Notes under the pieces: model-generated
Database searches by the model: none
Told to the model about the DNA's origin: nothing
Seen by the model: the letters and a program-made list of their open reading frames with translations, nothing else
Part shown: positions 1 to 64,000 of the stretch, one piece after another
Numbering within the stretch: the stretch's first letter is position 1
Layout of the letters: the number at the start of each line of letters is the position of its first letter
Position numbers and translations under genes: made by a program
Assembly: GCA_012727955.1 (NCBI GenBank)
Contig: JAAYGB010000006.1
Coordinates: forward strand, 1 to 64,000
Direction: 5' to 3'
Length of the DNA: 64,000 bases
DNA from: Bacillota bacterium
GTDB lineage: Bacteria; Bacillota; Limnochordia; DTU087; JAAYGB01

Positions 1-12
1 ATCATAGACTGT

Positions 13-41
13 TTGCATGATACCGTAGCAGGGTATATACA
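13..41 (+). promoter_or_regulatory. Sigma-A-like promoter with CsoR-like operator for copZ-like gene
   Basis: A -35 TTGCAT (13-18) and a -10 TATACA (36-41) are separated by 17 bp. The spacer holds the 17-bp imperfect palindrome ATACC-N7-GGTAT (20-36). It has the length and outer arms of the operator bound by the copper repressor CsoR in Bacillus copZA, as I recall that site. An operator lying across the spacer up to the -10 fits repression released by Cu(I). The assignment is by pattern only; no csoR gene is in view. Confidence 0.45.
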
Positions 42-127
42 AGGAAAGTTTCGGGTAATCTGACTGTAAACGGTACTTAGACTAGTTTGGACCCGGGAGT
101 GGGCTATGGGAGAAGGAGGCGACACCA

Positions 128-334
128 GTGACCTTGGAAAAGATCTATCTGGTCAAGGGTATGAGCTGTCAGCATTGTGTCAACGCAATTAAGCAGGCCG
201 TTAGTAAAATTGAGGGAGTTCAGTCTGTGGCAGTGGATCTCGATGCCGGGCAGGTGACGGTAACCTTCACCGGTGCCGTCGATGATGAAAGCGTTGTAGC
301 GGCCATCGAAGATGCGGGATACGAAGTAGAGTAA
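128..334 (+). CDS. copZ: CopZ-like heavy-metal chaperone (HMA domain)
   Basis: This 68-residue protein is a single heavy-metal-associated domain. It should carry Cu(I), or a related soft metal, in the cytoplasm to a P1B ATPase or a repressor. The metal motif GMSCQHC lies at residues 12-18, with C15 and C18 as the two ligands, and the rest fits the beta-alpha-beta-beta-alpha-beta fold. The start is GTG at 128, 9 nt after AGAAGGAGG. No copA is visible, so a partner may lie upstream of the window; the ATPase at 4796 has its own HMA domain. The promoter carries a CsoR-like box. The HMA call is firm; copper over zinc or cadmium is inferred from CopZ-like size and the box. Confidence 0.85.
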   Translation: MTLEKIYLVKGMSCQHCVNAIKQAVSKIEGVQSVAVDLDAGQVTVTFTGAVDDESVVAAIEDAGYEVE

Positions 335-362
335 GAAAAGCTGAAGAGCTAGAGAAAACACA

Positions 363-404
363 GGGGAAGGCCAGATCCATGGTGGATCGCAGCCTTCCCC
401 TTTC
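363..404. terminator. Bidirectional terminator between convergent genes
   Basis: The arms GGGGAAGGC (363-371) and GCCTTCCCC (392-400) enclose an inner GATCCA/TGGATC stem. TTTCG follows on the plus strand and TGTGTTTTCTC on the minus strand. It therefore can serve both the copZ-like gene and the convergent gene ending at 429. Confidence 0.8.
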
Positions 405-428
405 GTATAGAGACTCTTCTCTTTGAAG

Positions 429-2813
429 TTACATCTCAATTCCCAGCCACCAACCGGTGGGATTGTCCTCGGTTTCAGAGGTAAAGCCAAGGCCCCAAGA
501 ATGCCCCAAGGCGATGGCGGCACCGGGAGCGATGGTATAGCGTCCCTTAAGTCCGATGACCCTCTGATCCAGCAAGGCGCCGAGACCATCCTGCCCTGAC
601 TTACGCCGATAACCGGCCGCCAGTTGCATTCGCTGATTCAGATCCCTTCGGACTTCGACACCCCAAGTGGTGGTAGCTAAGGTTCCAGGGCCGTACTCCC
701 ATTGGTAGGAGGGTGCTAAGTCGACCAGGTCTGCTAGTTCCACTTCTGCCTCCAGGCCGTAGCGCTGGGAGCGGCCATCGGGTCCCCACTTCCTGCCTAG
801 AGTAGCGGCAGCTTGAGTGAGGGACAGCGGGTACTGGGACCCTTCTGCTGCTGGGTACCAAACCGCTTGCAGCTGAAGGAGACGCTCCGAGGGCGTCTGA
901 CTGAGATTGACCTTGGTGTTCAGATTCGGCTGCATCAGCCAGGCGACTTCCAGATCCCCCTGCCAATGCCACTGACCAAACCAGTCTAAGGTAACGGCCC
1001 CAAGGAGATTCAGCTGCGGCCAGGGTTGATATTGACCGGAAGCGGTGATACTTCCTCCCAGCTGCGACTGCCTCCAAGCCTCTCCTTGCACCTGATAGAT
1101 GCTGCCATCAAGCCCCAGTTGATATCCAGCCCCGGCCGTTGTCACTCCTGCTAGAAGGGAATCTCGGCGGTTGACCAAGGTGCCAAGCCCCGGTAGGGTA
1201 CTATCCTCCCGCTGCACCCCCACAAACAGCTGCTGCCCTGGGGCCAGTTCCCGGAAGAGCTCGCCGCTAAGAAGTCTAGTGTTGAGCCGAGAGTATCCGG
1301 TATCGGCTACGAAGGTATTGGTCTTGTGGCCCCAACCATAGGTGAACCGCTGCCCCCAAATACCCTCGTTGGTCAAGGTAATCCACCGATCCAAGGTAGT
1401 TTCTCCTAGGTAGGTGGGGTCCTGGGGAGCCCAGGTTGACGTGGTGGTCTGCCCCAAGGCGACACTAACCCCTTCCGTCAGCTGATGCCCCAACAACACC
1501 CGGCGGGAATCGGACTGCAGTCTGCCGGGGTATTCGTTGTGGCTGTCGTCGGTGGTTAGAGTGTACCCAAGGGCAAGCTCCGTATCCTCCCAGTACTTGC
1601 GCCCGTCAATGGCCCAACCCCCTTCACCGGGGTGGTACAGGGAGCCGTCAAAGTCAGGAAAGCCGATCCCATATCGAAATACTTCTCCAGAAATCTGCAA
1701 GGAGTCATCGAGCCAAGTACTAACCTGAGCCGACCAAGCGGTAGAATCGGGGTTCTTTCTGTGTTCTGACAGGGGTATTGCCCCTGCCAGGCGAACCCGG
1801 TGCCCCGCCTCAACCCATTCACCGGCCAGGGAGACCACTTGCTTGGTGCCCAAGGGATCGGAGTCTGTGAGATATCCCAGTTCCCCGGAGTAGGGCCCCT
1901 GCTGCAAGCTGAGGCGGCCTCCTGCGATGGGATACCCGATCCCTTGGTGGGTCTGGTATTCATACCCCACCACCAATCGAGCGGGGTTGTTTCCGATTCT
2001 AGCCAAGGGAGATTCCGTCAAAGTCACCGTTCCCCGTTGGTAGTCCATGGTGTAATCGGGGTAAAAGACGTCGACAATTTCGTCAAAGTCCCAGGCGGCG
2101 TAGACGGTAATCTGTACCATCTCACTGCCGGGAATAATGCCAGCTTCCCTTAGTCCGTAATGGAGTTTCCCGCTGTTGATCGTGAAGCTATCCACCTGTG
2201 GCCGCTGGCGAAGGGTTCCGGCGAAGCCCGAAAACCCAATCTGATTGGCGCTGCCCGACAGATGAATACCGCTTACCGGTCGACTGTAATCAAAAAGGGG
2301 TGAAGGGGACTGACTCCACTGGGTGGATACCACCGCTGACCCCAGGGGCCCGTTGAGGGAGCCAAGCCAGGGACCGGCCGGTGCTTGTTTGTCGACATCG
2401 GACATGCCTAGATGCCCAGTCTTAAAGAGCTCTCGCCACTGGTTCTTCCCGGAATCCCGCTCAAGATGAGGCCAACCGGAATCATATTCCAGCTGAAATT
2501 GGGTATCCTGGGAAAGGGTCCCAGATAAGACAACTCCGTAATCCCGACTGTCAGAATAGGAGGTTGCCCATAGGTCGATTTGATTTAGTTCAAGCCAAGT
2601 AGGAGATAAAGCTTCTGACCCGGACACTGCTTGCAGAGTGCCGAGCCAGAAGCTGAGGGTAAGCAGCAAGATGAGAATTGGGCTAGTAAAATTGCTGCGG
2701 GTGTGGATTTTACTGTTGGTACCTGTCTTGCCGTCAATGTAGGTTCGGTTTTTGGTTTTGGTGTGGATGAATGCTCTAGTGCTTATCTGAGTGCATCTCT
2801 TGTTTGAATTCAT
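429..2813 (-). CDS. Large exported beta-rich protein, possible outer-envelope barrel
   Basis: About 794 residues with no family I can name. The start is ATG at 2813 with AGGGGAG 8 nt upstream; an in-frame TTG lies two codons earlier. A long polar N-terminus (about 45 residues) precedes a hydrophobic segment (ILILLLTLSFWLG) that should act as a signal peptide. The remainder is almost wholly alternating beta-strand sequence rich in G, W, Y, Q and S, with repeated short amphipathic strands separated by turns. This is the look of an outer-membrane barrel. Around residues 215-270 is a GSE...DYTMDYQRGTVTL segment, similar to linker domains in large diderm envelope proteins. The protein ends in GIEM, not the usual terminal aromatic residue, which argues against a classical BAM substrate. 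It is monocistronic and divergent from the LysM hydrolase. Barrel nature is inference. Confidence 0.6.
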   Translation of the reverse strand: MNSNKRCTQISTRAFIHTKTKNRTYIDGKTGTNSKIHTRSNFTSPILILLLTLSFWLGTLQAVSGSEALSPTWLELNQIDLWATSYSDSRDYGVVLSGTLSQDTQFQLEYDSGWPHLERDSGKNQWRELFKTGHLGMSDVDKQAPAGPWLGSLNGPLGSAVVSTQWSQSPSPLFDYSRPVSGIHLSGSANQIGFSGFAGTLRQRPQVDSFTINSGKLHYGLREAGIIPGSEMVQITVYAAWDFDEIVDVFYPDYTMDYQRGTVTLTESPLARIGNNPARLVVGYEYQTHQGIGYPIAGGRLSLQQGPYSGELGYLTDSDPLGTKQVVSLAGEWVEAGHRVRLAGAIPLSEHRKNPDSTAWSAQVSTWLDDSLQISGEVFRYGIGFPDFDGSLYHPGEGGWAIDGRKYWEDTELALGYTLTTDDSHNEYPGRLQSDSRRVLLGHQLTEGVSVALGQTTTSTWAPQDPTYLGETTLDRWITLTNEGIWGQRFTYGWGHKTNTFVADTGYSRLNTRLLSGELFRELAPGQQLFVGVQREDSTLPGLGTLVNRRDSLLAGVTTAGAGYQLGLDGSIYQVQGEAWRQSQLGGSITASGQYQPWPQLNLLGAVTLDWFGQWHWQGDLEVAWLMQPNLNTKVNLSQTPSERLLQLQAVWYPAAEGSQYPLSLTQAAATLGRKWGPDGRSQRYGLEAEVELADLVDLAPSYQWEYGPGTLATTTWGVEVRRDLNQRMQLAAGYRRKSGQDGLGALLDQRVIGLKGRYTIAPGAAIALGHSWGLGFTSETEDNPTGWWLGIEM

Positions 2814-3091
2814 CGCCAACTCCCCTGTATCCAGGATAGTGGATTACCGGAGGGGTATCAATGACTAGTCCTTACCAGATCCACCACCTCCCGGGAGCGG
2901 AAATAGGCATCGTATCAGGCTTTTCCAGGGGAATTCCAGGTTTTGGGGGTTGTTCCAAGTTCGGTACTCAGAGTAAAATGATAACCAAGCATGGCATAGC
3001 TTGGCCGGAAAGGAGTTGAGTGGAGAGAAAACCACAGCAACGGAAAAACTGAATCACAACCAATACACGTGAGTGTAAAGGGGGATTAACG

Positions 3092-4231
3092 CTGAAGAGG
3101 TTTACGTTATTATCGGTGTTCATCTTGGTCTTATCGTTAGTCTTGGCGATGTCCTCTTTAGTTTTGGCTGCTACCTACTACACAGTCAAACCCGGCGATA
3201 GTCTGTATCTCATTGCCCAGAAGCATGGGATATCCCTGGCTTCACTGCGCACCGCCAATAATCTATATACTAACAATATCTATCCTGGACAGACCCTGGT
3301 GATTAGTCAATCCGGGGGAAGCGGTGGCGGTGGTAGCGGGCAGACATACGTAGTCAAGCCGGGAGACTCCCTGTGGAAGATATCAACTCAGTTCGGGGTT
3401 TCCGTTAGTGCCCTTCAGGCTGCTAATGGATTATCGGGAAGTCACCTAAGCGTAGGCCAAAGGCTTATGATTCCCGGCTCAGGCTCATCGGCTACTAGTA
3501 CTTACACAGTCAAGAGCGGGGATACATTATCTGCCATCGCCAAACGCTTTGGTACCACGGTAGTCCAGATTCAGCAGCTAAATGGACTCAACTCTACTCT
3601 CATTTATCCTGGACAAGTCCTGCGGATCAAGGGCAGTGGAGGAAGTAATCCTACGCCACCACCATCGTCGTCGGGACAGGCAGTCTACCTTCACCAGGTA
3701 AAATGGGGAGAAACCTTGCAGGCTATCGCCGGCAATTATGGCGTATCGGCAAATGCCATCGCTTCCGTTAACTCACTACCCAGTTGGAATTTGAATTCCA
3801 CGATGGCTTTGATTATCCCCAACCCGACGAAGAATCAGTGGCAGCTAACTAAGGTGCAGCTCAAGTCCGGTTATTCGGTGTCGGATCTCAATAAGTTGGC
3901 TCGAATGACCTATGCCGAGGCCGGGGCAGAGCCCTATGCCGGACAGGTTGCCGTGGCTGCGGTGATTCTCAACCGCATCAAGAGCCCAGATTTTCCTAAC
4001 ACCTTAGATGGAGTTCTGCTCCAACCCCGTCAGTTTGAACCGGTAATCAATGGCTATTACTACCGGGTTGTAGCCTCGATGAGTGTGTATAAGGCAGTCA
4101 TCGATGCCATCAATGGCTGGGATCCCACTGGGGGAGCGCTGTTCTTCTTTGAACCAACTAAGATCACAAACCAATGGCTGTTGAGTAAGCCGGTAATTTA
4201 TCGAGTTGGCAGTCATGTTTTTGCCAAATAA
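3092..4231 (+). CDS. LysM-repeat cell wall hydrolase, SleB/CwlJ type
   Basis: An exported peptidoglycan hydrolase. Four LysM repeats (about residues 28-71, 85-127, 138-179 and 199-243) bind glycan. They are separated by Gly/Ser or Pro/Ser linkers. The C-terminal Hydrolase_2 domain (266-379) contains TYAEAGAEPY, whose first Glu is the likely catalytic residue, and VAVAAVILNR, typical of the SleB cortex-lytic family. The first ATG/GTG in frame (GTG 3116) falls inside the hydrophobic segment. Starting at CTG 3092, 8 nt after GGGGG, restores a normal signal peptide: positive KR followed by an LLSVFILVLSLVLA core. I therefore prefer CTG. In spore-formers such enzymes act in cortex hydrolysis or general wall turnover. 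A strong terminator follows. Confidence 0.85.
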   Translation: MKRFTLLSVFILVLSLVLAMSSLVLAATYYTVKPGDSLYLIAQKHGISLASLRTANNLYTNNIYPGQTLVISQSGGSGGGGSGQTYVVKPGDSLWKISTQFGVSVSALQAANGLSGSHLSVGQRLMIPGSGSSATSTYTVKSGDTLSAIAKRFGTTVVQIQQLNGLNSTLIYPGQVLRIKGSGGSNPTPPPSSSGQAVYLHQVKWGETLQAIAGNYGVSANAIASVNSLPSWNLNSTMALIIPNPTKNQWQLTKVQLKSGYSVSDLNKLARMTYAEAGAEPYAGQVAVAAVILNRIKSPDFPNTLDGVLLQPRQFEPVINGYYYRVVASMSVYKAVIDAINGWDPTGGALFFFEPTKITNQWLLSKPVIYRVGSHVFAK

Positions 4232-4254
4232 CTGAACAAGCCAATGGTGAATTA

Positions 4255-4307
4255 GGCAAGCATCACGGGAAAGGTCCAATGGGACCCGCGATGCTTGCCT
4301 TTTCTTT
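4255..4307 (+). terminator. Rho-independent terminator of LysM hydrolase gene
   Basis: GGCAAGCATC (4255-4264) pairs with GATGCTTGCC (4290-4299), with an inner GGG/CCC, and TTTTCTTT follows. Confidence 0.85.
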
Positions 4308-4331
4308 ATTCCCATTTTCTCCTGGCAACTG

Positions 4332-4381
4332 TTGACAAAGCAGCGTCTCCCGACTAAAATACAATTAAACGGTTGCTTAAT
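4332..4381 (+). promoter_or_regulatory. Promoter and ArsR-family operator for cadC-cadA-like operon
   Basis: A near-consensus promoter: TTGACA (4332-4337), 17-bp spacer, TAAAAT (4355-4360). Just downstream, ATTAA-N8-TTAAT (4364-4381) is an AT-rich imperfect dyad. It is placed where an ArsR/SmtB repressor would block initiation. The repressor gene is the first gene of the transcript, so autoregulation is expected. Confidence 0.7.
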
Positions 4382-4410
4382 CGTTATTAGGAAGACTGGG
4401 GGCGATGCCG

Positions 4411-4785
4411 ATGGCGACGTCAGGATGCGGCAGGGACCGGAGCGATGTTTGTGATCAGTTTTGTCCCACCTGTGGTGACAGAGCGGAGTTTCTCCAGAGC
4501 AAATTGCTGGAAGTTGCCGGCTTGTCGGAGTTATTCAAGGTTTTGGCCGATGAGACCAGGACTAAGATCCTTTACCTGTTGGCCTATCAAGAACTGTGTA
4601 CCTGTGATATGGCAGAGTTGTTGGAGATGAGTTTGCCGGCGGTATCCCACCATTTACGGCTACTCAAGGCAATGCGGTTGGTCAAATACCGTCGAGAGGG
4701 CAAACAGGTTTTCTATAGTCTCGATGACGATCATATAGTCAATTTGATTCGAGAAGCCCAAGCCCACTTCGCCGAGGAAAGGTAG
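4411..4785 (+). CDS. cadC: ArsR/SmtB-family metal-sensing repressor, CadC-like
   Basis: A winged-helix repressor of about 124 residues. The recognition region LPAVSHHLRLLKAMRLV and the wing YRREGKQVFYSL are clear. The alpha-3 metal box reads ELCTCDMAELL, matching the CadC signature ELCVCDL. Extra Cys residues in the N-terminal arm (CG, CDQFCPTCG) could complete a Cys4 thiolate site for Cd(II), Pb(II) or Zn(II). ATG 4411 is chosen because GGGGG lies 8 nt upstream; ATG 4405 is only 2 nt from it. The gene is 10 nt from the ATPase gene and shares its promoter, the usual cadCA arrangement in which metal binding releases the operator. Confidence 0.88.
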   Translation: MATSGCGRDRSDVCDQFCPTCGDRAEFLQSKLLEVAGLSELFKVLADETRTKILYLLAYQELCTCDMAELLEMSLPAVSHHLRLLKAMRLVKYRREGKQVFYSLDDDHIVNLIREAQAHFAEER

Positions 4786-4795
4786 GGGACAGAGG

Positions 4796-6982
4796 ATGGC
4801 AAAGTTAACTAGCCCCGCCGTAGATCAGCTGGAGACCTTTGGTGTGCAGGGATTGACCTGTGCCAACTGTGCTGGGAAGATTGACGCTTGCTTCAAAGAG
4901 GAGTTTGGAGAAGGGGCGGGGGTAAACTTCGCAGCTGGGAGCATCATCATTCCCAGAAGCCAAATTGCCAAGGCCCAGGCGATTATCGATTCCATTGAAG
5001 AGGGAGTGACCATATCGGTCAAGGGCGATGGGAAGCAAGGGGAATCCCATGGTTTTCAACTTTGGCGGCAACTGCTTCCCTTGGTAGTATCGGGAGTACT
5101 ATTTGTCATTGGCTTGATTTGGCGGAAGCAGCTGCAGGCAACCCCCTATCACCTCGGTGAATACCTGGTCTTCTTAAGCGCCTATGGACTAGCTGGCCAG
5201 CATGTATTGCGAGCCGCGGCAAGAAATCTTATCCGAGGCAAAGTTTTTGACGAAAACTTCCTGATGACTGTAGCCACGGCAGGAGCCATTGCTCTGCGGG
5301 AATTGCCGGAGGCTGTGGCAGTAATGCTCTTCTACTATGTCGGCGAGCTGTTCCAGGATATGGCAGTGAATCGCTCTCGCCGTTCGATTCAGTCTCTGAT
5401 GGATATTCGTCCCGACTATGCCAACCTCAAGGTAGGGGAGGATATTCGCCGGGTATCTCCCACCCAGGTGTCTCCGGGAAGCCTCATCGTGGTCAGACCG
5501 GGAGAGAGGATTCCCCTCGATGGTGAGGTGCTGGCCGGCGAATCCTTCGTTGATACCTCTGCGTTAACCGGTGAATCGGTACCGGTCAAGGTGCAGCCCG
5601 GTAAATCGGTATTGGCAGGAACGGTGAACACCACGGGGTTGTTAACCATTGAGGTGACCAAAGAGTTTGGTCAGTCCTCGGTGGCGAAGATTTTGGATCT
5701 GGTGGAAAACGCCACTTCCCGGAAGGCACCGACGGAGCAGTTTATCACTAAGTTTGCTCGGTATTATACCCCGGCGGTGGTGGCGGCCGCCGCAGCTCTA
5801 GCGATCATCCCTCCTTTGGTGATTGCAGGAGCCAGCTGGAGCCAGTGGATTAATCGTGCACTCATCCTATTGGTTATTTCTTGCCCCTGTGCTCTGGTGG
5901 TCTCCATACCCCTGGGGTATTTCGGAGGAATTGGAGCAGCATCAAAGCGGGGCATCCTGGTGAAGGGTGCGAACTTCCTAGAGGCCCTCGCGGATCTTGA
6001 TACCGTTGTCTTCGATAAGACGGGAACCTTGACCCACGGGGTCTTCCAAGTAACGGAAATAGTCCCGGCACCGGGAACGACCTCCGAGGAACTCTTGGCC
6101 GCGGCTGCGGCGGCGGAACTCCATTCGAAGCACCCCATTGCCACTTCGATCCTCTCCGCCTATGCCACCCATACCGGGGGGAAGTTTTCCGCCGATGATG
6201 TGGAAGACTACCGGGAGATTGCCGGCCATGGCGTCGAAGCCCGGGTTCAGGGTCGTCTGATCCAGGCGGGAAATCGGCGGATGATGGCAGCGGCAGATCT
6301 CTATGTACCGCAGGTCCCGGAAGGGGGAACGGTGGTCTACGTTGCCGTGGACGGCCAGTACAAAGGTTACCTGCAGATTTCCGATCAGATTAAGGCCGAT
6401 GCTGTTGAGGCCGTTGCCCAGCTGAAGGCTGCAGGAGTAGGTCAGACGGTGATGCTCACCGGAGACAACCAGGGAGTAGCCCGACAGGTGGCTGCTCAAG
6501 TGGGTATCGATGAAGTTCAGAGCCAACTGTTGCCCGAGGACAAGGTGGCCAGGGTGGAGGAGCTTCTAGCTCGTCCTTCCCGTCGGGGCAAGTTAGCCTT
6601 CGTAGGCGATGGCATCAACGATGCACCGGTTCTCACTCGGGCCGATGTGGGTGTGGCCATGGGTGGTCTCGGTTCCGATGCTGCCATCGAAGCCGCCGAC
6701 GCAGTGATTATGGACGATCGCCCCAGTAGGCTAGCCACTGCCATCGAGGTGGCCCGGGGAACCCGGAAAATCGTTGTCCAAAACATCGTCTTTGCCCTTG
6801 CCGCCAAGGGAGTGGTTATCGCCCTAGGAGCCTTTGGCCTGGCCTCGATGTGGATGGCCATCTTCGCCGATGTGGGCGTTGCCTTGATTGCCATTGTCAA
6901 CTCAACTCGAGCCTTAAGATTAGGTGCATCCCAACCGCCAACTTCAGCCCCGATGGCTCCTGCCAAGAGCGTGGCTGGGTAA
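4796..6982 (+). CDS. cadA: P1B-type heavy-metal-exporting ATPase (Cd/Zn/Pb), CadA/ZntA-like
   Basis: 728 residues, normal for the family. An N-terminal HMA domain with GLTCANC (about residues 19-25) is followed by membrane segments and the actuator TGES loop. The ion-binding C363-P-C365 lies in a transmembrane helix, and the phosphorylation motif DKTGTLT has D407. A HPIA-type HP motif, TGDN, and GDGINDAPVL come before two C-terminal membrane helices. CPC with a CadC-like regulator points to soft divalent export. It lies directly downstream of the repressor. A decayed second copy of its last 300 bp and terminator lies at 8054-8404, beyond an unrelated minus-strand gene. Confidence 0.93.
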   Translation: MAKLTSPAVDQLETFGVQGLTCANCAGKIDACFKEEFGEGAGVNFAAGSIIIPRSQIAKAQAIIDSIEEGVTISVKGDGKQGESHGFQLWRQLLPLVVSGVLFVIGLIWRKQLQATPYHLGEYLVFLSAYGLAGQHVLRAAARNLIRGKVFDENFLMTVATAGAIALRELPEAVAVMLFYYVGELFQDMAVNRSRRSIQSLMDIRPDYANLKVGEDIRRVSPTQVSPGSLIVVRPGERIPLDGEVLAGESFVDTSALTGESVPVKVQPGKSVLAGTVNTTGLLTIEVTKEFGQSSVAKILDLVENATSRKAPTEQFITKFARYYTPAVVAAAAALAIIPPLVIAGASWSQWINRALILLVISCPCALVVSIPLGYFGGIGAASKRGILVKGANFLEALADLDTVVFDKTGTLTHGVFQVTEIVPAPGTTSEELLAAAAAAELHSKHPIATSILSAYATHTGGKFSADDVEDYREIAGHGVEARVQGRLIQAGNRRMMAAADLYVPQVPEGGTVVYVAVDGQYKGYLQISDQIKADAVEAVAQLKAAGVGQTVMLTGDNQGVARQVAAQVGIDEVQSQLLPEDKVARVEELLARPSRRGKLAFVGDGINDAPVLTRADVGVAMGGLGSDAAIEAADAVIMDDRPSRLATAIEVARGTRKIVVQNIVFALAAKGVVIALGAFGLASMWMAIFADVGVALIAIVNSTRALRLGASQPPTSAPMAPAKSVAG

Positions 6983-7003
6983 AGACCCGATGGATATCGT
7001 CAC

Positions 7004-7036
7004 AAGGCGCCTCCGACAAACCCAGGGGCGCCTTTG
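7004..7036 (+). terminator. Terminator of cadA-like gene
   Basis: AAGGCGCC (7004-7011) pairs with GGCGCCTT (7027-7034) and ends in TTT. A recognisable copy lies at 8371-8399. Confidence 0.75.
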
Positions 7037-7082
7037 CGATCCCTCGTAGCCTGAGGGCTGATTTCAATAGATGAAAAGCCTG

Positions 7083-7960
7083 TTAGTCACGATCATGACC
7101 GTAGAATTGCGCGCTCTCACCGTATCGGTCGTGTACCCAGATACCACCATGCTGGCCTTCGTCAGTTACACTGATAGATACCAGCGGATCTCCATAGCGA
7201 TTAAAGGTAACCAAGCTTCCGCCATAGCCAGCATCTCCCATGGCAATGACCGGTTTGTCTTTAGGCCCTGCAAGTACTAGGAAGCTATTTTCTTGTGTTG
7301 TCCCAAAGATAGCCTCCCTATTATTTCCACTAATTCTAAGCTGTGAGCTTTTGCCATCACCAGTATCTCCCAAGTAGGTGAGCGAGTATTTTCAGGTCCT
7401 GTAAGTACTAAGAAGCTCTTCGATGGCTTTGTCCCTAGAAAGGCGTGTCTATCATTCCCGCCAATCTTGAGCTCTGAACCTTCGTACAGGTCCCCACTTG
7501 CAAGCGTTATCCCATCCTCACCATTGTTGTGACAAATTCTAAGAGACGTTCCAAACCAAGGTGAGTACCACAATGACGCACTTACCATGTCTTCGTTGTA
7601 AAGCGTATAGCCCGACGGTTCGATCAAGAACCTTCCGTCACCTTCGACATTTTCGAATACCATTGTTCCGGATTCATCTGTCCCTATTCTTACGTACTGT
7701 TCTAGTGCAGAGCCATCTACTGGCTTCCCGACGACGATCTCTTCGGCTATTATTCGCTTTACCCTAACTTCGTCTACTACGACCTTTTCCTCATTACTAT
7801 TCCCGCCTTCAGGGTTGCTTTGAAAGAGTCGCAGGAAATTATGCGCATCCCCATTCCCTTCGCCGCCGCCCGCAGCCTTTAGCACAGGAAGGCCCGTCAT
7901 GCTGCAGAACAATGCTATGAAAAGCAATGGGTACACAATAAGTCTCTCAAACTTCGCCAT
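7083..7960 (-). pseudogene. Frameshifted exported repeat protein, unknown function
   Basis: Two minus-strand frames join into one gene. The 5' part (7960 down to about 7375) starts at ATG 7960 after GAGAGGGG and encodes a signal peptide (MAKFERL, then a hydrophobic stretch to KAAGG). A mostly beta region of short GS/GN turns follows. The 3' part (about 7373 to 7083) continues in another frame. The two parts share a repeat: ELKIGGNDRHAFLG..KSFLVLTGPE in the first and QLRISGNNREAIFG..NSFLVLAGPK in the second. This shows they belonged together; a single-base loss near 7375-7385 explains the break. The pattern suggests an envelope or fibre-like protein. It sits between cadA and its broken copy. 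Decay or sequencing error are both possible. Confidence 0.7.
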
Positions 7961-8053
7961 CGAAAAAATTCCCCTCTCCAGACAACCAGTTTGGAGGAGC
8001 TCTTCTACAGGGACTGCGATATACCTTTGCATGAATGGGAAAGAGAGAGGTGT

Positions 8054-8404
8054 ATCGAAGCTGTCGACGCAGTGATTATGGACGATCGGCCCAGTCCGTT
8101 GGCCACTGCCAGAGAGGTGCCCGGGGAACCCGGAAAATCGTTATCCAACCATGGTTTTCACCCTTGTCGCTAAGGGGTTGGCTATCGTCCTAGGAGCCTT
8201 TGGTTGATCTCAATGTGGATGGCCATCTTCGCCGATGTGGTCGCTTCCTTGATTGCCATTGGCAACTCAACTCGGGCCTAGGATTAGGTGCATCCCAACC
8301 ACTAACCTCAGCTTCCATGGCCCCTGCCAAGAGCATGGCTGGGTAGAGAGACAGATGAAGATATTCAGCAGGCGCCCCTGTTTTGTCAGGGGCGCCTTTG
8401 CGAT
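8054..8404 (+). pseudogene. Decayed duplicate of the cadA 3' end and terminator
   Basis: This stretch matches 6686-7040 base by base with scattered changes. The codons for IEA-DAVIMDDRPS-LATA are readable, then frame is lost by small deletions. The shared text continues through the stop region (GCTGGGTA) to the terminator: GGCGCCCCTG at 8371-8380 pairs with CAGGGGCGCC at 8387-8396, followed by TTT. The copy spans 351 nt against 355 in the original. It has no start, no transport core and in-frame stops, so it cannot encode a pump. The terminator hairpin is better paired than the original and may still function. Confidence 0.88.
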
Positions 8405-8487
8405 TCTGCTAGATTGGGTCACAATATTGGATTAGGAACAGCTTGGGAAAAAGTATCAAAATACCTATTGTGTTTCATCTGCACGAC

Positions 8488-8523
8488 AAAGGACCCCACT
8501 CTCCTCCTCGGCAGAGTGGGGTC
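8488..8523 (-). terminator. Terminator of the 8539-9155 gene
   Basis: On the minus strand, GACCCCACTCT pairs with AGAGTGGGGTC (plus positions 8492-8502 and 8513-8523), followed by CTTTGTC. Confidence 0.75.
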
Positions 8524-8538
8524 TAGCGATATTACCTT

Positions 8539-9155
8539 CTACTGCGCGCTTACTGTCACTACTAACTCACCGGTGTAGTCCTGGCCCTTAACAAGCCACC
8601 AAGCATAATCATCCCAAGAACGGTCTGAAGGAGCTCCGGAAAAGGGATATGCATTCCAGCCGTATCCCAGCTTAATGGTTTCCGTATATCGACCTGGGGA
8701 AAAGGCGAATGTATTTCTTGCCCCAGAAACGCCACCATTCGCAAAAGCACCAAAGTTGTAACCACCTTCTGGGTTTCTGCCTTCGAGGGTAAGGTAGACG
8801 TGGAGAGGTAGACCTGCCCCACTAATTTCCTCAGCGGGTATGCTATCATAGATAGCTTTAGAAATATCCTCCTCGATTACAACGTGAACAGGAGTGTTGG
8901 TGGCAAAGACAAGCTGTCTTTCTACTCTTGGATCGGTGTCACCGGTACTGCTAGGGGCCGTCAACGTGATTTCTATTGCAGTATTGTCTAGAATACCAAC
9001 ATGAGCGAATTTCTCCACGGTTAGATCGATAGGAATAGCAGGTTGGGAAACTCCAAATCGTTAGGCAGTGCGCCGAAGTTGTCGGGAGGAGCTGCCAAGG
9101 CCATACTTCCCAAGGCCAATATCAACATCAACGTCAAAACCAAACCCTTTCTCAC
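8539..9155 (-). pseudogene. Frameshifted small secreted protein, unknown function
   Basis: Starting at GTG 9155, 8 nt after AAGGAGG, the frame encodes a clean signal peptide (RKGLVLTLMLILALGSMALA). It then gives about 20 mature residues and stops at 9061-9021. The next frame, open from about 9058, carries the rest: a 160-residue beta-rich region with no family I know. That region ends in WDDYAWWLVKGQDYTGELVV. Intact SD, signal peptide and terminator around one frame break near 9043-9050 suggest a recent frameshift or assembly error. It is the second damaged minus-strand exported gene in a row. Function unknown. Confidence 0.68.
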
Positions 9156-9498
9156 ACCAAATTCCTCCTTATTGAGTCTTGCTTCCATGAGAACAATAAC
9201 GCTTCCCAATCAAAAAAAAAGTAAAAATCAACTACATTATGGAAATTAGTCTTGTCTTCACCAAGTAAGGATGTGACATGTTATGTGTCCAAATTGAATC
9301 GATAGGGAGGAAGATTTTTTGCAGAATTTATGGGCTCGTCTTCCCTTTCGAATAGTGTTGATTCAGGGATGAAATCCCGATAACTGCTGGACATAAACCT
9401 AGGGCAAGGCTCAGGTTAATTACCCGGCCTTGCCCTTTTTGATGCTCTCATCTATTTGCTTCATTCGCGAGAAAGTTTGTCGGGGGACGCAGGTAGAT
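9156..9498. other. Intergenic region with short ORF and terminator-like hairpin
   Basis: No ordinary gene. A 17-codon ORF starts at TTG 9319 (preceded by GGGAGGAAG) and stops at 9370-9372. A GGGAT/ATCCC mini-hairpin overlaps that stop, and the plus-facing hairpin at 9402-9440 follows. This looks like a very short transcription unit or the tail of a lost gene, but nothing identifies it. Confidence 0.3.
9402..9440 (+). terminator. Rho-independent terminator, plus-facing
   Basis: GGGCAAGGC (9402-9410) pairs with GCCTTGCCC (9427-9435) and TTTTT follows. No annotated plus-strand gene leads into it. Read backwards it is the only hairpin near the end of spmB. Confidence 0.7.
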
Positions 9499-10032
9499 CT
9501 AACCAAAGAGCAAATTACAGGTAACTACAGAGGCGATGAAGCTGACCAGATCCGCACCGAGGCCCACAATAATGGCATAGCGAGTGTACTTAATCCCGAC
9601 GGAACCAAAATAAACGGTGGCGATGTACATCGTGGTATCGGTGCTTCCTTCGATGGTTCCCGCCATCAGCCCAATTAGGGAGTCAGGGCCGTGTTCTTCC
9701 ATGAGTTTTAGTACTACGGCCATTGCCGCCGGTCCTGACAACGGACGAATTAGGGCTACGGGAATAACTTCTTTCGGAACATGGAGGTAACTTAGAAGTC
9801 CCTGGAGGGGGCGAATCAACAGCTCTAGGGCACCGGAGGTCTGCAATAGCTCCAGGGCAAAGTACATAGTGACAATATAGGGTAAGATGCGGACGATCAG
9901 ACCGACAGCCTCCGCTGCCCCCTCGACAAAGGCGGCAAAGACATCCACCTTGGCCCAGTAACCGTGGACCAAGATGGAACCGATGAGAATCGGGATGACC
10001 CAGGCCGTTATCGTAGAGAAGGTTTCAACCAT
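9499..10032 (-). CDS. spmB: Spore maturation protein B
   Basis: 177 residues, about five hydrophobic segments, of the nucleoside-recognition (Gate) membrane family. The ending is typical SpmB: RPLSGPAAMAVVLKLMEEHGPDS, then GTIEGSTDTTMYIATVYFGSVG. SpmA and SpmB act together in the spore core; in Bacillus and Clostridium their loss gives spores with raised core water and lower heat resistance. The molecular activity is not known. It is third in a minus-strand operon, 30 nt after spmA. Its presence is strong evidence that the organism makes endospores. Confidence 0.93.
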   Translation of the reverse strand: MVETFSTITAWVIPILIGSILVHGYWAKVDVFAAFVEGAAEAVGLIVRILPYIVTMYFALELLQTSGALELLIRPLQGLLSYLHVPKEVIPVALIRPLSGPAAMAVVLKLMEEHGPDSLIGLMAGTIEGSTDTTMYIATVYFGSVGIKYTRYAIIVGLGADLVSFIASVVTCNLLFG

Positions 10033-10062
10033 GTTGATTCCTCATTTCACTGAAGTGAGCCC

Positions 10063-10644
10063 TTAGCGGGATTGGGATCGACGGGCAAAATACCGATCTA
10101 GGATAATCGCAGCTATCGTTGAAATGGTGGTGGCAATTAGTCCTGAGACTACCACTGCTTCAGGGTTAGTTGAACCCAGTGATGTCCGCATCGCAATAAG
10201 AGTCGTTGGAATCAGCGTCACACTGGAAGTGTTAATTGCTAGGAAGGTACACATGGGCCGAGACGCGGTGTCTGGCTCCCTATTCAGCTTCTGCAGTTCC
10301 TTCATTGCCTTCAGGCCAAAGGGTGTAGCGGCATTGCCAAAGCCAAAGACATTGGCAGTGAGATTCATGGTGATATAAGACAGGGCGGGATGCCCCTTGG
10401 GTACGTCAGGAAAAAGCCTTACCAACAAAGGCGACAATAGGCGGGCGGCGGACTGGAGAAAACCGGATTTTTCCGCTACCCTAGCTACTCCCAACCAGAT
10501 ACTGACGATCCCCAGCAAGGTCAAGGCCCGCTCGATGGCGGTGGCGGAACCGTTGACCAAGGCCTGGGTGAGCAGCTCGGGATGACCGCTACCCAAGGCG
10601 GCGCCGATCCCCAATGCCATTATGACGACAAAGACAGTACTCAA
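10063..10644 (-). CDS. spmA: Spore maturation protein A
   Basis: 193 residues with multiple hydrophobic helices. The conserved core includes MNLTANVFGFGNAATPFGLKAM and INTSSVTLIPTT, diagnostic of SpmA. It partners SpmB in spore core dehydration. The ATG overlaps the stop of the upstream transpeptidase gene by 4 nt (ATGA), so translation is likely coupled. Association with a wall cross-linking enzyme fits a sporulation envelope role. Confidence 0.94.
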   Translation of the reverse strand: MSTVFVVIMALGIGAALGSGHPELLTQALVNGSATAIERALTLLGIVSIWLGVARVAEKSGFLQSAARLLSPLLVRLFPDVPKGHPALSYITMNLTANVFGFGNAATPFGLKAMKELQKLNREPDTASRPMCTFLAINTSSVTLIPTTLIAMRTSLGSTNPEAVVVSGLIATTISTIAAIILDRYFARRSQSR

Positions 10645-12080
10645 TGCAGGGCCCCCCTTCTCACCAATTCATCGATGGCTCGTTGGTCTTCCATAAAGAT
10701 GAGACGATCGTCTCGGAAGGAGATGGAGCTCATTGTGCGTGGCGGTCCATGGATAATCACCAAGGCCCCTTCGGGAACGGTCTGGTAAAACCACTTGGCG
10801 TCCTCGAGACGGAGTCGAACACAGCCGTGACTGGCGGGCTGGCCTAACTTCTCCGCTTCAGTCGTGAGGAAATTACCGTCGGGTCCAAAGGGCACAGAGT
10901 GGAAAAGATAATTGCCCAAGAATCGCACCCAGTAATAGGCGCCCTCTTGATACCTTTGGGAGAAGAAGGCGAAGCCGCGACCGTTGATGCGATACCTTCC
11001 CAAGGGTGTGGGATCGCTTTCCTTGCCGCCAGAGCCGATCATTTCCTTAAGTAGAGTACTCCCACGATAGACCCTGACGGAGTGGGGTTCCCACAGGCTG
11101 ACATCCACCCAGATTGCATCGCCGAAATCCTCGGTGTGAAAGGTAATAGTCTTGGTGGCTTCTTCTTCGTATTCATCGATGGCGTAAATCTCCATCTGAT
11201 ACTCCCGGTTAGGTAACAGAAGATTTTTCGGGACGAAAATGGCGGCATTGCCCTGCAGCATCGCCAGGTGAGCTTGGTCCGCTATCTTGATTTCGCAATG
11301 TTCAAGAGGTCTTGTGGCTTCGACCCTGACCATCGTCTCCAAGGGACATCCCATGGAATTATCCTTGGGTGTGACCGATGTAATCCCCAGGGGCGGCACC
11401 GTGGAGAGTTCCCAGGCGATGGACTGCCCCAGGGTCTCACCTTGGGTGGTACGGGCCGAGGCATCCAAGCGGAGCCGATATTTGGACTCATGTTCCAGCG
11501 GAGTTTTTGGGGTAAGCAACCATGTCGAAGTGTCAGTGAAGGGTGCTGCCGTCAAATTCACGGATTTTGGTTCCAAGGTGAAGGCAAAGTCCGCGGAGAG
11601 GGCTCTTGCAACACTGCGTGGATCCATCATAGTGTTGAATTGCAGCTCAATGGTTTGCTGCGTGCCTACATACTTATGGGGCGGCCCAATAATTTCCGGC
11701 TGTGGCCGGGTGGTGAACTGCCGGGTGCGCACTAGGTTTGCCTGGGACCAGGGAAGGGAAAGGGGAATTGTTACCACCACGGGACTGCCCACGGGGCTAA
11801 GCTCTTCTTGAAAACTAACGGCAAATCGGTGACGTCCCTGGTAATCAATGCTGTAGGTGACCTCCTGCCTTGGGTCAAGACTGGCAACCGCTAGCCGTGA
11901 GGTCAGGGCTTCCTCTGTCAGGGGAATGAGGGACAGAAAGGTGGCGCTGGCGGCGGTACCCTGCCCACAGGGACCATCATGGTAAGAAAGATCAATACAC
12001 AGGATCCCGCCGGTGAGGTAGGCGGCTAACAGGATGCTGCCAATAGCAATAGCGGTAATCACCCTTTGGGTAGCTCTCAT
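10641..12080 (-). CDS. Exported L,D-transpeptidase (YkuD) with Ig-like domains
   Basis: 479 residues. An N-terminal membrane anchor or signal segment (about 8-30) precedes a roughly 310-residue linker. The linker contains bacterial Ig-like beta domains, including IELQFNTMMDPRSV of the Big_5/SbsA type. The C-terminal catalytic YkuD domain (about 335-460) carries HSVPFG and SHGCVRL, with the Cys as nucleophile. Such enzymes make 3-3 cross-links in peptidoglycan or remodel cortex. The start is ATG 12080 after GAGGTGA. It leads the operon with spmA and spmB, which places it in spore wall maturation. Substrate specificity is not evident. Confidence 0.9.
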   Translation of the reverse strand: MRATQRVITAIAIGSILLAAYLTGGILCIDLSYHDGPCGQGTAASATFLSLIPLTEEALTSRLAVASLDPRQEVTYSIDYQGRHRFAVSFQEELSPVGSPVVVTIPLSLPWSQANLVRTRQFTTRPQPEIIGPPHKYVGTQQTIELQFNTMMDPRSVARALSADFAFTLEPKSVNLTAAPFTDTSTWLLTPKTPLEHESKYRLRLDASARTTQGETLGQSIAWELSTVPPLGITSVTPKDNSMGCPLETMVRVEATRPLEHCEIKIADQAHLAMLQGNAAIFVPKNLLLPNREYQMEIYAIDEYEEEATKTITFHTEDFGDAIWVDVSLWEPHSVRVYRGSTLLKEMIGSGGKESDPTPLGRYRINGRGFAFFSQRYQEGAYYWVRFLGNYLFHSVPFGPDGNFLTTEAEKLGQPASHGCVRLRLEDAKWFYQTVPEGALVIIHGPPRTMSSISFRDDRLIFMEDQRAIDELVRRGALH

Positions 12081-12292
12081 GGTGTCACCTCAAAGCCATG
12101 TACTACGGAAGCCCCCTAGGGGCAGGTATTAGTCCAATCGATCCAAGATAACGTCGTACTAAGGGATCCTATGCGCCCAGTGCTTGGGAAATGTCAGAAA
12201 GGTCGATTGGTACTTGGGTCGGCATTCCCCAGTTGGCCATAGGTGATACTACCAATTGCCGGGGGAAGGAACTTTTGTCTGGAGTGAGGGCT

Positions 12293-13690
12293 GTGCGGGT
12301 AATTGTAATTGGTGCCGGAAAAGTAGGGTATCGCATTGCCGAGACCCTGTCCTTGGAAGGGTACAACGTAGTAGTAATCGACAAGGACGAAGATGTGATC
12401 AGAAGGGTAAGTGAAAACCTCGATGTGATGGCAATTCGGGCCAATGGATTGGGCAAGCAACCCCTGAAGGAGTTGGGGGTCGATAAGGATGATTGGCTCA
12501 TTGCCATGATGGAAAACGACGCAGGAAATATGATTAGCTGCCTGGCAGCCAAGAACCTTGGGGTGGGGCAGACCATTGCCCGAATTCGCGATCCGGAACT
12601 GATCAATGATCTGGCGATCTCCCAAGAAGATGTGGCGGTGGACTATGTCATCAATCCCGAAGGTTCCACTGCTCGGGAAATCAGTCGGTGGATAACCCTG
12701 TCGCCGGCAGGACAGCTGGAGGATTTTGCCGAGGGACGAGTCCAGATTGTCCAGGTACCGGTGAAGCTCGCCAGTCCCTTAGCTGGTATGCCCATCCAAG
12801 CAGTCGGTCAGCTTGCCCCGATCCTGGTAGCAGGCATTTCCCGGGATGGAAGGCTGATCATACCCAGCGGCGCCGATCGCATTCAAGGTGGCGATGAACT
12901 GTTTGTTACAGGAAAATCCGCAGATGTCACCGCCTTTTGTGATAGCTTGGGGATGGCTCCCCACAAGCCTAGAAACCTGCTGATCGTCGGCGGTGGACGC
13001 CTCTCCTATTATCTGGCGAAGGATTTGGTTAGTCAGGGTTTAGCGGTGAAAATCATCGAGAGTAACCTTGCTCGATGTCAAGAACTGTCGGAGTTACTAC
13101 CCCAGGTGCTGGTGATCCATGGCGATGGTACCGACGTCAATCTGCTCAAAGCTGAGAATATTGCTGAGATGGACGCCTTTGTTGCTTTGACGGGAAGGGA
13201 TGAAGAGAACCTTCTGGTGGCGCTGTTGGCTAAACAACTGGGCAGCCGCCGAGCCATCGCCAAGGTTAGTCGTCCCAACTATATCCACTTGTCGGGGACC
13301 ATCGGGATCGATGGCGTGGTGACGCCGAGTCTGATCACCACCGCAGAAATCCTGCGGATTGTACGGGGCGGTCGAATCATGTCTTTGTTTCTCATCTTCG
13401 GCGGAGAGGCGGAGATTATGGAATTGCCGGTAGATCCCTCGGCCCCGGCCGCGAATACCAGACTACGGGACTTGCCCATGCCCCGAGAGTCGTTGGTGAC
13501 CACCGTTGTGCGGGGTGACGAGGTGATTGTTCCCCGGGGGGACACTGTGATTAAACCCCAGGATCGGGTGATTGTCATTTGCAAGGTGGAGCGAAATGAA
13601 GCAATTCGTCGCCTCTTTGGAGAACAAGGAAGGATTCTAGATGGATTCTGGAAGCGTCTTGCACGTACTCGCCTTACTTCTCGGAATTGA
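12293..13690 (+). CDS. trkA: Trk potassium uptake regulatory subunit TrkA
   Basis: About 465 residues: two RCK units in tandem, each an NAD-binding Rossmann RCK_N plus an RCK_C. The first nucleotide loop IVIGAGKVGY begins at residue 3; the second, NLLIVGGGRLSYYL, starts near 232. TrkA is a cytoplasmic ring that gates the TrkH pore in response to nucleotide binding. I start at GTG 12293, since VRVIVIGAGKVG is the normal TrkA N-terminus and GGAGTGAGG lies just ahead. The frame stays open upstream to 12191 and GTG 12284 is an alternative. The 3' end overlaps trkH by 50 nt. Confidence 0.93.
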   Translation: MRVIVIGAGKVGYRIAETLSLEGYNVVVIDKDEDVIRRVSENLDVMAIRANGLGKQPLKELGVDKDDWLIAMMENDAGNMISCLAAKNLGVGQTIARIRDPELINDLAISQEDVAVDYVINPEGSTAREISRWITLSPAGQLEDFAEGRVQIVQVPVKLASPLAGMPIQAVGQLAPILVAGISRDGRLIIPSGADRIQGGDELFVTGKSADVTAFCDSLGMAPHKPRNLLIVGGGRLSYYLAKDLVSQGLAVKIIESNLARCQELSELLPQVLVIHGDGTDVNLLKAENIAEMDAFVALTGRDEENLLVALLAKQLGSRRAIAKVSRPNYIHLSGTIGIDGVVTPSLITTAEILRIVRGGRIMSLFLIFGGEAEIMELPVDPSAPAANTRLRDLPMPRESLVTTVVRGDEVIVPRGDTVIKPQDRVIVICKVERNEAIRRLFGEQGRILDGFWKRLARTRLTSRN

Positions 13691-15080
13691 AGCCGTTTGT
13701 ATGCTCCCCTCCCTAGGATGGGGGTTGTACTACGGGGAGAGTGATGTTGCTGCCTTTGCCCTGTCCATTGGGTTGATCCTGCTCGTTGCAGTAGTACTTT
13801 ATTGGATCGCCCCAAAGGGGGGAGTGGTACGATACCGGGAAGGTTTCTTGATTGTTGGTCTAGGGTGGTTGCTGGTTTCCCTCTTTGGCTCCTTGCCCTA
13901 CGTGTTTCATGGTACCTTTGATTCTGTAATTGACGCGTTCTTTGAAGGGGTGTCGGGCTTTAGCACTACGGGAGCAACGGTATTGGTAGATATCGAAAGC
14001 CAGCCCCATGGGATTCTCTTTTGGCGGGCTCTGACCAATTGGTTGGGAGGAATGGGAATCCTTGTCCTAACCTTAGCGATTCTCCCTGCCCTTGGCACCG
14101 GTTCCTTTCAGATCTTCCAGTCCGAGAGTCCCGGCCCCACCCCGGGACGGCTGGTCCCAAGGGTTGGAAAGACCGCTCGAATTCTTTATGGGATCTATCT
14201 GATGATGTCCTTGGGCCAAGTAATTGCCCTGAAGCTGGCGGGAATGTCTTGGTTTGATGCTTTGACCCACACCTTTGCAACCATGGGAACTGGGGGCTTT
14301 TCCAACTACAACGCCAGCCTGGGGGCCTTTTCCAGCCCGATGATCCGATGGGTTATCGGGGGATTCATGGTGGCCGCGGGAGTAAACTTTGCCCTGTACT
14401 ATGAAGCAATTCATGGTCAGCCCCAGGCACTGTGGCGGGACGAAGAATTCCGTTTGTATCTGCTGCTCATTGTTGTCGCCACCGGGATCATTACGACCAA
14501 TATCACCCCCTTGTATCCATCGGTGGTTGCGGCCCTTCGACACGGGGGGTTTCAGGTGGTATCCACCATCACCAGTACGGGATTTGTGATCACCGACTAT
14601 GATCAATGGCCTGACCTGAGTCGGGTAGTTCTTTTCCTCCTGATGTTGGTTGGAGGTTCCGCCGGTTCCGCCAGCGGCGGAATCAAGGTGATCCGGGTGC
14701 TGATCCTGCTGAAGTACGTGAGGCGCACTGTATATCGGTTGATTCACCCAAACGCGGTGATGACTCTGCGAGTGGGCGATCAGGTTGTTTCCGAGGATAC
14801 CCTGCATAATGTCGTGGGCTTCTTCCTTATCTATCAGTTGCTCTTGGCAGTCTTTAGTATGGCGCTGGTAACTCAAGGAATGGACTTGGTGAGTGCTTTG
14901 TCGGCAGCCACCGCCAGCCTTAGTAATATTGGTCCAGGATTTGGATTGGTTGGTCCGGCGACTACCTATGCCGGTCTCTCAGACTGGACAAAAATCACCC
15001 TCTCGATGGGAATGATCCTAGGGAGACTGGAGATTTACACTATCCTAGTGCTCTTTTCCCCAGTGTTTTGGCATAAATAG
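13641..15080 (+). CDS. trkH: Trk potassium transporter membrane subunit TrkH
   Basis: 479 residues with many membrane helices and the four pore-loop repeats of the Trk/Ktr family. Recognisable pieces are GVSGFSTTGATV, TFATMGTGGFS, ITSTGFVITDY and SNIGPGFG. It is the K+ channel-like subunit gated by TrkA. The ATG at 13641 follows AGGAAGG. It lies 50 nt inside the trkA gene in another frame, an unusually long overlap that implies coupled translation. Ca2+-ATPase and MscS genes follow on the same strand. Confidence 0.94.
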   Translation: MDSGSVLHVLALLLGIEAVCMLPSLGWGLYYGESDVAAFALSIGLILLVAVVLYWIAPKGGVVRYREGFLIVGLGWLLVSLFGSLPYVFHGTFDSVIDAFFEGVSGFSTTGATVLVDIESQPHGILFWRALTNWLGGMGILVLTLAILPALGTGSFQIFQSESPGPTPGRLVPRVGKTARILYGIYLMMSLGQVIALKLAGMSWFDALTHTFATMGTGGFSNYNASLGAFSSPMIRWVIGGFMVAAGVNFALYYEAIHGQPQALWRDEEFRLYLLLIVVATGIITTNITPLYPSVVAALRHGGFQVVSTITSTGFVITDYDQWPDLSRVVLFLLMLVGGSAGSASGGIKVIRVLILLKYVRRTVYRLIHPNAVMTLRVGDQVVSEDTLHNVVGFFLIYQLLLAVFSMALVTQGMDLVSALSAATASLSNIGPGFGLVGPATTYAGLSDWTKITLSMGMILGRLEIYTILVLFSPVFWHK

Positions 15081-15176
15081 GTAATTTTCTTGGGAAGTAA
15101 TAGGGAATTATCATCCTGTGACGAAGACTTGATGGTTATAGCAATCACAATCTTAACTCTTTGAGGAGGCTTGTTG

Positions 15177-17912
15177 ATGACACCAAATGGTAGTCCGCAG
15201 TGGCACACTGTATCGGTGGATGAAGTGCTACAGCATCTAGAGGCTACGCCGAGTACGGGATTGAGCGAGCAGGAGGTTGAGCGGCGACGGAGTCAGTACG
15301 GCAGTAACGAACTGGCTGAGGAACCGGGACGTTCTCTCTGGTCCATGATATGGGGTCAGATCAGTGAACCCTTGATCCTCGTGTTGATAGTTGCTGGCCT
15401 GATTTCCGGGTTAATGGGTGAGATTGTAGACACCTTCGTGATCCTAGCCATTGTCATCCTTAACGCTGTATTGGGAGTAGTTCAGGAGAACAAAGCTGAG
15501 CAGTCCTTGGCAGCTTTGAAGAAGCTGTCGGCGCCGGAGGCTAGGGTAATCCGTGATGGACACACCCGACAGATTCCTGCCAGTCAACTGGTCCCCGGCG
15601 ATATTATCCTGTTGGAGGCAGGAGCCAGTGTGCCTGCGGATGCAAGGTTAATCGAGGCGGTTAACCTCAAATGCGAGGAAGCGGCCTTGACCGGAGAATC
15701 GGTGCCGGTGGACAAGACCGTCGATCCAGTGGTGGAAGAGAAGGTTGGGCTTGGCGATATGGTCAACATGGTCTTTTCCAGTACCACTGTAACCTATGGA
15801 CGAGCGAAAGCTGTGGTTACCGCCACGGGCATGAACACTCAGATTGGTAAAATTGCCGATTTGCTGCAGACCACGGAGCAAGAGACCACGCCCTTGCAGC
15901 GGAAATTGGCGGAACTAGGGAAGGTGCTCAGCTGGCTGGCTTTAGGTTTAGTGGTCGTCATCTTCTTTGCTGGATTGCTGCGCAATGAGCCACCCTTCGA
16001 GATGTTCATGACCTCCATTGGGCTAGCGGTGGCCGCGATTCCTGAGGGCTTGCCTGCCATTGTGACTATCGTTTTGGCCCTAGGCGTTCAGCGGATGATC
16101 AAGCGCAATGCCATCATTCGTAAACTTCCCGCAGTGGAAACCCTGGGAACGGCAACGGTAATCGCGTCGGACAAAACGGGAACCCTGACCCAGAACGAAA
16201 TGACCGTGGCCCGGATGTATGTCGAGGGTCAACATATAGACGTTACCGGCAATGGGTATGAGCCCAAGGGGGACTTTTCCATTGCTGGCAAAGAACTTGG
16301 TGCCGAAGACAAAGCCGCGCTGGAACTGGTACTCACTGCCGGTGCCTTGGCCAACGATGCCCATTTGGAGAAAGGCGAGACCGGCTACGATATGATCGGT
16401 GACCCCACGGAAGGGGCCCTGGTGGTAGCGGCGGAGAAGTTTGGTTTGACCGCGCCGGAGCTCAATGGGACTTGGCCTCGCATCGCGGAGCTGCCCTTTG
16501 ACTCCAAACGCAAACGGATGACCACCTTCCATCGGGTTCCCGCCGAGAGCAAATTTGCCCCAGTGATTGGCACGGAAGTGGTGGCCTTTACTAAGGGTGG
16601 TCCCGATGTATTGTTGAGTCTGTGTGATCGTATTTATCGGAATGGGGAGATTGTCCCCTTGACGGAAGATGAGAAGGCGGCTCTTCTTGACGTCAACTTG
16701 CAGATGGCTGGAGACGCCCTTCGGGTCCTAGCCATGGCCTTTCGTCCTTGGGACCAGGTGCCTGGCTCCGAGGATCTCACCTTTGAGACGGTGGAAACCA
16801 ACCTGATTTTCCTGGGCTTTGCCGGGATGATTGACCCACCTCGTCCTGAGGAGAAGCTCGCGGTGAAACAGGCCAAACAGGCGGGAATTCGTCCCATCAT
16901 GGTCACCGGTGACCACAAGGCTACCGCGGTGGCCATCGGTCAGGAGCTGGGGATCATCGAACCGGGCGACGCTGTCATCTCTGGACCGGAGCTCGATGCG
17001 ATGAGTGATGATGAGCTGCGGGAGAAGATCAAGAGAACGGGAGTCTTTGCCAGGGTTTCGCCGGAACACAAGGTGCGCATTGTGGAAGCCTTGAAGGCTA
17101 ACAACCAAGTGGTAGCGATGACCGGTGATGGGGTGAACGATGCCCCGGCCTTGAAGCGCGCGGATATCGGTGCGGCGATGGGTATTACCGGAACCGATGT
17201 TTCCAAGCAGGCCGCGGACATGGTCTTGACCGATGACAACTTTGCCACCATCGTGTCGGCGGTGGAAGAAGGTCGGACTATCTACGCCAACATTCAGCGG
17301 GCGATTCAATATCTGTTGTCCTGTAACGTCGGGGAGATTATTACTATCTTCTCCGCCATCATGCTGGGCCTAGGGCGACCCTTGACGGCGATTCAAATCC
17401 TATGGGTGAACCTGGTCACCGATGGTTTGCCGGCCCTGGCTTTAGGAGTGGAGCCTCCTGAGGCAGGCATTATGGATAGACCTCCTCGGGATCCCAAGGC
17501 CGGTGTCTTTAGCGGCGGAGTTGGCAAGCGAATTGCTCTGCAGGGCTTGATGGTCGGTGGCTTGACCTTGATTGGTTACTATTGGGCCCTATCGACCCGG
17601 GGAGATATGACCCTGGCCCGTACCGTGGCCTTTGGAGTTCTAGCCTTTTCCCAGTTAGTGCACTCCTTTAATATGCGGACCTCCAGTCAGCCTTTGCTGA
17701 AGGCGGGAATTTTCGGGAACAAGTGGCTGAATTGGGCCGTTGTGGCTTCCGCTTTCCTGCAAATCATTGTGATGACGGTACCGGCCTTTGAGTCTATCTT
17801 TGATACCGTCACCCTGGGCTGGAAAGAGTTCCAGGTTGTGGCGCTCCTGGCGATCATGCCCTTTGTCCTGGTGGAGTCCGTCAAGTGGATCACCACTAGC
17901 AAAGAGGCCTAG
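15177..17912 (+). CDS. P2A-type cation ATPase, SERCA/PacL-like calcium pump
   Basis: About 911 residues with the full P-type layout: N-terminal cation ATPase domain, TGES actuator (ALTGESVPV), and the ion-site helix AIPEGLPAIV. The phosphorylation motif DKTGTLT, the KGGPDVLL nucleotide region, GDGVNDAPAL, and six C-terminal helices follow. Ion ligands typical of Ca2+ pumps are present: PEGL, the Glu of SCNVGEI and the N..D of LWVNLVTDGLPA. Predicted role is Ca2+ export from the cytoplasm. ATG 15177 lies 7 nt after GAGGAGG. It is grouped with trkA-trkH and mscS, an ion and turgor set. Confidence 0.9.
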   Translation: MTPNGSPQWHTVSVDEVLQHLEATPSTGLSEQEVERRRSQYGSNELAEEPGRSLWSMIWGQISEPLILVLIVAGLISGLMGEIVDTFVILAIVILNAVLGVVQENKAEQSLAALKKLSAPEARVIRDGHTRQIPASQLVPGDIILLEAGASVPADARLIEAVNLKCEEAALTGESVPVDKTVDPVVEEKVGLGDMVNMVFSSTTVTYGRAKAVVTATGMNTQIGKIADLLQTTEQETTPLQRKLAELGKVLSWLALGLVVVIFFAGLLRNEPPFEMFMTSIGLAVAAIPEGLPAIVTIVLALGVQRMIKRNAIIRKLPAVETLGTATVIASDKTGTLTQNEMTVARMYVEGQHIDVTGNGYEPKGDFSIAGKELGAEDKAALELVLTAGALANDAHLEKGETGYDMIGDPTEGALVVAAEKFGLTAPELNGTWPRIAELPFDSKRKRMTTFHRVPAESKFAPVIGTEVVAFTKGGPDVLLSLCDRIYRNGEIVPLTEDEKAALLDVNLQMAGDALRVLAMAFRPWDQVPGSEDLTFETVETNLIFLGFAGMIDPPRPEEKLAVKQAKQAGIRPIMVTGDHKATAVAIGQELGIIEPGDAVISGPELDAMSDDELREKIKRTGVFARVSPEHKVRIVEALKANNQVVAMTGDGVNDAPALKRADIGAAMGITGTDVSKQAADMVLTDDNFATIVSAVEEGRTIYANIQRAIQYLLSCNVGEIITIFSAIMLGLGRPLTAIQILWVNLVTDGLPALALGVEPPEAGIMDRPPRDPKAGVFSGGVGKRIALQGLMVGGLTLIGYYWALSTRGDMTLARTVAFGVLAFSQLVHSFNMRTSSQPLLKAGIFGNKWLNWAVVASAFLQIIVMTVPAFESIFDTVTLGWKEFQVVALLAIMPFVLVESVKWITTSKEA

Positions 17913-17939
17913 GCTGGGTAGTCTGTGGGAGGTGTCTCG

Positions 17940-18773
17940 ATGAGTTGGGAACAGTTATCGGACTGGGCTGTTGCTGCCGGCAGCAGGCTGCTGGGAGCAG
18001 CCATCATCCTAGTGGTGGGTCTGCAGATAGTGAAATACTCAATTCGGTTTGCCCAGCGGTGGTTTGACAAACACAATGTAGATAGTTCTCTGCGGACCTT
18101 TGGTATGTCAGCGATTAAGGCCGTAGGTTACACCATCCTCGGGGTCATTGTCGCCTCGACTCTAGGGGTTGAGATGACCTCGGTCTTGGCATTGTTGGGC
18201 TCGGCAGGATTGGCCATCGGCCTTGCCCTGCAGGGAAGCCTGTCCAACTTAGCCGGTGGTGTCTTAATCCTCGTGTTCAAACCCTTTAAGGTGGGTCAGT
18301 TTATTGAAGTGGGGGAACACAGGGGAACGGTAGAAGCCATCCAACTGTTCTATACTCACCTAAACACTCCTGACAACCAGAGGGTAGTGGTACCTAATTC
18401 TGATTTGGCCAACAGCAACATCATCAATTACTCGGCCAATTCCAGTCGAAGGGTGAACTTGATCTTTAGTGTGAGCCACAGTGCGGATCTTGACCATGTG
18501 CGTAGAGTGCTCCAGCGGGTAATTGCCGATCAGGGTGATCTGGTGCTGCCAGAGCCAGAGCCACAGGTAGTGGTCTGGGATCACTCTCCTCGCTCCATCG
18601 ATTTCTCACTGAGGTGTTGGGCGACGACGGATAATTACTGGCCCCTGCGCTTTGCCCTCTATGAGCAGGTCAAGAAGGCCTTTGACCGGGAAGGAATTGA
18701 GATTCCCTTCCAGCAGATCGACGTTCACCTGAAAAACGCGGAGGCTCTGAAGATAAGGGAAAAAGAGGATTAG
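17940..18773 (+). CDS. mscS: Small-conductance mechanosensitive channel (MscS family)
   Basis: 277 residues: three N-terminal membrane helices with the Gly/Ala-rich pore helix (GSAGLAIGLALQGSLSNLAGG). The cytoplasmic beta domain (FKVGQFIEV, VVVPNSDLANSNIINYS) and alpha/beta C-terminal vestibule follow. MscS opens under membrane tension to release solutes on osmotic downshock. Start at ATG 17940 after GGGAGGTG. It is last in the ion-homeostasis run beginning with trkA, 27 nt after the calcium-type ATPase, and a terminator follows. Confidence 0.93.
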   Translation: MSWEQLSDWAVAAGSRLLGAAIILVVGLQIVKYSIRFAQRWFDKHNVDSSLRTFGMSAIKAVGYTILGVIVASTLGVEMTSVLALLGSAGLAIGLALQGSLSNLAGGVLILVFKPFKVGQFIEVGEHRGTVEAIQLFYTHLNTPDNQRVVVPNSDLANSNIINYSANSSRRVNLIFSVSHSADLDHVRRVLQRVIADQGDLVLPEPEPQVVVWDHSPRSIDFSLRCWATTDNYWPLRFALYEQVKKAFDREGIEIPFQQIDVHLKNAEALKIREKED

Positions 18774-18827
18774 AGAGAGGAAGCCCTGGGTGGGTTTTCT
18801 CAGGATAGTCCTACTTACAAGAATGAC

Positions 18828-18862
18828 GGGCCGGTCCTGACAAGGGGACCGGCCCTAATTTC
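18828..18862 (+). terminator. Terminator after mscS
   Basis: GGGCCGGTCC (18828-18837) pairs with GGACCGGCCC (18846-18855), followed by TAATTTCAT. The U-run is weak. Confidence 0.7.
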
Positions 18863-19014
18863 ATACTTTACCGGGAAGCAGCTGCAGCGAAAAGCTCCGC
18901 TGACCCGCTTAGAAGCATGACCGGGGAATGAGCAGCCTGGATGGGACTATGCGCAGGAGCGAGGCTTTGCGTGAGGAAGGACAACTAACATATGAGGATT
19001 GATGAAGGGGGTCG

Positions 19015-19824
19015 ATGAAGCAGATGGAACTCCAAGGAAAAGTAACACACAGTATATTCGAACCTCATATGCAAAACCACGAGGGATTGCTCAGACAGAT
19101 CACCCAGTTACTCGAATCCGATGAGCGCATTGCTGCTGCCTGGCTGTTGGGCTCATTAGGCAGCGGCGAAGGAGACCACCTGAGCGACATCGATATTTTC
19201 GTAGTGGTCTTCGATGACCACTTTGACGCCGTTGCCGATTTCAAGGGTAGCTCCATCTCGACAGACTCCATGCTTGTAAAGCAGAGTGTACCAGAGGTGG
19301 CACCGCCGGGTGGAGCCTTTTTCCACATGGTGTATGACAGTTCTACCGGTCCCATCCTGCTAGACTGTAACTTGCAGAAGTGTTCTGGGGCCATCATCCC
19401 ATCTCAAGTCAGAGTGTTGTTTGACCATGTAAATCTCCCTCGCTCGGAGAAGCCGTTGACTTGGGACCTGCAACCGGGTCCAAAACTAACGGAGCTAGAG
19501 TCCTACCAAAGAGACTGGAATATGTGTGTCTACTCCATTCCCCATGCCCTTAAATATTACGTGCGTGATCCGTGGCTAGAGGGTATTCCCGACACACACC
19601 GGATAGAAAGGTTGTGTTTCTGGCTTGGCGTTGACTCTCCTAGCTTTACCCTGGAGGCCTTTGGGAGGCCGGCAGTCAAGGTGAAGTATATTCGTGATCT
19701 GGTAAACTGCCTCGACAGCTTGGTTCCCCATGCCAGAGCCCGTGGTGTTGATGTATCTGAAGAAGCGATACCCTCTATTCGCCGTTTCCTCGAATTATCT
19801 GGGGCATTTGTTGACGGGAAATAG
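19015..19824 (+). CDS. Nucleotidyltransferase-fold protein, antibiotic-modifier-like
   Basis: 269 residues. The pol-beta nucleotidyltransferase signature is at residues 42-62: LLGSLGSGEGDHLSDIDIFV, giving G46-S47 and the metal-binding D58 and D60. This family transfers NMP to small molecules such as aminoglycosides. The rest is alpha/beta with a helical C-terminus (SYQRDWNMCVYSIPHALKYYV). The start is ATG 19015 after GGGGG. It is followed by a GNAT gene, so both may modify small molecules. Substrate cannot be read from sequence, and drug resistance is not demonstrated. Confidence 0.8.
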   Translation: MKQMELQGKVTHSIFEPHMQNHEGLLRQITQLLESDERIAAAWLLGSLGSGEGDHLSDIDIFVVVFDDHFDAVADFKGSSISTDSMLVKQSVPEVAPPGGAFFHMVYDSSTGPILLDCNLQKCSGAIIPSQVRVLFDHVNLPRSEKPLTWDLQPGPKLTELESYQRDWNMCVYSIPHALKYYVRDPWLEGIPDTHRIERLCFWLGVDSPSFTLEAFGRPAVKVKYIRDLVNCLDSLVPHARARGVDVSEEAIPSIRRFLELSGAFVDGK

Positions 19825-19944
19825 CGTTTGCGTCGAGGCAAGTAACTGGAAGGGACGAAGCTGCCAGATTTGGCAAGCAATTATTGGCGCCCTAGATACT
19901 TGTTGCCAGAATCCGATACTTCCTATAGTTTGCGAGGGATGCCT

Positions 19945-20820
19945 GTGAAGGGCCTAAGACTAATTCATGATTACAAGCACAATGATCATTACCGGCTGAG
20001 TTTCGTTGAGCTTGCCAAGGCGACCTTCGGGATCGACTTTGAGGCCTACTATCGGGCTGGGTTTTGGAACGATCGGTATATATGCTATTCACTGCTGGAT
20101 GGGGACCAAGTGGTCTCCAATGTATCTGTCAGTACAATCGATCTGATCTGGAAAGGGCAAATCAAAAAGGCAGTCCAGATCGGGACCGTCATGACCCATC
20201 CCGACTACCGACGAAAGGGATTGGCGGGGTTTCTCATGAACACGGTCCTGAGGGAGTATGGGCCAAACAGCCAGCTAATTTATCTGTTTCCTAATGAGGA
20301 AGCGCTCAGCTTCTACCAGCAGTGGGGGTTCGCCCGGTGTCGGGATAGCCTGTTCAGCTGTACCATGACACCGAGAGCAACAGACCATGGGAGTCTACGG
20401 CGACTGGATATCACCGACGCTAAGGACAAGGGGTTTCTCCAGGAACTTGCCGCCGCCCGTCTGCCTGTCTCAGAGATTATGGGGTTCAGCGGGGCTGAAC
20501 ACGTTCTGCTCTTCCACTGTCTGACAAGTTTTCGTCAGCACATCTACTACCTAGAACCAGGCATAGTGGTCATTTTTAAAGCTGAAGGCGAAACCCTGCA
20601 TGTGTATGATATCATTAGTCGGACTCCCGTTGAGGCCCAGCAGGTTCTGCCCTTGATCTCTACAGAAAAAACCAGGGAGGTTGTGTTCTATTTTACCCCG
20701 AGCTTCCCTGATCTATCGGTAGGGGTCTGTCAGGCAAGGCCTAACCAATTGATGCTCCTATGGCCCAGCCCGAATTTCGTAACCGGTAATTTCGCACACC
20801 CGATTACCGCTCAAGCCTAG
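19945..20820 (+). CDS. GNAT-family N-acetyltransferase
   Basis: About 291 residues. The acetyl-CoA site is visible: VQIGTVMTHPDYRRKGLAG (motif A, R/Q-x-x-G/A type) and EEALSFYQQWGF (motif B). A C-terminal extension of about 130 residues resembles the Eis-type arrangement with a sterol-carrier-like tail, though I am not sure. GTG 19945 is 6 nt from GAGGG; ATG 19939 is the alternative but overlaps its SD. The substrate is unknown. Confidence 0.82.
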   Translation: MKGLRLIHDYKHNDHYRLSFVELAKATFGIDFEAYYRAGFWNDRYICYSLLDGDQVVSNVSVSTIDLIWKGQIKKAVQIGTVMTHPDYRRKGLAGFLMNTVLREYGPNSQLIYLFPNEEALSFYQQWGFARCRDSLFSCTMTPRATDHGSLRRLDITDAKDKGFLQELAAARLPVSEIMGFSGAEHVLLFHCLTSFRQHIYYLEPGIVVIFKAEGETLHVYDIISRTPVEAQQVLPLISTEKTREVVFYFTPSFPDLSVGVCQARPNQLMLLWPSPNFVTGNFAHPITAQA

Positions 20821-20868
20821 CCGTCGTACATATGAGAAGGCCGATGGCAGGTACCCGGAAATGAAAAT

Positions 20869-20898
20869 AAGGCAAGGCCAACTATCCCGCCTTGCCTT
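20869..20898. terminator. Bidirectional terminator between GNAT and rpmB-like genes
   Basis: AAGGCAAGGC (20869-20878) pairs with GCCTTGCCTT (20889-20898). The minus side continues ATTTTCATTT, the better T-run, suiting the rpmB-like gene. The plus side reads AGTCATTTATT. Confidence 0.75.
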
Positions 20899-20925
20899 AG
20901 TCATTTATTCTGCTCAGTTAGTTCA

Positions 20926-21133
20926 TCATGTGCGGGCCCGAGGTGTGATAGTTCGTATGCACCTTGTGCACAGTCTCATCCTCCTATACTGCCCGTCAAT
21001 CATCACATGTCGGTCTTGAACATTGGGTTTCTGGACACCCTTGCTTCGAGCAAGTACGTGTTTTCTCTGTCCCCTTCGAGGAACGCTGTTCGCACTATGC
21101 GGACCCTTCCTGCACATTTCACATCTGCGCCAT
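20926..21133 (-). pseudogene. rpmB: rpmB-like (ribosomal protein bL28) gene with damaged start
   Basis: In one minus-strand frame the protein reads CEMCRKGPHSANSV, then KPNVQDRHVMIDGQYRR, then MRLCTRCIRT. This lines up with bL28: N-terminal CxxCGKGP, central PN-Q-VR, and C-terminal CTRC, giving the Cys4 zinc pattern. The expected start fails. ATG 21133 sits 7 nt after GGGGGG but reads MAQM-stop, while the bL28 frame needs a 1-2 base shift to join it. Other possible starts are a rare ATT at 21138 or the internal ATG 21117, which loses the first two Cys. The tail (TITPRART) is also unlike the usual SGK-V. A damaged or diverged copy seems likely; an intact copy elsewhere is expected. Confidence 0.65.
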
Positions 21134-21468
21134 GGAATTACCCCCCAATTATAGACTTATGGTCGACCAGTCATCTACAACCGAATATACATGGAGAAAA
21201 TTCCCAATTTTGCAGAAAAACACCAATTGAGCCGGAAGCATGACCATTGCGACATCTCCGGGCGATACCGCTGCTGCTACAGCAGCGATGGATGCAGGCA
21301 AGATCTATGCACTATGTGTGTCTGGCCATCCTTCGTCTGGAAGCAACCAAAAATGGGGGTGTTGAGAAGGGCAGCCTGCGACGACTCGTCCAGTCTGGGC
21401 TACGCAAGAACCGTTGAGCAAAGGAATACAATTCGTATCACAAACCAACGAAGAAAGCGAGGATAACC
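21134..21468. other. Upstream region of the solute-binding protein gene
   Basis: This 335-nt stretch lies between the divergent rpmB-like gene and the solute-binding protein gene. Open frames here lack good ribosome binding sites and similarity to anything I recognise. It should contain both promoters, but I see no convincing -35/-10 pair. Confidence 0.3.
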
Positions 21469-23370
21469 ATGCAGAGAAAGATAGTACTCTTAGCGCTATT
21501 GCTGACGATGGTGTTGCTCACCGCAGGAGCGCAGGCTTACAATCAGGCTCCAATGCTGGATGAGGCTGTCAAATCGGGACAGTTACCGCCAGTGGAGGAG
21601 CGCCTTCCAGCTAATCCCCTGGTAGTTACCCCGGTGGAAGAAATCGGCCAATATGGTGGCACTTTCCGGGTAATGCATACCAACATGATGAACTCGGAAG
21701 ACGGCGGCGTTAACGTCAACATGTATGAAAACATCTTGACCTTTGATCGTGACGACGGGTACACCGTTTTGCCTAACCTAGCTGAGGCTTGGGAGTTTAA
21801 CGACGATTTCACCTCCTTGACCCTTTTCCTGCGTCAAGGAATTCGCTGGTCCGACGGCGCTCCCTTTACGGCAGAGGATATCCTGTTTTGGTATCAAGAC
21901 GTGGTGCTCAATGACGAGCTCACCCCTGCGAAACCTGCCAGCTGGGTTTCCGGTGGAGAGTTGATGCAGGTGGAGCAAATCGATGAGTACACGATCAGAC
22001 TCAGTTTCAAGGAGCCCTATCCCTTGGTCTTAGTCCAACTGGCCCGGTCCTCTTACCAGGGGCTGTTCTATCATCCAAAGCACTATCTAAAGCAGTTTCA
22101 TCCCAACTATGCGTCTGGGGATGAGTTAAAGGCCATGGCCCGAGAGGCAGGTTTTGAAGAGTGGTGGCAGCTCTTTAACAAGAAGGCCTCCATTGGCCCT
22201 CAGATGGAGCCGGATCTGCCTACCTTGCAGGCCTTCCGTCCTCGGGGAAGCAGTATTACCTCCACCTCTTGGGAGCGAAACCCCTACTACTGGAAGGTCG
22301 ACCCTGACGGTAATCAATTGCCCTACGTTGATCGGATTGAGATGACCTTGGTGGACACCGTTGAGATGTATAACCTCAAAGTAGTGGCCGGCGAGGTCGA
22401 TCTGGCGCAGTGGAATACCGACTTGGCCAACTTCCCTGTGTACATGGAGAATGCCCAGCGAGGCGGCTATCGGGTATTGCTGTGGTCAGGAGCTTGGCCC
22501 ACGGTGGCTGAACTGCAGCCAAACTTCAACCATCCCGACCCGGTGATGCGGGATCTAATTCGCAACGTCGATTTTCGGAAGGCACTGTCCTTAGGCATCG
22601 ATCGGGAGGAGATCAATAATCTCGTCTTCTTCGGTCTCGGGGAGCCCTTGCAGACAGTGGTCCTCAGTCGCGGCGGGAGACTGTGGGATGAGTCCATTGC
22701 CAAGCTCTATACCGAGTATGATCCCGACACCGCCAACGCCTTGTTGGACTCTATCGGATTAGATAAACGGAATAGGGAAGGATACCGGCTTCGTCCGGAC
22801 GGGCAAGTCCTGCGGTTGACCCTGGAATTTTGGCCCGGCGAGTCTGGCCCAGCGAAAACCGCCATCGCCGAACTGGTGGTGTCTTACTGGAACGACCTGG
22901 GGATCAATGCCCAGATGAAGACCCAAGAGCGGGGTCTGAGGCAGCAACGGGTGGAAGCCGCTGAGCACGACTTTACGCTGTGGCACGGAGGCTTGTTAAC
23001 GGACCCGGCCTTTATGAGCCAACCTTGGCACTATGTGCCGATGTTTACGTATAACAGTTATGCTCCCCAGTGGGCCCGCTGGTACAACTCCAGAGGTACC
23101 GCGGGAGAGGAGCCTCCAGCGGAGATCAAGCATCTTTATACTCTATGGGATACCATGAATCGGGGCAGTGAAGAGGAGCAGGTGGCCGCGGCTCGGGAAA
23201 TGATCCGGGATCATGTCACCAATCTCCGGACCATCGGTACCGTAGGCCTGATTCCTCAGCCGGTAGTGGTTGCTGCCAACCTGAGAAACGTCCCTGAGGA
23301 AGGAGTCCTTTCTTGGGATTGGTACTATATAGGTAGGTACAATCCCGAGCAGTTCTTCTTTAGGCAGTGA
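21469..23370 (+). CDS. Extracellular solute-binding protein, family 5 (oligopeptide/Dpp type)
   Basis: 633 residues. A signal peptide (RKIVLLALLLTMVLLTAGAQA) without a lipobox Cys suggests a soluble or periplasmic form. The mature start is AYNQAPMLDEAV, followed by LPPVEERLP and the family 5 core: LRQGIRWSDGAPFTAEDI, NPYYWKVDPDGNQLPYVD and FRKALSLGIDREEIN. Such proteins deliver peptides or oligosaccharides to ABC importers. No permease or ATPase genes are adjacent, so it is an orphan. It is a paralog of the gene at 58046 (same N-terminal block). The next gene is a sulfatase, so a sulfated glycan oligomer is a possible ligand (inference). SD GCGAGG precedes the ATG. Confidence 0.88.
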   Translation: MQRKIVLLALLLTMVLLTAGAQAYNQAPMLDEAVKSGQLPPVEERLPANPLVVTPVEEIGQYGGTFRVMHTNMMNSEDGGVNVNMYENILTFDRDDGYTVLPNLAEAWEFNDDFTSLTLFLRQGIRWSDGAPFTAEDILFWYQDVVLNDELTPAKPASWVSGGELMQVEQIDEYTIRLSFKEPYPLVLVQLARSSYQGLFYHPKHYLKQFHPNYASGDELKAMAREAGFEEWWQLFNKKASIGPQMEPDLPTLQAFRPRGSSITSTSWERNPYYWKVDPDGNQLPYVDRIEMTLVDTVEMYNLKVVAGEVDLAQWNTDLANFPVYMENAQRGGYRVLLWSGAWPTVAELQPNFNHPDPVMRDLIRNVDFRKALSLGIDREEINNLVFFGLGEPLQTVVLSRGGRLWDESIAKLYTEYDPDTANALLDSIGLDKRNREGYRLRPDGQVLRLTLEFWPGESGPAKTAIAELVVSYWNDLGINAQMKTQERGLRQQRVEAAEHDFTLWHGGLLTDPAFMSQPWHYVPMFTYNSYAPQWARWYNSRGTAGEEPPAEIKHLYTLWDTMNRGSEEEQVAAAREMIRDHVTNLRTIGTVGLIPQPVVVAANLRNVPEEGVLSWDWYYIGRYNPEQFFFRQ

Positions 23371-23402
23371 TACTCTCAGGACTCTGTTTGTGAGAGAAGA
23401 GC

Positions 23403-23429
23403 GGGCCGGCCTTACCTAAGGACCGGCCC
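23403..23429 (+). terminator. Terminator after solute-binding protein gene
   Basis: GGGCCGG (23403-23409) and CCGGCCC (23423-23429) enclose a CCTTACCTAAGG inner stem. There is no strong T-run, so it may be an attenuator before the sulfatase gene 20 nt downstream. Confidence 0.55.
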
Positions 23430-23449
23430 TCAATTATGGAGGGATAGCA

Positions 23450-24934
23450 TTGGCACCACGTCCGAATATAGTTCTCATTACCACGGATCAGCATCGGGGA
23501 GACTGCATCGGCAGAGCCGGTCATCCGGTGGTGGAAACTCCCTACCTCGATCAGTTGGCGCAACAGGGAACCCTCTTTACTCGAGCTTATTCAGCGGTTC
23601 CTTCCTGCATTGCCGCTAGAGCTGGGATTTTGACGGGAATGGATCAGTGGAACCACGGTAGGCTCACCTACGCAGGCTATGACAGCCTGGAGTTTCCCGC
23701 CACCTTGCCCGGGGAGTTGGCCAAGGCGGGGTACCACACCCAGGCAGTGGGGAAAATGCATGTCTTTCCTCAGCGAAAGCTCTATGGCTTTCACAATACA
23801 ATCCTAGACGAAAGTGGTCGCAGATACGACGGGTTTGTCAGTGACTATCATCTGTGGTTCGATAAGCAAAAACAAGGGGTCTATACCGAAGTTGGCTATC
23901 GGGACCACAGCCTAGACTGGAACAGTTGGATGGCTCGCCCCAGTCACCTACCGGAGCACCTGCATCCAACCTATTGGACCGCCAGCGAAGGAGTCAATTT
24001 CCTAGGACGTCGGGATCCTACGAAACCCTTTTTCCTGTTCCTCTCCTTCGCCCGTCCCCATTCTCCCTATGACCCACCTCAGGTTTATTACGACATGTAC
24101 GGGGATCGAGAGGACATCCCGATGCCGCCCATTGGGGAGTGGGCCGATAAGTACGATATCCGAGATGACAATGTCAATGCCGCCTTCTCCCACCGCAGTG
24201 ACCGGGAGGTAAGGCGAGCCAGGGCAGCATATTACGGCAGCATCACCTTTATAGACCACCAAATCGGTCGCTTTATCTACGAGTACAAGCGGATGGATCC
24301 TAAGGGCTTTGCCAACACCCTTTTTATCTTTACGTCAGATCACGGAGATATGCTGGGAGATCATTACCATTGGCGCAAAACCTATGGGTATGAGGGTTCA
24401 GTCCATGTTCCCTTTATTGTCTCCTACCCTGAAAGCTGGGGAATTCCTCAGGGTGGCACCTGTGATGCCGTAGTGGAGTTGCGAGATATCATGCCCACTA
24501 TATTAGAAGCCGCAGGGGTAGACATCCCGGCCTGCGTCGATGGCAAGAGCGTGCTCCAGCTGTGCCGAGGAGATCAGTCAGGGTGGAGGGAATACATCCA
24601 GGGAGAACACAGTTGGTCCTATACCCGGGAGGACTCGATGCAGTATATCACCGATGGGAAAGAGAAATTCATTTGGTTTCATTTCACCGGGGAGTATATG
24701 TTCTTTGACCTGACTACAGATCCCCAGGAGTGCCGTGACCTTGCTCAGGATCCCGCATACCAAGGGCGAATCGCTTATTGGAGCAAACTCTTGGCGGAGA
24801 TCAACGAAAACCGGGGAGATCCCCGGGGTCAGGGCGGCAAACTTGTCCCCCAATCCGAGGGAGTAATCGAACTGTCACCTAATTACTACCAATGGAAGCA
24901 GCGGGCAGAGGAAATCGAGTCCAAGGGCAATTGA
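23450..24934 (+). CDS. Sulfatase (type I, Cys-type)
   Basis: 494 residues of the alkaline-phosphatase/sulfatase fold. Early metal Asp is in ITTDQHRGD (D13). The nucleophile motif C53-I-A-A-R57 followed by AGILTG fits the C/S-x-A/P-x-R pattern converted to formylglycine. Further on are GKMHVF and TSDHGDMLGDH metal and active-site loops. No signal peptide, so it acts in the cytoplasm on imported sulfate esters, or another exported route is used. TTG 23450 is 6 nt from GGAGGG. No sulfatase-maturing enzyme is in the window. It is upstream of deaminase and mannose isomerase genes, consistent with sugar catabolism. Confidence 0.9.
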   Translation: MAPRPNIVLITTDQHRGDCIGRAGHPVVETPYLDQLAQQGTLFTRAYSAVPSCIAARAGILTGMDQWNHGRLTYAGYDSLEFPATLPGELAKAGYHTQAVGKMHVFPQRKLYGFHNTILDESGRRYDGFVSDYHLWFDKQKQGVYTEVGYRDHSLDWNSWMARPSHLPEHLHPTYWTASEGVNFLGRRDPTKPFFLFLSFARPHSPYDPPQVYYDMYGDREDIPMPPIGEWADKYDIRDDNVNAAFSHRSDREVRRARAAYYGSITFIDHQIGRFIYEYKRMDPKGFANTLFIFTSDHGDMLGDHYHWRKTYGYEGSVHVPFIVSYPESWGIPQGGTCDAVVELRDIMPTILEAAGVDIPACVDGKSVLQLCRGDQSGWREYIQGEHSWSYTREDSMQYITDGKEKFIWFHFTGEYMFFDLTTDPQECRDLAQDPAYQGRIAYWSKLLAEINENRGDPRGQGGKLVPQSEGVIELSPNYYQWKQRAEEIESKGN

Positions 24935-24959
24935 CGAAAAGAAGGAAGGTCGGAAAGTA

Positions 24960-25340
24960 ATGACTTTTGAACAACTATATGAACGGGCAAAATCGGTGTT
25001 AAACCCCCGCAGGCTATCGGAGGAGGCCGAGGCTGGAGGTGTCGGAGCGGCACTATTGACCGAGGCCGGTAATGTTTATCTTGGGGTATGTATTGACACC
25101 GCCTGTTCCATGGGTTTTTGTGCCGAACACGCAGCGGCTGCAGCAATGGTCACCGCCGGGGAAAACAAGGTGGTGAAGATGATTGCCGTGGGACGGGATG
25201 GCCGGATTATGCCGCCCTGTGGTCGTTGTCGGGAGTTTATCAGCCAGCTTCATCCCGATAATTTCAGGGCGGAGGTGATGGTGGCTGAGGATACTGTCTG
25301 CACTTTGCAGGAGCTCTTACCCTTTGATTGGCGAGGATAG
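24960..25340 (+). CDS. Cytidine-deaminase-family zinc hydrolase
   Basis: 126 residues, the size of a small tetrameric cytidine deaminase or blasticidin-S-deaminase-like enzyme. Zinc and proton-shuttle residues are FCAEHAAA (C54, E56) and PPCGRCREF (C87, C90). The family hydrolyses cytidine or deoxycytidine to the uridine form. The N-terminus (LNPRRLSEEAEAGGVGAALLTEAGNVYLG) lacks some residues common in housekeeping Cdd, so a modified base or nucleoside is possible. It lies 25 nt after the sulfatase and 27 nt before manA. Confidence 0.82.
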   Translation: MTFEQLYERAKSVLNPRRLSEEAEAGGVGAALLTEAGNVYLGVCIDTACSMGFCAEHAAAAAMVTAGENKVVKMIAVGRDGRIMPPCGRCREFISQLHPDNFRAEVMVAEDTVCTLQELLPFDWRG

Positions 25341-25367
25341 ATGAATTCATAAGGCGGTGGTGACAAC

Positions 25368-26441
25368 ATGTACAATCGGCCCATCAGGTTGGTGCCCAAT
25401 CGCATTCATCGAGGTTATCCCGGAGGCAGGGAGATCGACCGCTTCCGAGGGTTGGCCCAGGCCCAGGATGACCTGCGCCCGGAGGCCTGGGTAGGTTCCA
25501 CTACATATACCCGGCAACGGGAAACAGACCCCACCTCTACCCAGGGGTTGGCTCAGATGTATACCGATACCGGTGAGCAAGTCTTCCTCAAGGATGTGAT
25601 CGCCACCGATCCCGCAGCCTATTTGGGAGAAAAACACGTTGCCGCCCATGGACCGGACACGGCTGTCTTGGTTAAACTGCTGGATGCGCAAAAGCAATTG
25701 GGCCTACAGACCCATCCCGATCGTGACTTTGCCAAGAAGATGTTCAACTCCGACTATGGCAAAGTGGAAAGTTGGTATGTCATCGGCACCCGCACCGACC
25801 AAGAGGAGCCGCCCTATGTGCTGCTGGGCTTCAAGGAGGGAATCACCCGGGAGCACTTCGAGGAGCTGTTTCTAGCCGGGAACGTGGCCGAGATGGAAAA
25901 ATGCTGTCACAAGATCCCGGTATCCGTGGGTGAAATGTACTTCGTCGATGCCGGAGTGCCCCACGCCATTGGTCCAGGATGTTTTGTCATTGAGGTCCAG
26001 GAACCCTCGGACATTACCGTCGGCGCCCGGATGCGCCATTTCCCCGATCCTGATGAGGAGCAGGTGTTTATCGAGAAAACCATGGGCTGCTATCATTACA
26101 TCGGGCGCAGCTACGAGGAGAACCTGGCTGCCTATCGCATCCCGCCTACGGTCTTGGTGGAAACGGAAGCAGGCACGGAGACCCTCCTCTTGGGCAGCCA
26201 GCAGACTCCCTTCTTCAGCGTGACTCGGTTGGATGTTCATGGCAAGATGACAACGGCAGATCGAGGGACCTTCTCCATCGCCATCATCCTTGCCGGCGAA
26301 GGGGAACTGGTTTGTGCCGCGGGGAGAATGCCGATCCGGCAAGGGGATGAGATCTTCCTGCCCGCGGGGATTCAGGATCTGTCCTGGCAGTCTGCCGGGG
26401 AGCTATCGGTGGTTCGCTGCTATCCTCCGGGAGTACTCTAG
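25368..26441 (+). CDS. manA: Class I mannose-6-phosphate isomerase
   Basis: 357 residues. It should interconvert mannose-6-phosphate and fructose-6-phosphate. The zinc site is visible: QTHPD (Q114, H116), KVESWYVI with the Glu, and VDAGVPHAIG with the final His. The C-terminal cupin follows. Its length suits the short bacterial class I form. It ends the sulfatase-deaminase-isomerase run and is followed by a strong terminator. The context suggests breakdown of a mannose-containing, possibly sulfated, glycan; this is inference. Confidence 0.9.
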   Translation: MYNRPIRLVPNRIHRGYPGGREIDRFRGLAQAQDDLRPEAWVGSTTYTRQRETDPTSTQGLAQMYTDTGEQVFLKDVIATDPAAYLGEKHVAAHGPDTAVLVKLLDAQKQLGLQTHPDRDFAKKMFNSDYGKVESWYVIGTRTDQEEPPYVLLGFKEGITREHFEELFLAGNVAEMEKCCHKIPVSVGEMYFVDAGVPHAIGPGCFVIEVQEPSDITVGARMRHFPDPDEEQVFIEKTMGCYHYIGRSYEENLAAYRIPPTVLVETEAGTETLLLGSQQTPFFSVTRLDVHGKMTTADRGTFSIAIILAGEGELVCAAGRMPIRQGDEIFLPAGIQDLSWQSAGELSVVRCYPPGVL

Positions 26442-26483
26442 GGCCGGCAAAGGCGATCACCGCTGGAACAGGAGCTTGTGAAG

Positions 26484-26530
26484 CCCCAGTCTTCTCGTAG
26501 TGAAATAGGAGGACTGGGGGGGGTTTTCTT
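26484..26530 (+). terminator. Terminator after manA
   Basis: CCCCAGTC (26484-26491) pairs with GACTGGGG (26512-26519), followed by GGGGTTTTCTT. Confidence 0.85.
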
Positions 26531-26687
26531 ATTTCGCTAAGACTCTACGGCCAATGGTACCGGGCAGTGGGCGCCGAAGGACAGTGGCCTGTCTTAGAGG
26601 AAAAAGGAGTTTACCAACGCCGTAGGGAAGAAGGGGCCGATCCCATTAATCTGAAGGATAACGGTAGGGGTAAAGGGAGAGGTAAAA

Positions 26688-27344
26688 TTGCAGAAAAGGC
26701 TATTTATTCTACACACCACACCGGTGACGGTACAGCCGCTGAAGGACCTGGCAAAGGAGTTAATCCCCGACTGTACCGTTTACAATATTGTCGATGATTC
26801 CATCCTTCCTCAGTTAATTGCCTCCGACGGGGATCTGTCGACGGTGAAGGAGCGAGTAATCACCTATGTAGAGATTGCCGCCAAGCAAGGAGCGGACCTA
26901 ATTCTCGATGCCTGCTCCTCCATTGGCGGCCTGATGCCCCTGGCCCAGGAAAGGGTGGAGGTTCCGGTGGTTCGGATCGATGAAGCGATGGCTGAGACCG
27001 CGGTACAAAGGGGATCCCGCATCGCCGTTGCCGCTACCTTGGGCACCACCCTGAAACCCACGACGGACCTACTGAAGGAAAAGGCGGCGGAACTGGGGCA
27101 GGAGGTGGAGCTTGTCCCCTACTTAGCCCAAGAGGCCTACTGGTCCCTGGTCCGGGGGGACAATGAAGCCCATGACAGGATCCTGGCGGAAACTTTGCGT
27201 CGGGCCTACGAAGACAGCGATGTAGTGGTTCTGGCCCAGGCCTCGATGGCCCGAGTGGTGGAGGACCTGTCGGACTTAGATCAGAGCCGATTCTTGACCA
27301 GTCCCCGCTCCGGGATGATGAAGGTCAGTCAGTTATTGCGGTGA
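26688..27344 (+). CDS. Asp/Glu/hydantoin racemase-family protein
   Basis: 218 residues of the two-domain Asp/Glu racemase fold. The N-terminal catalytic Cys is in LILDACSSIGGL (about C85). The second active-site position reads VVLAQASMARV, with Ala or Ser where classical racemases have Cys. This points away from a two-Cys racemase towards the maleate isomerase/decarboxylase-like or uncharacterised branch. It opens an operon with FGGY kinase, two aldolases and DUF1537 kinase, so its substrate may be a sugar acid. TTG 26688 follows GGGAGAGG. Exact reaction unknown. Confidence 0.75.
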   Translation: MQKRLFILHTTPVTVQPLKDLAKELIPDCTVYNIVDDSILPQLIASDGDLSTVKERVITYVEIAAKQGADLILDACSSIGGLMPLAQERVEVPVVRIDEAMAETAVQRGSRIAVAATLGTTLKPTTDLLKEKAAELGQEVELVPYLAQEAYWSLVRGDNEAHDRILAETLRRAYEDSDVVVLAQASMARVVEDLSDLDQSRFLTSPRSGMMKVSQLLR

Positions 27345-27354
27345 GGAGCTGCCT

Positions 27355-28857
27355 ATGTATTTCCTAGCTTTAGATGTCGGTACAACCCATTGCAAAGCAG
27401 CGGTGGTGACTGCCACCGGGGAGATAGTGGCCAGCAGCCAACAGCCCACGCCCACGGAAAGAACCAGCCATGGGCAAATCTACTACGCTCCCGAAGTGTT
27501 CTGGCAGACCGCGGTGACGGTGATGGAAAGGGCCTGGGAGCAGGCCGGGGTAAAGATTAGCGCCCTGGGAATTGCCAGTATGGCAGAAACGGGATTGCTG
27601 GTGGATAGTCGCACGGGGCAACCCCAGAGCAATGTGCTCCCTTGGTATGATACCTCGGCACAGCAGGAGATGAATCGCTGGAGCCGGGAATTTGATCCCC
27701 GGGAGCGCTTCCTAGTTACTGGCCTGAGACCCAGCCCCAAATACGGTCTGGCCAAGCTCCTGTGGCTTAAGGCCCAGGGAGTGGATTTCACCGGCAAGGT
27801 GTGGTTATCCGCGGCGGACTACATCGCGATGCGATTGACGGGACGGATGGCCACGGAGCCTACCTTGGCGGCCCGGACCTTTGCTTATTCCCTGCGCCAC
27901 AAGAACTGGGATCAGGCTCTGTTGAGTCAACTGGGTTTACCCGAAGAGCTTTTCCCAGAAGTGGTAGCCAGTGGGGCCCCCATCGGTTATTGCCGAGGAG
28001 AGGAGCCCTTGACGGGCCTAGCCGGTGTGCCCGTTGGGATCTGCGGCCACGATCACGTCGTGGCAACCATTGCCCTGGGGATGCTCACCAGTGGTCGGGT
28101 GCTTAATTCCATGGGCACCGCGGAAGTTCTCCTTGGGGTGGAGGAGGAAGTGGAGCTAGACGATGCCGCCTATGATTCCGGTTTGTCCTTTGGTCCCCAT
28201 GTCCTGCCGGGATTGATGGCCTGGATGGGAGGACTGTCAGCCTCCGGTGGTTCCGTGGAGTGGATTCGCCACATCCTGGCTGAGCCCCAGTTAACCTATG
28301 ATGACATCGAGGACATGCTGGCCAGCTTACCCCCCGGTCCGACAGGGATTGTGTATCATCCCTATCTGTCCGGCAGCGGGGCGCCCTGGCCCGATCCCCA
28401 TGCTCGAGGCTCCTTTGTTGGATTGGAGCGAAGGCATACCCGGGGGGATGTCTTGAAGGCTGTCTTTGAAGGAATTTGCATGGCTATGGAACTCATGCGG
28501 CAAGAGGCCGGCCGGGTCACGGGGGCTCCCCTAAATGACATCGTCGTTGTCGGCGGTGGAGCGAAGAACCGCCAGTGGCTCCAGCTTAAAGCCGATATCC
28601 TTGGATGCCCCCTGCAGGTGGTGGATATTCCCGAGGCTACCTTGGTGGGTGCCGGACTTCTTGCTGGAATGCAAACGGGGTTAATCACCGTTGCTGATGT
28701 CCAGGCGGCAGCCCTAGCCTGTGCTCAACGGGTGATAGCCCCCAATCCTGCGGTTCATGACGCCTATCGGTGGATTTTCGCCGAGGGCTTTATTGGGTTA
28801 CAGCAATCATTGCGGCAATATTACCAGAAACTAGCTGGGAGAGATTACAGTGTCTAG
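27355..28857 (+). CDS. FGGY-family carbohydrate kinase
   Basis: 500 residues. The phosphate loop LDVGTTHCKAAVV is at the N-terminus. GICGHDHVVATIALG and the C-terminal adenosine motif VVGGGAKNRQWLQLKADILG complete the actin-like ATPase fold. FGGY kinases phosphorylate pentoses, ketohexoses, polyols and similar. This one is closest in pattern to xylulokinase/gluconokinase/fuculokinase types, but substrate cannot be fixed from sequence. It is 10 nt after the racemase-like gene and overlaps the aldolase gene by 8 nt. Its product is probably the aldolase substrate or a precursor. Confidence 0.87.
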   Translation: MYFLALDVGTTHCKAAVVTATGEIVASSQQPTPTERTSHGQIYYAPEVFWQTAVTVMERAWEQAGVKISALGIASMAETGLLVDSRTGQPQSNVLPWYDTSAQQEMNRWSREFDPRERFLVTGLRPSPKYGLAKLLWLKAQGVDFTGKVWLSAADYIAMRLTGRMATEPTLAARTFAYSLRHKNWDQALLSQLGLPEELFPEVVASGAPIGYCRGEEPLTGLAGVPVGICGHDHVVATIALGMLTSGRVLNSMGTAEVLLGVEEEVELDDAAYDSGLSFGPHVLPGLMAWMGGLSASGGSVEWIRHILAEPQLTYDDIEDMLASLPPGPTGIVYHPYLSGSGAPWPDPHARGSFVGLERRHTRGDVLKAVFEGICMAMELMRQEAGRVTGAPLNDIVVVGGGAKNRQWLQLKADILGCPLQVVDIPEATLVGAGLLAGMQTGLITVADVQAAALACAQRVIAPNPAVHDAYRWIFAEGFIGLQQSLRQYYQKLAGRDYSV

Positions 28858-29764
28858 ACGAAGACCAGAAAACCTAATTACTTTGCGTGAGATTTTAACC
28901 GAGGCGGAGAGGGGCCAGTATGCCGTGGGCTCCTTTTCCCCCCGCTGCCTTCCTTTGATTCAACCGATTCTCAGGGCGGCGCAGGATTTGGCCTCCCCGG
29001 TCATTGTCCAGATTTCACAGATAGAGTTTGACCGTTACAAGATTACCGCTGAGGAATTTGCCGCCAAGTTCTATGAGTTACTGGAGGCAGAGAAAATCAC
29101 CGTTCCGGTGGTTCTCCATCTCGATCACACCTGGGAGTTGGCGGTGATCCAGGAGGCCATCGCCGCGGGCTTCACTTCGGTGATGATCGATGCCTCGAAG
29201 CTGCCCCTGGAGGAAAACATCGCCGCTACCCGTTCCGTGGTTGAATACAGCTTGCCCCACAATGTGTCCGTGGAAGCTGAGCTGGGAAGAATCGGGACCA
29301 GTGACTTCATCGAAACCGATACCGATGAGGAGTTGTACACAGAACCGGAAGAGGCCCAAGGGTTTGTGAAGGAGACGGGAGTCGATGCCCTGGCGGTTTC
29401 CGTAGGGACATCCCATGGAGTGTACAAGGTGCGGCAGCCAAAGATAGACTATGCTCGGCTCGATGCCATCCGGCAGTTAACATCGGTGCATCTGGTTCTA
29501 CACGGCGGCTCCGGTGTTCCAGCTTCCATGCTTCATCAGGCCATTGCCAGACCCCAGGGGGGCATCAGCAAGGTTAATATCGCTACGGATCTGGAGTTGG
29601 CCTTCCTGGAGGCCGTCGGCAGCAAGGAAAGACTGACCAACCAGGAGTGCATGAAGCTACCTAGCTCGGTGTTGGTCCAAGGACAGGCCGCCGTCGAGGC
29701 CGTGGTACGCTCCAAGAAGCAAGATTTTGTCTGCAGCGCAGGCAAGGCAGAGGTGGAGGGATAG
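28850..29764 (+). CDS. Class II ketose-(bis)phosphate aldolase
   Basis: 304 residues of the Zn-dependent FbaA/GatY TIM-barrel family. Metal and substrate residues are VLHLDHT (H90, D92, H93), SVEAELGRIG, SVGTSHGVYK and LVLHGGSGVP. These enzymes split ketose-1-phosphates or 1,6-bisphosphates to DHAP and an aldehyde. GTG 28850 after GGGAGAG overlaps the kinase stop. The pairing suggests kinase then aldolase on a ketose such as tagatose, fructose or a rarer sugar. Housekeeping FBP aldolase is less likely given the operon. Confidence 0.88.
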   Translation: MSRRRPENLITLREILTEAERGQYAVGSFSPRCLPLIQPILRAAQDLASPVIVQISQIEFDRYKITAEEFAAKFYELLEAEKITVPVVLHLDHTWELAVIQEAIAAGFTSVMIDASKLPLEENIAATRSVVEYSLPHNVSVEAELGRIGTSDFIETDTDEELYTEPEEAQGFVKETGVDALAVSVGTSHGVYKVRQPKIDYARLDAIRQLTSVHLVLHGGSGVPASMLHQAIARPQGGISKVNIATDLELAFLEAVGSKERLTNQECMKLPSSVLVQGQAAVEAVVRSKKQDFVCSAGKAEVEG

Positions 29765-29767
29765 AGC

Positions 29768-30433
29768 ATGGCGCGAGACCCCGCAAAGGTGGAACAGCTG
29801 CGGCAACTGGGCAGGCAGCTGGTGGAGCTGGGATTGACCTGGGGCAACGGGGGAAATATCAGTGTCCGAACCGGTACTAATAGCTTTCTGATTACCGCCA
29901 GTGGGACTTCTCTGGGCAGTTTGGAGCCAGGGGATTTTGCGGAATGCGATCTGGCCGGTAGACCCTTGGCCGGCGAGGAGAAAAGGCCCTCCAAGGAGGC
30001 GGGGATGCACGCTGCTATCTACAAGCAGCGTCCCGATATCAATGCCGTTATTCACTCCCACCCCTTTTACGGGTTAATCATGGCCTGCTGTCGTGAGGAG
30101 ATTCCACAGAACTGGTTTATTGAAAACATGTATTATCTCGAAAGAACCGCCAGAGTAGATTACTATCATCCTGGATCGAAGGAGTTGGCAGAATCCGTTG
30201 GGGCCAAGGCTCGGGAGGCTAATCTGTTGATCTTAAATAACCATGGAATCATTGCCTATGATCACAGTCCCCAAGAGGCCCTGATGACCCTACAAACCTT
30301 TGAACTGGTCAGCCGGATGGATGTTGCCTGTAAAGGGGCTAATCTGGCGGTGGCGGGCTTGCCCGAGGAGCAGGTCCGAGAGTTTCTCGAAGAATCCGGT
30401 TACAAACCCCGAAGGGACTGGTCGGCCTTATGA
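29768..30433 (+). CDS. Class II aldolase/adducin enzyme, FucA or OtnC-like
   Basis: 221 residues. The zinc site is HSHP (H96, H98) and NNHG (H159); Glu77 in PSKEAGMH is the expected catalytic acid. The family includes L-fuculose-1-phosphate aldolase, ribulose-5-phosphate epimerase and OtnC (3-oxo-tetronate-4-phosphate decarboxylase). OtnC genes characteristically sit beside a DUF1537 kinase, as here with a 4-nt ATGA overlap. The decarboxylase reading is therefore favoured, giving DHAP plus CO2. FucA remains possible. It follows the ketose aldolase by 3 nt. Confidence 0.82.
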   Translation: MARDPAKVEQLRQLGRQLVELGLTWGNGGNISVRTGTNSFLITASGTSLGSLEPGDFAECDLAGRPLAGEEKRPSKEAGMHAAIYKQRPDINAVIHSHPFYGLIMACCREEIPQNWFIENMYYLERTARVDYYHPGSKELAESVGAKAREANLLILNNHGIIAYDHSPQEALMTLQTFELVSRMDVACKGANLAVAGLPEEQVREFLEESGYKPRRDWSAL

Positions 30434-31716
30434 TTGGTGTAGTAGCAGACGATATTACCGGCGCCAATGATGTTGGCGTGATGTTCACCGCCGGCGGGTA
30501 TACCGCCGATGTATACTCCTACGATCTGCCCTTGACCTTCCCCTTGGGGCGGCCCGATGTAGTGGTCCTGGATACCGACTCACGGCTCGATGATCCTGCC
30601 ACCGCCTACAGAAAGGTGCGGGAGGCCACTAGAAAACTCATCGATGCTGGATGTACCCTCTTTTACAAGAAAACCTGTTCCGTTCTTCGAGGCAATGTCG
30701 GGCCGGAGCTCGATGGAATGCTGGATGAACTGGGTCAGGACTTTGCCATAGTTGCAGCGGGATTTCCCAAGAACGGACGGCAAACCATCGGAGGCATTCA
30801 CTATGTCCGGGGGGTAGAGCTGGCCAAGTCGGAGTTTCGCAATGACCCAGTGCATCCCATGAGGGAGTCGAATCTGGTGAAGATCCTGACGGCGCAGACT
30901 CGGCGGCAAGTAGACTTTGTGGATCACCGTGTTGTGTCAGAGGGGCCAGAGTTCTTAAGACAGCACATTGAGAGGGCTAGAACCCGGTGTAACTATCTAG
31001 TTATCGATGTGGTGGACCAAAACTCCCTGAAAACAATTGCTGAAGCTGTCGGGGATCGTTACCTCATCGGTGGCAGTTCCGCCCTGGGTGAAGAACTGCC
31101 CTCGGTACTGGGCCCATCATCCCTGGGCAGCCACAGTCTGCCCGTGGCACCCTATGATGGCACGGGAATCCTGTGCGCCGCGGGAAGCCTGATGCCCCAA
31201 ACCAGAGCCCAGGTGGAGATGGCAGTGGACCGGGGGGCTTTGGCCTTTGAGCTGGACACCGTGAGACTGATGGAAAGTGACGACAGCAGCTTCTTGCTGG
31301 CAAAGCTCAGTGAGTCGATTGTCAAGGAGATGCAAGCAGGAAGGGATGTGGTGGTACACACCAGCTCTGAGCCGGAAGCCGTCGCCGTGACCAAGAAGCT
31401 TGGGACGGCCAGGGGGTTATCTAATACCGCGGTGTCCCGTTTGGTTTCCGAGAGTATGGCCCAGGTAGTCAAAGCCTGTCTTGAGGCCACGGGACAAAGG
31501 CGGTTTCTCATCGCCGGAGGCGATACCTCCGCAGCGGTTTGTGCTGAATTGGGAATCAAGGGGATGCGGGTATGGCGGGAGATTCAGGCTGGGGTTCCCT
31601 CCTGCTACTCCCTCGATGGCGAGCCCCGTCTCTTTGTCCTGAAATCCGGCAGTTTTGGTCAACCAGACTTTTTTATCCAAGCGATAGAACACCTAAAGGC
31701 TCCCGACGCTAACTGA
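30430..31716 (+). CDS. Four-carbon acid sugar kinase (DUF1537 family)
   Basis: 428 residues. The N-terminal DUF1537 substrate domain has the VADDITGANDVGVMF signature and YKKTCSVLRGNVG. The C-terminal nucleotide-binding domain contains LIAGGDTSAAVCAELGI and LKSGSFGQPDFF. Family members phosphorylate D-threonate, D-erythronate or 3-oxo-tetronate. The start overlaps the OtnC-like stop, which supports a 3-oxo-tetronate branch. The usual dehydrogenase (LtnD-like) and isomerase (OtnI) are absent from the window, so the route to the substrate is open. It is last in the operon. Confidence 0.88.
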   Translation: MIGVVADDITGANDVGVMFTAGGYTADVYSYDLPLTFPLGRPDVVVLDTDSRLDDPATAYRKVREATRKLIDAGCTLFYKKTCSVLRGNVGPELDGMLDELGQDFAIVAAGFPKNGRQTIGGIHYVRGVELAKSEFRNDPVHPMRESNLVKILTAQTRRQVDFVDHRVVSEGPEFLRQHIERARTRCNYLVIDVVDQNSLKTIAEAVGDRYLIGGSSALGEELPSVLGPSSLGSHSLPVAPYDGTGILCAAGSLMPQTRAQVEMAVDRGALAFELDTVRLMESDDSSFLLAKLSESIVKEMQAGRDVVVHTSSEPEAVAVTKKLGTARGLSNTAVSRLVSESMAQVVKACLEATGQRRFLIAGGDTSAAVCAELGIKGMRVWREIQAGVPSCYSLDGEPRLFVLKSGSFGQPDFFIQAIEHLKAPDAN

Positions 31717-31733
31717 GGTCGGGAGCCTTCAAA
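31696..31733 (+). terminator. Terminator of the acid-sugar operon
   Basis: AAGGCTCCCGAC (31696-31707) pairs with GTCGGGAGCCTT (31718-31729). The stem spans the stop codon of the DUF1537 kinase gene. CAAACTT follows, a weak T-run. Confidence 0.75.
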
Positions 31734-31755
31734 CTTAGAGGCAAGAGATATCTGG

Positions 31756-32943
31756 TTATCTCTGAACCCTTGTTCCAAGGGTGAGCCCCTGGGCTTTGAG
31801 CCGGTTGAGCAGTTCCACCATGGCGACCATCAACAGGGCAATCACCAACAGATAGAAGGGCAACAGGATCATCGATACCCGTTGTGCTAAGAAACCGAAG
31901 AGGGGAGGCATTGTCGTTGTTCCCACATAGGCACAGGCCATCTGCATTCCCATGATGGCCTGAGATAACTCTGCACCGAAATTCTCCGGGGTGTCATGGA
32001 GAAGGGCAGGGAAAATCGGTGCACAGCCCAATCCAATGACAAAAAAGCCTGCAGAGAAGACAAAGTCCCAGGCAGGAAGCAACAGGAGCAAAATGCCGAG
32101 GACGCTCATTCCCTGGCCAAGGCGGATTAGATCCCGGTTGGCAATCTTCAAGGTCAAAAGCCCCGAGAGGAACCGGCCGAAGGTAATGCCAAAGTAATAC
32201 AGGGAAATCCAACGGGCCGCTATTTGGGGAGAGATACCTTTGGTGAGAACGAGAAAGCTGCTTCCCCAAAGCCCGGCGGTGGCCTCCACCGCACAATAGC
32301 AGAAAAAGGCAACCAAGATGGGCTTTGCTCCGGGAATCCTTAGCAGCTCTCTGGTGGAAAGCACCTGAGCCCTACTCCCTTCTGACTGCGCCCCCGACGA
32401 GAACCGTTTCCATAGGGGCAAAGAGAGGAGCAAAATGATCACCAGAGCCACTTGCAGCCAGCCAATAGCCGCGTATCCTGTCTGCCAGTTGCTGCTAGTC
32501 AGGCTAATGGACATAATTACCGGCCCGGCACTGGCACCGATACCCCAAAAGCAGTGAAGCCAGTTCATATGCTTTGCCTGGTAATGCAGGGCCACGAAGT
32601 TATTCAGTGCGGCATCGACACTGCCGGCACCAAGTCCCAGGGGAATTGCGAACAGGAGGAGAAACCAAAAGCTTCCGGAGAGGGAAACCCCCAGCAGGGC
32701 AACGGCAGTCATGGCAACGCTGACCACGGTGGTTACGCCGGTACCTAGTCGAGAGATAATCCTGTTACTAAACCAGCTGGAGATGATGGTTCCCCCAGAG
32801 ATGGTAGCTGAGATAATCCCAGCCCAGGATATGGGAACTCCTAGATCTTTGTAGGCCGCTGGCCAGGCCGTTCCCAATATGGAATCCGGCAGTCCCAGAC
32901 TGATAAAGGAAATATAGATAAGAACCAGGAGTAGCGTCAACAA
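31756..32943 (-). CDS. MFS transporter, sugar-permease-like
   Basis: About 395 residues, 12 predicted helices. The conserved IPLGLGAGSVDAALNNFVA and MNWLHCFWGIGA segments resemble the fucose/glucose H+ symporter (FHS-type) branch. TTG 32943 is 8 nt from GGAGG; the longer frame to 32961 would place the SD inside the gene. It closes a three-gene minus-strand operon (MFS, small membrane protein, MFS) convergent with the sugar operon. It could import that operon's substrate. Direction and ligand are inferred. Confidence 0.83.
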   Translation of the reverse strand: MLTLLLVLIYISFISLGLPDSILGTAWPAAYKDLGVPISWAGIISATISGGTIISSWFSNRIISRLGTGVTTVVSVAMTAVALLGVSLSGSFWFLLLFAIPLGLGAGSVDAALNNFVALHYQAKHMNWLHCFWGIGASAGPVIMSISLTSSNWQTGYAAIGWLQVALVIILLLSLPLWKRFSSGAQSEGSRAQVLSTRELLRIPGAKPILVAFFCYCAVEATAGLWGSSFLVLTKGISPQIAARWISLYYFGITFGRFLSGLLTLKIANRDLIRLGQGMSVLGILLLLLPAWDFVFSAGFFVIGLGCAPIFPALLHDTPENFGAELSQAIMGMQMACAYVGTTTMPPLFGFLAQRVSMILLPFYLLVIALLMVAMVELLNRLKAQGLTLGTRVQR

Positions 32944-32961
32944 CAAGAATTCCTCCCCCAA

Positions 32962-33414
32962 TTATGCGTCTCTAGTATTGTCCCTTCGGTGGTTGAGAAA
33001 ATCAACCAGGAGATTGAAGGGAAACATACGCTGAGCGACCAGGAGCCTTGTCGCTAGGATAGCCTGAATCAAACCAATGATGCCATAGAGGACATGGAGA
33101 AAGACCACCGTATCCAGCATTAGACACTGGACGATGATCCAGATCACCAGGGCGCCGCCTAAGGTGGCGCTGACATACCCCGTATATTTTGACCTTCTCC
33201 TCAACGCCAAGGCCCCGGCAATATTTCCCACTCCCAGTAACCCAAAGAGAATGATCCCTGGGATGAGAAAGCTGCTAAAGGGCGAGTTGACCAAGCTCTC
33301 GGCCGAAACCCCCAGGGGATCATATGGATTAATCATCGCCGCGGCTCCTCCGAACAGAGCACCGATGCCCACATAGAGGTGGAAAAAGAAAAGCGTGTGG
33401 AGGACTAGTTTCAT
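32962..33414 (-). CDS. Small four-helix membrane protein, unknown
   Basis: 150 residues with about four hydrophobic helices (TLFFFHLYVGIGALFGG, SFLIPGIILFGLLGVG, ATLGGALVIWIIVQ, HVLYGIIGLIQAILA). I do not recognise a named family. Its ATG overlaps the stop of the upstream MFS gene by 4 nt and its stop nearly touches the next MFS gene. Translation is therefore probably coupled to both. It may be an accessory or independent membrane protein. Confidence 0.75.
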   Translation of the reverse strand: MKLVLHTLFFFHLYVGIGALFGGAAAMINPYDPLGVSAESLVNSPFSSFLIPGIILFGLLGVGNIAGALALRRRSKYTGYVSATLGGALVIWIIVQCLMLDTVVFLHVLYGIIGLIQAILATRLLVAQRMFPFNLLVDFLNHRRDNTRDA

Positions 33415-34742
33415 TTTACACCCTCTTCATTTTGATTAATTGCTTCCTTGGCGGTGATGGCCAGACGAATCGATAGGGTCACCGCGATTGCCAGCATGAT
33501 TAACAACACCAAGATCGGAAACCTTGGATTGATTTCAAAGAGCCATCCTGCCAGAGGAGTAATCGGGATAATCAGCAGCATGCTCAGGGAGTTCATTCCC
33601 GACAAGAGTACTGCCCGGGCCCGATCATCGATGACGTTGGCGATAAAGGTGTCCCGCACCGGGTTAATCAGGGCCATACCGCAGGCGATTAGGACCGCGG
33701 CCACCGCGAGAACCGGATAGGACTGGGCCGGGGAAAGGATGAAAATGCCCATACCACCACAGAGCAAACTGGAACTGAGGATTAACCACTGGGGCAGTTT
33801 CTCCGGTTTGACCTTAGGAACGATCAGCAGCAAAGCTAGGATCATCACCAGGGATGAAAAGGTAGGCCAAATGGACACCACTGCCGGTGTTAGCTGTAAT
33901 CCCCGCTCTGCCGTCATATACAGAGCGGAATAAGTATGCCATAGGGTGTTGTAAGCGAAATTGATGGTATATAGGAAAAACAGATAGACCAGGTTCCTGT
34001 TCTTGACCCCCATGGCAAAGATCTCTCGGTAATTAGCAAAGACATCACTGAATTTGGAGTTGCGCATCTCCTGAATTCGACTTCTTCCCACGCTGGTTTC
34101 CGTGACCCGGTAGTGTCTGGCGATCACCATTATTGTCACCGAGATCAGTGTCAGGCCGTAGATGATTCGAGCTCCCATGACCACTGAGTATCCCTGCACG
34201 ATCCAGCCGGCCACCGGTGAAAAGAGTCCCGCTCCCAGTAACACCAGTTGAAGGGCAGCAAAGACCGTGGCCCGGCGGTGGGGGGCGGTATCCTCTACCA
34301 AGAGACAATTCCAGGAAGGACCGATGATCATGCTCATTCCATTGAGGATCGCCGCGGCGACGAAGTACCAGGGGTTTTGCGCGATCATCCACAGAAAGGT
34401 CGGGATAATCCAGGCAATGGTATCAAAGGTAATCAGGATCTTCTTGCGTCCAAAACGATCGGCGACGTATCCGCCGAGAGGTGCGACCAGCATCTGGGTA
34501 ACCATTGTCAATGACGCCACGGCCCCGATTTGAGTCCCACTCATCCCGAGGGCGGCCATGAATAAAGAAGCATAGGTCCTGGTCCAATTTACTGGAATAC
34601 CAAAGAGTGGTTCTGTGGCCAGCAGGAACTTAACGTTGCTGCTCATTCCTTCCGTTGCAGTTTGGTATCGTTTCCTCAGACCGTGAAAAAAGGTGCTGTT
34701 GGTCGGTCTAGTGACTGATGGTTTGATTGCCTTCTCCTCCAT
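33411..34742 (-). CDS. MFS transporter
   Basis: 443 residues with about 12 helices after a cytoplasmic N-terminal tail of some 40 residues. The MFS loop 2-3 motif GGYVADRFGRKK is intact, and NPVRDTFIANVIDDRAR is in the C-terminal half. The type looks like a drug/H+ antiporter-like or uncharacterised permease. ATG 34742 has only a weak upstream SD. It leads the operon with the small membrane protein and the sugar-permease-like MFS gene. Substrate unknown. Confidence 0.83.
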   Translation of the reverse strand: MEEKAIKPSVTRPTNSTFFHGLRKRYQTATEGMSSNVKFLLATEPLFGIPVNWTRTYASLFMAALGMSGTQIGAVASLTMVTQMLVAPLGGYVADRFGRKKILITFDTIAWIIPTFLWMIAQNPWYFVAAAILNGMSMIIGPSWNCLLVEDTAPHRRATVFAALQLVLLGAGLFSPVAGWIVQGYSVVMGARIIYGLTLISVTIMVIARHYRVTETSVGRSRIQEMRNSKFSDVFANYREIFAMGVKNRNLVYLFFLYTINFAYNTLWHTYSALYMTAERGLQLTPAVVSIWPTFSSLVMILALLLIVPKVKPEKLPQWLILSSSLLCGGMGIFILSPAQSYPVLAVAAVLIACGMALINPVRDTFIANVIDDRARAVLLSGMNSLSMLLIIPITPLAGWLFEINPRFPILVLLIMLAIAVTLSIRLAITAKEAINQNEEGVK

Positions 34743-34915
34743 TCACCAGCTAATGCTCATACCTAATTCTTCGCAGCTAAGCCCGGTTCTCCTTGCCATT
34801 GGCGGAAGCTTCTAGGTTCCCCCTTGGTTATACAAGACAAGGACGTTGTCCTTTTCCAGAGAATGACTTCAATAGATGCCTTACCAACTATATGCAGCTA
34901 AAGGAGCAGATACCT

Positions 34916-35863
34916 ATGCGCTCATATGGAATCCCGATTATCGATGGACATGCCCATTTCCCCGTTCCTCGACAGGAACAAAAACCGCCGCAAGCAGCTG
35001 GCGATGAGAGAGCACAGCGCCGTCGCCAGGCCTTGGCCCAGGCTCGGGCAGCATCTCAAGCTAAGTGGCGACAGATGTGGGGATTTCCTTTGCCGGAAGC
35101 AGACCCACCGGGGATTTTCGTCCAAGCCGAGCGTTGGGTCCAGGATCTAGACGCCAAAGGCATTGAGAAAATTGTCTTTGCTGCCGGCGGTGGGAACGAT
35201 ACCTTAGCGGAAATCGTCAGTCGACACCCCGACCGGTTTATCGGCTACGCCCATCATGATCCCTTCTTGCCCAATGCCAAGGAAGAGCTGCGTCGGGCAG
35301 TTGAGGAATTGGGGCTAAAGGGCTACAAGATCATTGCTCCCGCTCTCGAGGGGGATATAGCCAGCAAGGAGCTCTGGCCCCTCTGGGAAACGGTGGAGGA
35401 GCTGGAGATTCCGGTATTGATTCACTTTGGTCCCTTAGGCGGCGTGGGAGGAATCGCGGATCATCCCAACATCAATCCCCTGAAAATCCATGATGTGGCT
35501 AAGGCCTTTCCGACGATTCCGATTATCATTCCACACTTTGGCTGTGGCTTTCCCACGGAATTGCTGCGCCTGTGTTGGGCCTGCAGCAACATCTATACCG
35601 ACACATCCGGTTCTAACGAATGGGTTCGCTGGATGATTCCCGATACCACTTTAACGGACCTATTTCGGAAGTTTCTCGAGACTATCGGACCGGAGCGAAT
35701 CATCTTCGCCACAGATTCCTCCTGGTTTCCCCGGGGATTTAGTCAACCCTACCTCGACGAACAACTGAGAATCTGTCATAGTCTCAACCTGTCGCAAGGG
35801 GACATGGAGAAGATCTTTTCTGGGAACATCTCCCGGTTATTGGCCTTAGAGAGGAAGGCCTAG
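34916..35863 (+). CDS. Amidohydrolase family 2 TIM-barrel enzyme
   Basis: About 315 residues. The N-terminal metal motif PIIDGHAHF is near residue 8. Later are VLIHFGPLGG, IIIPHFGCG and IIFATDSSWF, the strand-end metal ligands of the amidohydrolase-2 group (ACMSD/LigW-like decarboxylases and lactonases). An insert of about 45 residues rich in Q, R and A follows the first motif. ATG 34916 follows AAAGGAG. It is divergent from the MFS operon. Whether it hydrolyses a lactone or decarboxylates an acid is not evident; proximity to sugar-acid genes makes a lactonase attractive. Confidence 0.8.
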   Translation: MRSYGIPIIDGHAHFPVPRQEQKPPQAAGDERAQRRRQALAQARAASQAKWRQMWGFPLPEADPPGIFVQAERWVQDLDAKGIEKIVFAAGGGNDTLAEIVSRHPDRFIGYAHHDPFLPNAKEELRRAVEELGLKGYKIIAPALEGDIASKELWPLWETVEELEIPVLIHFGPLGGVGGIADHPNINPLKIHDVAKAFPTIPIIIPHFGCGFPTELLRLCWACSNIYTDTSGSNEWVRWMIPDTTLTDLFRKFLETIGPERIIFATDSSWFPRGFSQPYLDEQLRICHSLNLSQGDMEKIFSGNISRLLALERKA

Positions 35864-35914
35864 GACGGGAAAGAGGAAGGTCAAGTCAGAGTTACTGAGC
35901 AAGGAGTGCAAACC

Positions 35915-36721
35915 TTGGAGATTAGAAAACTATCCCGTGAGAATCATCAAGAGGTCCTGGATCTATTTGCCGATGAGACTCCATATTACTACTTCCTCAT
36001 CAATGAGCTCTTGGACAACAACTATAGTGGCGAGGCCTTTCGTGTATACGGGGAATATGAAGGCGATCAATTGGTCTCAATCCTGCTGAACAACTTTGGT
36101 AATCTCACCTATTACGCAAAAACCCTTCGGGATGTTGCGGTGTATCAAGAAATCTTGCCTCGACTTAGCTACTTCAAGTTGTCGGGACCCAGTGAGCTGA
36201 TGGCGCAGTTCTTACCCTTGGTGCCCGTCAAATCCGATACCCTGTCTTACATGGGAGTGGTCAAGAACATTGTCGCGCAGCGACGATACCCCCAGCTTTC
36301 AGTGCGGAGGATATCCAGCGAGGGGGAACTGGAGATGCACTACGACCTGCTCCAGTCTACCCAGGAGTACAACCTGGAGGTAAGCAGAGATGAGTATGTC
36401 GCCAAGGAGCTGAAAAGACTGCAAGGCTCCCAGGATCGAAGGGTTTATCTCAGTGTAGACAACAAAATGGTCTGTGCCTGCGGCACTGTGAAGGAAAGCA
36501 GAAACAGCGCCATTGTCATCGGCGTAGTGACTCACCCCGACTATCGCCGCAGGGGCTATGGAACGGAAGTGCTGATCGGTCTGTTTGAATCCTTGCTGGA
36601 GGAAGGAAAGTATCCTTATCTGTTTTACAACAATCCCGCGGCCCGCCGGGTGTATAAGAATCTCGGCATGGAAGAGGTTTGTCAATGGCGGGTTGTGATG
36701 GTTGACGAGGAAAGTAAATAA
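35915..36721 (+). CDS. GNAT-family N-acetyltransferase
   Basis: About 268 residues. The C-terminal half holds the acetyl-CoA site VIGVVTHPDYRRRGYGTEVL (motif A) and YPYLFYNNPAARRVYKNLGM (motif B). The N-terminal half is a degenerate GNAT-like region without the loop. TTG 35915, 8 nt after AAGGAG, gives the natural start MEIRKLSRENHQE; GTG 35906 overlaps the SD. Target unknown. Confidence 0.83.
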   Translation: MEIRKLSRENHQEVLDLFADETPYYYFLINELLDNNYSGEAFRVYGEYEGDQLVSILLNNFGNLTYYAKTLRDVAVYQEILPRLSYFKLSGPSELMAQFLPLVPVKSDTLSYMGVVKNIVAQRRYPQLSVRRISSEGELEMHYDLLQSTQEYNLEVSRDEYVAKELKRLQGSQDRRVYLSVDNKMVCACGTVKESRNSAIVIGVVTHPDYRRRGYGTEVLIGLFESLLEEGKYPYLFYNNPAARRVYKNLGMEEVCQWRVVMVDEESK

Positions 36722-36725
36722 ATCA

Positions 36726-36796
36726 GGCAGACCCCGTGAGGGCCCTGATCCCGTCATAAACCCGAAGTCGCGGGTAAAATGGGCCTGGGGTCTGCC
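36726..36796. terminator. Long stem-loop between convergent genes
   Basis: GGCAGACCCC (36726-36735) pairs with GGGGTCTGCC (36787-36796). A 51-nt loop contains smaller stems. No clean U-run on the plus side. It probably ends both convergent transcripts. Confidence 0.5.
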
Positions 36797-36807
36797 GCGT
36801 ATCTTTC

Positions 36808-37767
36808 CTAGAGCCCCAACTGGAGGTAGGCTTCCACCATCGCATCATATATCTGAAAAACCCGGTCAGCCTTGGCATCCCTGAGGTAATGGGGCCAAAA
36901 CCTGAAGGATATGTGCACAGTAGATGCGTTAATCACATCGTATATGTCTTTTTTCTCTACCTCTTGTTTCGTATAGAAGGAGAGTTTCTCGCAGTAGCGA
37001 TCAATCAGCTGGGCTGCATCGATGTCTATACCGGCAGCCTTACCCCTGCTGATGAAAAAGGAGATATCACCGGCTCCCTTCCCGATATTAACGTTCTGCC
37101 AATCACAGATTACCAAATCCCCTTGATTGAGCAAGAGGTTCTCGGCGTGGAAATCTCCATGGCACACCCGGTGCGGGGGGGCATTGAGAATGCTGCAGAT
37201 ACTGGACATGCTGTCACGGATGTTCTGTAGGGGCTTGGTGTCAAGCTGCTGGCAATGTCGGTTAAGAACATAGATCCAGTTTTCCAGTGCCTGATCTAAA
37301 ATATCGGTGTCAACAGTAATCTCTTCAAACTCCAGCCCTAGACTTTCCACACAGGCGGGGTCAAGACTATGAATTTGGGCGCAAAGCTCAGCCGCGCGCT
37401 CCTGCAGTTTTGGGCTCCATTGGTCAAACTCGATCCTTTCATAGTTGGGGAGCACCAGGATGAAACCCAGTTCGGGATTGTTCTCCACATGAAGGGCTTG
37501 AGGAACTGCCGGGAAGGTGCCGCTATCTACCACAGAGTAGAATCTCAGCTCTCGTTCATAGGAGGACAGCAAGTGTTGGTCACCGCCGCAAAGGGATGGG
37601 TGGGTATGCTTTACCACATAGGAACCCGCCTGATCAATGACCCGGTATACTTTGGCACCACTGGCGCCATTTCGAAGGGGTTCGAGGGACTGAACAGCAG
37701 TAAAGAGACCCCGTTCTTGCAGGTAATCGATTATGGGCGCTGATTCCCCTGTAGACTGGTTGTTCAT
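36808..37767 (-). CDS. Aminoglycoside-phosphotransferase-family kinase
   Basis: 319 residues of the APH/choline-kinase fold. The catalytic loop VCHGDFHAENLLL and the metal site LVICDWQNV are intact, and the N-lobe carries the lysine of YVVKHTHP. These enzymes phosphorylate small hydroxylated compounds; only some confer drug resistance. ATG 37767 follows GGGAGGG and overlaps the stop of the upstream P-loop kinase gene by 4 nt, which fixes the start. The pair probably acts on related substrates. Confidence 0.85.
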   Translation of the reverse strand: MNNQSTGESAPIIDYLQERGLFTAVQSLEPLRNGASGAKVYRVIDQAGSYVVKHTHPSLCGGDQHLLSSYERELRFYSVVDSGTFPAVPQALHVENNPELGFILVLPNYERIEFDQWSPKLQERAAELCAQIHSLDPACVESLGLEFEEITVDTDILDQALENWIYVLNRHCQQLDTKPLQNIRDSMSSICSILNAPPHRVCHGDFHAENLLLNQGDLVICDWQNVNIGKGAGDISFFISRGKAAGIDIDAAQLIDRYCEKLSFYTKQEVEKKDIYDVINASTVHISFRFWPHYLRDAKADRVFQIYDAMVEAYLQLGL

Positions 37768-38306
37768 AGTCCTTCCCTCCCGATGGTCTGTGAACAATTA
37801 TGGAGCAAAGCTTGGGCATGCCAAGGATAGCGGAGAATATATACCTTCTTCCCACTATGTCTTTCCAGTTTCTGCAGAACGGAGGGGCGGCTTTTCTTCC
37901 GATAACCCCAAATAAACCGGATTAGGCCCCAGTCCAGTTTCTCTGGACACCCGGGAGCCATGTCCGGTCGGGTTCTGCCACGGTACATCCAACGTCTTTT
38001 CATCACTCGCCACAGACAGACAACGCGGGGGAAGTCTAGGAAAACTACCGTATCTGCCCGCTCCAGGCGAAGATCCATGGTGCTTCCCCCGTAGTTTCCG
38101 TCAATGATCCACCGGTCTCTTGCCACCAGACCCTTGACAATCCTTTCCCACTCATCATCCGTCGGCTCCATCCACCCTGGCCGCCAGTGCTCTTTATCCA
38201 GATGGATGACTTCCATGTCCAGCATTTCGCCGAGCCTTCGGGAGAAGGTCGACTTGCCGGCTCCCGGTGAACCAATAACCATGACCCTCTGCAAGTTTCC
38301 CACCAC
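37764..38306 (-). CDS. P-loop kinase, topology-modulation/adenylate-kinase-like
   Basis: 180 residues. Walker A GSPGAGKST is at 12-20, followed by a lid-like region and FLDFPRVVCLWRVMKRRW. The pattern VIHLDKEHW and DRWIIDGNYGGS matches the FlaR/topology modulation group of small nucleotide-kinase-like proteins, whose substrates are mostly unknown. The start is GTG 38306. It is coupled to the APH-like kinase downstream by ATGA. Confidence 0.83.
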   Translation of the reverse strand: MVGNLQRVMVIGSPGAGKSTFSRRLGEMLDMEVIHLDKEHWRPGWMEPTDDEWERIVKGLVARDRWIIDGNYGGSTMDLRLERADTVVFLDFPRVVCLWRVMKRRWMYRGRTRPDMAPGCPEKLDWGLIRFIWGYRKKSRPSVLQKLERHSGKKVYILRYPWHAQALLHNCSQTIGREGL

Positions 38307-38483
38307 CTGTACGACGCGGCCTTCGTTTACGCTTCAGAAGACCAGCTTGTGCTTCATGAAGTGCGCTGCAAACTATACTCCTTCGGAAATAGCGGGTGAG
38401 AATCCTGTTGAAGGCGGGTTCTGGTGTCACCACGTTGACAGAGCCAGATGGCGGTGTGACGGCATCAGATTTAGCCAACACCC

Positions 38484-39371
38484 CTACTCTAGAGTAACTG
38501 GCTTTGGTCCATTATCGGTCCAGCTGGTGATGACATCAGGGACCTTCAGCGCTGGGTTTTCTTGGTATACCTCGTAAAGCTTGGGGTCGTGGCCTATGAT
38601 TAGCTCGGCGACCTCGTCTAAGAGGGTATAATCTTCCTCAGTTAATTCTCGCTCCTGACCTTCGATGAGTCCCCAGATGTCCCAGGGCAAAAGCTCAACT
38701 TTGTTAAGCGATGCGAGATCCCGGATCAGGTTTCCTCTGATGAACCACAGTCCCTTCATATCGAAAATGCCGAACTTCTCTGGGTCCTCCTGGCCGCTGC
38801 GGGCTAACTTCCAAGCCTCAGCCCCGGTGATAAACTGACCCTGGGGCATATCCAAGGTGTCAAAGGAAATCCCCAGGACTTGTTTCTGCAGGGTATCCAG
38901 TTGGGGATCGACCAGGATCCAGCGGTCTGACTGCCCATCCCAGTACTCACAGATCCAGTGATCTTCGAAGTGATTCGGGATAAAGTAGGTGGCAAATCCG
39001 CAGCGAACCCGGGCTGGGATTCCTTGGGCGCGGAGCATGGCACAGAGGAGAACCGAATGGTCTCGGCAGTTGCCGAAAAACCGCTTCTCCAGTGGCCTGG
39101 GCTCAGTAAGAGGGGCTGGATCGATATTGTCAATAGCCTCGAGAATATTCCGCACACTTCTTGCCTGCACGTGTTCCCTTTGCTGCGGAGTAGGTGTGAC
39201 TCCGTAGCGTTCTGCCCAAAAGATGTGAAGAAAGAGCCCCTGAAGGATCTCTACCATCTCCGATACACTTGAAGGAATATCGGCCAAGAGATGCCGATAC
39301 TCCTTGGGATCGGTAATCAGGCTGTGGCTTGCGTAGTACTCAGCGGGATTGCGGTAGTTTTCTTTCGGCAC
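38484..39371 (-). CDS. Transglutaminase-like cysteine hydrolase
   Basis: 295 residues. The Cys-His-Asp triad of the transglutaminase-like fold is readable: FFGNCRDHSVLLCAMLRAQG (C102), HWICEYW (H138) and WILVDPQLD (D155). No signal peptide, so it is cytoplasmic. Bacterial members are usually amidases or peptidases. The start is GTG 39371 after AAGGAG. It sits in its own unit upstream of the kinase pair (same strand, 177-nt gap). The C-terminal third (LLPWDIWGLIEGQE) has no catalytic features I can name. Confidence 0.83.
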   Translation of the reverse strand: MPKENYRNPAEYYASHSLITDPKEYRHLLADIPSSVSEMVEILQGLFLHIFWAERYGVTPTPQQREHVQARSVRNILEAIDNIDPAPLTEPRPLEKRFFGNCRDHSVLLCAMLRAQGIPARVRCGFATYFIPNHFEDHWICEYWDGQSDRWILVDPQLDTLQKQVLGISFDTLDMPQGQFITGAEAWKLARSGQEDPEKFGIFDMKGLWFIRGNLIRDLASLNKVELLPWDIWGLIEGQERELTEEDYTLLDEVAELIIGHDPKLYEVYQENPALKVPDVITSWTDNGPKPVTLE

Positions 39372-39615
39372 AGGGTGTCACTCCTTTTTTTAGATAGCCT
39401 TGAAAACTAAAGGATGTTTTCTTCTGCAGAGAGTTCCCCTGTGGGGTTGGATATCCTGCTTTTCTCGGTAGGCGACGGCAGGTGGAAGGGCTCACCTGGA
39501 GGAAGTATTTTCCTGTTCAATACGCCTAATTAACTGACAGACCAACGCCTTTTCACTCAAACCTCTCAGGAAGTATGCGGTCCAGAATCGACACCGGTAA
39601 AGGAGGCTGATCAGC

Positions 39616-40971
39616 ATGTGGTACCATGGCTCGGACAAATTATTCGAAGTTTTGCGTCCTGGAAGCACCATAACTCAGAACAAGGACCTGGCAATAGCCT
39701 TTTCCCACCAGCCCACCTGGCTGATGATTGAAGATGACGGTTCAATCCAGCATAATGGCACGGCTTCCGGTTATTTGTACATTATCGATGAACCGATATC
39801 GGTGACCGAAGATCTGATGCCGGTGCCCAACTCCACCATGGAGCCGGGTATGGAATGGCACACACGGCGGGAATTAAGGGTGAAAGTAGTTAAGCACTTA
39901 GGTCCGGCAAGGGAAGTAAACAGAATGAAGCGGCGCAACGACTCGGTTATTCAGTGGGCGGTAGATAAAGTCCAGCGGGAGTATCACGAGGATGTCAGTT
40001 TGCTGTTAATGTACGGTTCCTATGAGAATGGGACCGCCAATCCCTTGTCTGATGTGGACATGTATTTCATCCCTAAGACGGAAGGGGCCCAGGAACTGAG
40101 CACCACCTTTATTATCGAAGGGGTAGGTTATGATCTGTTTCCCATGTCTTGGTCAAGGGTGAAGGATATTGCTGACTTCAATGACTATCTGACACCCTGT
40201 CTGGGCAACGTCAAGATCCTGTACTGCAATTCACCGGAGGACCGAGAAAGATTTGAGCAATTGCAGGCCCGCCTGCAGGCTAATCTGGCTGACAAGAAAT
40301 TCATGCTGACTAAGGCCTGCCAGCGTTTGGAGGAAGCAGTGAGGCTCTATGGCCAATTGGTCTTTGCCGATGATCTTGGTCAGGCCAGAACCCTTTCGGG
40401 CTACGTGGCCATGTTCCTGGCTGAGGCCGTGGCTTATACCAATCAGACCTACTTTGCTCGGGGACTCAAGACCCAGCTGGAGGACCTCAAGGGCATGGCA
40501 GCCCTTCCCAGGGACTTCATCTTTTTGTATGAAGGGGTGGCAAAGGCCAATTCGACCCAGGAACTGCGCGGGATCTGTCAGCAAATGATCGCAAACACCA
40601 AGGAGTTAATTGAGGCAGAGCAAGAGCCAACTTCCGCAAGAGAAAGCAATCCCGACTACTCTGCCCTGGCCAACTGGTATCAGGAGCTGGTATCAACCTG
40701 GAATAAGATCAAGGTAGCCTGCGCGACGGGAAACACTGTTTTAGCTTACCTGTCTGGTACTTGTCTGCAAAGGGAACTGGATAGAATCGCCGCAGAATAT
40801 GGCTTGGGCTCACTGGATTTGATGGGTGCCTATGCTGCCGATGACTTGAATCAGCTGCAGTCCCGGGCAGCATTGATTCAGAAGACTGTTATCCAGGTGA
40901 TCAAGGCTCAGGGTATTACCTTGGCGGAATATGCCACGGTAGAGGAGTTTCTCGCCGGTGGTCACGACTAA
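39616..40971 (+). CDS. Fusion: YHGS (ADP-ribosyltransferase-like) domain plus nucleotidyltransferase
   Basis: 451 residues in three parts. Residues 1-100 begin MWYHGSDKLFEVLRPGS. This resembles the start of Arr-type ADP-ribosyltransferases (H-Y-x fold), with EWHTRREL near 80. Residues 105-230 are a pol-beta nucleotidyltransferase with YGSYENGTANPLSDVDMYF (G134-S135, D147, D149). The remainder (230-451) is helical, like the C-terminal domain of kanamycin-type nucleotidyltransferases. An SD AGGAGG precedes ATG 39616. The joining of two small-molecule- or protein-modifying folds is unusual. The N-terminal domain call is tentative; the nucleotidyltransferase is sound. Possible roles are antibiotic modification or toxin-antitoxin-like self modification. 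Confidence 0.72.
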   Translation: MWYHGSDKLFEVLRPGSTITQNKDLAIAFSHQPTWLMIEDDGSIQHNGTASGYLYIIDEPISVTEDLMPVPNSTMEPGMEWHTRRELRVKVVKHLGPAREVNRMKRRNDSVIQWAVDKVQREYHEDVSLLLMYGSYENGTANPLSDVDMYFIPKTEGAQELSTTFIIEGVGYDLFPMSWSRVKDIADFNDYLTPCLGNVKILYCNSPEDRERFEQLQARLQANLADKKFMLTKACQRLEEAVRLYGQLVFADDLGQARTLSGYVAMFLAEAVAYTNQTYFARGLKTQLEDLKGMAALPRDFIFLYEGVAKANSTQELRGICQQMIANTKELIEAEQEPTSARESNPDYSALANWYQELVSTWNKIKVACATGNTVLAYLSGTCLQRELDRIAAEYGLGSLDLMGAYAADDLNQLQSRAALIQKTVIQVIKAQGITLAEYATVEEFLAGGHD

Positions 40972-41079
40972 CGGGGCAGCTCTTGTAACTGGTCCAGGGC
41001 TAGGTTTGTTACTTACCGGCCGGATACTTAGGGCTGGCACTGGTCATAGGGCTCTTAGTCTTTATGCCAAGGAGCACTA

Positions 41080-41193
41080 ATGATGACCGTCAAATTGACG
41101 GTACCCTTGGAGGGAATGCATCCCTTGTCCGAAGAATTCAACACGTTAGAGTCTGAGGAACTGGGCTGTACTTATGCGAGGTGGATGTCATGA
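41080..41193 (+). CDS. Small ORF (37 codons) coupled to lipoprotein gene
   Basis: ATG 41080 lies 5 nt after AAGGAG (41069-41074). The 37-residue product has no recognised domain and one Cys. Its TGA overlaps the ATG of the lipoprotein gene (ATGA, 41190-41193), typical of translational coupling. A perfect 17-bp palindrome (41086-41102, ACCGTCAA-A-TTGACGGT) covers codons 3-8 and may be an operator or hairpin. It could be a true small protein or a leader peptide. Confidence 0.5.
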   Translation: MMTVKLTVPLEGMHPLSEEFNTLESEELGCTYARWMS

Positions 41194-41834
41194 GGCTGCG
41201 TAAACTATGGTTTTTTCCGATCCTGCTTGTCATGGTACTTATTTCCGGTTGTACCCATACAACGGTCAACTCCTTTGTTGATCCAGAATACCGGTTCGCT
41301 AAGTTCTCACGCCTAATGGTATACATGCCATATTCCGATATCGGCCTCAGGCAGAGTTCTGAACTTAAGGCGGTCTCAGTCCTCAGTGAGCTGGGAGTTA
41401 AGGGTGTGCCATCATATGAAATTCTCGTACCAACAAGGACTTACTCTGCGGAGCAAGCCACGGAATTATTGACGGCTCACGGGATAGATGGCGTACTGGA
41501 GTTCAGGGTGCTTGATGCTCAACTTCAGCAATCCTATGTTCCACCCACAACCTCGACTAGTGGAACCGTATATGTTCTTGGCAATACGTACGATTACCAT
41601 CAAAGTACGCAAACCTATGGAGGATACTTTATTCAAAGCCCTATGGTCCAGTTTGAGGTTTCCCTTTATGATGCCCAGAATGGAAAGAAGGCATGGATAG
41701 CGCAGTTGAATTCCCATGGGATCGCCTTTTCCACCTTCGAAGACTTGATTGACGCTGTATCATCAAAGGCAATAAAAAAGCTTGACCAAGATGGGCTTCT
41801 CTTCACGTTAAGAGGATTTGCCGGGAACCAGTAG
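41190..41834 (+). CDS. Lipoprotein, DUF4136-like
   Basis: 214 residues. The lipobox LISGC ends a short signal peptide, so the protein is lipid-anchored. The mature part starts with a Thr-rich stretch, then VDPEYRFAKFSRLMVYMP. A Ser/Thr/Tyr-rich central segment precedes FEVSLYDAQNGKKAWIAQ. This order is reminiscent of DUF4136-type envelope lipoproteins. ATG 41190 is preferred: GAGGTGG lies 5 nt upstream and the ATGA overlap with the small ORF supports it. Function unknown. Confidence 0.75.
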   Translation: MRLRKLWFFPILLVMVLISGCTHTTVNSFVDPEYRFAKFSRLMVYMPYSDIGLRQSSELKAVSVLSELGVKGVPSYEILVPTRTYSAEQATELLTAHGIDGVLEFRVLDAQLQQSYVPPTTSTSGTVYVLGNTYDYHQSTQTYGGYFIQSPMVQFEVSLYDAQNGKKAWIAQLNSHGIAFSTFEDLIDAVSSKAIKKLDQDGLLFTLRGFAGNQ

Positions 41835-41962
41835 ATTTCATGCTGCTGGTTCCGAGGTACAATTACAGCATCCACCTGACTAAATTCAAGTGGGGATAGG
41901 TGCCCAGCAGGAGCAGCCCTTTTTGTAATAAGCACCTAACTCACTAAAGGAGCCTTTTGCAT

Positions 41963-42856
41963 ATGAAGGTGAAATCTTTCGATCAACTCAGTGAAGCCGA
42001 AAGGCAGAAGCTGTATCAGTTTGTAGTTCAAGTAGGGCCGGATTACTACTTCAGCTCCTATGGAGAAATGCTGGAAGACTACCTTGGTTTTCTCTTTAGC
42101 CAGGGGAAGGGACACTTCTCCCTGTGGAAGGGCAAAGATGTCATTGCCACTGCTGGCGTCATTACCGAGGAGATCGCCAGTCGGGGGGAGGCCTTCATTA
42201 CCGGCCTGACCTGTGCCCAGGCAGAGCAAGAAAACTTCCCACAGCTTTTGGATGCTGTCATTGGATACACTAGGGCTTTTCAGCCCAGGGTAATCCGTTT
42301 GGGCGTTCCCTGGGAGCATCGCTATCTTGCATCAGAAGTTGAGAGGGCTGGTTTTGAGGAGAGCTACCGGGCCTTGGTTTTTCGGCATCAGGGCGCTGCT
42401 AGTTTGGATGAACTGCCCTTCTCCAGCCTATCCCTGCAGGAGTTAACGGTTGACAACTCCAGGGTCTTTCAAAGGATTCACGACGATGCCTTCCGTGATT
42501 CCCCTAACTCTGGCTGCCTAGCCGAAGAGGAACTGGAGGCTCGTCTGCGCCCCGACAGTGATCTAATCTGTGGAATTGCCCTCGAAAAGGGGCAACCCGT
42601 GGGGGCCTACGAACTGAAGGTGGAGGGGGACACTGGGTGGATTGAGTTTTTAGCTATCTCACCTTCGGTGCAGGGACAGGGCCTAGGAAAGCGGTTGCTG
42701 CTCCAGCTGGTAAATTCCCTTTACCAGAGGGGATGCCGAGAGGTTAAGCTCTTCGTAATTAGTTCAAATACCCGGGCCAGCAATCTTTATTCGCGCACGG
42801 GATTTGTTCAAGAACAGATTGCGACCTTCTGGTATTCTCTTGATTTGACGAAGTAG
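41963..42856 (+). CDS. Tandem GNAT acetyltransferase
   Basis: About 297 residues. The N-terminal half looks like a degenerate GNAT (DYYFSSYGEMLEDYLGFLF, FSLWKGKDVIATAGVI). The C-terminal half is complete, with LAISPSVQGQGLGKRLLLQL as the acetyl-CoA loop and NTRASNLYSRTGF as motif B. ATG 41963 is about 10 nt after AAAGGAG. The ABC exporter genes follow on the same strand, 71 nt away. Target unknown. Confidence 0.85.
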   Translation: MKVKSFDQLSEAERQKLYQFVVQVGPDYYFSSYGEMLEDYLGFLFSQGKGHFSLWKGKDVIATAGVITEEIASRGEAFITGLTCAQAEQENFPQLLDAVIGYTRAFQPRVIRLGVPWEHRYLASEVERAGFEESYRALVFRHQGAASLDELPFSSLSLQELTVDNSRVFQRIHDDAFRDSPNSGCLAEEELEARLRPDSDLICGIALEKGQPVGAYELKVEGDTGWIEFLAISPSVQGQGLGKRLLLQLVNSLYQRGCREVKLFVISSNTRASNLYSRTGFVQEQIATFWYSLDLTK

Positions 42857-42927
42857 GGCATTGGAGTCCCCTTGGGCACCCAGCCCTAGTCCTGCAACGA
42901 CATATTTTCTAAGGAGAACTTGGCTAA

Positions 42928-43866
42928 ATGGAAGAAGTCATTAAGACTGTTAACCTACACAAATGGTTTGGCTCCACCCATGCCGTCGAGGACGTAAACC
43001 TATCGGTTCGGGTCGGTGAGATCTTTGGCTTCTTGGGCCTAAACGGCGCTGGCAAGACCACAACGATTCGGATGCTATTGGGAATGGTCACTCCCACGCA
43101 AGGTCAGTGTTACTTGTTTGGCAAGCCTGTCTCCCCTGGCGCTACCAACCTCTGGGCTGAAGTGGGCTATATCGTGGAAACCCCCTATTCCTACCCGGAA
43201 TTGACGGTGCGGGAGAACTTGGGCATTGTCAGAAGGCTGCGGGGTATGGGGGACTCTAAGTGTGTCGATTGGATCATGGAGAAGCTGAAACTCACGGAAT
43301 ACGCCCACCGCAAGGCCCGTCACCTGTCGCTGGGTAACGCCCAGCGGCTGGGCATTGCCAAGGCCTTGATCCATCGGCCTAAAGTCCTGATTCTCGATGA
43401 ACCCACCAATGGGCTGGATCCCGCGGGAATTGTCGAGGTACGCAAGCTTCTCTTAGAACTGGCAGAAGAGGGGGTAACCATCCTGATCTCCAGCCACAAA
43501 CTCGATGAGATCGCCCGGGTGGCCACCACCATTGGAATAATTCATGCCGGAAAACTGATCAAGACAATCGATGGAATCCGTCTCAAGGAGCAAGTGAAAA
43601 AATGGCTGGTCTTGGATGGAAGGGAGCGCCAAGGGATGCTGTCGGTTTTGGCCCAGGCGGGGTATCAGGTGGATCTGGGGCCAGGAGATGGAGGCCGGGG
43701 ACCGCTGTTGATCACCGATCCAAGAGCAGTGCAGTCTCCCGATGAAGTCGCCACTTTGCTGGTTAATGCTAAGGTTCCGCCTACTCTGCTGCAAGTTGTG
43801 GAAGAAGACCTGGAAGCCTTTTTTCTGCGCACCATAGAAGAAGCCGGAGGGAAGGTCGATGAATAA
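42928..43866 (+). CDS. ABC-2 type exporter ATP-binding protein
   Basis: 312 residues. Walker A GLNGAGKT (37-44), signature LSLGNAQRL (133-141) in place of canonical LSGGQ, and Walker B LILDEPTNGLDP (154-165) with the H-loop SSHK. A C-terminal extension of about 80 residues has the DrrA/CcmA-like pattern. The LSLGN signature, found in bacitracin-type (BcrA) subfamilies, fits small-molecule or lantibiotic export. It overlaps the permease gene by 8 nt. Confidence 0.9.
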   Translation: MEEVIKTVNLHKWFGSTHAVEDVNLSVRVGEIFGFLGLNGAGKTTTIRMLLGMVTPTQGQCYLFGKPVSPGATNLWAEVGYIVETPYSYPELTVRENLGIVRRLRGMGDSKCVDWIMEKLKLTEYAHRKARHLSLGNAQRLGIAKALIHRPKVLILDEPTNGLDPAGIVEVRKLLLELAEEGVTILISSHKLDEIARVATTIGIIHAGKLIKTIDGIRLKEQVKKWLVLDGRERQGMLSVLAQAGYQVDLGPGDGGRGPLLITDPRAVQSPDEVATLLVNAKVPPTLLQVVEEDLEAFFLRTIEEAGGKVDE

Positions 43867-44641
43867 GCTAGCTACCGCCTTCTTGGTGGAAAGTAAGAAA
43901 CTCTTCCGCTCCAAGGTACCGCTGGTCTCCCTCTTAGCCAGTCTGATGATTCCCTTTGTCGGTGGGCTATTTATGTTTATCTTAAAGGATCCGGAGCTGG
44001 CTCAGAAAATGGGCGTAATTTCCGCCAAGGCACACATCATGGGGACCGCCGATTGGCCCTCCTATCTTGGGCTGTTGTCCCAGGCGATAGCCGTTGGCGG
44101 GCTCTTTATCTTCGGATTTATCACCAGTTGGGTCTTTGGCAGGGAGTATTCCGACAGGACTATCAACGATCTTTTGGCTCTGCCGATCTCGAGGGGAGCC
44201 ATTGTCATGGGGAAGTTCCTGGTAGTGGGGTTGTGGTCCTTGAGCCTAAGTGTAGTGGTGATTGTCCTGGGATTCATTGTCGGCCGCATCGTCGATATCC
44301 CCCAGTGGTCCACGGCCATTGCCGGTGAGGGTTTGCTCACATTTTTGCTGTGCGCAATCTTGACTTTATTCCTGTCCACGCCCGTTGCGTTGTTGGCCAG
44401 TATTGGTCGAGGATATCTCTCTCCCCTGGGATTTATCGTTTTCACCCTGGTTACAGCGCAAGTCGTTGCGGTGACCGGTTATGGTTGGTATTTTCCCTGG
44501 TCAGTTCCGGCTCTGCTCAGCCAAACTGTTGGCCAAGGGAGCATGGCCGTCGAACCCCTGGGCATCCATATCCTTTTAGTCACCGGTTTGGTGGGAATGG
44601 GTGCAACCGTCTGCTGGTGGCGGTACGCAGATCACAAGTGA
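43859..44641 (+). CDS. ABC-2 type exporter permease
   Basis: 260 residues with six predicted helices, including the long first cytoplasmic loop and the EYSDRTINDLLALPISRG element common in BcrB-like permeases. The start ATG overlaps the ATPase gene, so both are co-translated as a two-component exporter. Substrate unknown; bacitracin-resistance-like systems are the nearest parallel. Confidence 0.85.
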   Translation: MNKLATAFLVESKKLFRSKVPLVSLLASLMIPFVGGLFMFILKDPELAQKMGVISAKAHIMGTADWPSYLGLLSQAIAVGGLFIFGFITSWVFGREYSDRTINDLLALPISRGAIVMGKFLVVGLWSLSLSVVVIVLGFIVGRIVDIPQWSTAIAGEGLLTFLLCAILTLFLSTPVALLASIGRGYLSPLGFIVFTLVTAQVVAVTGYGWYFPWSVPALLSQTVGQGSMAVEPLGIHILLVTGLVGMGATVCWWRYADHK

Positions 44642-44738
44642 GCATTTAAGACTTATCGGATGGGTAGGCAGCTAAATGGTTAAACCAAGAGAAGCTGGGT
44701 AAGTATGATCGTAGCTGTCAGTAAGGGGGGATTTTCCG

Positions 44739-45128
44739 ATGGATGGAAACATAGCAATGATGTTGGCGGAGAAAACCTGGGCGGTAATCGGGGTAACTCC
44801 CAATACCGATAAGTTTGGCTACAAGATTTGGAAGCGGCTCAAGGACCGGGGGTACGATGTCTATGCCGTCAATCCCAAATATGAGTCGATCGAAGGAGAA
44901 CCCTGCTACTCTTCTTTGTCGGCGCTTCCCGTAAAGCCGGCGGTCATCGACTTTGTCGTTCGACGGAACATCACCCTGCAGACACTGCAGGAGGCCCATC
45001 AACTGGGGATCAAGAATGTGTGGTTTCAACCTGGAACCTACGATGAGGCCGTTAAGGAAAAGGCCAAGGAACTAGGAATGAACACGGTGTATGACTGTGT
45101 TCTGGTGCAACTGGGGAAGTCTGAGTAA
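44739..45128 (+). CDS. CoA-binding domain protein (YccU family)
   Basis: 129 residues forming a single Rossmann CoA-binding domain. The phosphate loop AVIGVTPNTDKFGYKIW and the strand-turns VYAVNPKYESIEGEPCY and NVWFQPGTYDEAV are typical. Members are small and mostly uncharacterised, thought to bind CoA or acyl-CoA. The ATG follows GGGGGA. It lies 80 nt before the aldo/keto reductase. Confidence 0.88.
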   Translation: MDGNIAMMLAEKTWAVIGVTPNTDKFGYKIWKRLKDRGYDVYAVNPKYESIEGEPCYSSLSALPVKPAVIDFVVRRNITLQTLQEAHQLGIKNVWFQPGTYDEAVKEKAKELGMNTVYDCVLVQLGKSE

Positions 45129-45209
45129 CCGAGGGAGTTAACCCTTCAAGAATTAATTCCTTCGGTGGTGGGAACTTGGTTTTTCAAGACACACGCGGAG
45201 GTGTATGGT

Positions 45210-46160
45210 TTGAAGTACAGACAGCTGGGGAAAGCTGGGATCAAGGTTAGTGAGATTAGTCTCGGTAGCTGGTTGACCTATGGCAATTCCGTGGAAAGGG
45301 ACACTGCCGTCAGAACCATCGAGAAGGCCTACGAACTTGGAATCAACTCCTTTGATACCGCTAATGTCTATGCCCAGGGTGAGGCCGAGAGGATTGTCGG
45401 ACCGGCCCTAAAACAGTTTAATCGGGATTCCTATGTCCTGGCAACCAAGGTCTTCTGGCCCATGGGTGATGGCCCCAATGATCGCGGTCTGTCGAGAAAA
45501 CACGTCTTTGAGCAGCTGCACCACAGCCTCAGACGGCTAGAACACGACTATGTCGACATCCTCTATTGCCATCGCTTCGATCCCACGGTGAGACTGGAGG
45601 AAACCCTTAGAACCATTGAGGACATGATCCGGCAGGGTAAGGTGCTCTACATGGGCGTCAGTGAATGGACTGCAGCCCAGATCGTCGAGGGACTTCGGGT
45701 GCAGGATAGGTACTTATTGGACCGGATCGTGGTTAACCAGCCGGTTTACAACCTCTTCAACCGGTACATCGAGGAGTCTGTAGTGCCCACCTGTCTTGAC
45801 AATGGCATCGGGTTGATAGTCTTTTCCCCGCTGGCTCAGGGGTTGTTGACCGGTAAGTATCGTAAGGGTCAGGAGATTCCCCAGGACAGCCGGGCCGCGG
45901 ACCCCAAGGCCAACCAGTCCATTACCCGGATGTTGACCGATGCTAATCTGGAGAAGGTGGAGCAGCTAATCAAAATCGCTGAGGAACTAGGCGTTACTCT
46001 GGCTCAACTGTCCTTGGCTTGGATTCTGCATCAACCGGGAATTAGCAGTGCTTTGATTGGCGCCAGCAAACCCAGTCAAGTGGAGGAGAACGTCAAGGCC
46101 ATTGATATCGAGCTTTCCTCCGAAGTACTGGAGCGAATTGAAAACATCATGCAAGGATAG
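45210..46160 (+). CDS. Aldo/keto reductase
   Basis: 316 residues. The N-terminal LKYRQLGKAGIKVSEISLGSW, the catalytic Asp and Tyr in FDTANVYAQGEAE, and YCHRFDPTV give a classical AKR barrel. It resembles the Kv-beta/YghZ group, with the NADPH motif ALIGASKPSQVEENVKA. TTG 45210 follows GCGGAGGTG and matches the family start; the frame upstream to 45165 is unsupported. It should reduce carbonyls with NADPH. A terminator follows. Confidence 0.92.
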   Translation: MKYRQLGKAGIKVSEISLGSWLTYGNSVERDTAVRTIEKAYELGINSFDTANVYAQGEAERIVGPALKQFNRDSYVLATKVFWPMGDGPNDRGLSRKHVFEQLHHSLRRLEHDYVDILYCHRFDPTVRLEETLRTIEDMIRQGKVLYMGVSEWTAAQIVEGLRVQDRYLLDRIVVNQPVYNLFNRYIEESVVPTCLDNGIGLIVFSPLAQGLLTGKYRKGQEIPQDSRAADPKANQSITRMLTDANLEKVEQLIKIAEELGVTLAQLSLAWILHQPGISSALIGASKPSQVEENVKAIDIELSSEVLERIENIMQG

Positions 46161-46190
46161 TTGATGTAACATACTGTAAGATCTTGCTGC

Positions 46191-46222
46191 AATAGCCGGG
46201 CCCAGTGCCTGGCTATTTTTCT
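46191..46222 (+). terminator. Terminator after aldo/keto reductase
   Basis: AATAGCCGGG pairs with CCTGGCTATT (46208-46217) with one mismatch, followed by TTTTCTC. Confidence 0.75.
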
Positions 46223-46317
46223 CAAGGAAGTCGGTAACCTGAGACGAACCTAGTTGCGATAGAATGATTGTCTACATAAAGTGGTTGACTTCCCGCAAGG
46301 GGGAGAGATGGAGAGCA

Positions 46318-47115
46318 ATGACTGCAAATTTTGACTTGAGCAAGGAGCAGTACCGGGATAGCTCTCGATTGTCGGCCAGGGCACAGATTTACCGCTACTC
46401 CACCAATCCTCAGCCCTGGTTTAATTGGGTGGCCGATAACATTAAGATTGATCTGGGAAGTAGGGTTTTGGAGCTGGGTTGTGGGACCGGTGCTTTGTGG
46501 AAGCACCTGCTGGGTACCCTTCCCGAGGATGCGGATGTAGTTCTCTCCGATCTCTCGCCGGGGATGCTGCAGGAAGCCCGACAGGATCTCAGCAGCGACG
46601 ATCCTCGGTTTAGCTACCGGATCATCGATGCCATGGACATTCCCTATGAGGCTGGGACCTTCCAGGTAGTAATCGCCAATCACATGCTGTATCATGTGCC
46701 GGATCTAGATGTGGCTTTATCGGAATTTTGCAGGGTATTGCAGCCTGGAGGGGTGTTGTACGCAACTACCGTGGGTAATAGACATTTGGCCGACATTAAG
46801 GAGTGGCTGCAGGAATTCGACTCCCGATTGGTGATCGACTCTCTGCTCCTTTCCCCCTTCACCTTGGAAAACTGCCAAGATAGCCTGCTGCGTCACTTTG
46901 AGGATGTTGAAGTTAGGCTGTTTCCCAATGAACTCAAAGTACCCTCCTTGGAGTCATTACTTGATTACGCGCTGTCGATGCTATCTCAGAAGCAACTAGC
47001 CGAGATAGCCGCCAAGTTAGATAGCTTAGCCAGTTTCTTGGAGACCAAGAGATCCGATGATGGTCATTTTCTTCTGCCGACGGCTACAGGAATGGCCATA
47101 GCAAAGAGCCGCTAA
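46318..47115 (+). CDS. Class I SAM-dependent methyltransferase
   Basis: About 266 residues. The SAM loop VLELGCGTGALWKHL is motif I, followed by VVLSDLSPGML and the post-motif ANHMLYHVPDLDVALSEFCRVL, a ubiE/methyltransf-11 signature. The C-terminal third is alpha-rich. ATG 46318 follows GGGGGAGAG/GGAGAG. Substrate cannot be deduced. Confidence 0.88.
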   Translation: MTANFDLSKEQYRDSSRLSARAQIYRYSTNPQPWFNWVADNIKIDLGSRVLELGCGTGALWKHLLGTLPEDADVVLSDLSPGMLQEARQDLSSDDPRFSYRIIDAMDIPYEAGTFQVVIANHMLYHVPDLDVALSEFCRVLQPGGVLYATTVGNRHLADIKEWLQEFDSRLVIDSLLLSPFTLENCQDSLLRHFEDVEVRLFPNELKVPSLESLLDYALSMLSQKQLAEIAAKLDSLASFLETKRSDDGHFLLPTATGMAIAKSR

Positions 47116-47215
47116 TAAGCTAGGGGAGAACAAGCAGGGATCCAGTCTCTAAGCACGAACCGATACCGATATGGTCTTTTGGCGACCGTAGAGGATCAAG
47201 AAGGAGGCTTATAAG

Positions 47216-47728
47216 GTGAGGGATATTTACACCTTTGCAATTGAAATGGAGGAAGAGGGGATCGAATACTATCGGAAACTGACTAAACAAGCCCCCCATC
47301 GGCGGCTCAGACGCATCTTCGAGGTCTTGGCAGAGGAAGAGGAACGTCATATTCATGCCATCTACTGTCTCATTGAAAAACGGCCCTGGGGCCCTAAAAG
47401 CGACCTAATTCCCGAGGCCAAGGCTGCCTTTGCGGCAATCATCGATGAAGGCTTTGAAGTGGATCCGACAACGCCCCTGGCGATGCAGTATGCCAAGGCA
47501 TATCGGCATGCCTATGAGGTGGAGAGGAAGAATCGAGATGTTTATCTCGACTTTGCCGCCAAGGCCCGGGAGAAGAAGGATAAGATTGCAGAAAATGTTT
47601 TCCTAGAGTTAGCCGACGAAGAAGCCCGCCATATGATCCTCGTAGATATCCTATTCAAGACAGTGACGGAACCTCTGCGCTGGACAGAGAGCGAAGAATT
47701 TCTGCAGTGGCAAGCCCTGGCCCAGTAG
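47216..47728 (+). CDS. Ferritin-like di-iron protein (rubrerythrin-like)
   Basis: 170 residues. Two E-x(n)-ExxH helices are present: EMEEEGIEYYRKL with AEEEERHIH, and YEVERKNRDVYLDF with ADEEARHM. This gives the four-helix di-iron site. There is no rubredoxin domain (no CxxC pairs), so it is the short ferritin-like form. It may reduce peroxide or store iron. GTG 47216 is about 9 nt after AAGGAGG. Confidence 0.87.
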   Translation: MRDIYTFAIEMEEEGIEYYRKLTKQAPHRRLRRIFEVLAEEEERHIHAIYCLIEKRPWGPKSDLIPEAKAAFAAIIDEGFEVDPTTPLAMQYAKAYRHAYEVERKNRDVYLDFAAKAREKKDKIAENVFLELADEEARHMILVDILFKTVTEPLRWTESEEFLQWQALAQ

Positions 47729-47743
47729 GTAGCTTGTGATAGG

Positions 47744-48457
47744 ATGAACACTATGCACTTGAGGAGAAGGGAATTGTTTGTAGCTAGGCACGGACCCAAA
47801 ATCAATAGAGATTGTGTGCAGAAATGGTTTCGGTATCATTCTTTGACCGCAATAGCAATCTTAGATCGAGATTTTAACTTTATAGAAGTTAATGAGCTGT
47901 ACGCTCGGAGAGACGGAAGGCGTCCGGAGGATTTCCCTGGGCTCAACCATTTTGAGCTTTACCCCTCCGATGCTCGGGAGATCTTCGAGAAAGTTGTCGC
48001 TACCAAACGCCCCTTTACAGCCTACGAGCGCCCCTTTGTGTATGAAAACAGCCCAGAACAGGGCGAAACCTTTTGGGATTGGACACTAGTTCCGCTGCTT
48101 TCTTCTGACGGCGAGGTGGAGTACCTGGTGCTGTCTCTTAACGAAGTGACTGAAAGAGTGAAGCTGGAGCGAGAGGTGCGTCGTCTAGAAGGATTACGTT
48201 TACTCCACAGTTTACTTCCGATCGTGGAGCATGAATTGCGCAATCCCTTAGCCAGCATGAGGAGTGTCCTGCAGTTAATTATTCTCCAGCGTCGCCATCG
48301 TGACCTCGAAGACACCTTAGCTTCAGTCATCGCAGAACTTGACAAGATGACGGGAATTATTAACCGATTCTCTCAGTCGATAGAAGACCATTGTGCCGGT
48401 TTGGACTTCAGTGATTTGCGCGCAGCAGCCCAATCTATCCTTTCGAGGCAGTGCTAG
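47744..48457 (+). CDS. PAS-HisKA protein lacking ATPase domain
   Basis: 237 residues. A PAS domain (about 20-135, with AIAILDRDFNFIEVNELYARR) is followed by a dimerization-phosphoacceptor domain with the histidine motif VEHELRNPLASM. The protein ends about 60 residues later without the N, G1 and G2 boxes. It thus cannot phosphorylate itself. It may be a truncated kinase, a phosphotransfer partner, or a Spo0F-type phosphatase-like regulator. ATG 47744 has a weak SD; TTG 47774 is possible. No response regulator is adjacent. A terminator follows directly, so the C-terminal loss is not a sequence-edge artefact. Confidence 0.8.
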   Translation: MNTMHLRRRELFVARHGPKINRDCVQKWFRYHSLTAIAILDRDFNFIEVNELYARRDGRRPEDFPGLNHFELYPSDAREIFEKVVATKRPFTAYERPFVYENSPEQGETFWDWTLVPLLSSDGEVEYLVLSLNEVTERVKLEREVRRLEGLRLLHSLLPIVEHELRNPLASMRSVLQLIILQRRHRDLEDTLASVIAELDKMTGIINRFSQSIEDHCAGLDFSDLRAAAQSILSRQC

Positions 48458-48479
48458 GGGAATCTAATTAGGCGGTCAT

Positions 48480-48512
48480 AGCCCTTTCCGTTGTTGCGGA
48501 GGGCTTTTTATT
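48480..48512 (+). terminator. Terminator after PAS-HisKA gene
   Basis: AGCCCT (48480-48485) with inner CCG pairs with CGG and AGGGCT (48500-48505), followed by TTTTTATT. Confidence 0.8.
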
Positions 48513-48589
48513 ATGCAATTCTGAGGGCCCCATAGCAAAGCGGATAACTGAATAGAAAAAATTGTGAGAAGATTAAAGGAATATGAATC

Positions 48590-49531
48590 TTGGGACGGAA
48601 CCTTATCCTCAAAGCTATCCGGAAGGGGTTGATTGCCATTAAACGAGGGTCTGCTATAACCAAACGAAATCGACTCATGGGTCTGCTTTTCGTCTCTCCT
48701 TGGATCATCGGATTTACTGTTTTTACTCTCTATCCCTTTGTGATGTCCATCTACCTAAGCTTGACCAAGTATAGTGTCTTGGCCCCTGCCGAGTTTATTG
48801 GGTTGGACAATTACCGAACTCTCTTTGGGGACAACTTGTTTTGGACCTCATTATACAATACCTTCTACTTCTGTGCCTTTTCGGTACCCTTGGGTGCCAT
48901 CATCGGCGTGCTCCTGGCCCTGTTGTTAAATCAGAACGTCGGGGGAATGGCGGTATATCGAACGGTTTATTACTTACCGTCCATCGTTCCCATTGTAGCC
49001 TCGTCTATTGTCTGGATGTGGCTCTTTAACCCCTATTACGGTGTGATCAACGCTTTGCTGGAGTTGGTTGGGATTCAAGGTCCCGGCTGGATTGCCGATC
49101 CGGCGTGGTCAAAACCCGCGTTGATTATCATGAGCTTGTGGGGAGTAGGAAATGCAACCTTGATTTATCTAGCCTCTTTGCAGGATGTTCCCGTTTCCCT
49201 GTATGAATCGGCGGAACTTGATGGAGCCAGTGCCTGGCACAAGACCATCCACATTACCATCCCTATGATCACACCCACCATTCTCTTCAACGTGATCATG
49301 GGTCTAATTAACTCATTCCAGTATTTCACCCAAGCCTATATCATGACCAACGGAGGGCCCGCGGATTCAACCCTCTTTTATTCCCTCTACCTATATAACA
49401 ACTCATTCCGTTACTTCAAAATGGGATATGCATCGGCCCAGGCCTGGATCCTGTTTGTGATCATTATGTTTTTCACCTTGCTGCTACTGCGCAGTTCTCG
49501 ATCCTGGGTGTACTACGCCGGTGAGCGCTAG
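48590..49531 (+). CDS. Sugar ABC transporter permease, MalF/UgpA-like
   Basis: 313 residues, six helices, with the EAA loop SLYESAELDGASAWHKTIHI that contacts the ATPase. The N-terminal tail is basic. It is the first of the importer genes and precedes the binding protein and second permease. TTG 48590 lies 9 nt after AAAGGA. No ATPase gene is present; such importers often share an MsiK/MalK-type ATPase encoded elsewhere. Confidence 0.92.
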   Translation: MGRNLILKAIRKGLIAIKRGSAITKRNRLMGLLFVSPWIIGFTVFTLYPFVMSIYLSLTKYSVLAPAEFIGLDNYRTLFGDNLFWTSLYNTFYFCAFSVPLGAIIGVLLALLLNQNVGGMAVYRTVYYLPSIVPIVASSIVWMWLFNPYYGVINALLELVGIQGPGWIADPAWSKPALIIMSLWGVGNATLIYLASLQDVPVSLYESAELDGASAWHKTIHITIPMITPTILFNVIMGLINSFQYFTQAYIMTNGGPADSTLFYSLYLYNNSFRYFKMGYASAQAWILFVIIMFFTLLLLRSSRSWVYYAGER

Positions 49532-49672
49532 GGCTTTGGAAACGGGTCAAGAAAGAAAGCTCTTTCGATCTCGTCAAGCCGGAAGACTGCTCTAAGGGTG
49601 GGAGGTGAGACATCGGACACTAGTTGGTCATTCTTGTCTTCACCATATCACAAGGAAAGGGAGGAGCATGCA

Positions 49673-50959
49673 GTGAAACGGATTAGCCTGTTGGTTCCGA
49701 TTCTCTTGGTATTGCTGCTGGCAACCACCGTCGTCGCCGCAGCGGAGGAAGTAACTATTACATTGTGGCACGGTTGGACCGGTGCCTGGACCCACGTCAT
49801 CGACGAGGTCATTGAGATGTTTGAGGAGGCCCATCCTGGGATCAAAGTCAATGCCCTCGTGGTTCCCTATGATGAGCGGGATACGAAGTTGATGGCAGCC
49901 ATTGCCGCGGGAGATCCCCCGGACATTATCTACACCATGGGGAACGTCATCTCCTATGCAGCTCGGGGAGCCATCATTCCCATCGATGAGCTGATGACCG
50001 AGGATGAGCTGCGGGAGTACAAGGAGTATCAGTATCCCCTGTGGACTGCCAACGAGTATGCTGGGCATTTGTGGTCCTTCCACGGGTTTGTCGATGTGAT
50101 GGGCTTGTACTACAACAAGAACCACTTCCGGGAAGTGGGTCTGGACCCCGATAGCCCACCGACGGATATCGCTACCCTGGATCTCTATGCCGAGAAGCTA
50201 ACGAAGTATAACCAGGCTAGGCAAATCGAGCGGGCAGGATTCCTTCCCGATGATTTGTACCAGTGGGCCAACGTTTTCGGCGGTCAGTGGTTAGATGGTG
50301 AAGAGATCACCGCCAACCATCCCAAGAACGTGGAGGCGGCTGAGTGGATTGCCTCCTATTCGAAGAAGTACGATGTCCGCCGGATTGTAGCCTTTAACTC
50401 CAGCCTGGCCACTGAGCGTTCCCAGGCGCTGGATCCCTTCATCTCTGAGAAGTTCTCCATGCAGCTGATGGGTCAGTGGAAGGTACTGGACATTGCCCGT
50501 TACGCCGCCGACGACTTCGACTATGGCGTCGTTCCCCTACCTGCACCTCCAGGAGGGCGGAAGAACGCGATGATTGTTCCCTCGGGATACGGCTTAATTC
50601 CCAAGGGCGCCAAGCATCCTCGGGAAGCTCTGCAGTACCTGCTCTTCTGGGTAGGCAAGGGCTTTGAGGAGCAGCGAGCCAAGATCTTTACGATGGGTGG
50701 ATGGTTCCCGCTGGCGGACAAAGTCACCGAGGAGCCGATTTACCAAGACTATATCCGGCAGTATCCGCAATTGGGCGTATTCAGCGAGATTCTTCGCAAT
50801 ACCGAGCCCACAGGATTTGCCACTCCCGTTGAGCTCTTCTACCTCGACCGAATCAACAACGCTCGGGACCGCATTCGCCTCTTGCAGGGCGGTACTCCCC
50901 AGAGCATCCTAGATCAGGTAGATAGAGAGGTAGAGGCAGAACTGGCGAAACTGAAATAA
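49673..50959 (+). CDS. Sugar ABC transporter substrate-binding protein, family 1
   Basis: 428 residues. The signal peptide KRISLLVPILLVLLLATTVVAA lacks a lipobox. The mature start TITLWHGWTGAWTHVID is typical of family 1 sugar binders. GTG 49673 is 6 nt from GGAGGAG. It should bind an oligosaccharide or polyol. A perfect inverted repeat follows the stop. The non-lipidated form fits retention outside the cytoplasmic membrane in a diderm, or release; this is inference. Confidence 0.92.
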   Translation: MKRISLLVPILLVLLLATTVVAAAEEVTITLWHGWTGAWTHVIDEVIEMFEEAHPGIKVNALVVPYDERDTKLMAAIAAGDPPDIIYTMGNVISYAARGAIIPIDELMTEDELREYKEYQYPLWTANEYAGHLWSFHGFVDVMGLYYNKNHFREVGLDPDSPPTDIATLDLYAEKLTKYNQARQIERAGFLPDDLYQWANVFGGQWLDGEEITANHPKNVEAAEWIASYSKKYDVRRIVAFNSSLATERSQALDPFISEKFSMQLMGQWKVLDIARYAADDFDYGVVPLPAPPGGRKNAMIVPSGYGLIPKGAKHPREALQYLLFWVGKGFEEQRAKIFTMGGWFPLADKVTEEPIYQDYIRQYPQLGVFSEILRNTEPTGFATPVELFYLDRINNARDRIRLLQGGTPQSILDQVDREVEAELAKLK

Positions 50960-50974
50960 GCTGCTTCGGGCCGC

Positions 50975-51007
50975 GAGTAGGTATGACCATATCGGTCATA
51001 CCTACTC
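50975..51007 (+). repeat. Perfect 14-bp inverted repeat in the importer operon
   Basis: GAGTAGGTATGACC (50975-50988) pairs with GGTCATACCTACTC (50994-51007) around ATATC. No T-run follows, so it is not a standard terminator. Its place after the binding-protein gene fits an mRNA 3'-stabilising or attenuating hairpin that gives more binding protein than permease. A regulator operator is the alternative. Confidence 0.75.
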
Positions 51008-51045
51008 CGGTGCTTTCATCAGTGAGGAACTAGGAGGGACACACT

Positions 51046-51894
51046 ATGTCGGCTAGAACCAGCATCAAACAACGGGACTTAATTCGTCGCGTGCTTTCCC
51101 ATTTTGTTCTCATCACCTTTGGCCTTGTTTTTATCCTACCCTTGGTCACCATGGTGACAACGGCATTGAAACCAGACCAACAGATCTTTGCTTGGCCTCC
51201 CGTTTGGATTCCCAGTCCGCTGATGTGGAGCAACTTCCCTCGGGCCTTGACCTTTGTCCCCATGCTGGTGTACGCGAAAAACACCGTTACCATCACTGCC
51301 CTTAGTGTGATCGGGGTAACCCTGTCCAGTCCCTTGGTGGCCTATGGGTTGGCCCGGATTGATTGGCCGGAACGCAATATCCTGTTTATCATAATCATCT
51401 CTACGATGATGATTCCTTACCAGGTGACGATGATTCCCGTCTACCTGTTGTTCAACGCCTTTGGTTGGACCAATACCTATCTGCCCTTAATTGTCCCTAG
51501 CTTTTTTGGGAGCCCCTTCTTCATCTTCCTGTTAAGACAGTTCTTTATGACCATTCCCCAGGAACTATCGGATGCGGCCCGGATTGATGGGTGTACGGAG
51601 TTCGGTATTTTCCGCCGGGTAATTCTGCCCTTGGCCAAGCCGGCCTTGGCGGTAGTAGCCCTCTTTCAATTTATCTGGACCTGGAATGATTTCCTCGGGC
51701 CCTTGATTTACCTCAAAGATCAGACCCTATACACCCTGTCCCTGGGACTGCAGCAGTTTCAAAGTGGTTATCAGACAGAATGGGCCTTGCTGATGGCAGC
51801 AGCCACCATGATGACGGTGCCGATTATCGTCCTGTTCTTCTTCACCCAAAGGACCTTTATCCAGGGAATCACCTTGACTGGCATCAAGGGATAA
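51046..51894 (+). CDS. Sugar ABC transporter permease, MalG/UgpE-like
   Basis: 282 residues with six helices and the EAA motif LSDAARIDGCTEFGIFRRVI. It is the partner of the permease at 48590 and completes the membrane core. ATG 51046 follows AGGAGGG. It ends the importer operon; a bidirectional terminator follows. Confidence 0.92.
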   Translation: MSARTSIKQRDLIRRVLSHFVLITFGLVFILPLVTMVTTALKPDQQIFAWPPVWIPSPLMWSNFPRALTFVPMLVYAKNTVTITALSVIGVTLSSPLVAYGLARIDWPERNILFIIIISTMMIPYQVTMIPVYLLFNAFGWTNTYLPLIVPSFFGSPFFIFLLRQFFMTIPQELSDAARIDGCTEFGIFRRVILPLAKPALAVVALFQFIWTWNDFLGPLIYLKDQTLYTLSLGLQQFQSGYQTEWALLMAAATMMTVPIIVLFFFTQRTFIQGITLTGIKG

Positions 51895-51921
51895 GAAGGA
51901 CGCTGATCCAACGTGACAAGG

Positions 51922-51966
51922 AAAAACAGGGATGTTACCGCCCAAAAGGCGGTGGCATCCCTGTTG
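51922..51966. terminator. Bidirectional terminator
   Basis: CAGGGATG plus ACCGCC pairs with GGCGGT plus GCATCCCTG (51927-51963). The plus side runs into TTGTTGTG and the minus side into TTTTTCC. It serves the permease gene and the convergent UroD-like gene. Confidence 0.8.
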
Positions 51967-51989
51967 TTGTGTTGTCCCTTGGTTGGGGA

Positions 51990-53051
51990 TTAAAAGTCGG
52001 TAAACTCTCTGGCCGTCTCGACAAAGGCGATTACATTCTCCCAAGGCACATCGGGTTCAAGGACGTGGGTGGGGGCCAGTACCAGCCCGCCGTTGTAACC
52101 TAGGCGTCGGATGCGGTCCTTGGTGTACTCCCGCACTTCTTGAGGGGTACCAAAGGGCATGATGCTTTGGGTTCCGATGGTGCCCCAGAGACTGATTTGG
52201 TCCCCATACTCTCGCTTGATCATCTCTGGGTCGATACACTCTGGTTGTATGGGGTTGAGAACGTCAACCCCAATTTCAATCAGGTCGGGAATAATGGGTA
52301 GGATCATGCCATCGCTGTGATACCACACGTGAATATCGGGGTTTACCCCTTTAGCGGCGGCAATGCCCCTGGCCAGGCGAGGCTTGAACCACTGACGCCA
52401 CATATCGGGGCTCATCAGCATTGCCTTTTGGGTGCCGACGTCATCTCCGGTCTTGAGCATATCCACTCCGGCCTGGGCCAGCTTCTTGGCGGTCACACTG
52501 TTGATGTCGGTGATCCTGTCCAGAAGGGCAGTGGCAAATTCTGGGTTGAGAACGAGATCGGCCAAGAGGTTTTCCATGCCCCGCATATACCAGGCCATCT
52601 CAAAGATATGGCCGGCAAAGCCTTGGACAAAGTAACCGGCAGAATGCAGCCCTTCTACCTGCTCCGGGAGGTGTGCATAGCGATACTCTGCAGTTACATC
52701 GGGAAAGGGATACTCCTCCAGCTCAGCCATCGTTGTCATGGCCTGGAGGGGGTGGATCATTTTCGTGAAGTGATACATCGATCCCGGTCGGTGGGCTACT
52801 CCCCATTCGTCAACGACGGTTCCCTCGGGCATTGTCTCCGGCAGATAGCGGCTGAAGTCACTCATGTGTTTGGTGGGTTGTAATCCTACCGTGCGAATAT
52901 CCAGGTCAAAGTAGTCGTCGGGATCGGTGGCACCGGTTTCCTCCCGGAATTTATCTAACATGGGCGGGGTAAAGCTCAGTTCAAAGGGAGTTCGGTCGGG
53001 ACGGCGATGGGATAGGGCGGCTAACACTCGCTCCCGGGGCGTTAGTGACAT
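51990..53051 (-). CDS. Uroporphyrinogen-decarboxylase-family protein
   Basis: 353 residues of the UroD/MtaA barrel superfamily, beginning TPRERVLAALSHRRPDRTPF. The region that holds the zinc Cys in methyltransferases (HxC) reads HVWYHSDGM, so a corrinoid methyltransferase zinc site is not obvious. True HemE residues are not evident either. It belongs to the uncharacterised branch often found near sugar importers. The start is ATG 53051 with AGAGGTGAG upstream. Function open. Confidence 0.75.
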   Translation of the reverse strand: MSLTPRERVLAALSHRRPDRTPFELSFTPPMLDKFREETGATDPDDYFDLDIRTVGLQPTKHMSDFSRYLPETMPEGTVVDEWGVAHRPGSMYHFTKMIHPLQAMTTMAELEEYPFPDVTAEYRYAHLPEQVEGLHSAGYFVQGFAGHIFEMAWYMRGMENLLADLVLNPEFATALLDRITDINSVTAKKLAQAGVDMLKTGDDVGTQKAMLMSPDMWRQWFKPRLARGIAAAKGVNPDIHVWYHSDGMILPIIPDLIEIGVDVLNPIQPECIDPEMIKREYGDQISLWGTIGTQSIMPFGTPQEVREYTKDRIRRLGYNGGLVLAPTHVLEPDVPWENVIAFVETAREFTDF

Positions 53052-53327
53052 AATCTCACCTCTTACTCAGATATGAAAGTGCCGTAGCGCTCTCTACATC
53101 CCTGGTTGCTGGGACGTAGGTTTGCCTATAGGGTTCCGCTTCCCGGGGCAAAACCCTGGAAAGATTGCCAATAATGGTAAAATTACAACGAAGATCTGCA
53201 TGATGGCTTCTGGCCGACCAAAAAGGGATTGAGACCAGGTGATAATGCGACTGATGACTGGCCTAGCAGGAACCTTTTGCCTTGCTGCTAAATAAGTCCA
53301 TAGCATGGAACCAGGAGGAGAACAAAG

Positions 53328-54113
53328 ATGGAAATCCCACACCTTGTTGCACTGGATTTGGATGGAACCCTGATTAACCCCGACGCCACCATTGCAGCCA
53401 AGACCCTGCAGCAGCTGGCAAGACTGCACAAGCACCAAGTTATTATCGCTATTGCCACCGGAAGACCAGCCGAGGATACCCTTAGGTTTATGGAGGGCAA
53501 TGGCATCGGTGGAAGCACCGGTTATCCCGAGTTTCTGATCTGTGAGGAAAGAGATATATATGAGTTGAAGGATGGTCAGTATCAACCCTGGTGCCCCTGG
53601 AATCAGGAGGCTTTGACCACGGAAAGGGACCTGCTGCCTCGGGCCCGGGAGATTATCCAGGAGTTTTCCCGGCAGTATCCCCACCTCACCTTTAGGCTCA
53701 ACGACGAGGCGACCCAGGAGAGAAGGGGGTTTGTTGAAGCCGTCTTTCCCGATCCCGAGACGGCTTTAGCGGCTCATACCAAACTACTGGATTTAATGGG
53801 TGCCGATAACCTGCGCCCGGTAAGAAACCATCGCGGGATCGCCCTGCGGTTTCCCATCCTTGGCAAAGGCCCCATTCTAGCCAAACTCAGCGAACATCTC
53901 GGTATTCCCCCGGAGTTGGTGCTGGCCATGGGTGACTCACAAAACGATATGGGAATGCTGCAGCGATTCCTTCCGGCAACTACCGGGAATGCTGACCAAG
54001 AGGTTAAGGAGTTGGTAGAAGCCCGGGGCGGTATTATTGCTCAGCGAGAGCGCAGTGAAGGAGTGGGTGATGTCCTCGAGATGATTGTCACCCGCCTAGA
54101 AGAGATTGCCTAG
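53328..54113 (+). CDS. HAD-superfamily Cof-type phosphatase
   Basis: 261 residues. Motif I is LDLDGTLI, motif II is ATGRPAED, the Lys of motif III is near LGKGP, and motif IV is AMGDSQNDM. The C2-type cap lies between II and III. Cof-type enzymes dephosphorylate sugar phosphates, flavin or nucleotide phosphates. ATG 53328 follows AGGAGG. It is alone on its strand. Specificity unknown. Confidence 0.87.
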   Translation: MEIPHLVALDLDGTLINPDATIAAKTLQQLARLHKHQVIIAIATGRPAEDTLRFMEGNGIGGSTGYPEFLICEERDIYELKDGQYQPWCPWNQEALTTERDLLPRAREIIQEFSRQYPHLTFRLNDEATQERRGFVEAVFPDPETALAAHTKLLDLMGADNLRPVRNHRGIALRFPILGKGPILAKLSEHLGIPPELVLAMGDSQNDMGMLQRFLPATTGNADQEVKELVEARGGIIAQRERSEGVGDVLEMIVTRLEEIA

Positions 54114-54249
54114 CGAAAACGCGCCGAGTATTTCCAGAAGCTAATTCCGGAAAAAATAGCTCCGAAGGGGATTTTCCGTGAAGGACGCTTGGAAATAAAG
54201 TATAAATAGAGATAAAGGCAGAGTATACGCAGAAAGGAGGTGGGCCAGG

Positions 54250-54336
54250 GTGAGAGTTTTTGGCCTTGTCGCTAAAGCAAACACAATGGATTGGCCCGCC
54301 GAAATCAAGGTGATGGAAGGGATCCATCACAGATAG
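54250..54336 (+). CDS. Small ORF (28 codons), possible leader peptide
   Basis: GTG 54250 is 9 nt after a perfect AAAGGAGG (54233-54240), and the frame runs 28 codons to TAG 54334. The sequence (VRVFGLVAKANTMDWPAEI...) matches no family known to me. It sits directly ahead of the hairpin at 54335-54354. A translated small ORF then hairpins then a gene is the layout of a leader peptide, though no run of one amino acid is present. Confidence 0.4.
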   Translation: MRVFGLVAKANTMDWPAEIKVMEGIHHR

Positions 54337-54398
54337 ACTGCGTCGTCGCAGTCTAGTGGGGGCCAACGCAGCAACAATCTACAGGAGGATGTTGGCCC
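54335..54398 (+). promoter_or_regulatory. Leader hairpins enclosing the ribosome binding site
   Basis: Stem 1: AGACTGCG (54335-54342) and CGCAGTCT (54347-54354) around TCGT, perfect. Stem 2: GGGCCAAC (54360-54367) and GTTGGCCC (54391-54398), perfect, with AGGAGG (54383-54388) in the loop and the ATG at 54399 right after. Stem 2 places the SD in a loop and its 3' arm against the start codon, so translation could respond to folding, heat, or a bound protein. Confidence 0.6.
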
Positions 54399-54662
54399 AT
54401 GTACTTGAACGCAGAAGATGTCTTACCACCGAGTCTCCTCCGACAGGTACAAAAGTATGTTAGTGGACGGGAACTTTATATCCCTCGGGAATCCGGGGAA
54501 CGGGTCGGATGGGGACAGCGCAACGGAACCAGAAGAAAGCTGCAGTTGCGCAACCAGGAGATTCGCAGGCGTTACCAGGAAGGTGAGCCGATTCATGCCT
54601 TGATGGAGGCATATCATCTCAGCTATGACAGTATTCGCAAGATTGTCAGAGCGAAAGAATGA
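54399..54662 (+). CDS. CD3324/Mor-like helix-turn-helix protein
   Basis: 87 residues. The start YLNAEDVLPPSLLRQVQKYV and ESGERVGWGQRNGTRRKLQ match the CD3324 family. The C-terminus (EIRRRYQEGEPIHALMEAYHLSYDSIRKIV) is a helix-turn-helix like phage Mor activators. It should bind DNA. Its own mRNA leader is highly structured, so autoregulation is possible. A 9-codon ORF after GAGGAGGTG lies just downstream (54757-54786). Confidence 0.8.
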   Translation: MYLNAEDVLPPSLLRQVQKYVSGRELYIPRESGERVGWGQRNGTRRKLQLRNQEIRRRYQEGEPIHALMEAYHLSYDSIRKIVRAKE

Positions 54663-54808
54663 TTCCTACGAAAACTGGGTACGCTGGAGTTGCGGATTCT
54701 TGGTAAGCTATCATTGGGATCAGGCCGAGATTGGTCCCGACGAGGAGGTGGTTGATATGATCAACCCGAGGTGGAGTGAGGCCTAATAGGCTTTGACTCC
54801 GTTAGGGG

Positions 54809-54844
54809 AATGCGGATAGGCTGCCTGAGCCTATCCGCATTTTG
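54809..54844 (+). terminator. Terminator after CD3324-like gene
   Basis: AATGCGGATAGGCT (54809-54822) pairs with AGCCTATCCGCATT (54828-54841), followed by TTGT. Also the likely terminator for the convergent sulfatase gene. Confidence 0.85.
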
Positions 54845-54849
54845 TAGTT

Positions 54850-56070
54850 TTAGTGCTTCCCAGCAGGACGCTGCTCTCTAATTTCTCCATCGAAGACTTC
54901 CATCTTGGCGATTAATTTCTCAACTAAGCCGGGATAGCGATCCGCTAGGTTATAGCTTTCTCCGGGATCGATACTGAGGTCAAAGAGTTGGGGCATCTCC
55001 CTGCGGTCTTCCCCACGAAAGCCTCGAGCCACATGGAGTTTCCACTTGCCCACCCGAATGGCGTTGAGACTGTCGGCAGCATAGAAGTAGAGGGCTTCGT
55101 GGGGGCTGCCGCCTTGGTTGAGGAATAGGTGCCAAATGTCCCGACCGTCAATGATGCGATCCTGGGGCACCTCTCCGCCGGCTAGTTTGGTCAGGGTGGG
55201 TAGTAGGTCCATCTGGCTGGCTGGTTGTTCACAGAGGGTGCCGGCAGGAATGACCCTGGGCCATTGGGCTACGAAGGGCATTCTCACGCCCCCTTCATAC
55301 ACGTCAAACTTCCGTCCTCGTAATCCCCCGGTACTTCCTTCATACCACGGCCCGTTGTCACTGGTGATCATCAGCAGGGTGTTATCCAGGAGATCAAGTT
55401 CCTCTAAAGTATCCATAAGTCGTCCCAAATGCCAGTCAATACACTCAATGGTATCTCCGTAGGTGCCTGCCGCTGATTTACCGCGAAACTCTTCCTCTAC
55501 ATGCAGGGGGATGTGGGGCATGGTATGGGCTAAGTAGATGAAAAAGGGCTGATCCTTGTGCTCTTGGATGAACTCAATGGCTTTGTCGGTGTAACGGCGG
55601 GTGAGGGTGGCTTGATCCGGTGGTGACTCGATGACCCTTTCATTTTCGTAGAGGGGAAGGGGGTCCATGTCGTTGCTGTAGGGAAGTCCGAAGAAGTAGT
55701 CAAAGCCGTGTTGACGGGGCATATGCTCTGGTCGGCAACCTACGTGCCATTTGCCTAGGGCGCAGGTTGCGTAGCCCTGGGCTTTGAGGCAATCGGCAAT
55801 GGTCACCTCGGCTTGGGTTAAGCCTTCTTCGTCCTCGGGAAAGAGCACCCGTGACAGTCCGCTGCGCTGGGGATATCTACCGGTTAAAATACCCACTCGG
55901 GATGGTGTGCAGATGGGTGCCGCAGCGTACATCTGGGTGAACTTCACTCCGGCCCCGGCTACCTTGTCCATATTTGGGGTCCTGATGGGTGTGTTGGAAT
56001 AACAGCTCATGTCGCCGTAACCCATATCATCCATGAAGATCAGGATCATGTTAGGTTTTGCCATAGGCAT
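54850..56070 (-). CDS. Sulfatase (arylsulfatase type)
   Basis: 406 residues. MILIFMDDMGYGD carries the two early metal Asps, and C54-T-P-S-R58 with GILTGRYP is the classical C-x-P-x-R nucleophile motif converted to formylglycine. LGKWHVG and TSDNGPW follow. The start is ATG 56070 with AAGGAG 8 nt upstream; the longer frame to 56241 adds unsupported sequence. No signal peptide. It differs from the sulfatase at 23450, which has C-I-A-A-R. Confidence 0.9.
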   Translation of the reverse strand: MPMAKPNMILIFMDDMGYGDMSCYSNTPIRTPNMDKVAGAGVKFTQMYAAAPICTPSRVGILTGRYPQRSGLSRVLFPEDEEGLTQAEVTIADCLKAQGYATCALGKWHVGCRPEHMPRQHGFDYFFGLPYSNDMDPLPLYENERVIESPPDQATLTRRYTDKAIEFIQEHKDQPFFIYLAHTMPHIPLHVEEEFRGKSAAGTYGDTIECIDWHLGRLMDTLEELDLLDNTLLMITSDNGPWYEGSTGGLRGRKFDVYEGGVRMPFVAQWPRVIPAGTLCEQPASQMDLLPTLTKLAGGEVPQDRIIDGRDIWHLFLNQGGSPHEALYFYAADSLNAIRVGKWKLHVARGFRGEDRREMPQLFDLSIDPGESYNLADRYPGLVEKLIAKMEVFDGEIREQRPAGKH

Positions 56071-56235
56071 ACTAGTCACTCCTTGGGCAGAAAGGTTTGT
56101 ACCTTGACTTGGAACTTGGCAAGAGTGCGTTGGTGTATTCTTACGACCAGAGCCCCTGGGGACCTCCTTACCTTCGCAGGAAGGTATCGGGGTTATCGGG
56201 AAGGAGTATGGGACCTCAAGGCAAGGAGTGGACAT

Positions 56236-56658
56236 ATGCAAGGCTATAACCTAATCCTGATCTACAATCCCTCTGGGGAGAAGCTGTTGATGTGCAAACG
56301 GGCGAAGGAGCCTTACAAGGGGCTTTGTAATGTGGTAGGCGGCAAAATTCAGCCCGGGGAGACGGGGCTGGCTGCCGCCTATCGGGAACTCTATGAAGAA
56401 ACGGGGATAACCGAGGAAGACGTAACCCTCTACCACTTCATGGATTTGACCTACTACGCTTCTGATCTTTATCTCGAGGTCTATGTCGGGCGACTGCGCT
56501 GCCCGGTGACCTTGACCCCAGAGAAAAACGAACTGCTCTGGGTAGAGTTGACGGAAAACTTCTTTGATACCTCCCGGTATGCCGGGGAAGGTAACCTCGG
56601 GCATATTGTCGAGCAGGTGCGGATCTACCAGGACCGAGTCCTTGCCGTTACCCCTTAG
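56236..56658 (+). CDS. NUDIX hydrolase
   Basis: 140 residues. The Nudix box GKIQPGETGLAAAYRELYEETGI is complete (Gx5Ex7REUxEExGU). An N-terminal LCNVVGG loop precedes it. Such enzymes hydrolyse nucleoside diphosphate-linked compounds. ATG 56236 is 7 nt after AAGGAG; the upstream in-frame stretch to 56083 overlaps the sulfatase promoter. It is convergent with the M24 gene. Confidence 0.88.
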   Translation: MQGYNLILIYNPSGEKLLMCKRAKEPYKGLCNVVGGKIQPGETGLAAAYRELYEETGITEEDVTLYHFMDLTYYASDLYLEVYVGRLRCPVTLTPEKNELLWVELTENFFDTSRYAGEGNLGHIVEQVRIYQDRVLAVTP

Positions 56659-56675
56659 TTTTTCGTCGTCTTCTG

Positions 56676-57872
56676 CTATCCTGTGATATAGAGCAATTCC
56701 TCCTGCTTCGTGGACAAATACTGGAATCCAGTTTCGGTCACCAGGATGTTTTGCTCGAAATTGAACATCCCTACGTCGGGCAGCTTGATGCCGCATTCGA
56801 CGGCAAAGCAGTTGCCTACCTCCAAGGGAAGCAGAACACTGCTGCCATACCGTTCCCACTTAGGCCCAAGAACGAGGGAGCCGTCATGGGCTGAGCGGCC
56901 AATCTCATGTCCCATGGCGTAGCCCCACTCGGGATAGCCCCGGTCGGCGATGACTTGACGCATGGGCGTATCCACCTCTACGCCGGTAATCCCCGGTCGA
57001 ATTACCTTTTCGCCGGCTTCCAGGATGGCCAACATGTCTTGGAAGGCACGCTGCACCCTGGGAGGGGCCGCTGTTTCACCGGGTTTGAGCACATACCAGG
57101 TACGCTGCAAATCACAGCAGTATCCCTCCACCTTAACTCCAAAATCCACTACCAGGGTCTGGCCCCCTTGGAGGATGATATCGGCTTCGGGAAAGGCGTG
57201 CCCCGTCGGTGAATCCGGTCCACAGTACACCCCTGGACAGGAGGCAGCAAACCAAGCCGGCTCCACTTGATAAAACTCCATTCGCTGGTGGAACCAACGG
57301 AAAATGTCTAGCTCCGACATTCCTGGCTTGATGTGGGTAGAGACCTCGTCTAGGATTTTCTCAGCCACCGCGATGGCCTTTCCGATGGCCTCTATCTCTG
57401 CCGGGGTCTTACGCCCCCGCACTGCGGTGACGATGGGGTCTGAGGAAACAAAGCGATGGGGAAATTCCGTGTCCTCCAACAGGTTGCAAAGGAGCAAATA
57501 CATGCCATGGGTTAGTCCATCGGCAGCGACGTTGTCCAGGGAATAGTTTAGGGCAATGTGTCTGGGGTTTAGCCGCCGCAGTGTGTCAACCAGTGGCCTT
57601 TTGATCCCTTGTGTATACCCGATGACTTCCTGGAAGGAACCTATGGTCTGTACCGCTTGCATGTCACCGTCGCCAACGATGGCAATGCTGTCTCCTCCCT
57701 GAGTAATGATAAAGGCCGAATTCCAGGTGACGTTAGCGCCGAGGATCAGATCCAAGGCGGGCTCCCCCGAGGAGTCGCTTTCCCTGGTAAAGGTCAGCCA
57801 GCAGTCAATATCCCTTTCTCTGAGGACCTCAACGGCCTGTCGCACTTTCTCCTGGGCAATTGTGTTGCTCAA
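56676..57872 (-). CDS. M24 metallopeptidase (Xaa-Pro aminopeptidase-like)
   Basis: 398 residues. An N-terminal creatinase-like domain is followed by the pita-bread catalytic domain, with VDFGVKVEGYCCDLQRT (two metal Asps), GHEIGRSAHDGS (metal His) and VECGI (metal Glu). It should remove N-terminal residues from proline-containing peptides, or act on a related small substrate. TTG 57872 is 8 nt after AGGAGGG and matches the family start; the frame opens to 57962. Confidence 0.88.
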   Translation of the reverse strand: MSNTIAQEKVRQAVEVLRERDIDCWLTFTRESDSSGEPALDLILGANVTWNSAFIITQGGDSIAIVGDGDMQAVQTIGSFQEVIGYTQGIKRPLVDTLRRLNPRHIALNYSLDNVAADGLTHGMYLLLCNLLEDTEFPHRFVSSDPIVTAVRGRKTPAEIEAIGKAIAVAEKILDEVSTHIKPGMSELDIFRWFHQRMEFYQVEPAWFAASCPGVYCGPDSPTGHAFPEADIILQGGQTLVVDFGVKVEGYCCDLQRTWYVLKPGETAAPPRVQRAFQDMLAILEAGEKVIRPGITGVEVDTPMRQVIADRGYPEWGYAMGHEIGRSAHDGSLVLGPKWERYGSSVLLPLEVGNCFAVECGIKLPDVGMFNFEQNILVTETGFQYLSTKQEELLYITG

Positions 57873-57966
57873 ACTGTAATCCCTCCTAAAGATCTTTGCT
57901 GCAATATTCGCCCTTGCAGGTAGAGGGCCTGCATAGTACTGGGCTGGCTTAATTGAATACACAAGA

Positions 57967-58008
57967 AGGGGCTGTCTTCGTCTTTCAAGGAAGATGAAGA
58001 CAGCCCCT
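57967..58008 (-). terminator. Terminator after second solute-binding protein gene
   Basis: Minus strand: AGGGGCTGTCTTC pairs with GAAGACAGCCCCT (plus positions 57967-57979 and 57996-58008), followed by TCTTGTG. Confidence 0.75.
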
Positions 58009-58045
58009 GTCGGTACGAGTTAGACTATAGAACCAGTGTTACCGC

Positions 58046-59956
58046 CTACTTGATGAACCACTGCTCTGGATAGGCTATTCGCCACCAGCCCATATCGTCG
58101 CCCCAGGGTCGGGTTTCTGGGAAATTGTGCAGGCGATTAGATGAGACAATGGGTCTTTGGGATAGTCCTACCGTTCCGATAATCCACAGATTCTCCGCTT
58201 GACTGGACCAGATCTCATCGGCCAGTCTTTGGTAGTCTTCCTCGGTCTCCACGGTATACCATGCTTGAAACGCGTTCATGAACTCCATGAAGGCCTCCGC
58301 TGCTGGACCACTGGGTTCCATGCCCTGGGCGCCGTCGGTGTTGAGCCATTGCTTCCAGGCATAGGCCCATGGGATATCGGAGCTGCCGGGATTGAACTTA
58401 GTCATGTCCGGGAGATTCACCCGAGACTCCATCATCCGGTCGGTATGCCAGACAGCGACACCAATCTCACCGGCCTGGGCCATGGTGGTATACAGGGATC
58501 GCTCATGGGAGCTGAGCACTGTATGGATGCCCACTGCCTCCCAGTAGCTTTGCACCAATTCCAGCACCGAGTTGGCAAAGGGCAGGGAAGCGGAATAGTC
58601 GATGGCCACCGTCAAGGCTGTACCATCGGGATGTCGGCGCCATCCGGAAGGACCTCGCTCTAGACCCAATTCATCCAGCAGTTGATTGGCTCTGTCGGGG
58701 TCGTATTGTGCATAGGATTGGGCCCACTCTTCTTTATAGAAGCTGTTTGTGGGATGTACCGTCGCCTGCATCGGTACTCCCAGGCCAAAGAAGACCAAGT
58801 CGTTGATCTCTTCCCGATTGATGGCCAGCGATAGGGCTTGACGGAACTTGGCCTGTTGGTAGACTTCTCTGAGCTTCGGGTCCTTGTGGCTGAGGTTAAA
58901 GCCAATTCCAATCTCCGCCGGGACAGTGCTGGGCCAGAGGTGAACGCGGTAATCGCCCCGTTCCTCGTTCTCCTTGAGAACGGGGATATCAGAGATCTCC
59001 AGGTTCATACCGCAGATGTCCAAGTCTCCGCTGCTGGCTCTAATCACCATAGTTTCCCGTTCGAGAACTTCGACGGTAATTTCATCGATATAGGGCAGTT
59101 GATTACCGGCGGGGTCAACGGCGCCATAGTAGGGATTGCGCTGCAAGACAATGCGGTTGGGCCGGCGAGCGGTAATCACCCAGGGGTTAATCGTTGGCAG
59201 GTCTAGGTCTGACTGCCCCGGTCCGATGGTGCGGTGATTCCCGAAGGCCTGATACCAGAATTCAAATCCCTCTTGTCGGGCTAATTCGTTGGCCTGGGGG
59301 TTGTAATTGATATGCCATTTCTTCAGGTAATGCTTGGGATGGAACATATTCCCCTGCCGGGAACCCCAGTATGCCAAGTACGACATGATGGGTTGGAAGG
59401 GAACAGCAAAGTGAATTCTGATGGTGTAGTCATCGACTTTTTCAAATCTAGCTAACTCGCCGCCGGGACGCCAGATGGCTGGTTTGACCGGAGTCAGCTC
59501 GTCGTTGAGGATCACATCTTCCCACCAGAACATGATGTCATCGGCGGTGAAGGGATGTCCATCGGACCATTTTAGCCCTTCCCGTAGGAAGATTGTCAGA
59601 GTGCGATTGTCATCGGTAAACTCATACCCCTTGGCGATATAAGGGATAATCTGCCCACTGTCTGGATCGACCCAGAACAGATAGGGAATTCGAATATGAG
59701 AGTGTCCATCGCTAGAGGGAGAATTGGGCTCGATGGTGGCGGTTCTCAGGGTACCGCCGTAAACTCCAATTTCATCCAAGGGCTCAATTACCAAGGGCTC
59801 TAGGGGTAACCTCTCCTCCACCGGCGGCAATACACCCTCTTCCACCAAAGCAGCCAACATCGGGGATTCATTGTAGGCCAACGCTCCACCGACGAAAAGA
59901 CACAGGACGACAAGACTGATACTGACCACCAAACTCAAATCACGTATGCGCCTCAA
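58046..59956 (-). CDS. Extracellular solute-binding protein, family 5
   Basis: 636 residues, signal peptide SLVVSISLVVLCLFVGGALA without lipobox. The mature start AYNESPMLAALV and LPPVEERLPLEP are near-identical in layout to the protein at 21469, as are LREGLKWSDGHPFTADD, NPYYGAVDPAGNQLPYID and FRQALSLAINREEIN. It is thus a paralog. TTG 59956 follows AGGAGAG. Again no permeases adjoin. It is divergent from a P-loop kinase and sugar isomerase-like genes. Confidence 0.88.
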   Translation of the reverse strand: MRRIRDLSLVVSISLVVLCLFVGGALAYNESPMLAALVEEGVLPPVEERLPLEPLVIEPLDEIGVYGGTLRTATIEPNSPSSDGHSHIRIPYLFWVDPDSGQIIPYIAKGYEFTDDNRTLTIFLREGLKWSDGHPFTADDIMFWWEDVILNDELTPVKPAIWRPGGELARFEKVDDYTIRIHFAVPFQPIMSYLAYWGSRQGNMFHPKHYLKKWHINYNPQANELARQEGFEFWYQAFGNHRTIGPGQSDLDLPTINPWVITARRPNRIVLQRNPYYGAVDPAGNQLPYIDEITVEVLERETMVIRASSGDLDICGMNLEISDIPVLKENEERGDYRVHLWPSTVPAEIGIGFNLSHKDPKLREVYQQAKFRQALSLAINREEINDLVFFGLGVPMQATVHPTNSFYKEEWAQSYAQYDPDRANQLLDELGLERGPSGWRRHPDGTALTVAIDYSASLPFANSVLELVQSYWEAVGIHTVLSSHERSLYTTMAQAGEIGVAVWHTDRMMESRVNLPDMTKFNPGSSDIPWAYAWKQWLNTDGAQGMEPSGPAAEAFMEFMNAFQAWYTVETEEDYQRLADEIWSSQAENLWIIGTVGLSQRPIVSSNRLHNFPETRPWGDDMGWWRIAYPEQWFIK

Positions 59957-60098
59957 TGATCAACTCTCCTTTCTTCCTGTTAGTACTATTCTTTGGTAAG
60001 GTTGGATTTATTATGCAGGAAGAGTCGGCGCAGACCATGCTTCAAGCAGGGCAGTCTGCCCTATCGACGAAGGAAACAATTCTTAGTGAGGTGATTCG

Positions 60099-60671
60099 AT
60101 GACAATAAGAGAAGACAGGGCTGCGGGATCCCGACTAGACCGACAGGGATTGTTTGTCATCACCGGAATTATGGCTGCCGGCAAGTCAACCATTGCTCAG
60201 TTGTTGGCTGAGCGGTTTGCCAAAGGAGTACATGTGCGAGGTGATATCTTTCGGCGGATGATTGTCTCCGGGCGAGAGGAAATGACACCGGGGTATTCCC
60301 AAGCGGCTCTCGATCAGTTGAAGCTGCGCTATCGATTGGCGGCGGCAACGGCTGAGGCCTATTTTGCCGCGGGATTCAGCGTCGTTGTCCAGGATAATAT
60401 TTACGGTCCTGATCTTATCGATTTCATTCAGCTGATCTGCAGTCGCCCTTTATATGTAGTTGTCCTCTGTCCCCGGGCCGAGGTAGTTCTTGCCCGGGAG
60501 GCAAGCCGTGGTAAGCGGGGGTACGGTGAGTGGACGGTGGAGGAGCTGGATCGTGAGTTTCGTGAAAAAACCCCAAGAATTGGATTGTGGTTGGATACTT
60601 CGGAGCAAACTCCCCAAGAAACGGTAGAGGAGATTTTGCGGCGAGTTTGGACAGAAGGAGAAATAACCTAA
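60099..60671 (+). CDS. P-loop kinase, zeta-toxin/chloramphenicol-phosphotransferase-like
   Basis: 190 residues. Walker A GIMAAGKST (23-31) is followed by VHVRGDIFRRMIVSGRE and VVVQDNIYG. This layout is shared by AAA_33 small kinases such as chloramphenicol 3-O-phosphotransferase. Substrate is unknown; drug modification is one possibility. ATG 60099 follows GTGAGGTG. Confidence 0.8.
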   Translation: MTIREDRAAGSRLDRQGLFVITGIMAAGKSTIAQLLAERFAKGVHVRGDIFRRMIVSGREEMTPGYSQAALDQLKLRYRLAAATAEAYFAAGFSVVVQDNIYGPDLIDFIQLICSRPLYVVVLCPRAEVVLAREASRGKRGYGEWTVEELDREFREKTPRIGLWLDTSEQTPQETVEEILRRVWTEGEIT

Positions 60672-60875
60672 ATCAAGGCAGGATCCCTAGATTTTGCCTG
60701 TGGGCTAAGGATTTCCCCTAGGGCTGTCGATTCAAGTAGTGTGAAGCGCAGTCACATTCAGAGCTATGCACCTAGCTGGTGGAATTCCTTTCCCTCATAG
60801 AGAGTTTACCTTGTGTTTTCCCTGGGGGAATGGGTCACTGGAGAGGATGAATCGATAGCACCGAAGGGGAACTTT

Positions 60876-61787
60876 ATGTTGAAGGTTAAGTTTGCCGTCT
60901 TCACGACGATGCTCCCTGCATGGACTACCGAGGAAGCGATTAGAAAACTAGCTGTAATGGGGTACGATGGGATCGAACTGCGGGTTGCGCCAGTGGGGAA
61001 CTCGCCAACCACTGGATCGTCGATTGGGCATGTAAACCTGTGTACTCTCAATTTAGACCATCTCACTGCCGAAGCCAAAGCCCTGCAGCCTATTTGCCGA
61101 AGTAACGGAATTGCTGTGGCCAGCTTGGCCTCCTATCTGCCGGTGACCCAGTTGGACCGGATGGAGGAGGTTTTCGAGGCCGCCAGGATCCTGCACTGTC
61201 CCTTGGTACGAGTGAATGCTGCGGGATACTCGGCTAGCCCGCTTTCAGAGGCGGAATACCAGCGGAGGGTGAATCACTTCGCCAAGGTAGTGGAGCTGGC
61301 CCGGCAGTACGAAGTTAAGGCTGGTATTGAGCTGCGCTGTAGTGGCTGTGCCCCCACCGAGAGTTTAGGCTACCGGCTGGCGACTAACTTCGATCCCCGG
61401 TTTGTAGGGTTGATCTACGAACCCGGTTATCTGCCTTTTGGTGGTGGGCAGGAATATCACGAGGGGCTTGAACTCCTTGGTCCCTACTTGGCCCAGGTGC
61501 GCTGCAAGAACATCCAGTGGCGTCTCGATGAAGAGGCTGAGTCCGGTGTCATCGATTACTATCCCCTTTCGGCACCGATTCACCATGGTCTGGTTAATTG
61601 GCGCAAGATCCTGGCTGCTTTGCGGGCCTTGGATTATAGGGGTTGGATCAGTATTGAAGACTTTAGTCTCTGGGCCGGCACCGAGGAGAAAGTCCGTCAC
61701 AATCTAGTCTACATGCAAAACATGAAGCAATTGGTTGAGGGACTCAGCTTTGAAGAAAGCCTCTCCCGTGATGTGGGGAGAGGCTGA
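60876..61787 (+). CDS. Sugar phosphate isomerase/epimerase-like TIM barrel
   Basis: 303 residues of the xylose-isomerase-like AP-endonuclease-2 barrel. LPAWTTEEAIRKLAVMGYDG, GIELRVAP, and the metal-site strand ends near VKAGIELRCSG and WISIEDFS are visible. It may isomerise or epimerise a sugar or inositol intermediate. ATG 60876 follows AAGGGGA. A hairpin (61758-61785) overlaps its stop. Confidence 0.8.
   Translation: MLKVKFAVFTTMLPAWTTEEAIRKLAVMGYDGIELRVAPVGNSPTTGSSIGHVNLCTLNLDHLTAEAKALQPICRSNGIAVASLASYLPVTQLDRMEEVFEAARILHCPLVRVNAAGYSASPLSEAEYQRRVNHFAKVVELARQYEVKAGIELRCSGCAPTESLGYRLATNFDPRFVGLIYEPGYLPFGGGQEYHEGLELLGPYLAQVRCKNIQWRLDEEAESGVIDYYPLSAPIHHGLVNWRKILAALRALDYRGWISIEDFSLWAGTEEKVRHNLVYMQNMKQLVEGLSFEESLSRDVGRG
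61758..61785 (+). terminator. Stem-loop overlapping stop codon
   Basis: AGCCTCTCCC (61758-61767) pairs with GGGAGAGGCT (61776-61785). No T-run follows; it may act as a weak terminator. Confidence 0.4.
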
Positions 61788-61828
61788 TAGAACCCAGTGT
61801 CAACGGAGGATTTCCTGTCCGGCTGTTA

Positions 61829-62275
61829 CTAAGCAAGCACCTCAACGGTACCGCCGGCTTGACGAATTTGGTCAAAGAGGCCCTTGTGACCTTTGCCCTT
61901 CTGGGGGACCCTTACGATCAGGCAGATTCCACTGGGTGAACTGATTTCAAAGAGGTTGAGCAAGTTGATTACCGCACCAGCGGGGATAAAGATGCGAAGC
62001 AGAGTCCCAGGCAGTTGTGGGCAGGCTCGATCCTTGCCCTTGTCACGATCTCTGTCTTTACATCTATCTCGGTCACGATCTCTGTCCCGGTCCCTGCATC
62101 CATCCCTATCCCATCTATCCCAATCCCTGCCCCAATCCCAGTCATCGTCCCAGTCGTAGTAATCATAGGGATCTCGTGGCCTGCGCTGCTCTCTGCGATC
62201 TCGATTAATTTGTCTCAAGGTCGCCCTATCGGGATCCTTGTAGATTGGGTAATAGCGTTGCATTTGCTGAGACAT
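61829..62275 (-). CDS. RD-rich protein with conserved C-terminal domain, unknown
   Basis: 148 residues. A low-complexity charged middle (residues 35-85: WDDDWDWGRDWDRWDRDGC then RDRDRDRDRCKDRDRDKGK) joins a hydrophobic C-terminal domain of about 65 residues. That domain begins LPGTLLRIFIPAGAVINLLN and ends QAGGTVEVLA. It is shared with the protein at 62523. There is no signal peptide or clear membrane helix. ATG 62275 follows AAAGGAGGA. The upstream 57 bp match those of 62523. A spore-coat or assembly role is a guess based on composition and promoter. Confidence 0.7.
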   Translation of the reverse strand: MSQQMQRYYPIYKDPDRATLRQINRDRREQRRPRDPYDYYDWDDDWDWGRDWDRWDRDGCRDRDRDRDRDRCKDRDRDKGKDRACPQLPGTLLRIFIPAGAVINLLNLFEISSPSGICLIVRVPQKGKGHKGLFDQIRQAGGTVEVLA

Positions 62276-62332
62276 AGGTCTCCTCCTTTCTCGGTGAGAT
62301 ATTGCATGATATTCCCCAGGACTCAATGGGTG
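62276..62332 (-). promoter_or_regulatory. Conserved upstream block, copy 1
   Basis: The 57 bp before the start align without gaps to 62790-62846 (39 of 57 identical). CACCCAT, GAATA and CAATATCTCA are shared, with a 10-bp variable stretch between them. CATGCAAT (62301-62308) resembles the sigma-E -10 CATACAxT; the -35 is uncertain. Confidence 0.5.
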
Positions 62333-62478
62333 TCAGTTAGTAGTTTGTATCGGGAAAAATAGGGGTAGTTTCGGTGAGGCATTAGCCCCAGTGGTGGTTT
62401 CTTATCCTTGCAATCTTAGAGACAAATTCCCTATTCCTGCAAAAATGCTCCCTGGTTCCTGGCCGCGGTGAAGATACA

Positions 62479-62509
62479 AGAGCCCGTCGGGGAATCCCGA
62501 ACAGGCTCT
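62479..62509 (-). terminator. Terminator of the 62523 gene
   Basis: AGAGCC and GGCTCT arms (62479-62484, 62504-62509) extend through paired CGGG/CCCG with one mismatch. TGTATCTTC follows on the minus strand. Confidence 0.7.
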
Positions 62510-62522
62510 ACAGGATGGTTCG

Positions 62523-62789
62523 TTAGTCGTAAACAAATTCGACGGTACCGCCGGCCTGTTTGACGGAATCTAGGACGTTGTGAAACAATCCACCGAGAGC
62601 CGGTATTCTGACCAGCAGGCAAATTCCGCTGGGGGACCGCAGCTCAAGGAGATTGAGTATATTGATTACCGCCCCAGCGGGAATAAAGATCCGCAACAGG
62701 GTTCCGGGAAGTTTAGGACGTTCCTCCTTCCGGCGTCGTCGGCCGGATTCAGCAGCTACCTCATCATAGTATCGAGCGTCTTCAGACAT
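62523..62789 (-). CDS. Small paralog of the RD-rich protein, unknown
   Basis: 88 residues. A short charged N-terminus (YDEVAAESGRRRRKEERPK) leads into LPGTLLRIFIPAGAVINILN, LRSPSGICLLVRIPALGG and KQAGGTVEFVYD. It shares the C-terminal domain with 61829 but has no RD repeat. ATG 62789 follows GGGAGGA, with the conserved block upstream. The pair arose by duplication. Function unknown. Confidence 0.72.
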   Translation of the reverse strand: MSEDARYYDEVAAESGRRRRKEERPKLPGTLLRIFIPAGAVINILNLLELRSPSGICLLVRIPALGGLFHNVLDSVKQAGGTVEFVYD

Positions 62790-62846
62790 AGATATCCTCC
62801 CTTCTGGATGAGATATTGTATTTTATTCGTAGCCGGTTGATGGGTG
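62790..62846 (-). promoter_or_regulatory. Conserved upstream block, copy 2
   Basis: Counterpart of 62276-62332; its -10-like element is AATACAAT (62815-62822). Conservation outside the SD suggests a shared promoter. Confidence 0.5.
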
Positions 62847-62992
62847 ATGATTCGGGAGTCTTAATCGCTGAAAATGGGAGTGTATTCGGTAAGAGACGAG
62901 CCCCGGTTCCGTTGTCCTTCAGTCTCATTTCCCAAGTAGGAGACCAAGGCAAAGGATGATCGGTGCCTAAATTCTGGCAAAGGCAGAAACTA

Positions 62993-63021
62993 TTGACAGC
63001 GAAGCCCAAATGGGATAATTT
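62993..63021 (+). promoter_or_regulatory. Strong sigma-A-like promoter before a hairpin
   Basis: TTGACA (62993-62998), 17-bp spacer, TAATTT (63016-63021). Transcription would start near 63028 and meet a perfect hairpin after about 20 nt. Confidence 0.55.
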
Positions 63022-63045
63022 ATCATTTGTGTGTAAATAAGGACA

Positions 63046-63070
63046 ACAGACCCGGGCATCCGGGTCTGTT
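63046..63070 (+). terminator. Terminator-like hairpin just after a promoter
   Basis: ACAGACCCGG (63046-63055) and CCGGGTCTGT (63060-63069) around GCAT, followed by TTGC. The T-run is weak, but TTATTTTTTG comes at about 63084. Confidence 0.6.
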
Positions 63071-63530
63071 TGCAATTTGCCTGTTATTTTTTGTTAATAC
63101 TTGCCTCCCTTGGCTAAGGTCAAGGAATCTCCCCGGAGGGCCTGTGGCGCTTAGTCCCTAGCCAAACTCCCCCACGATTTTGTCTCATCCTTTTCTCATA
63201 GAATTAATCAACTCCATGGCAATCCATGGTATTCTCGTAAAGCTATCTCCTTGAACTGTAAGGGTTAGTTCAGAGTATCTAAGATCCGAATATCGCTCGG
63301 AAATCGGCTAGCAATAATGAGAACTGTCACTAATTTGTTAATTTTGCGGCAAAGGTTAGTGACTGGCGACAAAAGTGGGTATAAAATTTTAAAGACTGTG
63401 ATAATAGGGGTTGCGTCAAGATAACGGCCCGCTGCCCGCTATTTCGCCGTCCATTTGTTGCTTGCTGTTACTGGGATTGATTCCTAACTAGCTCCAGTGA
63501 CTTAGGATGGAATCCAAGGAGGCGGGGACG
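63071..63530. other. Intergenic region upstream of Spo0E-like gene
   Basis: About 460 nt without a credible gene. It contains GTCACTAA (63326-63333) and TTAGTGAC (63356-63363), a perfect 8-bp inverted repeat with a 22-nt centre. A possible promoter follows: TTAGTG (63356-63361), 18 bp, TATAAA (63380-63385). The repeat arm overlaps the -35, so it may be an operator. Confidence 0.4.
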
Positions 63531-63758
63531 ATGGTAGGTTTGAGGAGTAGAAAAGTCTTGAAGCCATCGGTAGCAAATCTTCCCTTGGGTCAAACGATTG
63601 CTCTGATGCTGGAAAGAAACACACTCCTAGCGGAGATGGACAAGCTGAGGGCGAGGGGAACGGCGCTCCATGCGCCGGATATGATCCGACTGTCTGTACG
63701 TTTGGATGTAATTGCTAGACAGATGATGGGGCTGGAGGTTAATACCGATGATATATAG
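63531..63758 (+). CDS. Spo0E-like aspartyl-phosphate phosphatase
   Basis: 75 residues. The helical hairpin LLAEMDKLRARGTALHAPDMIRLSVRLDVIA resembles Spo0E, whose signature is S-x-x-L-D (here SVRLD, 55-59). Spo0E dephosphorylates Spo0A and delays sporulation. An N-terminal extension of about 30 residues is longer than usual. ATG 63531 follows AAGGAGGCGGGG. It precedes a PAS-domain gene by 31 nt, perhaps a sensor in the same circuit. Confidence 0.65.
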   Translation: MVGLRSRKVLKPSVANLPLGQTIALMLERNTLLAEMDKLRARGTALHAPDMIRLSVRLDVIARQMMGLEVNTDDI

Positions 63759-63789
63759 CTAACACTTTTTGGTTGGAGGGAAAGGATTC

Positions 63790-64000
63790 TATGGAGTTAT
63801 TCCGGCGTTTCGGTCTAAAACGCGGACATGAAGAAAGTGTTGATGTTGCATCTCTGGCGGAAGATGCAGTTGGAATTGTTGCAGTAGACGAGACAGGATG
63901 TATTACCTTCTGCAACGAGCAGGGTCGAAGGATTTTGCATCAGCTCAGCGGCAAAGGCGCTTGCCCAAGAATCTCACCGACATTTCTGTGGCGAAACTCC
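63790..64000 (+). CDS. PAS-domain sensor protein, 3' truncated by window
   Basis: Seventy codons are visible before the window edge. ATG 63790 follows GGAGGGAAAGG. A PAS domain begins at VGIVAVDETGCITFCNEQGRRIL. The output domain is out of view: histidine kinase, sigma-54 activator or other. Its neighbour is the Spo0E-like gene. Confidence 0.7.

Follow-up and report, generated by a model that had tools for sequence, protein, structure and literature searches.

In the ermC and ermB systems, a leader open reading frame (ORF) with a strong Shine-Dalgarno (SD) sequence precedes a macrolide-resistance methylase gene whose RBS2 and AUG lie in a stem-loop, and ribosome stalling forms an alternative stem-loop that exposes both (PMC9178857). 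In Actinobacteria, WhiB7/WblC combines attenuation at an upstream ORF (uORF) with positive feedback at its own promoter, and numerous antibiotics that target translation induce it (PMC7157823, PMC12121999). Control by a leader peptide upon exposure to ribosome-targeting antibiotics is also described for the anti-repressor in PA5471.1-ArmZ of Pseudomonas aeruginosa, where transcriptional attenuation has been proposed (PMC12057347). The uORF of toiL-topAI in E. coli senses several antibiotic classes, including through start-codon stalls, and regulates a toxin-antitoxin system (PMC12121999).

Here we describe a leader of related design in a 64,000-nucleotide stretch of Bacillota DNA, referred to as a whole as the window, where it precedes a gene of the CD3324 family. 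We consider it probable that this leader attenuates the translation of a regulator gene in the manner of ermB/ermC, and that it feeds a translation-stress circuit resembling that of WhiB7. As in ermC and ermB, there is a leader ORF with a strong SD, there are mutually exclusive helices between four RNA segments (1:2, 2:3 and 3:4), and segment 4 hides the SD and start codon of the target. The CD3324 leader differs from them in controlling a DNA-binding regulator rather than an rRNA methylase and in having leader peptides without a common stall motif; it is also modelled to open with stalls on codons 1-4, whereas ermC and ermB stall at codons 9-10. Since the controlled gene is CD3324 and not a methylase, the leader would work like an erm attenuator without being one. 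The likeness to WhiB7/WblC lies in a regulator placed under uORF attenuation, as judged from sequence and folding; positive feedback would be a further likeness if CD3324 acts through the candidate box at its own promoter. However, the CD3324/Mor-like protein belongs to an unrelated family and is no WhiB iron-sulfur protein. WhiB7/WblC relies on transcription attenuation, whereas the CD3324 leader appears to be mainly translational, with terminator versions in some relatives, and WhiB7/WblC governs hundreds of genes, whereas the only other target found for CD3324 is a micro-ORF RNA. PA5471.1-ArmZ likewise joins a leader peptide to a regulatory protein, although protein and phylum are different, and toiL-topAI shares uORF sensing but regulates a toxin-antitoxin system.

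The CD3324 protein and the layout of its leader

The protein encoded downstream of the leader matches the CD3324 family profile NF040785 at 104.7 bits, well over the cut-off of 65 (E 2e-30), and, more weakly, Pfam Mor (PF08765; 30.0 bits, gathering cut-off 24.9, E 5.7e-7, profile positions 34-94 of 107), which bears out the CD3324/Mor-like identity proposed in an earlier, sequence-only reading. When the PDB was searched with the predicted structure (pTM 0.49), Mor (1rr7) ranked first, at an E-value of 0.72 and a TM of 0.36. The sequence match to the Mor/C activators of phage Mu is weak and the fold match not significant; unlike those activators, CD3324 is a chromosomal gene, present in a single copy in this genome, with a putative attenuator of its own, and it had no match in the phage records searched. 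Of 121 related genomes, 42 contain a homologue, and 37 of the 73 genomes of the window's class have one above the family cut-off. They also occur in Clostridia and Bacilli, including Paenibacillus and Bacillus subtilis, the latter serving as the search control. No paper on the function of the family was found in the literature searched. One plasmid locus (L134, 4396-5031) has a CD3324 gene with a gene for a FusB/FusC-type EF-G-binding protein about 130 nt downstream, and at another locus (L131) a nitroreductase gene precedes CD3324 and a MATE efflux gene follows it.

The leader and its gene in the window are laid out as follows.

54148-54166, + strand: box 1, CGGAAAAAATAGCTCCGAA, candidate CD3324 binding site at the leader promoter
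54201-54207, + strand: inferred -10 element TATAAAT of the leader promoter, from the sequence and aligned promoters
54239-54248, + strand: segment 1, GGTGGGCCAG, overlapping the SD of the leader ORF (SD1), just 5' of the leader start
54250-54336, + strand: leader ORF of 28 codons with a GTG start, peptide MRVFGLVAKANTMDWPAEIKVMEGIHHR and a 9-nt SD match, AAGGAGGTG
54291-54300, + strand: segment 2, TTGGCCCGCC, within the leader ORF and translated, partner of segment 1 or 3
54310-54330, + strand: 8-bp hairpin, GTGATGGA/TCCATCAC, inside the end of the leader ORF
54334-54355, + strand: 9-bp hairpin, TAGACTGCG/CGCAGTCTA, starting at the leader ORF stop codon
54360-54368, + strand: segment 3, GGGCCAACG, predicted to switch on when paired with segment 2 and off when paired with segment 4
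54383-54388, + strand: SD of CD3324, AGGAGG (SD2), from the sequence
54391-54398, + strand: segment 4, GTTGGCCC, ending at the CD3324 ATG (54399)
54399-54662, + strand: CD3324-family, Mor-like DNA-binding protein of 87 residues, from profile matches to NF040785 and Pfam Mor

The sequence-only reading had described a 28-codon ORF with a strong SD, an 8-bp hairpin at its stop codon, and two arms enclosing the SD of the DNA-binding protein with the start codon at the arm. The ORF, its SD, the hairpin at the stop codon and the arms (GGGCCAAC at 54360-54367 and GTTGGCCC at 54391-54398, with SD2 between them) are all present where it put them, the hairpin at the stop codon having one base pair more than stated. 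Its description of a dense control region, possibly a peptide-responsive switch, came close to the mark but took in half of the design, missing segments 1 and 2 and helix 2:3. The same arm occurs four times in the leader, as segments 1, 2, 3 and 4, and the pairings are therefore mutually exclusive, 1:2 together with 3:4 excluding 2:3. Helix 1:2 joins SD1 to the middle of the ORF, and helix 3:4 hides the SD and start codon of CD3324. The leader fold beats 200/200 shuffles (z -3.78). Free leader RNA can also form 1:4 with 2:3, which is the MFE structure here and leaves SD2 partly closed. The 8-bp hairpin in the end of the ORF is visible too in other leaders of the window's order. An Rfam search of the leader returned nothing credible among riboswitches, T-boxes and other RNAs; the remark that the layout is unlike known riboswitches was right in that this is not a riboswitch, but the layout itself is a known one, that of ermB/ermC-type translational attenuation.

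Conservation of the leader and the modelled effect of ribosome position

A uORF with a strong SD was found in 39 CD3324 loci, hand-picked from a systematic list, and about one fifth of the CD3324 loci examined had no recognisable leader of the erm-like kind. By a fixed-rule scan the full layout was present at 34/39 CD3324 starts versus 1/57 other gene starts from the same loci, a comparison that somewhat favours CD3324, as the rules were set after the leaders had been viewed. The layout recurs 5' of CD3324 genes in the window's class and beyond.

Helices were scored as contiguous, duplex energies with loops being too noisy. The best contiguous helices scored 22.6 for 1:2, 24.6 for 2:3 and 21.9 for 3:4, against 15.6, 15.9 and 13.6 in the respective shuffled sequences (s.d. 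of the mean about 0.4). Covariation was evaluated on a gap-free alignment of the four segments from 32 loci, anchored beforehand on a shared GGCCAA/TTGGC core; this favours pairing within the core, though not in the flanking positions, where most of the double changes fall. Helix 2:3 covaries best, with 86.9% of cells paired and double changes in 6 pairs (26 cells), and was matched by 0/500 shuffles, a figure that is not a probability because the shuffles ignore relatedness. For helix 3:4, 83.2% of cells are paired and 17 are double-change cells (8/500 shuffles). Helix 1:2 is paired in 80.4% of cells, compared with 35-50% in slid versions, and had no covariation beyond the shuffles, probably because the SD constrains segment 1. 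In L008, L009 and L017 the stem sequence has changed greatly and pairing is kept; such loci and the slid controls point the same way as the 2:3 covariation. Conservation across relatives had been suggested as a check on the leader, and both ORF and stems proved to be conserved, with compensatory changes.

We computed the cost of opening SD2 from folding energies with the ribosome footprint masked, as the mean of 31 loci. Free RNA required 14.2 kcal/mol; a ribosome placed on codon 1 lowered this cost to 10.4 kcal/mol, and one on codon 4 to 11.2 kcal/mol. With the ribosome further on it was 14.2 at codon 7, 15.5 at codon 10 and 14.3 kcal/mol at the stop. The relief at codon 1 amounted to 3.75 kcal/mol, and to 0.40 once the ORF body was shuffled. 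In the window's own leader, opening of SD2 costs 13.8 in free RNA, and the cost drops to 9.0 once a ribosome occupies codon 1. These modelled energies support the opening of SD2 by a stalled ribosome: ribosomes held on the first codons would switch the leader on, and ribosomes moving on would switch it off.

These data allow a mechanism to be proposed. With no ribosome, or with free passage through the leader ORF, segment 3 would pair with segment 4 and the SD and start codon of CD3324 would be hidden; on the folding models the resting state can instead be 1:4 with 2:3, which is also open to free RNA. A ribosome held on the first codons would mask segment 1 and so free segment 2 to pair with segment 3, and this pairing would open segment 4, allowing CD3324 to be made.

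Variants of the leader occur in relatives. L067, L069 and L078 lack 3:4 and have in its place a hairpin resembling a terminator, with T runs after it, while the 2:3 competitor is kept; L014 and L053 have a terminator-like hairpin plus an SD hairpin. The same logic is seen in Paenibacillus, Pseudalkalibacillus, Paraclostridium and other Clostridia, whose leaders have a strand common to two helices, located within a uORF or at its end. Across Clostridia, Paenibacillus and four plasmids the sequences are unrelated, and the uORF or its end shares a strand between two long helices; in L134 no uORF passed the SD rule of the script. A common core (CTCTATGCA / GCAAAG or ACAACACAG) with alternative helices is found in L057, L059, L061, L062, L063, L068 and L075, and by their sequence these leaders of Clostridia and Paenibacillus appear to form a separate family. 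Short ORFs with good SDs apparently run into the CD3324 start in L120, L125 and L128, perhaps as a translational-coupling version of the leader.

A palindromic box at two promoters and a 9-codon micro-ORF

A palindrome, CGGAA-N7-TTCCG, lies 5' of the leader promoter and is conserved in about 30 loci. Neither the sequence nor the aligned promoters contain a good -35 at the leader promoter, which fits an activator-dependent promoter. In a class-wide search the extended box pattern matched once in each of 17 genomes, every time at CD3324, and the reversed control pattern gave no matches. The general short-box search returned about as many matches as its reversed control and therefore does not point to a wider regulon. 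A second box lies across the CD3324 stop codon, ahead of a small unit with the following features.

54651-54669, + strand: box 2, GCGAAAGAATGATTCCTAC, spanning the stop codon of CD3324 and 5' of the second promoter
54709-54714, + strand: inferred -10 element TATCAT of the second promoter, from the sequence and aligned loci
54716-54843, + strand: small structured transcript with a micro-ORF, ending in a terminator (fold z -4.29)
54742-54751, + strand: strong SD of the micro-ORF, GAGGAGGTGG, from the sequence and aligned loci
54757-54786, + strand: micro-ORF of 9 codons, MINPRWSEA, its start in the loop of a 7-bp hairpin and its stop in a second hairpin
54810-54843, + strand: intrinsic terminator of the second unit, from sequence and folding

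The order of the second unit is box, promoter, 5' hairpin, strong SD, micro-ORF, stop-codon hairpin and terminator. Using weights built from the leader boxes with the locus itself left out, box 2 scores 15.0 (control P 0.001) and lies 106 nt before the micro-ORF. A box with a control P of <=0.02 was present at 36/37 micro-ORF copies; it lies 102-112 nt before the micro-ORF in 31/32 copies directly 3' of CD3324, and 5/5 copies elsewhere have it at -106 to -132. Among the latter, L181 and L182 are on another contig, L183 and L186 are 1-3 kb away, and the genome of L192 was outside the CD3324 searches. The boxes upstream of the micro-ORF copies offer the best evidence, at the level of sequence, that box and protein belong together. 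The gene's own promoter carries a candidate CD3324 box. Most likely, CD3324 binds this box, giving positive feedback, and also the box at the promoter of the small RNA with its conserved micro-ORF; we infer activation rather than repression. Of the autoregulatory RNA or DNA element that the sequence-only reading had allowed for, a protein-bound RNA is less likely, and DNA autoregulation at the box 5' of the promoter is preferred.

A sequence model of the small RNA, R1, matches 54717-54800 with an E-value of 1.3e-16, and an Rfam search of the 54716-54843 region gave no credible match. R1 has matches in 30/73 genomes of the class and in 17/299 genomes drawn from the phylum; the strong ones come almost entirely from genomes in which the searches had detected CD3324, and those near E 0.001-0.01 are probably chance. 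The RNA usually lies just downstream of CD3324, the five copies above excepted. In the window's order, the genes flanking the leader-CD3324-micro-ORF module are not common to the genomes, which argues that the module is an independent unit. Directly 3' of CD3324 in L067 and L069, apparent tRNA-Gln and tRNA-Glu genes, identified by eye, replace the micro-ORF unit.

The micro-ORF is exactly 9 codons long in 31/34 loci. Codon 5 is usually AGG, and an SD-like GAGGT inside the ORF is conserved, the internal GGAGGT giving a second SD-like sequence. Stop codons across the loci are TAA, TAG and TGA. In the start and stop hairpins the sequence changes and the pairing stays, the stop hairpin scoring 16.7 versus 8.7 in shuffles. 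RNAalifold found 4 pairs only on the micro-ORF alignment, because the stems are too different between lineages to align. A role as a second attenuator for the downstream gene was considered and rejected, as the next gene is often encoded on the other strand and the unit ends in a terminator of its own. A pure RNA is less likely, given that the start (ATG, TTG, once GTG), the stop and the length are kept while the stems change.

The signal, alternative explanations and significance

The 39 leader peptides inspected have no repeated-codon or amino-acid runs, and across loci they show no common stalling motif, nor do their N-terminal halves have any residue in common. Several are hydrophobic or basic near the start, and translation across segment 2 gives xWPA in 7/7 aligned genomes of the window's order. 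Because the peptides vary between species and lack codon runs, the likely signal is a general stress on translation, felt during initiation or early elongation and imposed for instance by ribosome-targeting antibiotics, rather than one amino acid or one drug.

An attenuator specific to one drug, its leader peptide stalling with a single antibiotic class as ErmCL does with erythromycin, would account for the erm-like layout and for the early hydrophobic or basic residues of several leaders. We regard it as unlikely: the peptides of different species have no stalling motif in common, and in the model only stalls on codons 1-4 bring about the response, where the nascent chain is too short for tunnel sensing. 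Stalling of leader ribosomes by scarce charged tRNA, as in the trp and his leaders, shares the topology of a uORF with alternative helices. It is very unlikely here, since inspection revealed no repeated codon and no common residue in the N-terminal half and since the controlled gene encodes a regulator rather than an enzyme of biosynthesis.

Slightly less probable still is autorepression, with the four GGCCAA/TTGGCC arms acting as DNA or RNA operators for CD3324. Although the arms are mutually palindromic and autoregulation is frequent among small regulators, the arms of L008, L009 and L017 differ in sequence yet pair, the compensatory pattern is typical of helices, and the separate palindrome 5' of both promoters is a better protein site. 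Least probable of all is an RNA thermometer, or a simple SD-sequestering hairpin beside an incidental ORF. Helix 3:4 does enclose the SD and start codon, with 83% of cells paired, but it is helix 2:3, of no use to a thermometer, that covaries most strongly; moreover, the uORF is kept in 34/39 loci and a terminator-like hairpin substitutes for 3:4 in some relatives. The thermosensor offered by the sequence-only reading loses ground for the same reason, as the best-supported helix is the alternative 2:3, which does not touch SD2.

Beyond the translational attenuator that we favour, a self-contained circuit can be tentatively envisaged. In this possible scheme the attenuator would sense early-stalled ribosomes, and CD3324 would activate itself and the micro-ORF RNA. 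Ribosomes would be the direct target of this RNA or of the peptide it encodes, which might serve as decoy, parking site or protective peptide. We know of no precedent for an effector of this kind acting on ribosomes.

No study of a translation-stress circuit of CD3324 was found in the literature searched. The finding is apparently a new form of translational attenuation, one that governs an orphan regulator and has as its companion target a micro-ORF RNA that appears to be undescribed, and the leader supplies a concrete signal hypothesis for the CD3324 family. If the proposal is true, Bacillota would have a WhiB7-like translation-stress regulator of their own, independently evolved, and the 9-codon gene would count as one of the smallest conserved genes, perhaps revealing a new way to handle stalled ribosomes.
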